A stretch of DNA of 64,000 bases from Fragilariopsis cylindrus CCMP1102 (taxonomy: Eukaryota; Bacillariophyta; Bacillariophyceae; Bacillariales; Bacillariaceae). How positions within the stretch are numbered: position 1 is the first letter of the stretch; each line of letters starts with the position of its first letter. Under the pieces are notes generated by a model. It had not been told where the DNA came from. It made no database searches and saw only the letters and a list, made by a program, of their open reading frames with translations. The position numbers and the translations under genes are program-made. Positions 1-64,000 of the stretch are shown here, piece by piece. Where the stretch lies: NCBI GenBank assembly GCA_900095095.1, contig FMBT01000012.1:62001-126000 (forward strand), written 5' to 3'.

Positions 1-1
1 C

Positions 2-885
2 TGCAGTAGTAGTCAAAACGGGGAGGTAGTAGTAGTACCATTTGCATTCCGTCGATTTTTCTCGAATTCTCAATCTTCAGAACGTCTCACCGAAATAGGT
101 TGTAGGGTCAACAACAAGTTGGCTCAAACAAAAAATAATGACGACGAACATAATAAGGCGATGAATAATAGTAAGGTAAAGGAGTGGTCGAATAATAATG
201 TACCAGCATTCATCGTCGCACTTGTTCACAACAATCAAAGAGCTACAAATGAGAAGGAGGAGGAGGAGTTAAACGACAATGATCCCTTCGAAGCGATGGA
301 ATATTCTCCGCCTGAAACCGAACAAAATCTTGAAGACGTAAGTTCCTTGTCTACCACTATCCACGATTACTACATCTATACTGTTGGGAGATTAGTGATA
401 GTGACATAAGATTGTAGATGTCACTGCGTATGAATACATGAATGAATCATGAAATCACAACTAATAAGAGCATACTTAACTGAATATTCACACCGTCAAT
501 TTCTTGTGCTATCCTTCCTCTCTTTACTTTCTTCTTCTTTCTTTCAGTACGCGACCACTTGTGCTGCTGTACAAAATGTGATTACTTCTCTTCACACGGA
601 TGGATTTTGCACTACTATGGTAAGGACGTAATTTTTTCTTTGTAAATGAAATAAATGTTATATTATTCACAACACCTCAAACTTTTTCTCTTAATTATCC
701 CTCGCACATTATGGTAGTGTGCAGCGGAACCCATCATTAAAACATCCGCTTTTCGAAAATTAGTGAAGGCTGACTCTACCGACAGAATAGTCGCACTCAT
801 AATGGTAAACGAAACGATAAATAATCAACCTAAAGAAGAGGAAATTGGATCTACAACGAGAGATCTTTTGATAGATCTACCGTAA
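2..885 (+). CDS. 3' part of an unknown protein-coding gene, three exons
   Basis: I do not recognise the product. The frame is open from base 2, so the gene probably starts left of the window. Exon a runs to 337 and ends at a GTAAGT donor. Exon b is 548-619, entered after a pyrimidine-rich TTTCAG and left at GTAAGG. Exon c is 718-885 and ends with TAA. All junctions are phase 0 and keep one frame, which is the main support. The protein is hydrophilic: an acidic Asn/Glu-rich first part, then a Cys-containing short segment (ATTCAAVQNV), then a Lys/Glu-rich tail ending in DLLIDLP. No domain or targeting signal is visible. Alternatives are a different last donor or a non-coding transcript. Confidence 0.5.
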
Positions 886-1009
886 ATATTCATATTCAGT
901 AGTAACACGAAGTCAGTATATAACACAATTAAAAAATATTTCTATATGAAGTTTCCTGTGAATGCGTTCTATATTTACTGAAAAAGTAGTCCCCCTCCCC
1001 CTCTCTCTC

Positions 1010-2650
1010 TCATTGTCCTTTCGTTTTGTCCATTAGCGGGATGCCAACATGATGCAAAACTTTATCTCGATAATTATCGTTTTCCGCCATGTCTTTGAGG
1101 ACATTCCATGCTTGTCGAAAATCAACATCGTCATCGGTTCGTTGTAACAAGATAGCAGCATCTATCGATGGCAAGGGTAAAGGACGATCGTCTCCTGAGG
1201 CATCGTACTGTGACGTATCGTAAGGTTGTCCCTCAATTAGTTCAGGAAGATTTCCTTCCTTAAACAAATCCATAAATGATCTATCTATCGCATTCTTAAG
1301 TTGAAAAACCCATCGTCCATAAATGGGTATACCAAAACGAAAGCCTAAAGCTTTGCCATCACCACAAGCTAACAACTTTAGAAAGTCACCCTGTGGTACA
1401 TATGCCTTTAAGAAGGAAGCGTTTTTGTCTACTGCTCCGCCAATTTTGTGATCGTTATTGCTGCTACTCAAAAAGCGAGTGAGATTTTCAATAAGAATTG
1501 GACCAGCTCGTACTGCATACACTCCCGCCTTTGGTGGTGACGAGCGACTACCCGGAATCTCCATAGTACAACAATCTCCCGCAGCAAAGACATACTCATG
1601 GCTTATACTCTGAAAATATTCGTTCACTTTAATCCAACCAGCTTTAGAAACAGCCAGTCCATTTGTTTGGAGCGACGACGACAATGTATGACTTCTCGCA
1701 CCCGTCGCCCAAAGACAATGCGTAAATTCAATACTTTCACCTGATTCTAATTTCAAAGAATTTTGATCTACACGATCAACCTTCGCATTGTTAACGATAC
1801 ATATACCGCGTTCATCCATTCGGTGAATTAATGCTTCTCGATTGACTGGTGTTTCATCTGGAAATAGTCCGTCATACGAATTGAGCAGTGTAACTTTGAT
1901 ATTTTCTTCTCCCACGATGGGTTTCCATCGTCCTACTATACTCATGGACAATTCAATACCAGCGGCTCCTCCTCCTACAACAATAACATTCACGGGTCGT
2001 TTATAGGAATTTTCTTCTAATGCAATTGTCGCTAACTCTACACGTCGAACCAATTCGGAAATTGGTCTCGTTGGTAGACAGAATTTTTTTGCACCAGGTA
2101 TATCAATCAGACCACGACTTGTAGAACCGATATCTATCGATATGGCGTCAAATGATATTCGTTGTTTTCCTGCTGTTATCACAATTTTATTATCAATATC
2201 AATGTCTATCACGCGATCTCGAATAAACTGAATTCCGGACCACGAAGCTAGCGGCTGTAACTCAATAAGAGTTTCTTCGGGTGAATAAATACCACTTAAT
2301 AATGAAGGAACCATACCAGAATAACATGGATGATCAGTTAAGTCAATTAGTATAACATCTAAATTCTGTGGTCTACTAGCATGATTGAGTCCCTTGATAA
2401 CTTGTACGTGTGCATGTCCTCCTCCTATTAGAACAAGTGTTTTCTTCGTTTCCTTAGAAGAATTCGAAATAGAAGGATCAACGGTAGACTTTGATACCAT
2501 CGTCATGGCGGTTGTGCTGATTATTCTTGTCTTGGTGGTAGAAAATGCAGATGTACATGCAATTAACATGAAAGCTAATTGAAACAGTAGGGTGCAAGAA
2601 CAATGTCGATTGTTGTGCTTGCGAATCACTCCGGCGATATAGAACATCAA
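1010..2650 (-). CDS. Plastid-targeted FAD/NAD(P)-linked oxidoreductase of the SelD-N-terminal type
   Basis: This 546-residue single-exon protein is a flavin oxidoreductase of the NDH-2-like family whose closest relatives, as I recall, are fused N-terminal to selenide-water dikinase (TIGR03169 type). The first Rossmann motif LIGGGHAHV lies near residue 73, the NAD(P) motif VVVGGGAAGIELS near 225, and the FAD-closing motif YVFAAGDC near 355. PCYSGMVPSLLSG after the first motif is typical of that subfamily. The C-terminus carries GRWVFQLKNAIDRSFM, resembling NDH-2 ends. Residues 1-50 read as a signal peptide ending TSA/F followed by a Ser/Thr-rich, basic stretch, a bipartite plastid presequence. 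No SelD domain follows, so it is a stand-alone version. The electron acceptor cannot be told from sequence. Confidence 0.85.
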   Translation of the reverse strand: MMFYIAGVIRKHNNRHCSCTLLFQLAFMLIACTSAFSTTKTRIISTTAMTMVSKSTVDPSISNSSKETKKTLVLIGGGHAHVQVIKGLNHASRPQNLDVILIDLTDHPCYSGMVPSLLSGIYSPEETLIELQPLASWSGIQFIRDRVIDIDIDNKIVITAGKQRISFDAISIDIGSTSRGLIDIPGAKKFCLPTRPISELVRRVELATIALEENSYKRPVNVIVVGGGAAGIELSMSIVGRWKPIVGEENIKVTLLNSYDGLFPDETPVNREALIHRMDERGICIVNNAKVDRVDQNSLKLESGESIEFTHCLWATGARSHTLSSSLQTNGLAVSKAGWIKVNEYFQSISHEYVFAAGDCCTMEIPGSRSSPPKAGVYAVRAGPILIENLTRFLSSSNNDHKIGGAVDKNASFLKAYVPQGDFLKLLACGDGKALGFRFGIPIYGRWVFQLKNAIDRSFMDLFKEGNLPELIEGQPYDTSQYDASGDDRPLPLPSIDAAILLQRTDDDVDFRQAWNVLKDMAENDNYRDKVLHHVGIPLMDKTKGQ

Positions 2651-3240
2651 GAATCGATAAAGTATGAGAAGAAGGTCAACTAAATGGTCTTCGCTGACTT
2701 AATTGGAGTTTTAATGCGAATATAATGAGATGGTACTGTACATATTAACAATTCTCAGTGTGTGTCGTGTTTAATCGAATTTCAGAAATTCATCGTAATC
2801 CCGAGCCCATCATCAATTCAATTACACGTCATCAACGCACACACAGCGTCAAATCGAATTTCAAATAGAAGCTAATTAAGTCGTCAAAGTCACAGGGCCC
2901 TTGCGACGAGCGAAAAAAAAAAAAAAAAACATACTACAACAAAATGAAAAAGGCGTCACGAAAGTTTCAGCGTGGTGGAAATGATATTTATACCTAGATT
3001 AATCCGCCACTTGTAGTCGACGCATTAGTACAGCGAACGCCCGCAAACGGTTTTCTATTTCCCATGGCAGGTTTTTTCAATCTCTCAATATACAATTCAA
3101 TTGCTTCATTGGTGTTTCTATATATTTCTTTATATATTAAAGTAACAGTAATTTCTCATCTTACATCGTTCCTATATTATATATTATACAATATATTACT
3201 GTTGTTCTATGCAACGACAAGAAAGAAAAATTAATAGCTA
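2651..3240. other. Intergenic, putative promoter of the FAD oxidoreductase
   Basis: No gene is seen. It holds an A17-type homopolymer near 2920 and an AT-rich TATATTATA stretch near 3120-3195. It ends where base composition and codon style change into the bacterial-like segment. Confidence 0.5.
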
Positions 3241-3270
3241 TAAAGAGTAATCGGAAGTGACCCCTACACT

Positions 3271-3358
3271 AGCGCAAGCGTCACGCTTATGCCAACAAAC
3301 AAAGGCATTGCAAACGAGCGACAACAAAAACACACCGCTAGTGCAGGCGTCCCGCTTT
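3271..3358 (+). repeat. Pair of bacterial-type intergenic repeats
   Basis: Two ~20-nt GC-rich words, differing at about four positions, sit at 3271-3290 and 3339-3358 just upstream of the GNAT gene. Nothing similar was noticed elsewhere in the window. They look like Bacteroidetes REP-type elements by memory; this is not tested. Confidence 0.45.
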
Positions 3359-3415
3359 AGCCCACAAACACAATATAAGCAAAAAAAAACCTCCAATAAA
3401 AATATCATCCTGCTA

Positions 3416-3937
3416 ATGAACTACCACTTTAGACAAGCCATACCATCCGAAACCCCTCAAATTTGGATCATTTTACAGCAGGCAATCGCACGTAGAAAGG
3501 CAGACGGTAGCGCGCAATGGCAAGACGGTTATCCAAGTCCGGATGTAATACAAAATGACATAAACAAAAACGCAGGATTTGTATTGACCGAAGGAGATAT
3601 CATCATTGGTTATAGTGCTGTATTAATAAACGACGAGCCCGCTTACGAAACCATAAAAGGAAACTGGCTTACAAAAGGTGATTTTGTTGTTTTTCATCGC
3701 GTAGCTATTTCAGAAAAACATTTAGGAAAAGGCTTAGCCAAAAAACTAATGAACTTCATAAAAGATTTTGCAATAAGCAACAACATTTACAGCGTCAAAG
3801 CAGATACAAATTTTGATAACTTTGCTATGATAGCTGTTTTCGAAAAATTAGATTACAGCTATTGTGGCGAGGTGCATCTTAGAGGAAGCGCCAGAAAAGC
3901 ATTCGAAAAAGTAATCGTTAAAAACGAACTCCTATAA
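3416..3937 (+). CDS. GNAT-family N-acetyltransferase, bacterial type
   Basis: A 173-residue GNAT enzyme, which transfers acetyl from acetyl-CoA to an unknown amine. The start is taken at the ATG giving MNYHFRQAIPSE, which opens the usual beta1 strand; the frame is open further upstream but runs through the repeat pair. The acetyl-CoA loop is FHRVAISEKHLGKGLAKKLMNF (GxGLA form of Q/RxxGxG/A) around residues 95-116, followed by SVKADTNFDNFAMIAVFEKLDY, a typical GNAT C-terminal half. The sequence RKADGSAQWQDGYPSPD near the N-terminus is what Flavobacteriia proteins of this group show, from memory. No intron, no organelle presequence. Whether the diatom expresses it is unknown. Confidence 0.8.
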   Translation: MNYHFRQAIPSETPQIWIILQQAIARRKADGSAQWQDGYPSPDVIQNDINKNAGFVLTEGDIIIGYSAVLINDEPAYETIKGNWLTKGDFVVFHRVAISEKHLGKGLAKKLMNFIKDFAISNNIYSVKADTNFDNFAMIAVFEKLDYSYCGEVHLRGSARKAFEKVIVKNELL

Positions 3938-4006
3938 ATACAAGTTGATAGCCTGAATTAGTGTTCATTTGCAGAATAAAAATGATCAAACCCTTTTTCG
4001 AAACCC

Positions 4007-4327
4007 ATGGAAAAAATATTTCTATACGTTTTCATTCTCCTATATTTTACCCAGTGTGGTTCTGTCAAAAAACACAATGCACATTTAACGGCTCTAATAC
4101 CCATAGATGAGTTTAAAATGGATATTGATTTTACATATAAAAAACTAAAAAAATTACATCCTCAACTCTATTGGTACATTAGTAAATCCGATTTAGATTC
4201 TAAATTCGACAGTCTGAAATCAACTATTAGAGAACCCATTACTCCGCTGGAATTTTATAAAAAACTGAGTCCAGTTGTAGCCGCCGTAAGGCAAGGCCAT
4301 AGCTACCTCTATCCTATTTCAACGTAA
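4007..4327 (+). pseudogene. Truncated N-terminus of a bacterial S41-type lipoprotein peptidase
   Basis: The 106 codons begin with a lipoprotein-like leader (hydrophobic core ending FTQC/G) and continue with IDEFKMDIDFTYKKLKKLHPQLYWYISK and KKLSPVVAAVRQGHSYLYP. That pattern is the N-terminal helical region of Bacteroidetes S41 peptidases, which usually run 450 residues or more. A stop comes directly after SYLYPIST and none of the protease domain follows, so only a non-functional fragment is present. It follows the GNAT gene on the same strand by 69 nt. The right border of the foreign segment is therefore probably within a few tens of bases of the stop. Confidence 0.6.
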
Positions 4328-4551
4328 ATGACGAAAAAAAGGCAATCAGCGAACCATCTTAATAAAGTATTGTATCTCCTTCTTATATCCCATATGGTAG
4401 ATTATTCATTCCATGGGTGGAAGTGCTTGTGACATGGGATTCGCAAATGAAGTTTCTGTTTCTGCTTCTTCTTCGACATACTGAATAATTCACTTTCGCG
4501 TTTAATTTAAGCCAGTATCATGTATAGTAATCGTACCTAATACTACCCCCG

Positions 4552-6164
4552 TCATTGTCCTCTATCGCTCCAATGTGTGATACACTCAGCAAATACTTCC
4601 GGGTTTTCTGTTGCTGATTCCCAAAATGCATCGCAGAGACGTTGTGATGTCTCCTTCCACTTTTTATGAGCCGTTACGTACATAATGGCTGGTACTCCAA
4701 CGGTAACAGCGGCGTAACATGCTAATCCTGGTATAGCCATGGGATGTAAACTCAACCAGCTTACAGATTGCGTTGTAGTCATACCAAACCAGCCCCATAT
4801 TCCGGCAGCTGGAACAGTTACATTGGCGGTCGTACCAGCTGCTGTCGCTGCTATCGTCGCAGTTGATTTCACTTGGCTTCGGAGTAATATTGTTGATGAA
4901 TTAATTTATTGTTGGGGATGGATTTTGGTCGTTTAACGTTAGTCCTCATTTGGTTATTAGCTTCTATTAGCTTATTAGCGAATGACAGAAAAGAACAAAG
5001 TACGAGTACTCAAGAAACTTACCCCGCCGCTGTCAGCTCCAGAAAAGAGCTTTGTTTATCATATATAAGACAACGCAAGTTTGTGCAGTTTTGTTTTGGT
5101 GAGATCCCACATAAGTACGACGTAGCGAAAACAATCGAACCAACGCATAAAAAATAAAACAGAACAAAACAAACAAATTAAACATAACAATCTTAGTATA
5201 ATATAATATAATATAATATAATATAATATATAGTATAATAAGGCCCCATACATACCTTGCTTGTAGGGTGGACCATTTCCCGGTCTTACACCAAAAGGCC
5301 ACGCATTCGCAGTTTGCATGTACCACATGGTAGTCGGGGAGCAGTTCAGGATGTTGCATGATAAAACTGACTCTTGCCAATACCATACCCACTGGATCAG
5401 ATTTGAAATTGGTAGCTGTACCGGACCGATAGACCTGACATTTCCACCAGGAAGCTTGGTATTGTACCTTGTGCCATTTATCAGTATCGGTATATACACT
5501 TAATATTCCTTCTTGTTCGAGACTTAATAATGACGACGACGACCGATGGTGATGATATTGTCTTCTCTGTATTATTTTTTCGTCTTGTTGTTGCTGTTGC
5601 TGCCGTAATAAAGGATTATCTACTAGTACCGTTTTTCTATTCTGTTGATGATTTTATTCGTGTAGATTCTTCTATTGATTGCTTGGAATCTTGATGTTGG
5701 ATCGTTTGTTGTTTTTGTTGCTTCTTCTGGTTTTTAGTTTCTACGTTGGAGAAATCTGCAATTGTTAATCGGACCGGTTTCCCTTCTTCATCATCGATGA
5801 TATCCATAACAATTCCATGATGTTGGAAAGCATAAGGAAGTCCGCATAAACTTCTCCATTGATATACATGATCACCAACTTGAAGCTCTTCGCTTTCTAA
5901 TTCGGGTATCACCTCTGGTGCTAGTGCTGCCACCGTTACATCTGTACAGTAAGTAGTGTCAGGAATCGTCATGGGAACATCTTGGAGTGATTCTATTGAT
6001 TGATCGACCAGTAAATTGATGTCGTTGTTACTTGATTTTCTATTTGTGTTGGCATTGTCATTGTTTTTGATGCTATTATTATTATTATTATTATTATTAT
6101 CACAAATGAATTGACATGTCAGTTCGGCTCCTGGCATTTCTCTACAATCGGAAGAGTAAGGCAT
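4552..6164 (-). CDS. LRAT/NC-domain protein, four exons with a 27-nt microexon
   Basis: Proposed exons are 6164-5745, 5599-5256, 5049-5023 and 4876-4552; phases agree and give 371 codons. Exon 1 carries a poly-Asn tract and the first LRAT block, GDHVYQWRSLCGLPYAFQHHGIVMD, with the catalytic His. Exon 2 has a Gln/His/Ser-rich linker, then SWWKCQVYRSGTATN and the Cys block HANCECVAFWCKTGKW (nucleophile Cys of NCE). Exon 3 encodes SSFLELTAAG; exon 4 continues QVKSTATIAATAAG and ends with two hydrophobic segments and an amphipathic tail. LRAT/NC-domain proteins are thiol acyltransferases or phospholipases; the substrate here is unknown. The exon 1/2 splice sites are the least certain; an (ATATA)n tract lies in intron 2. 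Confidence 0.75.
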
Positions 6165-6575
6165 CTTCGGTAATGTATGATATTGAGTTTGTACGGTGTA
6201 AAGATTTAGCTTGTTTGGTTAGTTGATTCATTGTTTCCCTTCTCAGTTCAGTTTGATGTTCCAACCGTTCCATCATAATTGTTATGTGTTTATTTTTTGT
6301 TCATGTCTTCAGTTCGATTTGAATTTTCTCTGCTTTCTGAATCGTGCATAGGAATCGTTCCCGCGGGACAGATTATTTTTTTGAGCCAAATAAAATATTC
6401 ATAAGAATGAAAAATCAATCAATCCGATAATCTGAAATTCGACGATCTATCTCGCAATCACATCTCTTTTTATGTACAGTACTTGAAATAGACACGGGTA
6501 CATTGTAACGTAGCTATTGCTGTTCCGCTGCTAAAGGATAATAATCGATAATAAGCAAACGAAGAAGAAATAACA
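6165..6575. other. Bidirectional intergenic region
   Basis: It separates the divergent LRAT-domain and hydrolase genes and must hold both promoters. No RNA gene or repeat is seen. Confidence 0.5.
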
Positions 6576-7517
6576 ATGTCGGTATCTAGTATTCCATTCT
6601 CTAATTATGGTGTTCTAACTGGTCAATTGTTTCTCTACGCTGGTGGTAGAGCGGCGTTTGAATCTCCATCGCCACCAATAAGCTCGACAGAGAAACTGTC
6701 AGAGAAAAAATTAATACTTTTAGGTGGATTATCTGATGGATTACTTCCTTGTCCGTATACCGATATGTTAGAAAAAGCATGTCAGGATCAATCATGGTCC
6801 TTAGTTCAGCCTATCATATCAAGTTCCTATACTGGTTTTGGGAATGGATCATTGGAACGTGACTGTAATGAACTTCAAGAACTTATGAGGTATTTAATAG
6901 AATTTCGAAATGGAAAAGAATTCGCAATCGTCGGTCATTCTACTGGTTGTCAAGATGCAGTGTATTTCTTAGAAAATGTAGAAAGTTCCTTAGTTTCAAG
7001 ATTAAAAATGGTGGCACTACAGGCACCTGTTTCGGACCGAGAAGGAGCAATGCAACAAGAAGGTTACACTGAGAATATTGCTTCTGCGGAGAAAATGGTA
7101 CAGGACGGGAAGGGACAAGAAATGGTACCTCGATCGTATTTTTGGGCACCAATAACAGCAAAACGATTTGTAGATTTATTTTCTATAGGTGGAGTCGATG
7201 ATTACTTTTCAAGTGATTATACAGACGATGAATTAGCTCAACGGCTCCAACACGTAGGAACGCATCCTAATTTACATACAGCACTTGTTGCATTTTCTGG
7301 ATCAGATGAATATATTCCTTCTCATGTTGATAGAAAATTACTTTCGAAAAGACTGGTTGATGCTATGAACACCTTGTGTATCAAAGACGGTAACAATAGT
7401 AAAAATGTAGCAGAATTGCTCTACCTCGAATCTGGTAATCATAACCTTTCGAAAGGACCTACAGATGCAAAAATATTTGTCGATCGTATATCCGAAATTT
7501 TAAACCAAATCAATTAA
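6576..7517 (+). CDS. Alpha/beta hydrolase of the DUF1749 (UPF0613/SidJ-like) family
   Basis: An intact 313-residue single-exon protein. The family includes fungal siderophore esterase-like proteins and plant/algal homologues of unknown substrate. ILLGGLSDGLLPCPY marks the first core strand and oxyanion region. The nucleophile elbow is GHSTGCQD near residue 121. The acid is the Asp of FSGSDEYIP near 244 and the His is in SGNHNLSK near 291, so the triad is complete. No signal peptide or membrane segment, so a cytosolic location is likely. ATG is the first in frame. The natural substrate is not predictable here. Confidence 0.8.
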   Translation: MSVSSIPFSNYGVLTGQLFLYAGGRAAFESPSPPISSTEKLSEKKLILLGGLSDGLLPCPYTDMLEKACQDQSWSLVQPIISSSYTGFGNGSLERDCNELQELMRYLIEFRNGKEFAIVGHSTGCQDAVYFLENVESSLVSRLKMVALQAPVSDREGAMQQEGYTENIASAEKMVQDGKGQEMVPRSYFWAPITAKRFVDLFSIGGVDDYFSSDYTDDELAQRLQHVGTHPNLHTALVAFSGSDEYIPSHVDRKLLSKRLVDAMNTLCIKDGNNSKNVAELLYLESGNHNLSKGPTDAKIFVDRISEILNQIN

Positions 7518-7968
7518 ATTAATAACAAAAGTGCAATTAAAATTCAATTCGTCTTTTTGATGCCATTTTTTCTAATTTTTAATATTCGATGGCATTTTGC
7601 TACACCAATCAATCAACCACGATTAACAGCGGCAAAAAAGTATACCATATTTAAAAAAAATTTAATATGATTCAAAGCAATATAAAAATGACGACGAAAT
7701 TATGATACCGGTAAAGTTATATCAAAGTAAATTATGATAACAAATATACAACGAATACGAGATCTTCATAGATAGGAACAGTACAGTAGAAATTGTTTGT
7801 GATAGAAAGCGAATTTATTAATGATGAATAGATAACATATTTATTTATATATGTATGTTATAATGCATACTATTTCGTTTGACAAGCACCCCTCTTTCAT
7901 TCCACAATTCCAATAAATGGAATGTATTTTTTAAATAAAGATGAACAAACTAACAATTTAACTTTCTT
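7518..7968. other. Intergenic, AT-rich
   Basis: Nothing recognisable between the hydrolase and the small minus-strand frame; the bases are AT-rich 3' flanking sequence. Confidence 0.5.
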
Positions 7969-8223
7969 CTATGACTCCCTGAAAGTATCGTGTGCAGTCC
8001 ACTGTTCTGCAACAGGTTCTTCAGAAAGGTCAATTTGTTTTGGATTCTCGCATTCCTTGGAACCTTCCACGTTTGAGCAGCTAGAGTTCACTTCATATCT
8101 AATAATTGGTCGAGAGAGTTTTGATTGTTCCACAGCTTGACGAGCATTGGATTTTGCAATTGAAATGGTCTTCTTCACGTCATATTTTTGGGAAGCTACG
8201 GTCGATTTGGAGTAAGACGCCAT
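7969..8223 (-). CDS. Possible small hypothetical protein
   Basis: An 84-codon frame opening MASYSKSTVASQKYDVKKTI and ending TAHDTFRES. It is hydrophilic, with no recognised domain, and begins 78 nt beyond the stop of the polyamine fusion gene on the same strand. The plus strand also has an open frame here, so coding status is unproven. Its ATG context GCCATGG-like (minus strand GGCGTC after ATG) is unremarkable. Confidence 0.35.
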   Translation of the reverse strand: MASYSKSTVASQKYDVKKTISIAKSNARQAVEQSKLSRPIIRYEVNSSCSNVEGSKECENPKQIDLSEEPVAEQWTAHDTFRES

Positions 8224-8300
8224 GGTAGCGCATCAAAAAGTTCTAACGAGGGTTGTCCCAACCGATATGTACTATTCGATTCCTTAACTTGATATCTGTC

Positions 8301-10381
8301 TCAGCTTGTTCGTGTTCCAATTTTAGATGTGTCTGTATCCTTAAAGGCGACGACGTATGATCTAGTTTCGGGAAAACCGATTTTATACTCGTCATACTCA
8401 AATGATTCAACAAAACCAAGATCTTTCAATTCTTGAGCAAAACCAGTTTGAAGATGTTTACGAGTTGGTGTTATACTTCTCTTTGTCATTGATTCAACTA
8501 CCTTCGTAGATCCAGCAATATTCACGGAGACAACTCCATTATATGATAGTGTATTGTATAATTTGTCGAGGATTGATTGGCGATTTGACATCATCTCAAT
8601 CGCGAATTCTTCTTCCATATCACTGTAATATACGGTTGAATATTAGGAAGATGACAATAATATTTCGGTTAGGTTTCGTGGACTTAAGAATGTGCATAAT
8701 ATGATCGAAAATAATACTCTATCCAAAACAAAAAACAAACAGAACTGATTTTTTACTTACAACAAATCAATCAACGCCACGTCGAAGGGTGTACCGTCAT
8801 AGTTCGAAATCCATTCCGAAGGAGTTTGATCATAAACAAAGTTCACACGACGATCGTCAAAGCAACTACTAATAATATCCTTTTTGCCGTTTGTGTATGA
8901 ACAATCGTTCCATTCGGAAAGATGTTTTCGTGCAAATTCTGTCATATCCTTATCGGCCCCAACAACAGTCACATGTTCAACACCCTTGTGTTTTAGGACT
9001 TCACGAGTTGAAGCTCCTAACCCGGCTCCAAAAATAAGAACACGTTTCGGATCGTCGTGTGAAATCATTGGAGGATGGACGAAACTTTCATGAGCGGCCG
9101 CTTGTCCAAAGGAATTACTTTTCAACACACCATCTAAATAGAATTGTTTGCTAATAGAAGGAAGATTTTGTTCTTGCATCTCATAAACTCGTGCTATTTT
9201 TCCCGTGCTAGTCTCCATGGATGCAATCTATATATTATACAGTAAGGAGAGAAAATCAGAAATATTGTAACGTGAGAATAAGGAGAGATAAGTGGATCGC
9301 ATAACGTCTAACGCATAACAAGGAAATTTGAGGTGGTTGTATACATTCCAAGGTAGAAGAACACACAATGCAGTACAGCATATCTTTGTTTATATATGAT
9401 TATATTTCGTACCTCCTTCTTATAATCCATACCGAGGAGTCCTAATGGGTATGCAAATGTATCACGTCCACCAACAGAAGACGATTGTTCATTGAAACCA
9501 CGTCTCTTGTATGCCCAAATAACGGCAGGATCGACATTCTCATCACGTGGAATAATAAAAAGATTTTCAATTAATACCATTGAATCTAATAATGATGTGG
9601 AACCACACGTGAATAAATCTAATGTAATAACACCCTCTGCTGGCCATGTATGGAATGCAACATGACTTTCTAATAGCACACCTGCACAACTAACACCCTC
9701 TGGGTATAATCCATGACAATGATAGGAAAGTAGTGTTAGGCCACTATTATCGACTAATGAAATCATTGCAGTAGCAAGTCGTGCCTCTGAATTTAAGAAA
9801 GATGAATCAAGACCATCAATATCTACCAATAAATGTTGTCCAGCAGGTAGATGTTGTTCTTCATCCATATCGTATTGTGCTTCGTTGTCATTGTTTTCAT
9901 CAAAACTTAATTTTCCATTCAGTGGATCAGGAACATTAATGTTGTCGTTTGTGGGTGAGGCATTGGGACTACTACCGTCTTCATGATTATTACTATTATT
10001 ATTGTTGTTGTTTTCTTCTTCTTGGTCTTCGTCAGCTGGTTGTAACCATTGTGATGCAATCACTGCGGATAAACGAGTATCAAAATTCTTCGTTGTGTAG
10101 ATAGTATTAGGAATAATCTTCCCAATTTGTGCCTTTGGAGTTGGAAGTAATCCACTACCGCCACCACCACCACCATCTTTTCCTCTTTGTGAGGATTGTA
10201 ATTTGGACTGTATTTGTTGTAATTTGGAAATTTCTATTGCGTTATTATCGAAATCAGGAATGAGATAGAATCGTGTTATCCTTCCTATAGTAAAAGTAAC
10301 GAAACTACATGATAGTAGACATGTTATTAGAAACCGTAATGATACAGTAGCTTTTTGCTGATGCTTGATGTTGTTCGCCAT
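8301..10381 (-). CDS. Membrane-anchored AdoMet decarboxylase-aminopropyltransferase fusion
   Basis: Exons are 10381-9413, 9227-8761 and 8622-8301, phases 0 and 2, giving about 586 residues. Residues 15-40 form one hydrophobic anchor, then a Gln/Asn/Gly-rich acidic linker. The AdoMet decarboxylase is the bacterial type: GVSCAGVLLESHVAFHTWPAEG holds the E/S self-cleavage site that makes the pyruvoyl group, and LDLFTCGS holds the conserved Cys. The second half is a spermidine-synthase fold: HPPMISHDDPKRVLIFGAGLGAS then FDVALIDLFD with the Asp pair. The acidic residue of the usual GGGD/EGG loop is replaced (GAGLGAS). Bacterially derived fusions of this kind are known from diatoms and are proposed to serve long-chain polyamine synthesis for silica. 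That role here is inference. Confidence 0.85.
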
Positions 10382-11237
10382 GGTGGTTGTATTATTTTCT
10401 GGTACGTTATTTTGAACTGAGTTTTGATTGTTCTGTTTTCAAGTTAGATATAATTTCGAGATGTGAATTCTTGATGTGAATTGATTTCTATCTACAGTAG
10501 TAGTTGTCACTGACGTGCACACCGGTTCAGATTAAGTACATCAAACAAGAAGTAGATACAAGAGAAGTGCATCTAAAGAAAGCACGATCGATTACTTACT
10601 ACGTAAATGTTGTAGGTCGATACTACAGTACATGCCGCGTGCATTCAATATTGTGAGGATAATTATGCACGTGCTATTTGATCCCCTTCCTCGTTTTATC
10701 GGCGTTGAGAATAACAAGCGAAAAAAATCGTACTTGAAAAATGAATGTAACGCTTCTTGTTATGGACGTATTTGTTTAAATGGCAGCGTGACGAGCTGAA
10801 AAAAATCATACACATACAAACCTTTACTTTTTTTAATTCCAATTCGCATTGCTCACACAAAAGGCGCTAGAGAAACTAAAGAATGTCGATCTGCTAAATA
10901 AAAAGATCTACAATCGCTGCAATATCCAAAATTGTTGTTGTTGTAATAAGGGTAATATATGTTGACTAACTGGTGGAGGGGGGGGGGGGGGGGGGGGGGG
11001 TTGTGCGATTTTTTATTTCGTATTAAAATTTTTATCCATCATCCTCGAATCGAATGAATCGAATCTTTAATCAATCAATCAATCAATCAGTCAATCAAAA
11101 AAAATCTTCATTGTCGTTGCTTCCTTCGCGAATTCCACTTGTAAAACACAAAACAAAAACAAAACAAAGAAAAACAAAAAAAAAACGAAGAAACAAACAT
11201 ATCACATATTTTTCAATTAGAGAGAATTAATTCAATC
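10382..11237. other. Intergenic with poly-G and AATC repeats
   Basis: No gene seen. A G run of about 24 lies at 10977-11000 and an (AATC)n tract near 11070-11098, followed by CAAAA-rich sequence just before the cysteine synthase start. Promoters for both flanking divergent genes should be here. Confidence 0.5.
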
Positions 11238-12826
11238 ATGAGCCTTCTACTTCAAACTACCTCCCGTTGCTTTGGCAGACGGGGCATCCGACATGCTGTG
11301 CGATCTTCTGTTAGTGGTTCAGTTGCAAGTACGAGCAGTAGAGGATTCGCTGGATATGCAGAAAATGTCTGCGATCTAATTGGTCACACGCCTATGGTAA
11401 AACTCAATCGAGTCGTCCCTGAAAATAGTGTTGCTGCGAAAGTTTTACTGAAATTAGAGATGCAGAATCCGGGAGGATCCATCAAAGACCGTATCGCACT
11501 AAGTATGATTCAAGAAGCGGAGAAAAGGGGTGAAATTACGCCAGGGAAAACGACCATCGTAGAAGCTACATCGGGAAATACAGGTACGGGTATCCAACAT
11601 TATAATGAATTCAAAAATACGCTATCATAAATAGACGTCGCTCACGATTTTCAATGCTGTCGTTTCGTTTTCTCTACTATAATAGGAATTGGCCTCGCGA
11701 TGGTAGCTGCTGCACGAGGATATAAATGTATCATCGTCATGCCGCAAGTACCGGCGATGTATGAGCGATATCTCATCGATAGGAAGTTTGGTGCCGAGGT
11801 CCACCTAACGAGTGTAAATCAAAATGATATGGAAAAGACATTTGAAAACTTAGTCGGATATGCAGAGGATCTTGTTGCTGCAAATCCTGATACGCATTGG
11901 ATGCCATCTCAATTTATTAATCTTGACAATCCAAAGAGTCATTACGAACAAACAGGTCCAGAAATTTGGGAACAAACTGGAAAGAATTGTGATATCTTCG
12001 TCGCAGGAGCAGGAACAGGCGGGACACTTGCAGGAGCAGGAAAATACATATTTGAACAAAACCCCGAAGCACAAATCGTTTGTGTTGAACCAACCGAAGC
12101 GTGAGTTACAATGGTCCTTTTTGTTTTTGTTCTCTTTTTTATCGTACGATAATTGAGTTTTCATTATTATTATTTTTAAATTTGTTTTGCTCATCGATAA
12201 AACCTTAAAAACGCTTCTTCGTCACACAATTATACTACAGAAATGTACTAAGCGGAGGCCATGCATCCATCCATGGCGTTGTCGGGATTGGCGCAAATAT
12301 CAAACTTCCTTTGCTAGAAGAGCTTGCTCCAGGGCAACCATGGCAAGCGGGTCCGAGGGGATTTATCTCAGAATTTTGTTCGGCTCTTACACCTGAAGCC
12401 GTTGCTTGGGCCAACCGTCTTGCAAGTGAGGAGTAAGTTCTGCTACCAGTATTATTTATTGATTATCGTGTCTATACATACATACCTATTCTTTTCGTTA
12501 CAGAACGAACAACTTTCTATCACATCTCTAATTCTTTTACCTTTCGAACAAAACATTTGTTACCAAAAATTAACAGAGGACTTTTAGTTGGTCCTACATC
12601 AGGGGCGGTTGTTAAGGTATGCTGTGACATTGCGTGCCGACCTGAGTCTGAAGGCAAAACAATCGTTGGTATCGTTGCTAGTTCTGGAATTCGATATGTC
12701 AAGCACCCTATGTGGGAAGCACAGCGTACAGAAGCAGATTCAGCGCTACCCATACCTCCAGATATCGAAAACGAATTCCCAATTCTTCGCTGGAAGTCTG
12801 AAGACTACGTTCGACCTGAAAAATAA
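11238..12826 (+). CDS. Cysteine synthase (O-acetylserine thiol-lyase), mitochondrial type
   Basis: Exons 11238-11583, 11686-12100, 12241-12432 and 12577-12826 (phases 1, 2, 2) give 400 residues. It makes cysteine and acetate from O-acetylserine and sulfide with [12 protein letters not shown] near residue 78 holds the PLP lysine (usual form SVKDR). TSGNTGIGLA binds the substrate carboxylate and [10 protein letters not shown] the PLP phosphate; [16 protein letters not shown] and LLVGPTSGA complete the fold. Residues 1-40 are Arg/Ser-rich without acids and lack a signal peptide, so a mitochondrial presequence fits better than a plastid one. A cystathionine beta-synthase assignment is less likely because the protein is short and has no CBS pair. 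Confidence 0.9.
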
Positions 12827-13470
12827 TGTGGGGAATGAGAACTGTAGTTCGGCATATTTGAAACAAGCTCAAAACAACTTTTTAAGCACTTTAGATTTAC
12901 AATATCATTCGATAGTAGAAATGTCCAACGAACTCGGACTCTACCGCATATGTTCCACAGATTATTGAATCGTGTAAGGTTACATTCTAAATATAGTAAA
13001 TAATTTATGGATTTACCGAAGTGATGTTTTCCTGTAGAGCCACTTCAAGAATGCGATTGAACACAAATATTAATTGTAGAATACATTGTACGACGCATTA
13101 CTTGTTTATGTTTACAAGAGAATTAATTGAGCATTCTAGTCGTTCTGTTTCGCCTTTTATCAAGAAAAATTACCTTTTTGAAAACTTAAATATATTATTT
13201 ATTATTTCATGATTTCATATTTCTAATTTCATGCAACAGGGCCAGGCTCATCTTAGCGCGCAATCAGTGCGTGTTGCGATGTGCGATTCATTGGCAACTT
13301 GACTCAACGAAACGTCATTAATCACATTTTATTTTATGCTATTTCAATTTTTTTTTGTGATTTTGTCATCAAGACATCATCATCATAACATCATCATCCT
13401 CCGTCGTTGTTGATACACTACTCCTGCTACTGTACTTCAGGTATTCGACTAGAAGCTTGAAACTTACCTG
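12827..13470. other. Intergenic
   Basis: 3' flank of cysteine synthase and 5' flank of the processing protease. Short chance frames only; no repeat or RNA gene noticed. Confidence 0.5.
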
Positions 13471-15223
13471 ATGAAGTTTTTCCAAGGGAAGAAGGCTGAC
13501 CTGAGCAACGGCTATACATGTACTGCTAGTATGGATAATACAAGCACTTTAAGTTATTGGAGACGGTACTCTGTGCTCGCGCTGGTCCTACTTGCATTAT
13601 CTTCTCCTGTCAATTACGGTCATGCATTTGTCGCACCTTACCAACCTATACTAAATGGCGGTACTTGTAAAACGACAACAAGGCAAATGGCAAATATACA
13701 ACAATTCAACAATAACGAAAGAGAAACAAAGGATGATGTATCGAGGACAGTAGTGAGAGTGGTCAGCAAAAACGACGACAACGACAACAAAATCATAAAA
13801 AACCAACAAACAAATAACAATATGGTGACTCGCATAACCACCATAGGTAGTCTAGCTCTTGCAATGAGTTTGTGTTTTTGTCCATCCCCACCAGCAGCAC
13901 ATGCATCTGGATACACCTCCCTAACGCCGGAACAAAAGATGGCAGCGGAAGCATGGAGGACGGTCGATTCAACTTTCTTAGATCGTACCTTTAACGGACA
14001 AGATTGGTTTAAGTTACGACAAAACCTTGTTAAAGCAAAGTACGAATCTATGGAAGATGCACAAGATTCCGTAACGAATATGATGTCAAAATTAGGAGAT
14101 AAATATACAAAGTATTTACCACCAGCTAAGTACCAGTCATTAGTTGATACCGCCACAGGAACACTTGCCGGTGTAGGAGTTGAAATTGCAACAAATTCGG
14201 ATCTCATACCATGTGTATCGGACGTTGAACCGAACAGTCCCGCTATGAAGGCAGGACTTCTACCAAAAGATGTCTTTCTGGAAGGTGATGGTGCTAAATT
14301 CGATAAAACCTCTACGCCTGTCGATGTTGCACTACGATTAAGAGGTCCGGTTGGCAGTAAGGTAGGGGTGACAGTACTACGAGACGGAACTAAAATTGAT
14401 TTTATCATCGAAAGACAGACCATTAAAGTCGAAAGCGTCCGAAGTTACATTGCAAAAGAGAATAAACAGGTAGGTGTAATTCGGATTAAATCATTTTCGG
14501 GAACAACAACTTCTTCCGTTAAGGATGCTGTTTTAGAATTGAAGAAAAAGGGTGCCACATCGATTCTCTTTGATCTGAGGAGTAATCCTGGTGGATTACT
14601 CCCAGGAGGAACCGAAACAGCATCGTTGTTCCTCGAAGCAAATAAACCTACTTTGTTTGTTGTAAGTAACAAAGGTGTTATTGATGCACAAGAAACATTT
14701 GTAGATGGTTTCGATACAGAAACGAATTTAGTGATACTTGTGGATCATAATACCGCTTCAGCGGCAGAAGTCTTTACTGCGGCATTGAAGGAGAATGGAA
14801 GAGCGAAGGTTGTTGGGGAACAGGTAAGTGGTATTCTTTAAAAGAGAGAGAGAGAGAGAGAGATGCGAGAGTCATCAACAAACAATGAGGATGTCATTGT
14901 GGCATTTTACCAATATAAGTAATATCACACAACTAACGATTGTTTATCTTTCGTTACCGTCTTTTTCTTCCTTTACTTCTTTTTCTGTGCGGCGTGTGCA
15001 CATATCATAATCTACTCTTGTTATAAAGACGTTCGGAAAGGGTATTATACAAACAATTCGAGAATTGTCCGAAAACAACGGCGGCGTAGCTGTCACTGTA
15101 GCTCGTTATGAAACTCCAAAACATAATGACATCAATAAGTCTGGTATTGCGGTAGACACGTCAACAGATGTTGAATGTCCTAAGGATGATGCGCTAGCAT
15201 GTCTACCATCCGATTTGCTATGA
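13471..15223 (+). CDS. ctpA: Plastid C-terminal processing protease (CtpA, S41)
   Basis: Exons 13471-14823 and 15029-15223 (phase 0) give 515 residues. This serine protease matures the D1 protein of photosystem II in the thylakoid lumen. A signal anchor ends GHA/FVAPYQP, an ASAF-like plastid motif, and a second hydrophobic stretch LALAMSLCFCPSPPAAHA is a lumen signal ending AHA. A PDZ domain follows (LAGVGVEIATNSD, near 235). The catalytic core shows FDLRSNPGGLLPGG, the Ser of NTASAAEVF and, across the intron, the Lys of GEQTFGKG. The second exon matters because it supplies that lysine. Length is usual for algal CtpA with its double presequence. Confidence 0.9.
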
Positions 15224-15379
15224 TTATGAATTTATAGATATATAATACAAAGTTAAAATTGTTGTGATACAACATTATCCGATCAAATAGATAAAAAATA
15301 GGAAAGTATTATATTTATTTTTATATAGCCAATGTAATCTATATTACTTTTCAACTTTTTGCTTAGGTTGCATCGCACC

Positions 15380-16650
15380 CGTAAGACTTTCGACATTCGT
15401 ATGAACATGCATGACTGTGTTGGTAAAAAATAACAAGCGAAAGAAGGAAAGTACATCCACACGTAAGTTCACATCATGGTTTTTAATTTTTCGTATCAGC
15501 AAGATTTCAAAAGTGTATCTCATCTCATCTCTCCGAGTCAGTTAGCAAACACTCAACATATTGTATTTCAGCCCTATCGATCCGGTTGTAACTTGTATGA
15601 TATCATCATCCTCAGATAGAGTGAGAGAGAGTTGGGGAGTAGCAGCACATGCACGGTCACACATAATTTACTTACCACTCTTCTAAATTTTCTTTCGGGG
15701 TTTTATCGGAACCGTAAACTTGCTACAGTTTTATACATTCATGACTGTTTGTAAAAAAGAAGAAACAGACACAAAAAAATGAGTTTACATACATCATCGT
15801 TTTTCGTATCAGCAAGATTTCAAGATTTCAAAAGTTCATCTCATCTCATCTCTCCGAGTCAGTTAGCAAACACTCAACACATTTTATTTCAGCCCTATCG
15901 ATCCGGTTGTAACTTGTATGATATCGTCATCCTCAGAGAGAGAGAGAGATGGGGAGTGGCAGCACATGCACGGTCGCAAATAATATACTTACGGGAACAG
16001 ACATTAAATAATCCCTAACTTTTCTATACCTTTCAATAGTTGTATATACATTCATGACTATGTTCGTAGAAGGAAAGAATGTACACACAAGTAAGTTCAC
16101 ATCACGGTTTTTTTTCGTATCAACAAGATTTAAATTCATCTCATCTCTCCGAGTCGTATGCAAACACTCAACATATTGTATTTCAGCCCTATCGATCCGG
16201 TTGTAACTTGTATGATATCATCATTCTCAGAGAGAGTTGGGCGGGAAGAGGCAGCACATACATGGTCACACATAATATACTTACAGTACAGGAACATGTA
16301 TATATTATCCCTCACTCTTCTACTTTTTGTTCAGATGGTGTATCTGTTACAGTTTCTGTATCGTAACCGTAGACCTTTCGACAGTCGTATATGCATTCAT
16401 GACTGTGTTGGTAAAAAAGAAGAAGAAGCGGAAGAAAGCACACAAAAGTAAGTTTATATCATCGTTTTTTCTTTCTTCATATCAGCGAGATTTCAAAAGT
16501 TAATCTCATTTCTCCGAGTCAGTTAGCAAACACTCAACACATTGTATTTCAGCCCTATCGATCCGGTTGTAACTTGTATGATATCGTCATCCTCAGAGAG
16601 AGAGAGTGGCAGCACACGCACGGTCACACATATAATATTTATCATAAATA
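15380..16650 (+). repeat. Four degenerate tandem units, each with an intron-like segment
   Basis: Four units share long blocks: TCATGACTGTGTTGGTAAAA, CTCTCCGAGTCAGTTAGCAA and CCCTATCGATCCGGTTGTAA, then GA-rich sequence, CACGGTCACACATAAT and ACTTAC. The CCCTATCGATCC block recurs at about 15572, 15893, 16187 and 16553, so spacing is near 300-360 nt. Units 1, 3 and 4 have a GTAAGTT donor and a TATTTCAG acceptor on the plus strand at 15463-15571, 16091-16186 and 16448-16552, close to this genome's usual intron length; unit 2 keeps only the acceptor. On the minus strand each unit ends in GTAAGTA-like sequence matching the end of the adjoining pseudouridine synthase gene. No conserved protein frame runs through the units. 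Confidence 0.75.
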
Positions 16651-16674
16651 TTTCTTAGAAGATACATAACATAC

Positions 16675-18644
16675 TTACCGGAACAGGTACTGAATAAAGT
16701 TCATTTCATTCTTTTCTTCCTGAACAATATGATCACGTACAACATCCCGAAATTGTATCCATCGGTCTTTTACTGGTCCGTCAACAGTCCAATTTAAATC
16801 TAACAGATCATGATTACTTTGTGAATTCTTTCGTCGATTATATCCATCAAAGTAACTCATTTCTAAAAATAATCCTTGTGCTGGTGCAACATGCAATGCA
16901 AGATTTTCTTTATTTGATAATGCTTTATCTATAAATTCAATCGGTACAGCACCTCGTGCGATATCAACAGCGACACAAACCATTTTTCGGATCTGATGTA
17001 ACAGAAATGATTGTCCCAAAACTTCAGTTGGAATCCATTCCATACCATCAACAATGACAGGGTCTGAAACTTCAAATGATTCAATGAACCGCTGTCCTTG
17101 CGGCTGTCCAGGTTTTATATTTTTAGTAAAATTATGAAATGGATGGGTCCCTTCATACTTTTTCAGTGCACTCTGTAGTAGATTTCGATTATCTTCAGTC
17201 GATCTATATTCACGAAGAATAAGCTGTATCTTTGTGGCCATTTCAACGCTTAGTGGCATTTTCGAATAATTCTCACGTGCTTCACGTCCCGAGTTGATGT
17301 CAACACCTTGTTCCGTCATGATAGTTCTCCAATCGGGATGTAACAGAAAGGATGGGATCATATATTGATATCGGACACGATCACGTTGTGTCTTAGCACA
17401 AAAGTTGCGTGTAGTTCGGTTCATAGAAATGACACATATATCATCTGGAAGATTTTTTTGTAGTCGTTGTCGTGCTCCAACTAACCGTTCTTCTACGGTA
17501 TTATTATCAGTATGAGCTTCCCAATCATTTTCGGGTAATTCTAATTTGAGTGAACAAACTTGTGCACAAGCGTGTACACCTTTTGTCGTAGTGGAAGGGG
17601 AATCAACAAGGAATAAGGAAGAGTAATATTAGTGACATGATGTAAAGAAATTAAAGAACTGACTAACTAACTAACTAATATACACGATGATTTTATCATA
17701 ACGAGCACAACAACAACAACAACAACAACAACCATACGATCCGTGCTGCACTCTATTCCGCTCTGCTTACCTTTGTCGGTCCGAGCTGAATTACTCCATG
17801 AATACTTATGTTGTGTACCAAAATTATCTTTAGATATCATACCTGATCGATATAAAGCCAATTCCATTTCTGCCTGTATTGTCTTTTGTTCAGGATTAAT
17901 TTGAAATCCACCGTATTTAGTTCCTAAAAATCCTAACAATAGTGCAACTTTCCTTTTAACGGTATCCTTTTTTTCTGTTTCTAAATTTTTATCATCGTTA
18001 GTATCAGTAGCAGAAGTAGTAGCAGCAGTTGTTTCTTCCAAGTCCAAGGTAACACCGTACATTTCTCTCATTGCTGGATTGGCATAGGAACCAAGTTGAG
18101 GAGGATCGTCACGTTTATCACGTACACCATCACCATAATCCTTAATACCTCCTTTATATTTGGACTTATTATTGTCTTTCTTCCCCTTTTTCCAAGATCG
18201 CTTGCTGCTGCTGCTGCTGCTGCTTTCGTTATTAGTATTGTCACCACCTTGTTTTTGTTGTGATGATGACGATGACGCTGGCGTTGAGGATGTTGATGTT
18301 TCCGTTGCCACCACTGCTATTTTTGTTGAGTCGTTATTATCTGTTTTTTCATCCAGCGATGACGATGGCCGTTTACGAGATGCATCATCATTCTTATTAT
18401 TATTGGCATTATCGTCTACTTCAGGTGGTGTTGTAGTAGAACTCATTGTTTTTCTTATTACTTCTACGAATGATCTTTGGTGATGTTGATGGTAATACAA
18501 ACTCGTCGTTGTGGCTGTTGCTTTTATTGGTTGTGGTGGTGACGTCCTTGCCAATGTCCAAAAGAAAGAAATTAATCGTTTGTTGTTGTTTACTCCGTAC
18601 CTGTTAACTAGTTTACAAGTCGGTACCTTTATTACTGACAGCAT
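16675..18644 (-). CDS. tRNA pseudouridine synthase (TruA/PUS1 family)
   Basis: Exons 18644-17771 and 17579-16675 (phase 1) give about 592 residues. The enzyme isomerises specific uridines in tRNA. A long N-terminal extension (about 200 residues, Ser/Asn/Lys-rich with a Ser run) precedes VALLLGFLGTKYGGFQINPE, the TruA opening. The catalytic motif SARTDKGVHA is built across the intron, with the Asp in exon 1. ICVISMNRTTRNFCAKTQRDRVRYQY and EWIPTEVLGQSFLLHQIRKMV complete the C-terminal half. The first 60 residues could be an organelle signal; an internal Met near 66 may start a second form. The stop directly follows FRF-like sequence at a GTAAGT, so a further 3' intron in the repeat array is possible. 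Confidence 0.88.
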
Positions 18645-19554
18645 ACCGGTACCGTATTAAGAGTTCTCTCTTTCAGTCTTTTTGTTTACGCAAAAAGGAA
18701 AAAAATTCAAAAAACAATGATATGATTATACCATTAGTGTTCAATCATGTTTAATAAAGATCCAAAAAATAAATGGTCAAGAGAAAAATGAAATAAACGA
18801 GTGAATGACAGACGTCAACACATAGGAAGAAATCGACTTCCCCAAACTAAAAACAAGGGTCATGATTTTTCGAAATTTTATCAACGAAGCTCATGAATTC
18901 CCAAATATAGCCCTCTATCATTAATCCCCTCATTTTTTTTGTACTATCAAGACTTCAAAATGACTTGGCTGTTGTATTCGTTGTTCGTTTTGCTAGACAG
19001 TATAACCTAATAAATCTTACTTAACGAACTTTTAAACATTTAGAACTTGAAGTCTCATTTTTTTAAACAATTAACAAGAGTAAAAGACTGATAAAGACTT
19101 GATTCAATTAACGAAAATAGAAACGTTTAGGGGATCATGGGAGTTAATTACTTTTGAAAGTGTGTATAAGAGAACAACAATTATTCTGCATACAGGAAAT
19201 CCAACAGTTTCAGTATAAAAGTAGCATCACACATCATGGTGACGAAGACAAATACTTGTGAAGTAATAGCCGTAGATTAATTGTACTAAGCAAGGAGAAG
19301 TATATATACAGCCTAACATAATAGTAAGATTTCCCACACAACAATTATAGTAAATGGGCATCTGAAATTTGTTCACAGCATACGTACACATTAGATTGTA
19401 CCTGATCTTGTGTTGTTTTTTCATAATACAGTGTTTCATAAGCGGAAAAGAAGGTAAGACCAACGTCCCAACGACAACGACACTCCACACTCACTCTTTG
19501 ATAGAAAAAGAAAAAAAAGCACCAACAACAACAACAACAGGCGATAATAATATA
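18645..19554. other. Intergenic, AT-rich
   Basis: Upstream of two divergent genes. A hydrophobic frame opens near 19369 but starts with TTG and meets a GTAAGA donor-like site, so I leave it as flanking sequence. Confidence 0.45.
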
Positions 19555-20994
19555 ATGCTAACAACAACAGCATCAAACATCTCACCTTCGATTCAACAGC
19601 AACAACAAGACCAACGATTGCTATCGTCGGGAGAATCATCATCATCAGAATCATCATCAGAATCAGAAATTAACGACGACGATATCTCGTTGTCGTCATC
19701 AACATCATTAAATCTGAGCCAGAGACAGAATCAGGGCGGTGGCGATCCTAAAAAAACCCTTGACCCTCCTCATGCTCCCTTTTCTTCAGTGTCTCCACGA
19801 TCTACGTTAGATTTCCCCGATCAAAAAAATATTAACCCTGTCATGATTGCACTTAGTAGTTGTACTAAGTGTGATAACGACAATAACTGTAAACATGACG
19901 AGAATGATGGTAACAATAACAGTAACAATAATCATGACGAGAATACTGCGGACAACAACAACAACAAGAGCAGCAGCAAATGCAAATTTCAACCACCCAA
20001 GGCGCCTATAAATAATGTAATAAGAAGAGTATCGTTTTCAACGTTTCCGAATGAGCATGTTCATATAGATCTTGGTACTGATTGTATTGAAACTACTGGT
20101 ATTGTAGTAAACAGCAACGACGACTCATTTACAACGCTGATGACAACAACATCAACGATAATAGAAGAGGAGGAAGAATTTGAAGGAGAAGATGATGAGG
20201 ATGATGATGATGAATACGATCATGAAGAAGAAGATGATGATGATGATGATGAATACAATCATGACGATGACGATGACGATGACGATGAATACAATTATGA
20301 GGATGAGGATAAGTTTGATATAGAGGCGAGGGAGATCAACAAGATAATCACAGCAACAAGAATGATTGAAAATACTGCTGCTAAAACAGATTCTCGTCAC
20401 ACATCTACTACAGCTACTGCTACTAGGACTGATCCTTCTCCTCCAGCTCCTATTACTGCTACAACTAGAACTACTACAAGTCCTACTACTACAAAAGAAA
20501 CAAGAAGAAAGAAAATACGTTGGTCGGGACGCGTGCGTGTCCATGAGATACGACATATAAATAACATACCAGATGATGAAAGGGAATTGATTTGGATGTC
20601 ACCAATTGATTACACAATGATAAAAGTTATGGCAAAAACAACAGTATATAAAATGATGTCTGGAGAACATATAAATGATGACAATCCTGATTTTTGTACA
20701 CGAGGATTAGAATTTAGAACAAGATCTGGATCTAGAATACGCAATGCAAATAAAATGAGAAATCGTTCAGCTGTCTTGAATGAACAAGATTTACAACATG
20801 AGGAAGGTTTTTATGATCCTGAATTTATTGCGATGGCATCAATGGATGAATCATTTATTTGTAGAGAAGCAGCAAGAAATCGTGCAGAAAATGATACAAA
20901 ATCTATACAATCTTATATTGATGATGTCCGTGATATTGTTTGGGGTTTACGACCATTATCAGGTAGAAACAGCAAGTACTACTTGTACGAGTGA
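19555..20994 (+). CDS. Acidic low-complexity protein with a diatom family C-terminal domain (copy 1)
   Basis: About 479 residues from the first in-frame ATG. The N-terminal half is Gln/Ser/Asn/Asp-rich with long Asp-Glu runs encoded by GAT repeats near 20200-20300, then Thr-rich linker. From residue ~320 a conserved domain begins: RWSGRVRVHEIRHINNIPDDERELIWMSPIDY, then CTRGLEFRTRSGSR and AVLNEQDLQ, ending with FIAMASMDESFICREAA. From memory, this V-x-V/ERxxxW/RGLE/AVxxEQ pattern marks a large family of unknown function abundant in diatoms. A paralogue lies at 23243-24121. Predicted nuclear or cytosolic; no signal peptide from this start. Function unknown. Confidence 0.7.
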   Translation: MLTTTASNISPSIQQQQQDQRLLSSGESSSSESSSESEINDDDISLSSSTSLNLSQRQNQGGGDPKKTLDPPHAPFSSVSPRSTLDFPDQKNINPVMIALSSCTKCDNDNNCKHDENDGNNNSNNNHDENTADNNNNKSSSKCKFQPPKAPINNVIRRVSFSTFPNEHVHIDLGTDCIETTGIVVNSNDDSFTTLMTTTSTIIEEEEEFEGEDDEDDDDEYDHEEEDDDDDDEYNHDDDDDDDDEYNYEDEDKFDIEAREINKIITATRMIENTAAKTDSRHTSTTATATRTDPSPPAPITATTRTTTSPTTTKETRRKKIRWSGRVRVHEIRHINNIPDDERELIWMSPIDYTMIKVMAKTTVYKMMSGEHINDDNPDFCTRGLEFRTRSGSRIRNANKMRNRSAVLNEQDLQHEEGFYDPEFIAMASMDESFICREAARNRAENDTKSIQSYIDDVRDIVWGLRPLSGRNSKYYLYE

Positions 20995-23242
20995 GTAGTA
21001 GTAATATTAGTGAAAAAGCTACTACTGTACAACAGCTACATTGCACTATTAGGACAATGGAAAATATACTATGATATAATGATATAGACCACAAAACACA
21101 AAAAAACGGAATCATTAACTATTTGTATATACCAACTAATGAATGGTACGATTGTTTCATTGTAAATTTCATTGTAAATGTTTGTATAGCATTATTGAAG
21201 AATTTTTTTAATTTGTATAAAACGTAGGTTGACTTTGGATTCCGTATTCATTCCATGAATAAATATTTTAACCACACCTTAGTCCTTGATTGTTTTCTCA
21301 TTCGCGTCCAATACCACGACGACGAAGACGAAGATTCGCAGATCGTAACATCCATACGAGATCTCCCTTTCGTGTTGGTTCCTACAGTCATTCCATTTCC
21401 TTTTACAGTACCTTAAGCAAATAATTACACATGCCCCTGTGGAGAATCAATTCATTATTTATTTTCGTCAACTTGGTCATTAGGTACGAATGTTGAAGCT
21501 TAAAAGTACGTTTAATAAGACGCGAAAACCAGCGACTAACACGATGTCGTCGAAGTCGACGTGTACTTCTGGGGTTGGGGTTACAGCTGCCCCTTAAAGA
21601 ATCCATTTTATTTAGTCATTAAGTTCTGCGAGTACCACTAAGTATTAATACGGAGGACGCGAATAACTCGTCTCTTTCTCCCTTCTCAAGGAGAACACAA
21701 CTTTTTATACCTAAATTCTAAATTGGCTCTGTTGAATTTGAATGAATCTAAAGATATTTTTTGATTGATATTCCCATTACACAAACACCTTCCGGAGGTT
21801 ACAATAAGAACAAATAAATGATAATGGCACACTGGCAATGATGTCGTTTGTACTATTAGTATCATATTAATAATAATAATAGTAATAATAATAATAATAA
21901 GCATTTCTTATTGTTGTTGCGTCGTTGCGTCGTTGCGTCACAAGAAGAGGAATCAGAATCAGAATCAAAAGGAAAATACTATGTTTGTTTCCGATAAGAA
22001 GAAGAGAGGACCAAATGCCACCAAATTGTGATAGGACTAACACATCGTTTTTTCGGCAGATTATTCCACACGAAAATAGTACTGTATCAAATTTAGATTG
22101 CCAGAGCAGAAAATGTGGTCTTTTGACAATCTGTTGTTCTGGATGTCAGATTTGTTATATAGAATTAGAATATTTTTGTTAAAGGATGCAATCAACTTGT
22201 AGACCACTCTTCTCAACAGCAGCAATTATTCTCATTGATGTAAAGTTACCTGCAAATCATTTGTTGGTGATGTTTTCTATGAGGCACAAATGGTGTGCAA
22301 AGACCCATTATCAGCAAAAAGTATTGAGTGAATCTTATTTTCTGAGAGGGAAAGGAATATATGACATTTTCTCCCTGTATAATCTTGCAACACACAATTT
22401 CATCAGTTAGGATTGTGCAGAAGTAATACATTCTTCTACAGCATCTTTTTTATGACAGCCTTGCCACGCACTGAAGTCACTAATGAATGGCACTCACAGT
22501 AATGAGAGGATGACTTGTGGTACTAATTTTTTCTATACACAAATACACCTATTAGAGAGATAACTATGAATGATCTGTGTCTTGGCCAGTTTGTATAAGT
22601 GAATGTACAAGAGTCAACAAACTAGTGGTTCAATCTAGCTGTCAAAACATGCATGTACCTCTCTACTTTAATCGCTAATGGCTAATGTTCAGTGATGCGT
22701 CTACACAAACACACAACAAAGCCAATGAACACTAACAATCAGTACACATGTTTTGCTCCTTATCACTTAAAACAACAGTATTAAATGGAAGTTACTTGCA
22801 ACACTACTCTATTCTCGACTTAACTACGTAGTACAAAGTTCACAGATTAATTGTGTGACATTATTACTTGGATCGTGACAACTCCATTTCCAACACGACT
22901 CGCGCCAGCACGACCGCGGAATTGCAAAGGAATTTGATAAATTTTAATACTGGTCACAATCGCCGATCGAGAATTTTAATCAGATCGTGGAGTCTTTTTC
23001 AAATTTTCAACCATAATATATAAAAATTGTACGACCAAAGCTGATGTGACGGAACTCTTAGTAAATAATATATGATTGTACGGTAGAATAATCAATGCTT
23101 CACGAAGACAAGTCTGATTTTTCATTTTTTCACTATTCACATTAATATTCGCCAATCGAGAATTTTAATGGATTGTACGACCTAATCCAGTCAACACAAC
23201 TCATTATTTTCTCTCAATCACCACCCACCCCATCGCACCATT
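20995..23242. other. Long non-coding interval
   Basis: About 2.2 kb with short frames only. There is an ATA/AAT microsatellite near 21868-21900, a GTTGCGTC direct repeat near 21918, and two copies of TCGAGAATTTTAAT about 190 nt apart (near 22968 and 23157). A basic minus-strand frame at 21403-21606 could be an exon but matches no family I know. Confidence 0.45.
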
Positions 23243-24121
23243 ATGCCTCCCTTAAATGCATTCATCGATGCCGAAGTTTCAGTTACCATAGAATCTCCTG
23301 ATAATATTGAGGGTAGCAAAGAAAGTTCTTTCAGAAGCAGTTCCAGCACGAGTAGCTTTGATCGGGAGCTGAACGAACTTGACGATCCTGCGTGGAAATT
23401 CGCTTTGGCTCCTCCCAACAACAACAACAACAACAACAACAATATCAAGAAGAAGAAAAAGAAGTCGCAATGACAATAAATTAGTAGTGACTTTCAATCC
23501 ACAGGTTCAATTGGAATATCTTCCTAATCGTTACGATTGGCCAGTGGAAGAGAAGGCAGCACGATGGATTTCCGCCAACGAGTACATTATCTTTCAACTT
23601 GATATATCGAACACAGTATTTTTGTTAAGGAATGATCCAGAATCGATTGATGATGACTCATATTCCTCTAGAGGAGTTGAATGTAAAGACCCAGAAGCTA
23701 CGCGGCGTCGACGGAACACAAGAAAGGAAGCAAGGACTGTCGTATTTGAAAGGCAAAAGATACGAAAACAACAAAACAACAACAAATGATTGATGAACAA
23801 AAACAAGATGATGATGATGATGTTGATGTTGATGATTCTATATATTTGATTGCGAGTATGTACAGTCACATTGCAAAGAATTCAATGATACAGGCGTTGG
23901 ACTTTGCTGCGCAGGATGAATTGGACGTTAAAAACAATCTTGACAGTGTAGACGATTGCTTCTTTGATAATAATTGGATTAGCTCAGTCTCATCATCATC
24001 AAATAGTACAAGTAGTGGAAATTCATCCTCGACCAGTTCGGTAGATCTTCTTTCGCCACCCGATGACGACGACGACGACCAAGTTTGGTTTTTGTATTTT
24101 GGGAGATACGCTTGGGTTTGA
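23243..24121 (+). pseudogene. Diatom acidic-family protein (copy 2), frame interrupted twice
   Basis: Pieces in three frames line up in order with the C-terminal domain of the gene at 19555-20994: VVTFNPQVQLEYLPNRYDW, EEKAARWISANEY, SSRGVECKDPEATRRRRNTR, ARTVVFERQ, then DSIYLIASMYSHIAKNSMIQALDFAA. The first piece (MPPLNAFIDAEVSVTIE) starts at an ATG at 23243. The first frame change lies in the (AAC)n tract at about 23418-23442, the second in the CAA-rich tract at about 23770-23788; neither has convincing GT-AG signals. Either microsatellite slippage has damaged the gene, or the consensus is wrong there. It is an alternative that one product is not made at all. Confidence 0.6.
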
Positions 24122-25810
24122 TAATTCTTGGTTGAGGGGGGATGCTGATGTTTGATTTTGTTCTATTTAGGATTCTGTGAATGTATATTATGTATATTAA
24201 TTTTGTCACCACAAATATCTCAGTAGAAACGATCGTGGGAGAATATATTATTTTTCAAAGGGAGCAAACAACACACGTGGGAATCAACTGTCAACAATAG
24301 TACCGAAAGAATGTATTGTAACTTGGTTAGAGGCTCTAATCTATAATTTATAACTGTGATAATAACTGCGAAACTTTATGACATAGTCACATCTAATCTC
24401 TCTCTCTCTCTATGTATATATATATACATATATATTACGCTGATTCAAATGTTATCAATTCGTTCCATGGGAACTTTTGGGATGCTCTTTGAGATGTATC
24501 GCCACCATATATAATATGTTGATCCACTACTTCTATTGCTGGATCGAATATTTTTTTAGACAGTCACGAAGCACAACAATAGTAAATTGTCTTAAATTTG
24601 CACCAGTTGTATTAATAACCCTAATCAAAGAGCAACAATGTAGTCGTAACTTCTTTGTTTGTCAATCTATTGGAATTGGTAACTTCTGCACTGTACTCAA
24701 CTGTGACAGAACAAATAAACCATAGATTATATTCTTCATTCTTCATAGTAGTACATGATTGTTTGTGGACCACATAATTTGTGGCAAGGGTGGGGGCTTG
24801 CTGCTGCAAACATCATGTGTGATTTAGTTGATTAAGATAGCTGTATGGATTTAACTTAAAGCAGGTTGACTGGTAGAAAATCTATACCTAGGAAGGAGCT
24901 GTCATCGTAATGCTAATGTTTACCATCATATCTGTATAATTTTTTTATAAATTGTGGAAAGAAAGAAGTGTGCGTAAGAAACTAAATTAAAACAAGTTAA
25001 TGTATTAACAGCTTCCAGGCTATTGCTCCATATATTTAATCGGACCTAGCACTCGCGGAATCTTAACATTTTGAAAACTCATAGCACGAGCTATCGTGAG
25101 AGCAAAGAGGTATCAATTGGGGCACTCTTTACCGGCAATTCAGACAGAAAATACTGGCAAACTACAGGAACCAGATGCTAAACAATAACATTTGGAAACT
25201 TTTGATACTTGCAGTTTGCTGGAAATCCCATCCGTATTGCAGGTACAGAGTGCCTCAAAACACACTCGAATGAATAAAAATAGCACTTTTCATTACAACG
25301 CGTATGCGTATTACAACATGTTACTTGTACTTTCCTTTCGAACACTACTTACATGTATAATAATATCTACATTTCGTCTCTTAAGTTTGTAATGAATGGA
25401 CCTATATTGATCGATATACAGTTAATTGAGTTCCCATTGTCATATCAACGGAATGAATTCTTCTTTTGATATATTCTAATGCACATGAAAAAAATCCTAA
25501 CGTCTAGCGCTTATCATACGATGACATCATCAAATATTTCATGGCTTTGATTGACCTCATCAATATACTTAGCTACATTTTCCTTTACGTGCTTTTTGAT
25601 GACGTCTTTGCGTATTGAATTACGGTTGAGGACGTACAAGAGTGTCTGATTTCGCGTCTAAGGTTGATAATAAGTTCTTTAAATATCTCGACTATTTATA
25701 CGCCCCGAAATAAAAAAGAATTCACTTACTACTATTGGTTACATCATTATTATTATTATTTACTGCTGGGACAGGGTCTCCTTTTTCGCTGCCATTGACA
25801 CCTTAATAAC
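24122..25810. other. Non-coding AT-rich interval
   Basis: No gene recognised. A (CT)n/(TA)n tract lies at about 24398-24434. Short frames have no family likeness or splice support. Confidence 0.45.
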
Positions 25811-25811
25811 A

Positions 25812-26390
25812 ACATGATATTTATTAACCATTGACGTATTCGGGATTGGAGACCTGACGAATATTTAAATTCGTCAGGTCTTCAAGATAGATTATCCTAA
25901 AGTTTACTATTTACATGATATTATTTATTAACCATCGACGTATTTGGGATTGGTGATAATAGCTTTTATGACGCGCGCGCGCGACATTAAATATTCTTCT
26001 GGTCTTCACGATTATCCTAAAGTTTACTATTTTCCATGATATTATTTATTAACCATTGACGTATTTGGGATTGGTGATAATACTTGTAGCGTTTGCTTAC
26101 GACGCGACATTACTTATTCTTCTGTTCTTATATCTTCAAGATTATCCTAAAGTTTACTATTTTCCATGATATTATTTATTAACCATTGAAGTATTTGGGA
26201 TTGGTGATATTAGCTTTTGCTTGCGACGCGACATTACATATTCTTCTGTTCTTATATCTTCAAGACTATCCTAAAGTTTATTATTATACATCATGATATT
26301 ATTCATAACCATTGACGTATTTGGGATTGGTGGTAATAGCTTTTGCTTGCGACGCGACATTACATTATTCTTCTCGTCTTCATGACGTGA
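25812..26390 (+). repeat. Five tandem copies of a ~100-130 bp unit
   Basis: Units begin with ATGATATTATTTATTAACCA, continue TTGACGTATTTGGGATTGGT, then CTTTTGCTTGCGACGCGACA and ATTATCCTAAAGTTTACTAT. Starts lie near 25815, 25918, 26036, 26166 and 26297. Copies differ by small indels; copy 2 carries a GCGCGCGCGC insertion instead of the GACGCGAC block. No coding capacity. The array lies 0.6 kb upstream of the gene at 26973. Confidence 0.8.
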
Positions 26391-26972
26391 TATAGAATAT
26401 TATGTGATGATGTGACACACCATATATATAAGTCTTATATGTTCTTTCCGTAATAGCGCGTAATTGTGGGAGCGATTACTAGTTCTTGTGTTAGGACTAT
26501 GACTGCTAAAATCTCCAAATCCAATGAACTGCGGCCGTTAAGTGATCTTACATATAGCAAGTCATTCACAAAAATCTGCTCACACTCAAAAGTTCTTCGC
26601 AGCAGTAGCACCTCGGCGACACTTCAATGTCCGCTAGCGGTATTAACCAAATTTAGATCGTTCCAAAACATAGCAGCGTACTTCTTCGTACTGAGTGAAT
26701 TTTTTCGCAATTATTCAATCACAGCTTTAAGTATATTTCATTTCATCAAAGAATAAACAAAGCAGTAACAACGTCTCTATACTACGCACTTACTATCAAC
26801 AATCAACTAATACCAAAAGTCTATATCAACAATCAACTAATACCAAAAGTCTGAAGAAATCAAGCATCATTCATCATCGCAGCAAAGTAGTATTTCAAAG
26901 AGAAGAGTAGTAGAAAGGTCTCTATAAATACGCACTTATTATTACTCTAAGTAGCAATCAACTAATCATCTA
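26391..26972. other. Upstream region of the gene at 26973
   Basis: Contains CATATATATAAGTC near 26421 (TATA-like) and a direct duplication of ATATCAACAATCAACTAATA-type sequence near 26796-26851. A GTG-started frame at 26466-26756 is not supported. Confidence 0.4.
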
Positions 26973-28349
26973 ATGTTGTCAGCATCGAATCTACCATCAT
27001 TACCACCCCGTGCTATTGAAGGTTCTATAGGAAGTCGAATTCGAGTCGTCCTTGGCAATACAAGTCAGAATTGGCTCTTATTATTGAATCATGATGATGG
27101 CAATCGGAAATGGCAAGAACAATACTGGAATAATATTCCTAACGGGTTAGAAAGAGAAATTGAAAAATGTATTGCAAAAGGAGGGAATACAAAAGAAGTA
27201 GATTTTGGGCCAGGTGGGGAATACTATCATAAAAGTATTGAACGAGATTGTATCGAGCATTCATGGTCGGATAATACTGATGCAAAGTCGACAATCAAGC
27301 AGAAATTTGCAGATCAAACAGAACAATCTGTACTGCATCCATCATCAATATCGCCTGCAGTAAAAGTTTCCTTTGGTTCTTCTGATTCCACAGCTGAGGC
27401 ATATGTTGTATTAGCAGGTGACAACGATCCCTGTACTTCCATGTTAAATCATCAACTGCTATCTAGAATTAAAGATATGAAATTGAAAGGAAAAGATATC
27501 AATTTTATTCGGCTCTTCATTTGTTGTGGATATTACATAGACGATGAAGAAGGTACCCAATGGGACTTTTTAGGGACTGATTGTAACCAAGAGCTTAACA
27601 AGAAGGAAACTGTAAACGACATTGCTGTATCAGGAGATGGTAGCTGGCTCGTCATTCGGCCAAATCACTACGCTGGAAGTAATGGAGGGAGCCATCCCAT
27701 GTTACACCGACTTAATCAGTTCTATAATGATCAAGGACAAAGAAATGATAGACGGAACCATGAGATTCAACAATACCCTGACCAGATTAGACGTCGCGAA
27801 CGTGAAGGAAGGGAAAGCGCAGAGGGAATCGCTAAAGAAACGAGAGAGCGTAAAGCAACAGAGCGTGGAGAAATGGGAGAAGGGGGAAATGAACAGGATA
27901 ATGAAATTGCAGCAGTTCTCGAGGAACTTCCATCAGAGTTCGAGGACCGTATCATGGAGGAATTAAAAGATATAACAGAGCAAGAAGGACGTTTACGTGA
28001 GAAGAGAAACTCCCTGCAGGCATCTCTTGACAATAGAGGTCGAATTGATGCAGAGAATATCAGTAATAATGATATAATAATACCAATAACGACAACGCGA
28101 CAATTCAAGAGATGCTTCGTCATCATATCAAAATAGAGGACGAATTGATGCCGAGAATAACAATGATAACAATACCAATAACGACAACGATAATACAACA
28201 AATACTTCGTCGCCGTCATCTGGTACCTCTGCCTATTGTGTAATATGTCAGACGGGACCTGCATCAGCAGCAATTACGCCTGTATCAAGCAGACTGTGTT
28301 CGTTGTGTCGTGGTGAAATGATAAGTTCATTGGAAATGAAAATGTATTA
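26973..28349 (+). CDS. Unknown protein with coiled coil and possible RING-like tail
   Basis: The first frame, 26973-28136, encodes 387 residues: a globular part (SRIRVVLGNTSQNWLLLLNHDDG; EYYHKSIERDCIEHSW; LFICCGYYIDDEEGTQWDF), then a charged Arg/Glu coiled coil from about residue 265 to 350. I do not recognise the globular part. Just downstream, in another frame, AYCVICQTGP and RLCSLCRGEM give two CxxC pairs like a small zinc-binding RING-type end, stopping at 28349. The 3' part contains a ~100-bp direct duplication (28032 and 28132 copies). Because 100 is not a multiple of three, the frames differ. A ~50-nt intron from a GTAATAATG donor to ..CAAGAG could also connect them. The end is uncertain. 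Confidence 0.55.
28032..28230 (+). repeat. ~100-bp tandem duplication inside a gene
   Basis: AATAGAGGTCGAATTGATGC at 28032 recurs as AATAGAGGACGAATTGATGC at 28132, each followed by ACCAATAACGACAACG and later CTTCGTC. The offset is 100 nt, which changes the reading frame between copies. Confidence 0.75.
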
Positions 28350-28667
28350 ATCTACGATATAAACCAATTTTGAATATTTCGGTCAGATGACATTAAAATT
28401 ATATGCTGGCAACAAATCAATGATTACCTATGAATAATACTATTGAACCATTACAGTAACGTATTAGTTTGAAGTTAAAATTAACTCGTATATTTATACT
28501 ATAGCATCTATTAGTCTAGTAAAAATGCACTAGTAGAATTATTATCGCCATCGTCATCGTTCATAAGGACGGCATAAGAAGCATTCACGAAATAAAGATA
28601 AGATCTTTCCTTTGTGGGTTCTAAGTGTGGTCGCATTCCCTGAAGAAATGAATACTACTAAGTATAG
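28350..28667. other. Convergent 3' flanks
   Basis: Between two gene ends facing each other. AT-rich, nothing else seen. Confidence 0.5.
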
Positions 28668-29092
28668 TTAAGATTGTTGATCTCCGCCAAGATTCACGCC
28701 CCTCGACGGTAGTGATTCTACCATATCGAACACTTCCTTCATGATTGATTTTGCGATGTCTCTAAACATATTTTCATCGCTAGCATGCCGATGGTTCTCA
28801 ACTCCAGCCAAAATCACTTTTCCTTGACGATCAGTCATTTTGCGAATGAAAAGAGCACCGGAACGATGTACAAATTGTGGAGAGGAAATGGCTTTAACTC
28901 TTCCGGACCGATAGTGCGGAAATCTATAGTCATCACTATTATTGATGCATTCGAGAAATTGTGGACTTGTAATGGTAATACCATCGTATACGAAGTCCAG
29001 TTCGGAGAGAGCGTCTTCGACCGCTTCAGCCTTCTTCGTATCTCTGATTGTAATGAACGTTGGTACCGAAAGCTGACAGATGGCAAATACAG

Positions 29093-29127
<35 letters not shown>

Positions 29128-32100
29128 CACAGCGAAACGGAAAAGAGTGAGAGTTTGTATCAGACAAATAACACAGCAAAGAGAGGAGGATCTAACTTAT
29201 AGGACTTACAGCGTGGATAAAGAGATCCCAAGAAACCGTTGTCTGTGGAAAGCTGATGAAGTTTAACCCGAATTGTGTAAAGCGTCGTTGTAGAAGCTGC
29301 ACCTGAGTTTCAACTTTAGCGGAACTGGCAACTAGCCAGTTAAACATGATTCTATACGTCGTCGATGTATCGAAAGTAGCACTAATCGCAATCTCTATCC
29401 ATTCGAAGGGATCCTTTTTTCCTCTTAATAGCTGGACTGGAAAGCGTATCATAGTGTCTGTCATATCATGTCGAGCTTTCGTAAAATTGTCTTCGGTTTC
29501 TTCGTTTTTCATACTTGACTTAACAATTTTCACATTCAACTTCGAATCCGAAGTGTCTTTATCCCGTAACTTTTCCAGATACGAAAGAAGCTTATGAAAT
29601 TTCAAAACATACTCTTCTTCCGCTTCGAGGGTTCTGAAAGCTTCGGGTATTAACCCAAACATTACTCTTCGAAATCTCATTCCGACATCCATCGTACGAT
29701 CTCCTTCACCGCATATCAGGTTGTCCACTCTATTCCACTTGTAAGGCTCACTATACTTTTTGAACGTCTGAATAGACGTGGTGTATTGTTGTGTGACTTT
29801 TGAGAAAAGAAGAAACTTATAGGTATGAACATTCTCTCGATCATTTTGCGCACTCTTCCTATTGTACACAACTATCTCGATAGTATCGGAATTCGGATTA
29901 TAATTCATAACTTGAATTTTATGCCCCATCGATAAATAGTGCTTGGTTTCTCCCGATATTTCATGTTTGATAGATGGAACGGACCTTGGGAAAGTTTCTG
30001 CTCTTCTCGAAGGTCTCGATTGTAGCTTACCGGCATTTCGTCCTATACAAGAGCAATTAAAATGTGAGATACTTATATTATGATGTAATCGATAAATGAG
30101 GAATTTACGAGATCACTAACCTGCTCTTTGAGATTCGGTAGCCCGCTTTTCACTCTCAGCGATTGCAGCCTTGGTAACAATTTGAAAGTCTTGTGTAACT
30201 CTTTGTCTAACCATCTCTTTGAGAAGATCTGCGTGCTTTTCGTAATGAATATTTTCGATACCACCAAGTGTTACTTGATAAAAACTAAACTGGAAAATAC
30301 TTTCATCTTTGAGGTCTTGAGGAGTTGGGAAGTGGTCAACGGAAAGTGGCAAGATTGCTGGTGACGTTAAGCTGTTCCATATCGGTCCGGCGTGTCTTTT
30401 GAACTCGACTTCTCCTTCCGGGTAAACATGACTCCATCTGCGACGATTGTGAGAGCGCTTTGCCAGTACCTCATCTTCGTCACTTTGTCGAAATGGGTTG
30501 AAAGCCTTCTTTCGACGCGAAGCAATGTCCGTTCTCACGCTGCCATGCGGCGAGTCGCGACCTCCAGGCTTTGAAGGTCCTGATCGTTCTCTCGATCTAT
30601 GACCGTATGCTGGCGATCCCGGTCTTTCCTTCGTTATACTCTTAGAACCTGGTGATCCATATCGTTCTCTCGAGATGATTCCAGCTTTAGGTGGGCTTTG
30701 TGCGAGGAATTTCATCGGAGCAGATCTCTCGTTAGAATTTCCCAGCGTAGGCGGGCTATGTGCAAAGGATCTGCTGGGAATAAACCTTTCCCGAGGTACA
30801 CCCAGCCTGGGTGGGCTTGAATGGCTCGACTTTTCCCGAGGAGCACCAAGCCTGGATGGGCTTTGTGAATAAAATTTTATGGTACCACGAGGAGTGTTGT
30901 TGGACAACCCCGCAATGATCGGTGGACTTCGGGAAACTGGAAGAATATTCTGCCTGCTGCTATCAAATTGAATTGCGGAATAAGGCTTTTAAAAAAAGAA
31001 TTAAAAAAATCGTTCTGGTGAGGAACCGTATGTAGGAACTTCATACAAACTCAATATACACATATATCGTACTATCTTACCAATATCCGGTTTACCGAAC
31101 TACTTATTGGTTGCGATAAATTTGTGGATTTAGCACTGAGAAAGCTTGAGCCTTCACGGCCTCCAATAGATTTATTCGGGAGTGGACGATGAATAGCAAG
31201 AGTCCTTGACTTATCTGAACGCAAAATATCAGGAGGGTCGATCGGTGCTGGAATTAACGAAGAAAATAATTTGGGAGATCCTGGTCTTTTGTTTAAGAAT
31301 GGCGAAGCTGTGCGCCTACGGTCGTTGTTGAATGAGGTAGTCCTATTCGGTGCAGTGAGAAATAAGCCCCCACTTGCTCTCCTTTTCATCAAAGTCGAAG
31401 GCCTCTCGTGTAACACTGGGCCTTGTTCATTAATACAACTGTATTGAGAAAGGGCAGCTCCGAGTCCACCCGAATATTCAACATCTTTCCCCCTTTGTCG
31501 ACTTTAAAGGAAGAGAACGAAAAAAAAGTTAGAACATTGCCATATAATAATAATAGCAAAGCATATTTTACCATGCAACACTTTAACTTACATGGACTGC
31601 ATTAATACTCCAGTTTTCGTCGAGCTCGCAAGCTCTGTCTCAGCTGCAAGCATTACTGAATCGGGCCACTGGTTCCTCTCTCCTATCTCGTCATTCTCCT
31701 CGATAGGTGGTCGACACACCATTGAATTGTAGGAATCCATTATTTTTCTCAATTGATCTGCGTGCCTTTCGGTCTTTGACTTCACTGATAAATTAGTTTC
31801 ACTGTCACCACCTAACGATCCCTTTGACATGTTGTCTGACACCGTTGTGGAATCATCAGTTGCTCCAGGGCCGCCATCGATGAAAACGCTTTTATCGAGA
31901 TCGTCCAGTTCTATCGACGACGATCTTTGTATTTGGAACGCTCTCATTGGTGCCTTAGGTGATTCATAATAATCCCAGAAGACTCGGTCGAACGATGTCC
32001 CGTTCGCACTTAAGATTGAATGACTTCCAAAGCTCGAAGAACGTGAACCTTCGTTACTACTACCGGTACTACTAAATGACCTATCGGGATTGATAGCGAA

Positions 32101-35100
32101 TTGGTTCTTGATCGACCTTCTTACAAGGGACTGACTTGGACTTTGGGGACGATTTGATTTTACCCTTGAATGCACCGTGAGGTCGTTAAAATCCACGGTA
32201 CCCCATTCGCGAAGACGACAGTTTGTTTTTTCAGCTGATGGTTTCTTTGGCAACGCCATTCCATTTTTCTGTTCTGCTTCATTTTCTCTCACAGAATCCC
32301 TTAGATTCAAAATACTTTGAAGTGCAGAGGGCATTGATGCTCCAAGTTCTCTTGGTCTACAAGCTTCTAGTATGTCCCTAAACTTTCTTCCCGAGATAAG
32401 TTGACGGGCCTGTCCTTGTTCTTGGACTACTTTTGCTTTCCCTGGCGTCGCTGCTCTATTCCCCACAGCGGAAAAGCTCGAGGATGGTTTCGGTTCCAAA
32501 CTTTGCGTATCTGGAGTTGTTGGATCTTGTTGAAAATGTTGAGGACGAAGAAATCCATTTGCTCCAATATCATATGCATCTAACCAAGAGTTTGTTTTTA
32601 CACGGGTGGTCTTGTCTTCGAGGCCACTAAGATAGACTCGTTTTTCTTCGGGTCGGTCGTAGATCACAAATGAGAGATGCATCCAATGAGGAACTTCATA
32701 GTATGTTTCATTCGTGTCTATGCCCTGTTTCTCTACTGTACGATATTCGTTCTATGAAGGAAACGATTGTGAGACTTCACATAATTGTTGTATCACGAGA
32801 TAAATAGTAAAGTGCACTTACATTGTACAGAAAAAATGGAGCAATATGTAATGGTGGCAAACCTAGACTGAGCATATCACTGCCTATACCATTGTCCATC
32901 ATCCGTTGATATGTAATACCTGCGAGTCCCTTGTCCACTTCAAAAACACCGCATCCCGGTGATACAATTACAATAGATTGACCCGTCCTGTGGAGGTCGC
33001 GATCTAAATAATGATACTGCATTAAGTTCAACACAACATTAATTGCCTCTAATAAATTACCTTGACTAGCACAAGATGGCTTCCTATCAGTTAGATTCCA
33101 ACCAACCTCCAATGGATATTTGATGAATTCTTCCTTGATTCTGACAATGAGTGAGTCCCAATCTGTACAAGTTTCATTTTCGATTACAGGCTTATAATGG
33201 TCCTCAAATCTTCTTCCATAAACATCTTCACTGTCAAGATTGGATTTTAGCCCGTTTGATAAAAAGGTGCGACTGAAGAAAATCACTGTCAACGAATGGG
33301 TAACCTGAGTCGGAAAACAGGAGAGATTTCGATAAATTGTGCGTATGCATGCTGTTTTAGGTGATGATGTTTGTCTAGATCAAATATACCCGAATTCTTT
33401 ACAAATGCATTCAAGTTGCCAGATAAATAACATTATGTTGTGATAAAATAATAGTAATAATAATAATAATATAACGTTCAACGTACCTCCAATTCCTTCC
33501 ATTTTGTGAATAGCTTGTAAAGGAATCGTATCCATTGATCGAAGTAAATTTCACAGACTGATTCTGGTTCGTATTGTCTTTCGTATGGCGAAGAATAGTC
33601 CCACATTTCTGACGATAATTGGACCAGCCATATAATCCGAGCTGACCTACTACGAAAGGTTATCATTGTCTTATCGGTGACGATCCCTGATTTGGCTGAA
33701 AAGTTGCCGTGTCGGATTTCTCGAGCATGGGCCTTAATACCTCGTGTCGTTTCGGTCAATCGTTGTCCCTCATAAATCCATGATCCAATGAGCTTTGTCT
33801 GAAAGAGGAGCATATCCCCCCGTGAGACAAATTGGTCCTTGATTGTGACGACGACAAAATCTGCTGATACAGCCTTAAGAACCTCTTCTTCGTCTTGTGG
33901 TTCAATTTTATGCACTGTAACTAAATCGTATGTTGAGAGGTTGTACAATTCGGCAACACTCCGTAAGACGGAAATCTGTGTACGACTGTTACCCTTAAAG
34001 GATGTTAGCGTCTTTTCCATAACCTTTAAAACGAAGGATAGTCGCAATCTATGTTTCGATGAAATTTCTGATAATGCATCCTTCTCAACGACTTCATCGG
34101 GTGTTTCTGGACTATCCGATCGATGATGATTATGAATCATGGTATCGTTGATTATATTATCAAGTTGATACGTTGTATCTGCGGTCATATCAGAAATATC
34201 TCGACTGTGTTGGGTAGGACGATGTAATGGCTGCTGCTGCTGTTGCTTTGGTGATCGTTGTGGTAATGGAATTGCGCCTGCAGTGGAGGAAGCTCGTCGA
34301 TGTTTCGGTTTCGGTGGCTTATTCGCCGAAGATGATGTGTTCAAGTCAGCTGTATTTGTCCGATTTCGAGGAAATACTGGAGGAAGTTGTTGCTGGTGGG
34401 ATGACATACCAGAAGGATTGATAGTGCTATTTGTGATGGTTGTCGTAGGTATTGACATAGAAGTATTACTATTTAGAGTCGGTGCCACGAACGTTTTGGT
34501 TGGTAATGGAGAAGAACATTTCCCGTCGTTATCTCCTCCTTTTATTTCTGGTGTATTTTCGTTAGCTTTCTGGTTGTCTAAAAATGATTTTCTAGTCGGG
34601 CTTGGGATATTGCAACTTTTGGGCGAAGATACACTATTTTGACCATCATTGTCAATTTGGTCCAAGGACGACGAACGGTGGAGTGCACTAGGACAGAAAG
34701 CTGCACGAGGACGTAGAGCTGAAGTTAGACTCGCTCCTCCACCACCACCAGCTACTGCCCCACCACCGATTTGGTACATGTTGATTGGATGTTCTCCTCT
34801 ATCAAGGGATGTCGTGTTGCTTATTGAGGGGGTAGGAAGAATAGGTGCCTGTTGAAATCTTTTTCGCATTGTATTAGTAGAGGAAGAAGGACTTTTCACA
34901 CCACCCGCTTCTTTAGTGAAGGGATCCCAAACACGAATTTCGATTATATCCCCCACCGACATAGTAGTCGTTGAAGTATGAGAAGCACTTGTACTATTTC
35001 CAGAAGCCGTGGATTCTGTTCCTGTTCCTCCCGCTCCAGTTGTTCCTCGGGTATTCTTTTGCACAGACCCACTACATTGTTCCGATGCAATCGTAAATAG

Positions 35101-35181
35101 ATCCGGATTCAGGCATAGCTCAATTCCTTCAAATGTCAAGGAATCATGAATATTCAACGACAAGATATCTGTAGTCAACAT
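28668..35181 (-). CDS. Iml1/DEPDC5 homologue (GATOR1/SEACIT subunit), seven exons
   Basis: Exons 35181-33487, 33304-32822, 32751-31592, 31501-31081, 30985-30121, 30042-29210 and 29072-28668 join in frame to 1,953 residues. GATOR1 is a GAP for Rag GTPases that restrains TORC1 at the vacuole/lysosome. The N-terminus has ELCLNPDLF and GDIIEIRVWDPF, a long Ser/Asn/Gln insertion, then FVVVTIKDQFVSRGDMLLFQ and FTKWKELE. Exon 2 is the SABA-type region (HSLTVIFFSR, GQSIVIVSPGCGVFEV). Exon 5 has repeated SPPRLGxPRE units then RWSHVYPEG and LTSPAILPLSVDHFP; exon 6 has KWNRVDNLICGEGD. DPFEWIEIAISATF and YRIMFNWLVAS mark the CTD. No DEP domain is found between them. The start ATG is a choice; the frame is open to about 35260. 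Confidence 0.88.
29096..29126. repeat. (TA)n microsatellite in the last intron
   Basis: An uninterrupted TA tract within the intron between the last two exons of the Iml1 homologue. Confidence 0.85.
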
Positions 35182-36228
35182 GATAGCTCTTTTTTTTCTT
35201 TCTTCGATTTCGTCGTTTATATCATTTGCTTGTTCCAACAGAATATTGCCAAACCAAATACGGGACTTTGATGAAAATTACCGCAGTGTTTTACTATTCA
35301 CCATCGTCCGTATTTCTTTGTAAATTTCGTTGCGCCACCGATTAGTAGAATCGAAATAAGGCCAAACTCTCTTGATCTTGCAACACTGTGTGTAATATCC
35401 TTGTTCATCCAACTCTAACTCCATATCTATTACTACTTCCTCCAGTCAACGGAAATTGCCGCGCGGCTATCACGTGAAAATTAACAAGCGCTAAAGCACA
35501 CTATCATACAAAAACTAAATAATGCCCAAAAAATAAATAGCAAATACTAGTAAATTTAATTTAAAACTATACATCCTTCAACTGTGTGTAACTCTATCAA
35601 TAAAGAATATCTTTCAAAATTTGAAGGTTCCATCTAAACTACTATTCTACACATATTTCATATATCAACATCCAAAGTTCTACCCTGGCATCTTCCTGCT
35701 GAAATAGGCAACCTGATAGACTAAATTAGTGTGTGAAATGCACTTAAAAAAATCAAGATTGACAGTTGAACGTGTTAATAACGCGTGCTAATTTTTCACG
35801 TGATAGCCCGCGCGGCAATTTCCGTTGACTGGAGGAAGTAGTACTGTAGAGACAAGTCAGTAGATGATAGCTAACTAACTAAAAGTAGATCTTCGACGCG
35901 CAAAAAACATCACATTTCGATTTCTTAGTCGAATGAGTCAATTGAACGTCTGTTCGCGTGATTGGAGATATTATGGTTCAAATAAGAGCTCTTAGCACCA
36001 CTCATCCAAACTGCCTTTTCAACGGAATACAGAAAAGTCCCTCCACAACAAGCAGTCGTCATCTCTCCGTACAATTTGTTCCGTAACGGTATTGTGTATT
36101 GAATAAAGAAGTACTAGTAGTATTACTGTACCTCTAGCCAACAGCATCTAGACAGAACAATAGCAATAGATCAAATAAAGAATACTAACAAACAATAGTA
36201 ATCAGAATCGTAATCAGAATTATTCATC
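35182..36228. other. Divergent intergenic region containing the MITE
   Basis: Outside the MITE there is only AT-rich promoter-like sequence for the Iml1 homologue (left) and RLP24 (right). Confidence 0.5.
35431..35843. mobile_element. MITE with ~55-bp terminal inverted repeats
   Basis: The left end TACTACTTCCTCCAGTCAAC, running on through GGAAATTGCCGCGCGG and CTATCACGTGAAAA, reappears inverted at the right end (about 35789-35843) with one extra G and otherwise near identity over ~52 bases. The 413-bp element has an AT-rich, non-coding core. If the inverted repeat proper begins at CTTCC, the flanks give a TA duplication, as for Tc1/mariner-type MITEs; this is ambiguous because the outer bases TACTA/TAGTA are themselves complementary. 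It lies between the Iml1 and RLP24 promoters. Near-perfect termini suggest recent insertion. Confidence 0.8.
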
Positions 36229-36780
36229 ATGAGAATCGAGAAATGTTATTTCTGTTCGTCACCATGTTATCCTGGTCATGGCATGACGTTCGTTCGTAAT
36301 GATAGTAAACAATTTCGTTTCTGTCGTTCAAAATGTCATCGAAATTTTAATAAGAAACGTAATCCACGGAAGGTTGCATGGACGAAGGCATACCGTAAAA
36401 CACGTGGTAAGGAAATGGCCGTCGATAGTACATTCGACTTTGAAAAGAGACGTAATAGACCTGTTAAATATGATCGTGATTTAATGGGTAAGACTATCCT
36501 AGCAATGAAACGTGTTGAAACTATTAAGAAGGCAAGAGAAGAACGATTCTTTGAAAATCGTATGTCAGATGCGAAGGCAGAAAAGAAGAAACAGGCACGA
36601 GTTGAAATTGAAAAATCAATTGAATTATTGGCACCAGCTGTTGCCAACCGAGAACAAGTTATGCGAAATGTCATCGACAGTGCCAAGTTACGTATCGCTG
36701 CTCGTAAAAAGTCATCAGGAACACGATTAACAAACACACCTTCAGCAGCAGCAGTTGGAGGAGACGGTATGGAAGAATAA
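36229..36780 (+). CDS. RLP24: Ribosome biogenesis protein RLP24 (eL24-like)
   Basis: A single-exon 183-residue protein. RLP24 takes the place of ribosomal protein eL24 on nuclear pre-60S particles and is removed by the Drg1 ATPase in the cytoplasm. The eL24 zinc ribbon is clear: [25 protein letters not shown] then [12 protein letters not shown], with CxxC and CxxxC pairs. [13 protein letters not shown] and [13 protein letters not shown] follow. The C-terminus is long, basic and helical ([20 protein letters not shown]), which separates RLP24 from true eL24. ATG is the first in frame and the length matches the family. Confidence 0.93.
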
Positions 36781-37187
36781 GAAGACTGATTATTATCATT
36801 ATATCTTAAGTTATTATATTATAAACGACAATATTGTAGAATTATCTAGAAGAAGTAAACCGCGGTTATTGAATATGATGTTATATGCAAAATAACACTA
36901 AATTGTGGCAGTTCATGCTGTTTTAAAATTAAATATTCCGATACGGTTAACATAGGGGATGGAATAAAAATATAACATTAAAGCATTAGCCTATTAAATA
37001 CATGATATAATAACTAATCGTACAATCATGTAGAAAAATAATCACTAGCGATGTGTAATAATTCTGTAGGAAAATCCACACGATGGGAGATGCTTGGAAT
37101 TTAAAAAATATATATAATTTCAAACGGTTGACTCTCCAGTGACTGGAATGTGCCATCCGTTTTGATATGTGAATATTGATTATGAAG
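36781..37187. other. Convergent 3' flanks
   Basis: AT-rich sequence between the RLP24 and sirtuin gene ends; nothing recognised. Confidence 0.5.
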
Positions 37188-38811
37188 CTACATCTTTAGC
37201 TGCGATATTCGCTGTTGTTGCTTCTGGTGTTGCTTCTGTTGTAGCCGTTCTCGCAGTAGTGTAGAACTAGATTCCGGAAATTCATTTTGATCCAACAACG
37301 GCTTTAATTCATCTAACCAACCAAGTTTGTCCATCAAATCCAAGGATACATTTTCACAATCACCTGCAGCGAAGTAGTCACGATCATTTGTTTCATAATC
37401 AAGTCCTAAATGCCACCCAACAGCTTCTCTATTAATCAAAACTCTCATTGATGACTTCGGAATTCTACAAACAAGACTATTTGCTGGTGCAACGGCAAGC
37501 GAAGTTCCAAAGATCAAAAGTAAATCGATATTTTTAATATCTTCTGGAACGTTTTGGAAGAAAACTTCTGGCAAACGAGATCGGAATAGTACAATGGATG
37601 GTTTGACTGTAGCCGCACCACAGGATTCGCATAGAATAGGTGTTGATTCTGCTGGCGCCGTTGTGTCTTTACCCGAAATATCCTTGATCTGAGACCGGAC
37701 CTTATCACAAAAAACATCAAAATTCATAGAAGCATTGCATGTGGCGCATTCTGCCTCGTCCATTGAACCATGTACAGCTATTCGTCTTTGGTGGCCAATA
37801 CCTTCACACTGATCCTCTAATCCATCTATATTTTGAGTGTACAATCTGACTAATTTTCCTTCTTCTCCTTCATTATTATTATTCGTCTTCGTCCGTAACA
37901 GTTCCACGAAACGATGACTGAGTGTTGCTTTCCACTTCCTTTCTCTAACACCCAAGATGAATTCTCTATTCACTTCCAGGCATGGAAAAGGATTTTCCAT
38001 AAACAGATGTTGATCTAAGCAATAACTAGGATCGGATTGTATCTCTTCGATTTGTTCTGAATTGGCAGTCAATTTCGTAGCATCCAATGTAGCATATAAA
38101 CCATTCGCACTTCGAAAGTCAGGAATCCCACTTGCTACCGACATACCGGCCCTATTAATTAACAAATAGATAAACATAGCATATAAGTAACTCTACAATA
38201 GTGCATGCAACAATACAATAGATACAATGATAAAATATATCAATTTTTCTTTCTTTCTTTTGTCTTTTTCCTTACCCTGCCAAAACCATTATTCGTTGGC
38301 ATTTTTCCGATTGAATAAAATTCGCAACATCCTCTATCGATGTAGGTGGATCATCGAATGGATATTCAACCGGTGTGTCGTCAACACCAAAGCCCAAAGG
38401 CAAAGGTAAGCCTCTAGCAACCAGGTATTCTAATGGTATTCCTTGTGCGGCTGCTGCGGCTAAAATTCTTTGAAATAAACTATCTTCGTCCGAATCTGGT
38501 TCCACTTCCTCTAAATTGATATCTTCTTCTGAATCAACGCTGGTGTTTTCTTCCTCCTCTTGTTGTTGTTGTTGATTTTTATGCTGTTGATCGTCATCAT
38601 CACCATCGTTGTGGTCGGTGTTTGTCCTGCTTCCGTCCGTGCTGATGGATTTTTCATTTCCCCGTGACGGCGATGAATCGGACGTCTGTTCGTCCTCAGT
38701 CTTCGCTTTTTTCGAAGCCGGTCCTACTACGACATCATCATCTATCGAATGGTTTGAATCGGTATGTTCAACCTCTGTTGCAGGAGAAGATGTTGATGGT
38801 GACATTGGCAT
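37188..38811 (-). CDS. Sir2-family NAD-dependent deacylase, SIRT2/Hst2-like
   Basis: Exons 38811-38276 and 38151-37188 (phase 2) give 499 residues. The first ~130 residues are acidic, Ser/Gln-rich and likely disordered, with a KKAK basic motif. The catalytic core starts at IMVLAGAGMSVASGIPDFRSANGLY, split by the intron within GAG. TQNIDGLEDQ and VHGS supply the NAD site and catalytic His. Zinc ligands are CATC and CESCG. The C-terminus DRDYFAAGDCENVSLDLMDKLGW is the class I SIRT2-type end. One oddity is VLFRSRLPEVFF, where most sirtuins have V-F-F-G-E-x-L-P; Gly-Glu is replaced by Arg-Ser. A Gln/Lys-rich tail follows. Confidence 0.9.
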
Positions 38812-39403
38812 TTCCCTCTATTAATAATTCAACGATGGCGTTGTTACGACACAATTATTTATTTGTTAAATTACTGTAGTTCGATAAGTACATAAATAAT
38901 GAGAATAGAGCCTCTATCGCTATTAAAAGTGGCACAAAAATAAACCGTTAGTAAAATACTAAGTACGCGGGGCTTCTTGCGCGAAGAGCGTGCGTTAAAT
39001 AAAATTATGTGCTTATTGGATCATTCATTCATCATTCGCTTTTAAATTACGAGTATTTTCTTTCATACAAACTTAACATGGTGTAAGACATGAGAGATTT
39101 ATCCAATAGGGTTCCTATTCGAGGACGTGGGTACTCGTTGGTATCACAAGCTTGTGGCCCTCTTTCCTGCTATATGTACGCACTTGTCGTCGTCGTCCGA
39201 CAACCAAGAAAAAATCAAAATAAGACAAACCAAAATTATTCGAACCAAAATTATAATATTATTATTTCATTCAAAGACTGCTTTACAATTATTCAATACT
39301 CCTCGAATGGATTTCAATATTGAAAGAACGGAAAGAAAAGCACCGGATATCGAGGAATTTTTTTTACTACAACTACGTAATAGCGGTTTCCAATGGTCGA
39401 AAA
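38812..39403. other. Intergenic
   Basis: Sirtuin promoter side. Plus-strand frames at 39090-39480 are not supported. CGCGAAGAGCGTGCG near 38980 is a GC-rich patch. Confidence 0.45.
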
Positions 39404-40345
39404 TTATTTCGGGTCGAAATGAGTCGAAATTTTCGACTGTGCCTTTGCAACAGACGATGGATGCTGACGGAAATATATGAGAGACCAATCATTGTTCTCG
39501 CTGTCGTACCCGATTCGTTTGAATTGCACAGCCTTGAACCCAGATCGAAGCTCTTTCCTTGCTTCATCAATGATTTTATCAACAATTTTCTTGTAGAATA
39601 ATTTGGCGATGGAGTCCGAAGTGTAGCATGGCACAATTGGGTGGTCCCCGGGAAAGTTTTCCTCTACAACCCTAGCATTCACAAAGCGCTTTTGCCTCAA
39701 AGAGTTTTCAGAGTTTCCAACTTTGACCCAGAACAAATTAGGAACATCCCCCTTTTTGGTTGGTGGGCATTTTTCAATTAATGTATCGATCAGCATAAAT
39801 CGCATTTGGTTCAATGCGACTTCCCCACCTTTGATGCCTGTGAGTTTTTCCTTGTGAGATTCGTAATCTTTTCGTGTGGCAATCTTTTCAGGATCGGTTG
39901 GTGTACATTTTTCAAACAATTTATCAATCAACCGTTTGCTGGATGCTTCTGTTGTGGTTTTGGCATTTGCGAGTGCTTCCAGGTAAGATCTGAAATCTTC
40001 ATCGTTTTCAATTCCTAGTCCCAGGTTTTGTGTTGTGATGTATTTTCTGAAATTAGCGAACCTTTCGCCAACCGTGACGCTTCATAAATATCGACCAATT
40101 CACACACCAAATTTCCTGTGTCATCTTTATTCTTAAACGTCACAAATTCGTAGTCTTGGTCTTTCAAACATGTGACAACCTCTCTGTTTTGAATCTGTCT
40201 CTCCTTGCTGCCGAACTGAAAATCGCATCTTCGAATCGACTGAGACTGTACAACATCCATCAGTTTCAACATAGGCCCTGATTTCAAATACTTAGCAGTG
40301 CCTTTACCAACGACGATGTGCCATTGTAGATTCTTCTGGTCCGGG
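39404..40345 (-). pseudogene. Decayed gene for an unrecognised protein
   Basis: Two long minus-strand stretches, about 40345-40080 and 40090-39404, read as one protein in different frames and have no initiator ATG at a sensible place. Recognisable blocks are WHIVVGKGTAKYLKSGP, IQNREVVTCLKDQDYEFVTF, then FRKYITTQNLGLGI, LALNQ-like GGEVALNQMRFMLIDTLIEKC and FKAVQFKRIGYDSENNDWSLIYF. No domain is recognised. The amino-acid composition is protein-like and unlike the low-complexity neighbours, so this is likely a former gene or an exon set of a broken one. Its origin, host or element, is not decided. Confidence 0.4.
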
Positions 40346-41112
40346 TTCTAGTCGTGTATCTACCCATGCGTTCCGAAACAAAAACACCGTATAGAATAAA
40401 GAAAGAGAGAATAATATCAAAAGAAGGGAACAAAATAATAATAATAGAAAGAAGCAACGGTTAGAACAGAATTTTATATCAATAGAATCAATAGATGCTC
40501 ATGAAAGCTCGCAACACCAAATAAAAATACAGCAACGGTCCGTTTAGCAAACAAGAGGAAGCAATCGAACGGAAAATAATCCCATTGTTGAATCCGAATT
40601 TAGCGTTGCATGAAGTAACGTTTAAAGAAAAAATAATAAATCGAAACGACGACAAAAACAACACGCCCATAAAATACAATCAAAACAAATGAAGCAGACC
40701 ACAGAAACATCTCCAGGGTGCTATTGAACCATGCCAATCAAAAGCACCATTGTCAGTACCATTCGGGTACAGAAAAGAAGGCAACAATCGGAAGGAAATT
40801 TCCAAAATAACGCGAACACGATTAAAACAACATCAATGACAACAACAACGACGACGGATGGCAAGAATGAATAATCAATCGAATTTGGTCAAAAGCAGGA
40901 CCAGAACACAAGAAAAAGTTATACAATCATTCAGTAATACAGTCAGCAACATACAGACAAAACAACACACCTTTAGATTGGAGGGAAGGCTTAGAATTGA
41001 GAAATACCATCATCAATTCCTATATTTTGCTTTTTTTATTTTTTTTGAATTGAAATTATGAGTAACGTATTTTGTTTGTTTTACATGAGAGAGCGTGTGA
41101 AATATTTCTTTT
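40346..41112. other. Non-coding interval upstream of the hydrolase
   Basis: A-rich sequence with short frames. The missing first exon of the hydrolase may be here but no convincing piece was found. Confidence 0.4.
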
Positions 41113-41977
41113 GTGCTTTTTCACGTACAAAAAAAAAACACTGAAACAACGAAAGAGGCAGCCGTCATAGATCCATCATTTGTAAATCCTACCGAATTCA
41201 AAGCGTTAAAAGATTTTTTGGAAAAAAAGAATGCTAATCTTACGCACGTATTATTGACACATGGTCATCCTGACCATATTATGGGCGTCGGCGAAATGAT
41301 GAATACATGGCCGGAAGCATCACTGCACCTACATCCAATGGAAGATGAAAACTATCGTCGTTCACGGGAAATGGGTTTTGAATTTGGGTTACGTTTACCA
41401 GACACACCTCTTCCGACGCCGACTCATGAATTACAGGAAGGTGGTGTCGTAAGAATCGGGGATAATATAGAACTTTCAGTGGTTCATACTCCAGGACATT
41501 CACCAGGACACGTTATTTTTATTGACCGACGAAGCTTTGAAGAACCGACAAAAGACGGCAATAATAATAATAACACGAATAATCACAATAAACACGTTGG
41601 TGTTATGATTTCAGGAGATTTACTCTTCCAAGGATCTGTCGGTCGAACAGATTTCCATAACTCCTCGTTAGATGATTTGTATGCAAGGTGAGTTCTCAAT
41701 TGAATTGAATTGAACCAGATTGAATTGAATAGACGGTATTTGGTCTTCTCTATTCATTTCTGAAATAAGAGTAAAATACTAACAAAAATCTCCATCTGTC
41801 ATATTCAGTATACGACGGCTCTACGACGTATTCGATGGTAAATCAATTGTCTTGTCGGGTCATACAACTCCAACGTATTTGAAAAAAGAAAGACTAAGTA
41901 ATCCCTTTGTGGACATGGCACTAAAAAGACCACAAAAGTGGTATGATGTGGTCAAAGAACGACACGGATGGCTCTAA
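41113..41977 (+). CDS. Metallo-beta-lactamase-fold hydrolase, glyoxalase II-like (5' end unresolved)
   Basis: Exons 41113-41687 and 41809-41977 (phase 2). The zinc motif THGHPDHIMGVG is the HxHxDH signature; later ligands are the His of VVHTPGHSPGHVIF, the Asp of ISGDLLFQGSVGRTDF, and the His of LSGHTTPTYL in exon 2. Family members hydrolyse hydroxyacyl-glutathione or related thioesters, or act as persulfide dioxygenases. The order and the GSVGRTDF motif fit a hydroxyacylglutathione-hydrolase-like enzyme. A poly-Asn insert (NNNNNTNNHN) sits before the Asp motif. The frame has no ATG at its start and runs through an A10 tract, so an upstream exon supplying the N-terminus is missing from the model. 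Confidence 0.82.
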
Positions 41978-42457
41978 CTAATCATAGGCTTGGAGGAATC
42001 CTGGGCGACATCTTAATTTTTTCTTCCCTTTCGTATTGAAATTTGCGATCTAGGACATGTTGTCGGCTCTAGTACTATCCTTTCACATCGGCAGGAGTAT
42101 TCGAGTATATATACGTGCGATTTAGATTGTTTAGAATGATCTGGTTGGTAACGTTGTTAAGAGAGGTCAAATATGTGGCAGATGACGAAGAAGAAGGGAA
42201 AATATGAAAGACAACGCGGCTCCAATATAAGCTAAAGGAGAAAAGATAGAACTGCTATGTTTAATTCTTCGGCGTCTCTTTCTCTCTCTCTCTATTCGAC
42301 AGTCATAAATCTTGCACAACAAGTAGCCGTAACTTTTGTTCTGTACGACTCGACTTACATCTTCTACGCTATCACATCAGAGTCGTAATATAATAAGATA
42401 GACGATTCATAACAATAATAAAACAATAATACTTTATGTTACAGTGTGTTGTTTCGC
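41978..42457. other. Convergent 3' flanks
   Basis: Contains a (TC)n tract near 42276; otherwise nothing recognised. Confidence 0.5.
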
Positions 42458-45400
42458 TTACTTAGTACCAGAGGTCGATTCATTCGATCGGATTCTTGAT
42501 ACGAATAAAGTAGCGGCCGGTTGATGACGCAGCAACGTGGCAGCTATCTCCAAATTCTGAGAAGGATCGCCTGCTATTCGAGGAAAGGTTCGAACCAAGC
42601 AACGATTCCCGAAACTGTTCTTGCGGGTGCTAGTGAGGGCTAAAAGTTCCGAGTGCATATCACTAACCACCTTGTGAAGGGTATCATCGGTTAAAAAGCA
42701 TCGAGAAGACGTCTGAAATCGTCTATTGCCAAATCGATTCATACTTTGTTGGCAGCAAACCATGTATCCAACTTTTTCACGCCCGCTGGTAAGACTTTCA
42801 AAACGCTCTAAGTAGTCGCATACGCTTCGGGCAAAGGCTTCTTGGTCGCTGTCGGACATACCCGTAACCGTACGCATGATTTGATCAAAACCCTCTCGTT
42901 CATATATATCGAATGTCGCAAAAGATGACACCGTACTACTTGCTGTAGAATTGACCGAACGATCCTGATGATCCAATAGGTAGTTTTCGTCATCGTTGTC
43001 TTCGTCTTCAACACTATCAAAATTGTCGACGAGAAAAGTTCCGAGCTACGGACGCGTCTGACATTCGTATTTTCGCTATTCTGAATCCTGAATTTTTTAG
43101 TTTTTCGCACCACCATTTCTTCTCCCTGATTATCATCAGCAGCATCGGTTGTTTTTGTGACGAAAGCTGCGAATGCGAATGATGATTGAAAGAAGAACAT
43201 GAAGACAAGCAATAATAGTGTATTAGAAATAGATTAGAAGATATTATTTCATCGCGGTGAGTTAGATCAAGACATATACACCGAGTTGGAAAATACTTCT
43301 ACTTACACTCCACGAAAAATGCCGTGAGTACGTTCACCATGATATACACCATAATACAGATAGCAAATATAAAAAAGGAATGGACGATTATCGCGCTTGA
43401 GTTGCGATCGGCATATAGAAACACTGCAGCAATCGCGTGCCAATCATTCACCACTGCAATGTTAAACATAGTAATCAATCCTTCTCTATAAGAATTGAAA
43501 TTGTTCAGGCAGTAGAAAGGCGTTAATTCGGTATTTTTCATCAAAGTTTCTACGTCGATAGCTCCACCCCAAATTACCATCCCAAAGCACACAAGTATAT
43601 GAATCACCGATACCACAAGCATCAAGGGACCACCCATCGCAGGCAAAACGTCAGCCGACCTTCGCACTATGTCGCGGAATATCGGAAAGAACCGCATCAC
43701 TCGAATCATATCAATAGCTCGACCAAGATGAAGAAAATCAAACGTCTCTCCTTGTTGGATCGAATTTCCGTATCCCGCAGCATGTTGTACAATACCAACA
43801 CAGGAAACAAGCGCAGCGATTAGAGCCAATCCATCGAAGAAAACGTTGAGTCTTGTAATTGGAGAAAAATTCTGAAGTTTTAGGGGGTTGATTCTGATGG
43901 CAACTTCTAATAGTCCTAGTAATGTGATTCCAATTCCAAAATAGTACTGGTGTTGGAAGGAGGTCCTCCCAATGACCGCAGTCACATAAAGAAAGTTGGC
44001 AACCGCGATTATAACTGCAAGAAATTCCACACCCATTGCTAACGGAGTTGCTGTTCGTGCTGTTCGAACGGAAGAGTTCAAGGCGCGACGAATTTTGTTA
44101 CGGAACGTAGGATAATCAATAATTTGTTCATTGGTAGGGTCGACAATTTCCAACAACGCATTCATTTTTAAGACATTGTAATGCGGCCGAACAATCTGTA
44201 AGCATTTCCTAACACTTGTGGTACTTATGTAATCCGATTGACCGTCCTTCAACAGCGCCAGAAATGCTAATCGAATTGCATCATCTCTATCAGAAGTCGT
44301 TTGCTCGTGGACTTCTGTCACAGCTTGGATGTATGTTTGGAAAACAACAGAAAGAACCAGGGAGTGATAGTAAAACACACAAGTGATGATAAAGGTAACA
44401 AAAAATATAGAACATGACGGAGTCGTAGCGTAGATAGGCATCCAAATGCCTGGATTGTTCACCGTTGTTGATACTGTGTGGCAATTAGTGAACGAACGAG
44501 TCAGGTCAATGTGAGTCTTCCGCACATTGATTTCGTTCAAATGGATCACAAACTTTAAACTTTCTTACAACATCCAGTAATTTTATAAACAACTCACATG
44601 CAAATAGACTATACCAAGAACTTGTTATATCTTGGAAAGACTCGTATTCGTTTCCAAACATTCGACATGCAACAGCAGCGAATGCCAATATCAAAACAAA
44701 CTCGATTATCAAAACTCGAATCATGATTTGACTGATCCTCCATATAGCCTCCAGTGATTCTCTTGCCCTTGAACTGACGTAGAAGAAGACCAAAGGCTTA
44801 AAAAATGAACAGAATAGGGGAGAAGTTGATCCATTATAACCCAGATCCGTCGCGAACCCCCACCACATCCAGGTCTCTAGGCAAAGTAAAACCAGAAAAG
44901 CTACCATGGGCCGAACTAGATTCCTATCGGTATGCGTTGTATCCTCTCGAGGATCTATTCCGTACATATTTTCTCTTGTAAGAATTTCCACTGCAAAAAC
45001 TACGATAACACAACTGTGCGTAATAGCTGTTGCAAGAAGATTTGCGTGTGCGATAGAAAAAGAACAATGATAGCAAGATTAACAAACCACCGCCATTGCC
45101 AGGAGAAGTATATTTTGTATAATACGAGTTGCCTCGCGGTTATAGTTTCGAAGCTGGAAGGTAAGGTCGCAACACGACTATCTTCGTAATCCATCAAGAA
45201 ATATGCAGCGACTGCGGCAGCCATCGTTGGACTTTTAATGACAGAACAATGCCGTCTTGATGATGCCAAAATACCAGCCTCACTATCACCGATAGAATCA
45301 AAAACACTGTAATGACTCAATTTCTCGATTTCAATACCTCCATTTGACGCCGTTGACTGTTTGAATACTGTTTCAGAGTTTGATGCAGATCCCTTAAGCG

Positions 45401-46354
45401 GAAGATGATAGTTAGATGATATTGAACTGTCATTATTTCCCGCGTCATATACCCCATAACTTGCTCTCTTCGATGTGCTGCTAATAAGAGGACTATTTTC
45501 AAGAGACGAACGGTCTAAATCTTTTAGAGCTGAATGTTGTGAAGTACGATCACCATCTCTCAAATTCATCATTGGTTGTGGGTACTCTGTCACGACATTT
45601 GATGATTTCCGACGATGTCCTGACGGCTTTTTTTCTGTACTACGTCGTCGATTCTTTTTATTATCCTTCTTATGTTGGATTTCAGTTGGGGAATGAAAAG
45701 CCTGGGTCATCTTTTCCATCCACCTACCAAGTATAGGACGACTATTTTTTTCATTTTGAACGCGGTAGTAGTTGGCAGGGAATCTTTCTTCGATTCACCA
45801 ATTACATCGCATTCAAAATCAGAAGAAAGATCATCGCTAGCAATTTCCGATGTAGCTGTGAAACGGACAATTTTACAAGATTTATTTCCTCCCTCTTTTT
45901 CCATTTCTCGGAAAACAGATTGTCCAGAATCATTCCTGGTCCTACTGGTACGACGATGATTATCCGATGATTCTTTTGCAATGTTTTAAGAATATTATTT
46001 TTCTTTCCCATATTGTCTAAAAGACTCGGTGGTGAGCTGCGATAATGATTATCTTGCGGCAGAAAATAATTATCTGCATCATCACTTGAATACTCGAAAA
46101 CACTTTCTAAATATCCGCTCTCATTGTCGTCAAAGGTAATATCGGACAGTCTCGATTCGGTAGAGCTGGTTCGATTTTGAAATGTTTGACGGCCTGGCGC
46201 GGTGGTGGTGGTGTGGTGGTGGCGGCGGTGGTGGTGAAGTACTGCTGTCGTGGTAGGGGTGGGGAGATGGATGATCGTCTGAAGTTGGTAGAGCTGCATC
46301 CACCAACTTTTGTTGTCTTCGAGAATGGCGTTGCTTCCGGCTGGATGATGGCAT
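42458..46354 (-). CDS. Two-pore channel (TPC-type cation channel), copy A, frame interrupted
   Basis: The protein has two six-helix channel domains. Domain I gives KPLVFFYVSSRARESLEAIWRIS (S4-S5), and across the intron 44597-44474 the filter region STTVNNPGIWMPIY, as in TPCs (TT-x-NNP-x-x-MPAY). An EF-hand-like linker follows, then domain II: IDMIRVMRFFPIFRDIVRRS (S4) and VVNDWHAIAAVFLYA (pore). Exons 44473-43307 and 43166-42458 are clear; the exon ending at 44598 and upstream code are in three or four frames. Breaks lie at about 45975, 45747, 45059 and 43035, all in A or T runs, each explained by one missing base; the last could instead be a 67-nt intron. The N-terminus upstream of 45719 is uncertain. 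Ca2+/Na+ transport in endomembranes is the family role. Confidence 0.75.
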
Positions 46355-46371
46355 ATTATATTATTCTTCAA

Positions 46372-46741
46372 GTTTATTTTTTTAATTGAGACTTATCTCT
46401 ATCGTGTTCGAGTTTTATAATTTTCTCCGATGCTACAAACCTATCAAATAAATTCTTAAATGATGGATATGTATGCATGTATGATAGATCAAACTCCTAT
46501 AATGATTCTCGGCAAAATAAGGGATGCATACAACTGAATTGAAGCCACCCACCCGACTACCGTACCGTATTTTGTCAATGCTCTTTCGCCAAGTACTGTA
46601 CGCAGAGCGGGGAAGGAACGGCGCGAGTGGCGGTTTTGGTGATTGATCAAAATCTATATTGCGGTGGTGTTGGGAGATGTTGTCTGTGGTACTGTACCAG
46701 CCAGCGTTGACAATTTGTTTTGTTGTTGTGTCGTCTACGGT
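46372..46741. other. Intergenic between divergent genes
   Basis: Putative promoters of the channel gene and of the small signal-peptide frame. Nothing else recognised. Confidence 0.45.
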
Positions 46742-46912
46742 ATGACAAGAGGAACGTACTTGGTTATTGTGCTTCTAATTGTTCAAACATCAGCAAATCG
46801 ATTCTTACTTTCTCATATTACTTCTGCTCGTATTTCTGAAAAAGCTTACTTAACGAAAGTTCGAAGAGAAGCGCCGGATTTTGGAACTTCTAGCATTTTT
46901 TGTTCAAGATGA
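46742..46912 (+). CDS. Small frame with signal peptide, perhaps a first exon
   Basis: MTRGTYLVIVLLIVQTSANRF reads as a signal peptide; the remaining 35 residues are basic and unrecognised, ending GTSSIFCSR. It may be the first exon of the Pro/Ser/Thr-rich protein that begins 330 bp further on the same strand, but no clean splice pair was established. Equally it could be a stand-alone small secreted peptide or chance. Confidence 0.3.
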   Translation: MTRGTYLVIVLLIVQTSANRFLLSHITSARISEKAYLTKVRREAPDFGTSSIFCSR

Positions 46913-47238
46913 AAAATTATATTATTGCCCTCGAAATTGGCGGACAGCGCAGGCAGGCTCTGGCCTAGAAACCGATAAAGAATTTTCTTGAATCAAACAT
47001 TTTAGAATATTTTGCACAAGACAAGCAAAGGAAAACGTTAAAAAACGACGTTGTGTATATTTATTAGAGAATCCAATCAATCCAAACAAAAAGTGTAACA
47101 ACAAGAGATAATAAGAGATGTGGTTGTAGCTTATAAACTTGTCCAGTAGAAAAAGAATGATTCTACTTTTGTTTGTGGATGTTATGTTCTTGTCATCCAT
47201 CCTCTACCCACATTCACTACTAGTGACATGACTCATCT

Positions 47239-48351
47239 ATGCATTTCACACAGATTTTATTCACCTGTTCATCATTCACTAGTATCATCCGTAATAATAC
47301 AACAACAAGCACTGTTGGAACAACAGAATTATTTATTGTGACAAAAAGTCATGGCAATCTACCCGCGGGACAAATAAGATATCCCTCCAAGGTTCGTGGA
47401 GGTGTACCATACCCTTGGGAACAAGCCATATATGCTGGAGATGATGATAAGAGTGTTGAAATATGGTTGCGGCGTATTACATCCTGAAGAAGAAGAAGAG
47501 GAACGAACAACAACAATGATATCCCCATCACCATCAACATCACCAATATCACCAACAATAACAGTAATAAATATTCGACCATCATTGCCACCATCTGCGT
47601 CTCCAGTTTATGCTACTACAAGAGCAGAAATTCCATCATCATTCTCGTCACCATTACCATCCTTTACGGCTAATATGAATGATACAACATCCGACGTTCC
47701 ATCATCATTGACATTCGACTTTCCACCATCATTGTCACAATCATTGTCTCACAATCACGATCATCTCTACTAGATAATGCAACAACATCAGATATTCCAT
47801 CATTGTCACCATCATTGTCACCATCACCAGACAATACAACAACAACAACAACGGCAGTAATACAATCTTCGTCACAACCAAACCAATCTCCAACTAATAC
47901 GACCACCACATCATCAGAAAGTCCATCGTCGTCACCATCATCACCGCCATCATTACCACCATCACCATCTCCGACTAATACGACATCATCAGAAATTCCA
48001 TCTTCGTCACCATCTCCGGCTGTTACTTTTAATAGTACTGCCGAGGAGGAGGAAGAAGAAGAAGAGGTGGTAATACCAGTATTCATAATACCACCCACGC
48101 TGAATCCAACAAATGAACCTACCATTACCGGTAGTTCTAGTACAAATAACAATATACAAATTGTAGATAATAATAATGAATTCGATTTCCAAAATATTAA
48201 CAACGAACCAACAGCAACAGCAACAGCAACGGATACGGATACGGATACGGATACGGATACGGATAATATACCAATAGAAACAGAAACAACGAGAGACAGG
48301 AAATCCATCATCGTCATCATCGTCACGTACACGTACACGTACGACAATTGA
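47239..48351 (+). CDS. Pro/Ser/Thr-rich secreted-type protein, frame interrupted
   Basis: Three consecutive frames share one theme. The first (47239-47487) has TELFIVTKSHGNLPAGQIRYPSK and VPYPWEQAIYAGDDD, possibly a small folded domain. The second and third are built of PSSSPS/SPSP/NTT motifs, e.g. SSESPSSSPSSPPSLPPSPS, then an EEEEEEEEVV run, an Asn/Asp-rich stretch and a (TD)n repeat from (GGATAC)n at 48231-48265. Such PS-rich repeats are common in diatom secreted or frustule-associated proteins. Frame changes at about 47475 and 47755 lie in repeat-rich sequence. The end near 48351 is uncertain because similar repeats continue. Confidence 0.4.
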
Positions 48352-49472
48352 TATTAGTCATACCAAAGAAACAATAACAATGATGCCAATGATACGAATA
48401 GGGATACAACTCCTACTACCAACAATTGTACTACCGATCGTCTTGTCGTGGCTGTAACGACGACGATATAGCAACGACGACGACGACAATATATATATGA
48501 CGATGGGGACCGTGTTCCTCCTTCTCGAAACCAATTCTATCATTACTGCCGTACGTACGTACGTACTACTCCCTAATAGATCTCTACCAACAACAAACAA
48601 ACAACAACACCACTACCATAATTAATGATAGTGTGTAGTTCAGTTAAATTAAATCAAGTTAAGTCAAATTAAATGAAATGAGTTGATTCGTATTGTACGT
48701 AAAATGAAAAAGCAAAAAAGCAATTAATATCGATCAAGAGTAAATAGAGATATCCCCCCACCAAAATGGAGAGACCATGCATGATGTGTTGTAAAAAAAT
48801 AAGATTGGATAAAATATAACAACCAATGAAGTTATGGTTGTGTGGTAAGGTATTAGACTATACGACTGTACTGTGCATACAGTGACTACGTCTGCGTCGC
48901 GAAGTTGTTGAAATTGAGGAGATTTATATAATTTTGGGAGAAAAAAGTCAGGATCAATAATATTGCTAATGAAACAATAAGTTAGTTCATGTAATCCGTT
49001 TTAAAGATTTTATTTTGTTCACGTCGAACAATATTTACTATGCTAAACGTACTATATGGTTATAGACTAGACTAGGCTAGATTAGATAGTGTTGTGCAAG
49101 ATAAGAATGGATAGGAGACTACTATAGAACAGAAAAATAATGATAAAAGTGCAATAGATACTAATATTACAACAGTGAGAGACAACATAGTACATACAGA
49201 TATACATCATACAGTATATTGTGGTTGATGTAAGGTCAACAAATTAAATTGTAGTAGTAATAATATATAATATTGTCATTCAATTATATTAGTAGGTACA
49301 CGTACACGTACTTTAATGGTAATGCATGGCATTGCTACTTAGGATGGTGTGTGTGGGCCAACGATACTCTCCACTCCACTCCACCAAGTACCGCAAGGCA
49401 AGGCACTGTGTTGTTTGTTGGATTGGATATCCCAATTGTTATTGTTGATGTTGAGTTCTGTCTTCAAACAAT
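48352..49472. other. Non-coding interval
   Basis: Low-complexity sequence left of 48600, then AT-rich DNA with several TACTGTA/ACAGTA words. GTACACGTACACGTAC occurs near 48325 and again near 49297. No gene recognised. Confidence 0.4.
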
Positions 49473-49498
49473 CTATACATCATCTTTTACAGTACAGT

Positions 49499-50056
49499 GA
49501 CGGTAATTGTTTTGGCGAATTCTTTTCCGTATGATTCGTGCAACGCATTGGCAAACTGGAGTGTGAGCTTGTGTGTGCCCGGTTCCAATTCGATCTCCCC
49601 TTCCGCTTGTGCTTTTCCGTAATGTTTGTGGGTCGCATCCATCGGAATGACGGTGCCCTTGGCCGTAAATCCTTTGCCTTCGTATCGTCGATGATGACGT
49701 GGTGATGGCCGGTGCCTTCAATGAGCCCATCTTTCGCGGCGAGAGCTCGAAGCCGGTGAGGTCGAACTTGTAGGTAAATATGCTGGCACGGTGTCGCCGT
49801 TTTTAACGTTGGAAAAGTTCACAGTACCTTTCGTGCCCTTGGCGTTCGCGTACGAAGGGGACAATGTCGTGGCGACGAGTGTCGCCGCGGTGGTGGCGCA
49901 AGCACCGAAAAAATGGCGGCGGAGTCTTGTAGTGCCGTGCTGCTGCTGCTGCTGCCGTGCCCTTGGTGAACGTACACATCGGAGGATCGAGCAGCAGGAA
50001 CAGAGCAAACGGTTCCACAACAAAGAACAACGCAAAAAGGAGCAACAGTCGCAACA
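49499..50056 (-). CDS. DUF4399-domain protein with plastid-lumen type presequence, frame interrupted
   Basis: On the minus strand, pieces in successive frames form one DUF4399 protein: VNFSNVKNGDTVPA, FTYKFDLTGFELSP, KDGLIEGTGHHHVIIDD, then GFTAKGTVIPMDATHKHYGKAQAEGEIELEPGTHKLTLQFANALHESYGKEF. GxGHHHxxID and the final GxHxLxLxxAN are family marks. Breaks near 49780, 49737 and 49682 each correspond to one missing base. Upstream, MLRLLLLFALFFVVEPFALF is a signal peptide and GACATTAATLVATTLSPSYANA a lumen-type signal ending ANA, separated by a (GCA)n tract where the frame also changes. The gene is clearly more GC-rich than its surroundings. The role of the domain is unknown. Confidence 0.65.
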
Positions 50057-50063
50057 TGGTTAG

Positions 50064-50726
50064 TAGGTTCGGTTCGGGTTGTTTGGATACGTTTCGGGAG
50101 TAATAATGAGTATAGAGAGATTTGTTGTAAGCAGTCTTCGCCAGCTTCAATCTTTGTCGCGATTACAACAATCGGCATGTGTCATACACACGATACGACG
50201 TCGAAGAACAAGTAGGACGACGTTATTACAGCAGAAGTACGTTTACCTGTTGATGTGTAATATTATTATTCGTCCGTACATCAATAGATTCTGATTGGTT
50301 CTTGTCTTTGCGTGCGGCTTTTTGCGGATAGGCGAAGCATCTTTTGATGTTCACCATCAGTGATTCAGTCCCATAAATATTGAAACACGTACGCCTCAAT
50401 GATCGATTCTTCTCGATTATTCATTCAGTCCCATAAATAATTGAATCACATGAAAAGGCGAGGCGAGGGAATATTACTACAGTAGCATTGAAGTTGATTA
50501 GGCAGCACAATACAGTACCTGAACTAAACAGAAGCTACAGTACTCCCATTTGGGCACGCCTGCTCCTGATCAGGTGAGATATATAAACAGCTGTACAGCT
50601 GTACTACCAATACCATGATTGAAGATTCTTAAAATCAGGACAAGGACAAGGATGTGCCATGTCCTAGCAATTACCCCCCCCCCCGGTCCCCCCAAAACAA
50701 GAAATGATAGATAAAACACAAACTAG
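50064..50726. other. Intergenic
   Basis: Two near copies of TTCAGTCCCATAAATA lie at about 50363 and 50425. A C10 run followed by CCCC is near 50676-50692. No gene recognised. Confidence 0.45.
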
Positions 50727-52300
50727 TCAAACTAGACTATCTACTGGATCCATGTTTAAGATTTGCAGAGGGATTTGGAGACTTAACATCTTATGAAGAT
50801 AGGATGATGGTGGTAGGCTCATGTTTTGCGTTGTGTGCTTAAAAGTAAGTTTTACAACACTGGCTGGTAGATGCGCAAAGTACTTTCTCTTAGATTCATA
50901 ATCAATTTCAGTAGGTTCAGTCATTTGTAGCTTGAGAGGATTCATTACAGCAGATAGGTCATTAGCATTGATGTTGTATTGCTTACAATTATCAATTGTT
51001 CCTTGAAAATGAGACGTTGGTTTGTATCATCTAAAAACCAATCTTCCCAGTACTCATTTTTCTGTATGTCGTCAGAATAATGTCAAATCTTTCAAATGAT
51101 CAGTGTTTGAAGTTGTATCAACAAAAACCTGATCACTATGATGTCAAGGGTCTTGTTGAGATCATCAAGCACTTGTATAGAATCATAAAATATCATACCG
51201 TCCATTTCTCTTTTTTGGTAAAGATGTCTGTCTTCTTTGATGATGGTACCGGTACGATATGGATGAGGATCTGTTGGAAAGAATTCTATACCGTCCACAA
51301 TTGTAGAAGATTCTTGTTCATTGATTACGTTATCAATAAATGGGATAAAAGTATTGTCAGCATCTTCAACAAATGGAGTATTATAAATTAGTTCCTTTTT
51401 GATTGCTGTTGCTTAGTAGCTTTGCGCCAATTGACAATGCGTTTAGCATTACGTTTTGCACGTGATTGGCAAATGCGTGAGCATATAAACTTCTCCCCAT
51501 TGAAGTTGTTGATATGAACTTTCTAATTCATTGTGGTTGATGTCTTGGTGTATTTCTTGTCACAGTCACTATTGTCACTGCTCGTATCTTCGTGTAGTCG
51601 TGGTTGTAATCCAGGCATATCTGGATCAACGCTGTCGTCACTTTCATTTTCAATGTCTGTGGTCTTGGCCTTACGATTACGCCGTGGATACTCATGATTG
51701 ACGTTTCCTTTCTGACTGTAGAATTCATTGATAGCTTCTTGAGGTACAACAGGAAATTGTTTAATCATTTCTTCTGATGTTCGGTGATCATCATTTTTAT
51801 GCTTGGATTCCATTCTGTAGGAGAAGTAAATCCTACATGGGGGAGGTTCTTCATATCGTGAGCATTAGGATATGTCTGGCTGTAGGATACATGAAAGTCC
51901 TGAATGTATAGATAGAAGTATTTGGCCACCATCCAATATATCTATGCGTTGAAGTCCGCCATAAACTGTTGCTGTATCACCAACGAGGTTACCATGTGCT
52001 TGAATTGACATTTGGAATGAATAGATTTCTCTTGTTCAGGTACATGAGCATATTGATGAAAACCCTAATACACGGCCGTGTTGAGTATCGATGGCAGAAC
52101 AGAATGTTCTGAGTCTCATTCCTGTCATCTGGTGATCTCCATCTCCACTACAAGTGGTGTTACAGTGTTTACATAGGACTATAAATATTCAAGGCTTCAA
52201 ATACTTCTCACTCTACTGCAATTGATTACATTGATTGTCCAAAATGACAGATGAAGAAATGACTAGATAGCTGCAGCTTAGACAAAATAGTGTCTCAGTC
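50727..52300 (-). mobile_element. Degraded Ty1/copia-like retrotransposon remnant (CoDi-type)
   Basis: A short minus-strand stretch near 50727-50945 has the pattern Y-F-x-x-x-P-x-x-V-K-x-T-F-x-x-T-T-Q found, from memory, just before the integrase region of diatom copia-type polyproteins. Acidic and basic pieces up to about 52300 may belong to the same polyprotein. Reverse transcriptase, protease and LTRs were not recognised, so the element is heavily broken and incomplete, an old copy. Family and limits are tentative. Confidence 0.4.
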
Positions 52301-53107
52301 AGGCATTCATGATACAATTGTACTACAGTATACACAAGCTTCCGATGTATTTTTTCCATAATCTAGATCTTTATTTTCCCTGTGCAGCATACTGTGTTGC
52401 TTTTCTTTTTTATCGGCCTCTCGCGGAGCGAAGCCCAAGATTTTTGACTGGCTCTGCTGATTCTTGTACTCTGTCCTTCGTCCGATGTTACTTACTTCTT
52501 TCCACATTACTAACAAATTAATCCGTTGCGCGTAGATTTCTGTTTTCGCGTGTAAAAACGCGTGGTAATTCACTAACGTGTAAAATAACTCGTATAGCAT
52601 CCTTTGCTAACACTGAACAGCCCGCAACTAAATAACACAGCACCATTAATAGATTGATTGGTAAGTTTGACCATGGACTTTTTCGTAGATATTGACCAGT
52701 AGTATTAGACAGAATAATTGTTCGATAGACCTGACGATGTGATGTTAGAGGGACATGAAGTGTTAAAGACACGGGATGATGGTTCGTAGATTAATAATAA
52801 TTACTGGAGACAACGAAGCTGCGGAAATCACTTAGACGTTGTAGCTATAATATGCGCTTACGTTCCATCATCACCACGATCGATTACCGACGAAATTATT
52901 GCGTTGTTAGATAGTCTACCGTAATAATATCATTGTTGGATGCCCTTGTTGAGATATTGTCGTTGATTTTCTATAAAATCGATTTTAATAATATTATTAA
53001 TTAATTAACTCACTCAACTCATTAACTCACCCCCTCATTGTTTATTATCACTTTCGTACAAACTTTACTCTTCAGATTAATAATATAATACATAACAAAC
53101 ATCCATC
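52301..53107. other. Intergenic, promoter side of eS27
   Basis: No coding or RNA feature recognised; the last 100 bases are pyrimidine- and AT-rich leading to the eS27 start. Confidence 0.45.
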
Positions 53108-53356
53108 ATGCCTGTCGATCTTTTGCACCCTTCTCCAGAGGTAGAACAACGCCAACACAAGTTGAAGAGACTTGTACAATCTCCTAATTCCTTTTTCATG
53201 GATATCAAATGTCCTGGATGTTTTCAAATCACAACTGTCTTTAGTCATGCACAAACTGTCGTCCTATGTGGGAACTGTAATATTATGTTATGCCAACCTA
53301 CCGGTGGTAAGGCCCGACTAACAGAGGGATGCTCATACAGAAAGAAGGTCGATTAA
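53108..53356 (+). CDS. RPS27: 40S ribosomal protein eS27
   Basis: A complete 82-residue single-exon gene. [38 protein letters not shown] is the standard eS27 opening. The zinc ribbon is CPGC and CGNC with 15 residues between pairs ([20 protein letters not shown]). [18 protein letters not shown] is the usual end. It is a structural protein of the small subunit. Length equals that of other eukaryotes, and no paralogue or plastid form is involved. Confidence 0.97.
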
Positions 53357-54598
53357 ACAATTAGTTTATTATACCTAATAATTAATTAAAATTTATATAA
53401 ACCAAGTTCGCTAAACATGAAATGAAAATGGAGGATTGATTTTAAATTCAAGCTCCGGGCCCCCAATACAAAATAGAAACATTGCACGAGAAAAGTCTTA
53501 CCATCTGTGTTGATATTATTTCCGGAAGGGTTATTTAGAGATGAAAGACACACAGATCAGATCGAATAGCTTTATTCTTACGAAATAAGTCGATTATTAG
53601 AGGACCAATAATTTCCTTTGCATCGATGTGCTGTTCTATTTTATTCGTGTATGGAATAATATTTCGTTTAGTCCTTTCCAACATCTTTCACTTTACGTTG
53701 CAGAATTGAATTGTTCTAGTTGTCCTTGCATTTGTCTTCAACATTTCCGCTACTTAGTCTTGCTGCTAATTATTGCACGTCGCTTTCACCAAATTAATGT
53801 TATCTAGTACAAGTACAGTAGTACCATTTATTTGTTACTGTGAAATCAATTTAAGTGGGACACCTTCCTGTCTCAGCTGAAACAAAATCAATTTAAGATC
53901 ATCAATAACCATAGGTTCCAAATCTTTGAATTAGACAAAGAGAAAGTAATATGTTAGCTAGAGGTAGAAATGATTGTTTGCGTCATGTATTTTGATACAG
54001 AGGAGGCAATGATTCAACAAAAAAATGTGCAGAACACAGTGATGATACAATGTACTGGGTACTGCAACATGTAGCTGTGTTGGAGTAACAGCTAACAATG
54101 AGCAAATGATGAATTGTCCTATACAGTGGTGGCATAAGAAGCTTACATGAAATACTGTATGTGCAGGGGGTAACATGAAACACACAGTAATATTTAGCAA
54201 ACATGTATGCGCACACAATAATAGAGGGTAAAACAATTTGAAATCTCTAAATTGTTTCCTAAAATTCACCATGCTGCATCATATGTCTAGAATTAGTGTT
54301 GCATTGATTGCTTGAGTTATGATGGGGAGTTCATTGCGAGGCAAAAGTAATAGTAGAGACCTACTGTACACATAGGACAAGATAAAATAATGGACTAGAC
54401 TTCTAATTTTATTACTGTAAGTTACTAGCAGTAAAATTATATTATTTTTGTGCTCGGTTAACCGTACAAAAACGTTCTAAATTCCCCCATACCCCCTAGA
54501 TTATTTAAAAATTTAAATTTCTAAAAAAAATCTTGACATTTTTCTTGCTGTCATCATGTCATCGTTGATCATTGCTGCATGACCATGAGCACAAAGAA
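53357..54598. other. Non-coding interval
   Basis: AT-rich, 1.2 kb. A Cys/His-rich minus-strand frame at 53958-54272 has no family likeness and no codon pattern, and is not annotated. Confidence 0.45.
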
Positions 54599-57500
54599 AT
54601 GAATAGTAATACCATGACGGCGGATACAGCTAGAACGAGTTGGAGGGGGGGAAAGACCACGGAAGATATAATACAAGACACAGAAGAAGATCCAAAAATT
54701 TACCATTATTGGACAGAAGGAAAGGGAATATTTCTTGGTAATGGATTATCAAGAAGCGAGCAAAAAGCAGCAACGATAGCTGCTTGCTGTCTCAAAGACT
54801 ATGAAAGAGGACATTCACCTACGTTACCTCGTAATTTTGATGGAATAACTCGTCAACAGTTAATTCTGTATCAGGTCAAATATTCATACGCTTGGAGAAT
54901 CTTCGGCATATCTCTATCGACATTCTTTATCTTTGTTCCTTCGTTTAATGGAAAGCTATTGACGTTGTTCTTGCATACATACGCCATCCTTATCTTTTCT
55001 ATTGACTTGTATATAAAGGATCAATTTTTTGACGACCAAAAATACAACGTTATCGAAGGGAAGAGAAGTAGAGTCTTGTTCCATGCTATGAAATTTCTAC
55101 TGATTTTACTAAGTCTACAAGCTTGCTTACAGTATCTTTTCATGAACAGTCCTACGGTACACGCCTTTACCCTAGCTGTATCAGTTTTCAAACCTATTAT
55201 CTTTTTCTACGAAAGTAGACGAGCACGAGATGCATTGGAGGCACTCATCCGTATCTCCAAAAAATTACTACATGTAATTTTGATTGAATTTTTCTTAATA
55301 TTAATCTTTGCCGCCATTGCCTGCCGTCTTTACTACGACTATGAAAGTTTCCAGAGTTTGCCGCAAGCTTGGGTTTCACTCTTTGCGTGTGAGTTCCGTA
55401 ATAGATGATTGTGTTGTTCTCGTTGTTGTTTGCTGTTGTGCCAATGCACTGTACTACATTACAGTGCTACATCGTTGAGAACAATTCACAAAAAATATTA
55501 TGTCGCTATCTCACTTATTTTGTTGTCACACCGTATGCTTTTCTATGATATTACAGTGTCCACTACTGTGGTTAATCCTAGTATCTGGATGCCCGCCTAT
55601 AATGAATCGCGATGGAATGCTGTCTTTTTTGTAATATTTATAATTGTCAGCGTCTTTTATTTGCATTCTTTGGTATTGTCGGTAGTATTTCAAGTCTTTA
55701 TTCAATCTGCGACCGAAATTCACCGTCGATCCAATTCATGTAAAGAAGAGTCATTGCAACTGGCATTTTTAGCTTTAACATCAACCAAAAACAGTGCGAA
55801 CAACGACAACAATCAGCTCCCACTGGACAACAATGCATTGGTAGACACGCGTTTGATTTGTGAAACGCTTCGATTGTTGAGACCACATTACAGTCAGCAA
55901 AAATTGAACGTGCTTATTGACATCATCTTGCCTCCAAACTTGAGAATAATTCTGGACAGGAAGTGAATGAAAACAACCTGAACTATGATGTATTTCGAAG
56001 GAGAATTCAACGTACTTTGAGCTCGTCCATTCGCAGCACACGGACGCACAGTACATTGGGTATAGCTGTGGAAATATTATCAGTTATAGTGGCAATCTTG
56101 AACTTTGTATTTGTGGTAATTTTCACATCACTACTACAATCAAATAACAGGAACGACAAGATTGAGTTTATAGTCGGTAGTTTATTAACCGTCTTGACCC
56201 TTCTCGAAGTGTCGATACGATACAACCCGTGGCAATATTCAAACAGAAAACATTTCATCAACCGACTTAATGCAGCATTGGATGGTATGGGATGTATTGG
56301 TGGTATTGTATCGTTTATTGGTACGTGATATTTCAGAAATATTTGCTCAGGAAGCTCCATTTGATCGTATTGTTTGGCATATTTCTCAACGAACTTGGTT
56401 ACTGCTGCTGCTGCTGCTGCACCGACAATGAAAAAAATTGGATAGGAATAATTTTGTATATGAGTGGTAACGAGAGGGGCATGGAATACCTTTGGATAGG
56501 ACGAGCTATTGGTATGGTCCAAAGCATGCGTTTCTCTATTTGGTTCCGCGAAGTACTCAAGCGATCATTGTATGTATTGCCCTTCCTTGCTGGCCCAATA
56601 TTCCTTATTTTGACTACAATGCATGTCTTTGTCTATATTGGAATGGCGCTTTGGGAAGGGGCTATCGATGTTGAAGAGCAGGCGTCAAACGAAGATATCC
56701 AATATCTATACTATCTGAATAATTTCAACTCATACGGTCAAGGCTGTATAACAGTGTTTAACGTACTCGTCGTGAATGATTGGCACGAGATCGCAACGTA
56801 GGTATAATTGGTTATTCCTTTGAGAGATAAAAGTTGTGTAGTGATGTCTAACATTAATGCCTACTTTTTTCTTCTTTTTCTAATCCTACCTGGCGGTCAT
56901 GATCAGCGTGTTTCTCTATGCAAGTAGATGCTCCAGTCCGTTCATCGTGTACCTGTATTTTGTTTTGGTTGTTATTGTGGCAGTTTGTATCATGTTAAAC
57001 GTAATTGTGGCATTTTTTGTCGAAAGTAAGTTTACATCGTCGAAGCATATTTTTCTGAGATATATAATGCAATCTGTGTCGTCTCTAACTTGATTTATTG
57101 TCTTATCATATCTATTTTCAGCCTTTGTCGCTCAGCTAAACTTAGTGGATATGGAAGATGGATCGCAGGTTGCAGGAGGTAATAATCCTTCCACCGGAAC
57201 ATTGCACTCTGAGGTTACAACGCGCACCGCTTCTATTGCTCGGTCATGGATTTTTGATCCTAATGATTTGAAAAAGACTATGGTTAAATCATCCAGTTGC
57301 CCAAACACTGGTGAGATAGTTGACTTTGATGTAATAAGGAAAGAAGGTTTTGATGACATCATGCAGTCGGTAGCCAATGATGATGACAAACAAATCGAAG
57401 TCGCTCGAAGCCTTATTGACTCTATAGAGGCTGTTCATGCTTTAACACCTGGTTGGTACGTATTTATTGCTACTTGTTACTGTTCCATTGTCTCTAGGAT

Positions 57501-57690
57501 CTGTGTTTTCATCTTCGAAAACTCTCTATCAACTATGTGATACTCAATCAACATAATATTTTTCCGCCACAGGAATGATAACGTAGGACATCTGCTTTGC
57601 TGTCGGCACAGTAAGATTCAATTCAGAACAAAAAGCTTCGGTAATCTTGTGATGTTATATCTGCCGCGGGAAGAAGATGTCCATCTATGA
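54599..57690 (+). CDS. Two-pore channel (TPC-type cation channel), copy B
   Basis: Exon 1 54599-55388, exon 2 from 55557, later exons ...-56797, 56907-57025, 57122-57455 and 57573-57690. Domain I: RQQLILYQVKYSYAWRI (S1), KPIIFFYESRRARDALEALIRISKK (S4-S5), filter STTVVNPSIWMPAYNESRW across the intron, and FYLHSLVLSVVFQVF (S6). Domain II: YLWIGRAIGMVQSMRFSIWFREVLKRS (S4), LVVNDWHEIAT (pore) and IMLNVIVAFFVE (S6). The tail DFDVIRKEGFDDIMQSV matches copy A. A frame change near 55936 fits one missing base in CCAAAC. Between about 56324 and 56460 the frame also changes, by an intron or error. Two-pore channels conduct Ca2+ or Na+ from acidic stores or vacuoles. Confidence 0.8.
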
Positions 57691-57976
57691 TAATGGGAAT
57701 CACAGAAAGCTTGTCAAGTTCTGACCAGGTGACCAAAGCTCTGCTAACCCAAACCAACAAATCGGTCGATACCTTCCGAATCCAAATGATAATCTAAAAT
57801 GTTGCAGATAAATGGAGCATTGTTGCCACAAAATAATGGTATTTTACTAATAACAGCAAGTGTTACGAATTCCAAAAATAAGATGGGTGGATGGATGGGT
57901 CATAATATAGAAGAACAAAAGGTTTTAACATATCAGGTAAACATATAGCATTCATTGTATTTTAGTCTAATTTATT

Positions 57977-59379
57977 CTATTTTTTAAGAACATTTCTGGA
58001 TGCAGATAATTTCTGTAGAGAAATACAATCTTTAGGTCGAGATGATCCGTACCGCATGAATGCCAAACTCATTGTACTGGTGGTACACGAAGTTTCATCC
58101 TTTTCTTTCATAGTAGAAACAACAGCGTCAACAAGTTTAACTGCACTCTCTAAGCGGTATTTCCTCCCTCACCCATCGAAGGTGTCATTGCGTGTGCGGC
58201 GTCGCCGATTAACGAAATGCAACCATCTTCAGTAGAGTAGGTGACCTCTTCACCTTCTTCTGCTTCCATCTGAAGCCATGTTACTCTACGCTTTACTACT
58301 GCACTATCAAAAACACTACCGTCCAAGACGGCGTATAACGCTGGCAATTCCTTTTCGAATAGCTGCTTCAAATGATCTGCCAACTTTGTTGATGTTGAAT
58401 CTATATTCTTTACACCTTCCACTACAGGACTTGAAGAATCGTTTATCCAATCTTCTCCATTAATTTTGGTGGGTTTCGTATCAATTGGTGGTACGAGCCA
58501 AGGATATTTTTCTAATGTTTCATCGTAATAGATCATACTTATAGACACACCACAATTGTCTGGTAGAGGAGATGCAATTATGTAAAACTTGCATTCGTCG
58601 TTTGATGGTTTTATTATATACATGCCGTTTGGTTTCCAAATTTTCGGTACATAATTCATTGTCATGTGAACGGCAGAGCTTGGACAAGTCACCATAGTGT
58701 TCAAAAAGGATGGAAACGATTGACGAACATTACTCCATTTCCCATCAGCACCAATCACATGTGTAGCAGAAATTTTAGTACCATCTTCAAGATGAACGAG
58801 AAGACCTAATTCTTTATCGTTGGTAACGCTTGACACTCCAACACCTTTCTTCAATGTTACATTTGGTAGTTCAGAAGCAATATTTTCAATGCACTGTACT
58901 AAGAGCGGCCGACTTAAAGCAAGGTCTGGTGATTTTTTGGGAATTGTCTTTATCTCTCCCGTCGTTCCGTTGAAAATATAGGTGCAACTTCTTTCAGAAC
59001 CAATTTCCATCGCAGTCTCAAGACATCTTGCTTGTTTCAGTGCCTTCTTTCCCTTGTCATTAAGAATTATAGTATATGACTTTGTTCCCCATGAATCCGT
59101 TTCAATTGATTTCTCTACTACTGTTGATTTAATTCCAATGTTGTTCAAAAGGACCGAAGCGAGTAGACCACCGGGACCACCACCACAAATAACAACATTC
59201 GGTTCTTCTTTTGATGATGAAGTGACGATATTATGATGCACGCTGCTGGCGGGTTGTTTATTGTTAGTACTTGTACTTGTAAAACTTGCAACTGCCACCA
59301 CGTTCCTACCAAGTATCAAATTAAAGGCAAATGTGGTCAATGCAAACAATATGCAAGATCGGTTCTTCATATTTTTCAA
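57977..59379 (-). CDS. Plastid-type FAD-dependent monooxygenase, frame break near the C-terminus
   Basis: 409 codons run to a stop at 58150, but the family sequence continues in another frame to 57977 (LESAVKLVDAVVSTMKEKDE, KLSASRNVLKK), so the stop at GEGGNTA is caused by one apparently missing base near 58155. The FAD-binding motif is VVICGGGPGGLLASVLL near residue 62; the second motif is ISATHVIGADGKWSNVRQSF near 205 and the third CISLIGDAAHAMTPSMGEGGNTA, with GD binding FAD ribityl. This is the PHBH/kynurenine-3-monooxygenase class; the substrate is unknown. The N-terminus is a signal peptide ending VAVAS/F, an ASAF-like plastid signal, followed by a Ser/Thr-rich stretch. Confidence 0.85.
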
Positions 59380-60031
59380 AAATAATTGCTACCGCTATGT
59401 TGAACAAGTAAAATTAATCATTCAACACGTGTCGCAAAATAATAATTGCTTTGACTCTTTTTTGAGCAAAATGGCGATAGAAATGTCAGAGTGCAAGTAG
59501 AAGCTAATGAGTCAAGAGTTTATTATTTGGTTGGCGCTTTTTGTTGATGATGATAGTTCTCCTGAAACATCGTCAACATCGTAGAAAAGTTAATTCAAAT
59601 AAATTATTATGAGCTGAATCAATCGAATGAATCCATCATTAGCTCATGAGCTGATTCGATTCATTCTGATGTGGGATTCAAATAGCTGAAAAAAAATTGA
59701 ACAAGATTTTTTTGGAAAAATCGTAGCCTCTCGCAATCACGAGTTATTTTTCAATCTTGGCAAAATCCGCGACGCGATCATTCTTGACACCAAAGAGAAC
59801 AACATACTGTAGGATCAATCAATCATCCTTTCTTCTCGTCGAAATTGCTTCATGAGAAGCCGAGAAAAGCATTCTAAAATATAATACTATCGACAAAGAC
59901 CCCTACCGTTGACGACATAAAGTTCATACCTCTCATACAATATAATATAACATAACATAACATAACATAACATAACATAACACAATATAACATAATATAA
60001 AGAAAATAAAGGAAAAAGAAAAACAACAACA
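59380..60031. other. Bidirectional intergenic region with (CATAA)n
   Basis: A pentanucleotide tract (ATAAC)n lies at about 59941-59990, close to the thiolase start. An imperfect inverted word, TGAGCTGAATCAATCGAATG with CATTAGCTCATGAGCTGATTCG, lies at about 59611-59660. No gene. Confidence 0.5.
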
Positions 60032-61512
60032 ATGATATCCTCTCAAAAACTAGTCCGCCCTTTGCTGACTGCTCAACGACGACTGTTTTCGTTAAGGCCT
60101 ATTGCCGGTGGTCGTGATGTCGTCATCGTCAGTGGCGTGCGACTCCCATTCGCTCAGGCCTCGACGATATACCAAGATGAAATGGCTGTAGATTTGCAAC
60201 GACTTGCAATCAAAGGTCTGATCGATCAAACTGCCTTACCTAAGGACGCTATCGACTACGTTGTTTGTGGTAATGTCATTCAAGAAGTTAAGACATCGAA
60301 TATTGCAAGAGAGGCAGCCATCAATGCAGGTCTACCGTACAACATACCAAGTCATACGATAGCACAAGCTTGTATTTCGGCGAATGCTGCAATTGCAACG
60401 GGTGCTGCTGCCATCCAATCAGGTCATGCCGATGTGGTCATAGCTGGAGGGGTAGAAACATTTTCCGACGTTCCTATTCGTTTATCTCGACCAATTCGAC
60501 AGAAACTTATTACGTTACCAAAGGCTATGAAAAAAGGTGGTCCTATTGGTGCAGTCCGACACATGTTAAAGGGACTTAAAATGAAAGATTTAAGTTTAGA
60601 AACACCTGCTATTGCCAATTTCACAACGGGAGAGGTCATGGGTGTCAGCTCAGACAAATTATCGGCAAAATTCGGTATATCTCGTCAAGAACAAGACGAA
60701 TTTACTGTTCGGTCACACACACTCGCTCATAAGGCTCACGATGATGGATTTTATAAGGATGAAATCATCCCATATCGTGGATCAATTGCTGAAAATGGTA
60801 TCAAGGGTAATTCATCGTACGAATCAGTTAGTAAGTTGAAGGCAGCTTTTGTCAAACCGAACGGGACACATACAGCAGCCAATTCTAGTTTTTTAACGGA
60901 CGGTGCCGCTGCTACTTTAATAATGAGTGAAGAAAAGGCCAAGGAATTGGGCTACAAACCGTTGGCTTACTTGAGAGATTGGAGCTTTAAGTCGTGTGAT
61001 CCATGGGAAGAACTATTACTCGGTCCGACGTACTGTACTCAAGATATTTTACAACGCAACAGTATGTCGATCAATGACTTTGGTGTATTTGAAATCCATG
61101 AAGCCTTCGCTGGACAGATCTTGTCCAACTTGGCAGCTATGGATAGTGACATATTCGCTAAAGAGAAGGGTTGGTCTAAAAAGGTTGGTGCCATCGACTT
61201 CGATAAAATGAACATTAAGGGTGGATCATTATCGATCGGACATCCATTCGGTGCGACTGGATCACGACTAGTAACAACAGCGTACGTGAATCTTGAATTT
61301 GTATCTATATAAACTCTATATTTTTTCATCTGGTTTGATCTATAAAAAGTTTGTGTCACAAAAGCTAACAATTTTTTATATTTTATCTGATCAACATAAC
61401 ATAACATAGCGCACGACGACTACAAGAAGAAGGACAGCAATTCGCTTTGATTGCCGCATGCGCTGACGGTGGTTTGGGTCATGCATGCTTATTGGAAAGA
61501 TACGATAATTGA
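60032..61512 (+). CDS. Mitochondrial 3-ketoacyl-CoA thiolase (trifunctional protein beta type)
   Basis: Exons 60032-61281 and 61410-61512 (phase 2) give 450 residues. It cleaves 3-ketoacyl-CoA with CoA in the last step of beta-oxidation. Residues 1-25 (Arg-rich, no acids) look like a mitochondrial presequence. VVIVSGVRLPFAQ opens the domain; QACISANAAIATG holds the nucleophile Cys near 113. GGVETFSDVP, NSSFLTDGAAA, EIHEAFAGQIL with the catalytic His, and GGSLSIGHPFGATGSR follow. The second catalytic Cys is in ACADGGLGHA, encoded by exon 2. The long insertion IRQKLITLPKAMKKGGPIGAVRHML is typical of HADHB-type rather than short acetoacetyl-CoA thiolases. The last motif CADGGLG departs from the usual C-x-G-G-G-x-G. 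Confidence 0.92.
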
Positions 61513-61829
61513 TAAAAATCACAACCTTCTTCAATATCTTTGACAATTGCAATAAATGGACGATAATATAAATGGGAACTGGAACGAAACACCATCATCC
61601 TTCCGTAATCTAATATCGATGGACGACTACTAGTAGATGTATATAGTATTGACTAGAGGTTTTTTTCTCTCAAAATTTATAGTCCCGCTCAAATAATTAA
61701 TTAATTTATAGTATGTCTTTATGATGATAATACTATTAAATAATAGCATGTTTTTAATTCTCTTTCTTTCTCGCTATTTATGTTTGTACCCATCGCTATT
61801 GCGCTTATTTTGACCAAATAATATGTATA
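61513..61829. other. Convergent 3' flanks
   Basis: AT-rich; no feature seen. Confidence 0.5.
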
Positions 61830-63526
61830 TTAAGGTGAAACTGAAATAGGTTCCTTCATTTTTTGATCTCCCCCCGCCGCCGACACCGCCGACGATGACG
61901 CGGCAGTACCGGTTGTATTAATATTAATGTCATCACCTGATGCCTTTACACTAGCCTTGAACCATGCATTGGGATGGTTACCAAAATTATTTTCTGACAC
62001 GATAACAGTAGGATTAATCGCCTTGAAATGTTCAACACAAGCAAGTTGATAATTTTGTGATTTGATTTGATTAATAATCGGTTTTTGTTGTGATGGTGCG
62101 ACACCCATCTTACCTAACATCGACGATACGTCCTGTACAGACGAATGTTTGTATGGACAACCATGATGCTCATTTGAATTTGGTGCATTACTATTGATAA
62201 TTTTAGAACATGTGTACGGTGGATAATTTTGACGTTTACCTTCCTTACCATACATATGACGAAAATTGTAGGAATATTCTTTATTAAAATCTTTACCAAC
62301 AAACATCCGTTCAAAGTATGTTAATGCATCCTCTAATGCTAAACCAGCACCTTTCAAGAATAATCCATACTGGAGTCGACCCCAATGTTTCAAATGTTTT
62401 TCTCTTCCTAACCCAACTTGTAGTTGTGCCATACATAATGGCATATGTTTAAGATGTGCCTGGACGTTATTTGCATTCAACTTTAATCCATCAGCTGCTG
62501 CATCAAGGAAATCATCCTTTTGAGTATGGACGGTTGCAACATTCTTTAAGAATCCTGTTGTACGTTGTAATGATGACGTGGTTGGTACTGCACTTAATAA
62601 TGCCAATTGACGTGAAAGATTCGTACGGAATTTAGCTGTTACCAAATTTAATAATTTTGATTCTGGAATATATGCCTTACCAGCCTTAACATATACCTGA
62701 CGATGTTGAACTAGATCTAATGCTTGAGTGAATGGTACACGGTAGATATTATTACCATCACCAGTAACTGTTAGAGGGTTTGAATTCAAACTAGGTGTTG
62801 CTGCTAATATTTGTGGTAAAATCGATTCCAATTCCTTTTTGGATAAGACATGTGCATTCGGTAATACAGATTCAAGTGCTTTTGTAATAGCATTACTAGC
62901 TTTCGAATGATTAAGACGATACTTAATCAATGCAACTTCTTGTGTTAAGAACCATCGACGTAAATCTTCTGTACGACAATATGCCAATCGTAATACAAAA
63001 TGTGATATACTATCTTTAACTGGATCATTCAATTTTGATAATAGTGGATCGAGGAGTTTCTTATGCTTATCAGGTGCTATATGACGTAGTTTGAGTTGTT
63101 CAATCTTTTTTAGAACCTGTATTGTTGGTGTAAAGAATATAGAATATAATAGAATATAGAGCGTGAGTGCGAGTGCGTGTGTGTTTGTGAAATTAAGTAG
63201 TGAGTAATCAAGACAGAAAAGATACTTATCGTAGACAAGACAAGACACATACAGTACTCGTACAGAATACGGTACTATACAATACACTACAATACAATTA
63301 AGTTAATTATGTATGCGTAACGTGACGTTTCACTACTACTGATTATACTACTAACCTTTAGACGATCAAGTGCATATTCTTCAAAATCATCTAAACTAAC
63401 TTCCATCGATGGGATATCTTGATATAGATTGATATTACTCAATGCAGCAGCAGAGGAAGGACCTGTTTCCTCCGTTCCTCCCCTTGGTAGGCCATTACTA
63501 CTACGAGATGATTTAACAACGTTCAT
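61830..63526 (-). CDS. PRIM2: DNA primase large subunit
   Basis: Exons 63526-63356 and 63116-61830 (phase 0) give 485 residues. With the small subunit and Pol alpha it makes RNA-DNA primers. DDFEEYALDRLK/VLKKIEQLKLR is the usual start. HFVLRLAYCRTEDLRRWFLTQEVALIKYR is the strongest conserved block. The four cluster-ligand cysteines are in MPLCMAQL, YTCSKI, HHGCPYK and YQLACVEHF. LKHWGRLQYGLFLKGAGL and YSYNFRHMYGKEGKR belong to the C-terminal iron-sulfur domain. The Ala/Ser/Gly tail after HPNAWFKAS is low complexity. Length is near the eukaryotic norm, and both exons carry conserved sequence. Confidence 0.94.
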
Positions 63527-63925
63527 CTTCTTATCGTGTTCTCTTGGTTTTTTCCTTGTTTTTGCTTTGTTTTGTTACTATCGTAAACTAGTATTTAGTT
63601 CAGTTGTTGTGTGTTGAATTGATTGTGTTATGAGGTGTGTTTCATTTAGAGCTCCTTCGCAATTCGTTGTTTTACAGTACGTCTTTGGTTACATTAACCA
63701 AAAGCAAGTAGGGTTTTAGGGAAGTATTTTGCGCGCGCGCCGTCTCTCTCCAAAAATCAGCATATTTTTTGGCGCGCTAAGCGCTAAAAAATAAGGGATA
63801 GTTGTTTCGGGGGAATTAATGCTTTAGATAAAATGGGGTTTAGCTACCCTTGATTCATTCGACTCGACTCAGTCGACTAACTAACATTATCGACTTATTT
63901 TCAATTTCCTTACCTTCTTACTTAC
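63527..63925. other. Primase upstream region
   Basis: Non-coding except for the E2F-like dyad; includes GC-rich GCGCGCGCGCCG at about 63731 in an AT-rich setting. Confidence 0.5.
63765..63792. promoter_or_regulatory. E2F-like dyad upstream of the primase gene
   Basis: TTTTTTGGCGCGC followed by TAAGCGCTAAAAAA contains a perfect E2F consensus TTTGGCGC (63768-63775) and a near-symmetric second half. It lies about 240 nt upstream of the primase ATG, and primase is a classical G1/S target. A GCGCGCGCGCC stretch is 30 nt further left. Binding is inference. Confidence 0.5.
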
Positions 63926-64000
63926 TTTTTCTCGCATGTAAGATTCTACATGATTTTGTAGTACACAAATCAAATCATCTCTTTCAACCGTATTATTCAT
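63926..64000 (-). CDS. Possible first exon cut by the window edge
   Basis: Reading leftwards from 64000, ATG opens MNNTVERDDLICVLQNHVESYMREK and meets a GTAAGTAAG donor at 63925. There is little room for further exons before the primase start, so this may be a chance frame, or the coding part of a gene lying mainly to the right. Confidence 0.2.

Follow-up and report, generated by a model that had tools for sequence, protein, structure and literature searches.

A second contig of the Fragilariopsis cylindrus CCMP1102 assembly (C90, 1.27 Mb) holds the locus described here without a 1,126-base insert of bacterial kinship, which lies between two host genes on contig C597. The insert contains an intact gene for a GNAT-family N-acetyltransferase and the truncated front part of an S41-peptidase gene, the latter with a stop codon. 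Very probably it represents a scrap of flavobacterium-like DNA that was end-joined into a nuclear break on one haplotype, a real insertion that would be neutral and has not been fixed. An initial annotation of the sequence had proposed either that a scrap of Bacteroidetes DNA was captured at a break or that the assembly is chimeric; new here are the presence of the insert in one of two assembled copies, its position in a divergent block and the stop in its second gene.

The window, meaning the whole stretch of 64,000 bases that was analysed, corresponds to positions 62001-126000 of C597 (127,450 bases) in an assembly of 67.9 Mb and 818 contigs, and contains no Ns. Coordinates below are those of the window unless a contig is named. 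Open reading frames (ORFs) with Pfam matches such as Iml1, Sir2 and Ion_trans identify a eukaryotic host. The left neighbour of the insert, which we take to be NDH-2-like, points away from it, and the two right-hand ORFs (4555-4872 and 5640-6164) gave no Pfam match above the cut-off. Another host ORF (13471-14838), 9 kb from the bacterial S41 fragment, carries PDZ and Peptidase_S41 domains. The features of the locus are as follows.

1013-2509, minus strand: left host gene, pyridine nucleotide-disulphide oxidoreductase (PF07992, E 3.8e-33).
3180-3214, plus strand: end of the left host sequence, its last four bases being GCAA (3211-3214); the alignment with C90 runs up to CACTAGGCAA at C90 position 287690.
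3215-4340, plus strand: insert, 1126 bases, missing from C90; the G at 4341 can be assigned to either side.
3215-3258, plus strand: first 44 bases of the insert, either bacterial intergenic DNA or repair filler.
3268-3288, plus strand: intergenic repeat, copy 1, ACTAGCGCAAGCGTCACGCTT, near-identical to a bacterial locus (L080:1501-1521).
3337-3357, plus strand: intergenic repeat, copy 2, GCTAGTGCAGGCGTCCCGCTT, read in the sequence.
3416-3937, plus strand: intact GNAT-family N-acetyltransferase gene, 173 aa (PF00583, E 3.9e-12).
4007-4340, plus strand: front part (~111 codons) of an S41-peptidase lipoprotein gene, which the right border cuts off; a TAA stands in frame at 4325-4327.
4342-4345, plus strand: second GCAA, where the host right flank begins by pairwise alignment; a single copy is present in C90.
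4555-6164, minus strand: right host gene region with the two ORFs named above, one or two genes by the ORF list.

C90 lacks window positions 3215-4340 and is collinear on both sides of them, so that it provides an insert-free version of the same locus. It matches the left flank at 97.8% over 1,490 bases and the right flank at 94.7% over 113 and 96.4% over 1,382 bases. When the assembly was searched at the DNA level with window positions 3200-4380, the matches were the window itself and C90 just right of the insert; the right flank as sole query matched the same two places and, among the best candidates scored, no third. Pairwise alignment sets the borders at 3214/3215 and 4340/4341, and the limits of 3245-4345 given in the initial annotation are corrected to 3215-4340. 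The junction reads CTATTGCACTAGGCAATCATCG in C90, and in the window CTGTTGTTCTATGCAA ahead of the insert and GGCAATCAGCG behind it. Contig sequence and comparison with C90 together place the joins to host DNA on either side at one site, where no host bases were lost and where GCAA, single in C90, flanks the insert on both sides. About 110 bases to the right of the insert, at ~4449-4452, the window lacks ~52 bases that C90 has.

The acetyltransferase gene was rightly described as complete, and its product scores 46.9 bits against PF00583, with a curated cut-off of 20.7. A search of solved structures returned generic GNAT proteins only (three chains, best E 1.6e-22), which name no substrate, and NCBIfam gave no match above its cut-off and likewise no substrate. 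The protein differs at 2 of the 58 columns that are invariant in 17 relatives, the relatives themselves differing at 0 to 5 when each was left out in turn. The gene lies on the strand opposite to that of the left neighbour and the right-hand ORFs. Within its own assembly it has one strong match, and the second (E 0.085, 27%) is not significant; we rejected an old host gene on these grounds, which concern this assembly, and on the absence of the gene from the C90 copy of the locus, although other eukaryotes may hold it.

The second gene had been called a truncated S41 lipoprotein gene, and comparison with its relatives bears out the truncation. The ORF 4007-4327 has no Pfam match of its own. 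Its alignments with bacterial proteins cover their residues 1 to ~103, with 55% as the best identity. At a threshold of E 1e-5, 73 of the 397 genomes sampled from one family contain such a match, and the 20 best relatives have open frames of 528-549 aa. Three of these were scanned and carry Peptidase_S41 (PF03572, E 1.7e-24 to 3.9e-25) within residues 285-503. The fragment, ending at codon ~111, corresponds to their front part and lacks the catalytic domain; it therefore counts as part of an S41 gene and not as a member of the S41 peptidases. The label of lipoprotein is suggested by the signal-plus-Cys start in the sequence and in the relatives. Beyond the TAA, bacterial homology continues in frame (ISTxMTKK against SKRFTKKE) to ~4339, stopping one or two bases before the right border, and the few residues that align further are probably due to chance. 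The TAA may have arisen in the host or may already have been present in the donor. The fragment differs at 3 of 26 invariant columns (0 to 3 in 20 relatives). The insert as a whole appears little decayed, since the GNAT frame is intact, departures from conserved columns are few and the S41 fragment has one stop.

The first 44 bases of the insert matched no other place in the assembly. The best among the local matches listed for them was an exact 14-mer (E 0.038), and nothing convincing points to a filler origin. Both copies of the intergenic repeat noted in the initial annotation are present, but calling them bacterial-type is thinly supported: of the 397 genomes searched in one family, a single one (G135, in the order of Flavobacterium) has the motif, at L080:1501-1521 and seemingly between genes.

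The sequence of the insert is of bacterial origin, as judged by relatives of the GNAT and S41 proteins and by codon usage. A search of 84,980 bacterial and archaeal species, each represented by a single genome, with a method sensitive to close relatives only, gave two confirmed GNAT relatives, both Bacteroidota (an uncultured Bacteroidetes and a Flavobacterium, 67% each). Further genomes were drawn around a Flavobacterium (G002) at the level of order (395), family (397) and class (395), these draws being partly overlapping samples of larger groups. GNAT relatives at E 1e-30 occurred in 86 of the 395 genomes of the order (best 71%), and 50 of the 395 in the class-level draw matched either protein at E 1e-12 (best 71%); the best GNAT relative overall, at 71-72%, is in a Bacteroidia genome. 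GNAT relatives on plasmids are far more distant, at 25-35% identity in all 20 records and chiefly from Lactobacillales, as are those in phages, all seven below 60% and the best five of the seven at 25-34%. A tree of 56 rows, in which all the other rows are Bacteroidota so that it speaks to no other origin, gave the window protein an ordinary end branch of 0.24 (median 0.19) and no nearest group with good support. Codon usage scores +0.045 per codon for the GNAT gene and +0.053 for the S41 fragment. Both values fall in the bacterial range (5th percentile +0.009 in 258 bacterial ORFs, against -0.077 to -0.018 in 13 host ORFs), with tables trained on the same set that each is shown against and a bacterial set drawn partly from duplicate loci. 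The Bacteroidetes origin first proposed is thus upheld by the two confirmed relatives, the much lower plasmid and phage identities and the bacterial codon usage; of the codon argument, the A-ending codons cited earlier carry little weight by themselves (38% and 34%, against 33% in the host and bacterial sets).

No close donor was present in the order, family or class draws, and no GNAT relative exceeded 72%. Among the loci compared, DNA identity to the insert reached at most 75%, over 503 bases. The two genes were seen side by side in no bacterial genome sampled. Around 33 GNAT loci (L027-L059, including two duplicates) the sole S41 match was by chance (E 0.69), and around 20 S41 loci there was no GNAT match, the flanks being mostly 1.5 kb in both sets. 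A joint search of the family draw found GNAT at 47% identity or more in 6 of 397 genomes, none with a separate S41 match. The joint query gave one match over both proteins in G408 (50%, residues 1-225 of 279), which runs through six stops; a similar run-on from GNAT was seen in G066, where the next gene encodes another lipoprotein, and a few other matches ran past GNAT by some 10-15 residues. The donor is most likely a flavobacterium-like member of the Bacteroidota outside the draws.

From collinearity, 97-99.6% identity in blocks longer than 3 kb and the finding of two copies, we infer that C597 and C90 are alleles, representing two haplotypes; they may also be a duplicated segment or derive from two strains in the culture. 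Excluding positions 10001-12000 and the final 1,450 bases of C597, and taking positions 220001-360000 of C90 only, the two are collinear from C597:2900 to 124655, with ~105 kb aligned in 15 blocks. They differ in patches: when the alignment is divided into 416 bins of 250 bases, 314 of these show no difference. There are no mismatches in window positions 11-2750 and 6001-7500, and between them a divergent block at ~2750-6000 holds the insert (and the 52-base difference mentioned above). The two bins (up to 250 bases) to the left of the insert differ by 2.8% and 6.9%, ranking at 96% and 99.8% of the 416. Lying in such a block, the filled copy represents a sequence variant of its own. The long identical tracts may reflect a collapsed, unphased assembly.

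Other stretches are also present on one contig only. Those in C597 and missing from C90 are at window positions 24397-25660 (1,264 bases), 35436-35838 (403 bases) and 39130-41141 (2,012 bases), and at C597:42267-51056 (8,790 bases); C90 alone has stretches of 9.6 kb (C90:246498-256130) and 15.8 kb (C90:330161-345978). Perhaps these are mobile elements; ORFs were listed in two of them. Structural differences are therefore frequent between the two contigs, and an insertion as such is not unusual here.

In the explanation that we favour, a ~1.13-kb DNA fragment of a flavobacterium-like Bacteroidota would have met a double-strand break between genes in the host's nuclear DNA and would have been joined into it by end joining. 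Either a slightly staggered break with fill-in or a 4-base microhomology would give GCAA on both sides without host loss, although a match of four bases at a junction may also arise by chance. The filled copy would then be carried on one of the two haplotypes in the sequenced culture, and the insert is most likely neutral, with neither expression nor function. No special machinery need be invoked, since the insert comprises one complete gene and a portion of the following one, at least one of its ends falls inside a gene, and it has neither a transposase nor inverted repeats at its borders. For Agrobacterium, host break-repair pathways are described as crucial for the integration of transferred DNA, and conjugation-like pathways are named as the route by which E. 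coli delivers DNA to diatoms (both from extracts of PMC4958254).

Artefact was the other possibility raised at the outset, and of the alternatives it fares best, though we regard it as unlikely: DNA of a bacterium from the culture would have become part of the contig when the library was made or the reads were assembled. Flavobacteria are often carried in diatom cultures, and the filled contig is the shorter of the two (127 kb against 1.27 Mb). With RF00177 we found one full-length bacterial-type SSU rRNA (C419:3122-4636) and three partial matches on C596 and C108, scoring 5 of 500 candidates; bacterial contigs may therefore be present, which also counts towards an artefact, and the C419 gene may be a plastid remnant or a contaminant. 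A photosystem reaction-centre gene (Photo_RC) was not found in the assembly. TonB-plug domains (PF07715) are abundant in Bacteroidota; the assembly contains no match to them, while a Bacteroides ihuae control was positive, which speaks against large Bacteroidota contamination. Contamination by itself would not explain a filled and an empty copy. Two junctions would be needed at a single point beyond which the host sequence carries on in register, as the empty copy shows, and a bacterial fragment would have to be ligated between two host pieces that were already neighbours; the window, moreover, has no Ns. In C90 the host flanks are directly adjacent, and one site in both filled and empty form is not what a simple misjoin would produce; of the two options first proposed, this favours capture.

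We infer that the direction was insertion and not deletion, and that the mechanism was end joining. An older insert, once on both copies and lost from C90 by microhomology-mediated deletion between the GCAA copies, would result in the same sequences, and the S41 fragment does already contain a stop codon. That history needs two events against one, and its deletion must have run edge to edge although bacterial homology reaches approximately to the right border; we consider it very unlikely beside a single capture. It is also very improbable that the insert is a young functional acquisition, in which the predicted acetyltransferase would be expressed and benefit its carrier. The open frame and the conserved columns, kept about as in bacterial relatives, would fit such a role; an intact frame is equally expected of a recent insert, the gene's orientation is against that of its neighbours, and the bacterial-type repeats still lie upstream. 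Arrival on a mobile element, plasmid or virus, rather than as a random scrap, has hardly any probability either: the short flanking direct repeat does resemble that left by transposition, but Pfam identifies no transposase in either ORF, the inverted repeats listed include none at the borders, the insert DNA had no match in 72,556 plasmid records, the plasmid and phage GNATs are distant, and neither protein had a relative in IMG/VR in a scan for close relatives only. We accordingly rejected a virus, phage or plasmid carrier as without support from these searches.

Isolated bacterial fragments are often dismissed as contaminants. The occurrence of a filled and an empty version within one assembly serves as an internal control against this and fixes the exact borders, which bear on how foreign DNA enters a genome, and comparison of haplotigs suggests itself as a general filter for bacterial insertions. 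To our knowledge, the transfers into algae reported so far mostly concern genes that are old and fixed. A bolder reading, which we consider rather doubtful, is that the locus captures bacterium-to-eukaryote transfer at its very start, with a complete, still-bacterial acetyltransferase gene segregating beside an empty allele; if true, the fixation, decay or recruitment of a foreign gene could be watched directly in a microalgal population. Among the papers listed, titles and the opening lines of abstracts yielded no description of a haplotype-specific bacterial insert in a diatom, though one may exist.

The insert appears to belong to the bacterial integrants in eukaryotic nuclei, and its interest is that it seems to be still polymorphic. 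Nuclear pieces of organelle DNA (NUMT/NUPT) are likewise short and foreign, with clean ends and little or no loss of the target; they are organelle DNA captured at nuclear breaks, whereas the donor here would be an unrelated bacterium. Wolbachia inserts in animals, too, consist of bacterial DNA that lies in a eukaryotic chromosome and has no evident function. Such integrants have endosymbiont donors and are often large, as extracts of PMC4299567 describe them, whereas the present piece is ~1.1 kb and its Bacteroidota donor is presumed not to be an endosymbiont. The ice-binding proteins of sea-ice diatoms are likewise proposed to result from transfer into algae (extracts of PMC3342323), and are made by all sea-ice diatoms examined; in contrast to those genes, the insert described here is a fragment with a cut gene, present in one of two assembled copies.
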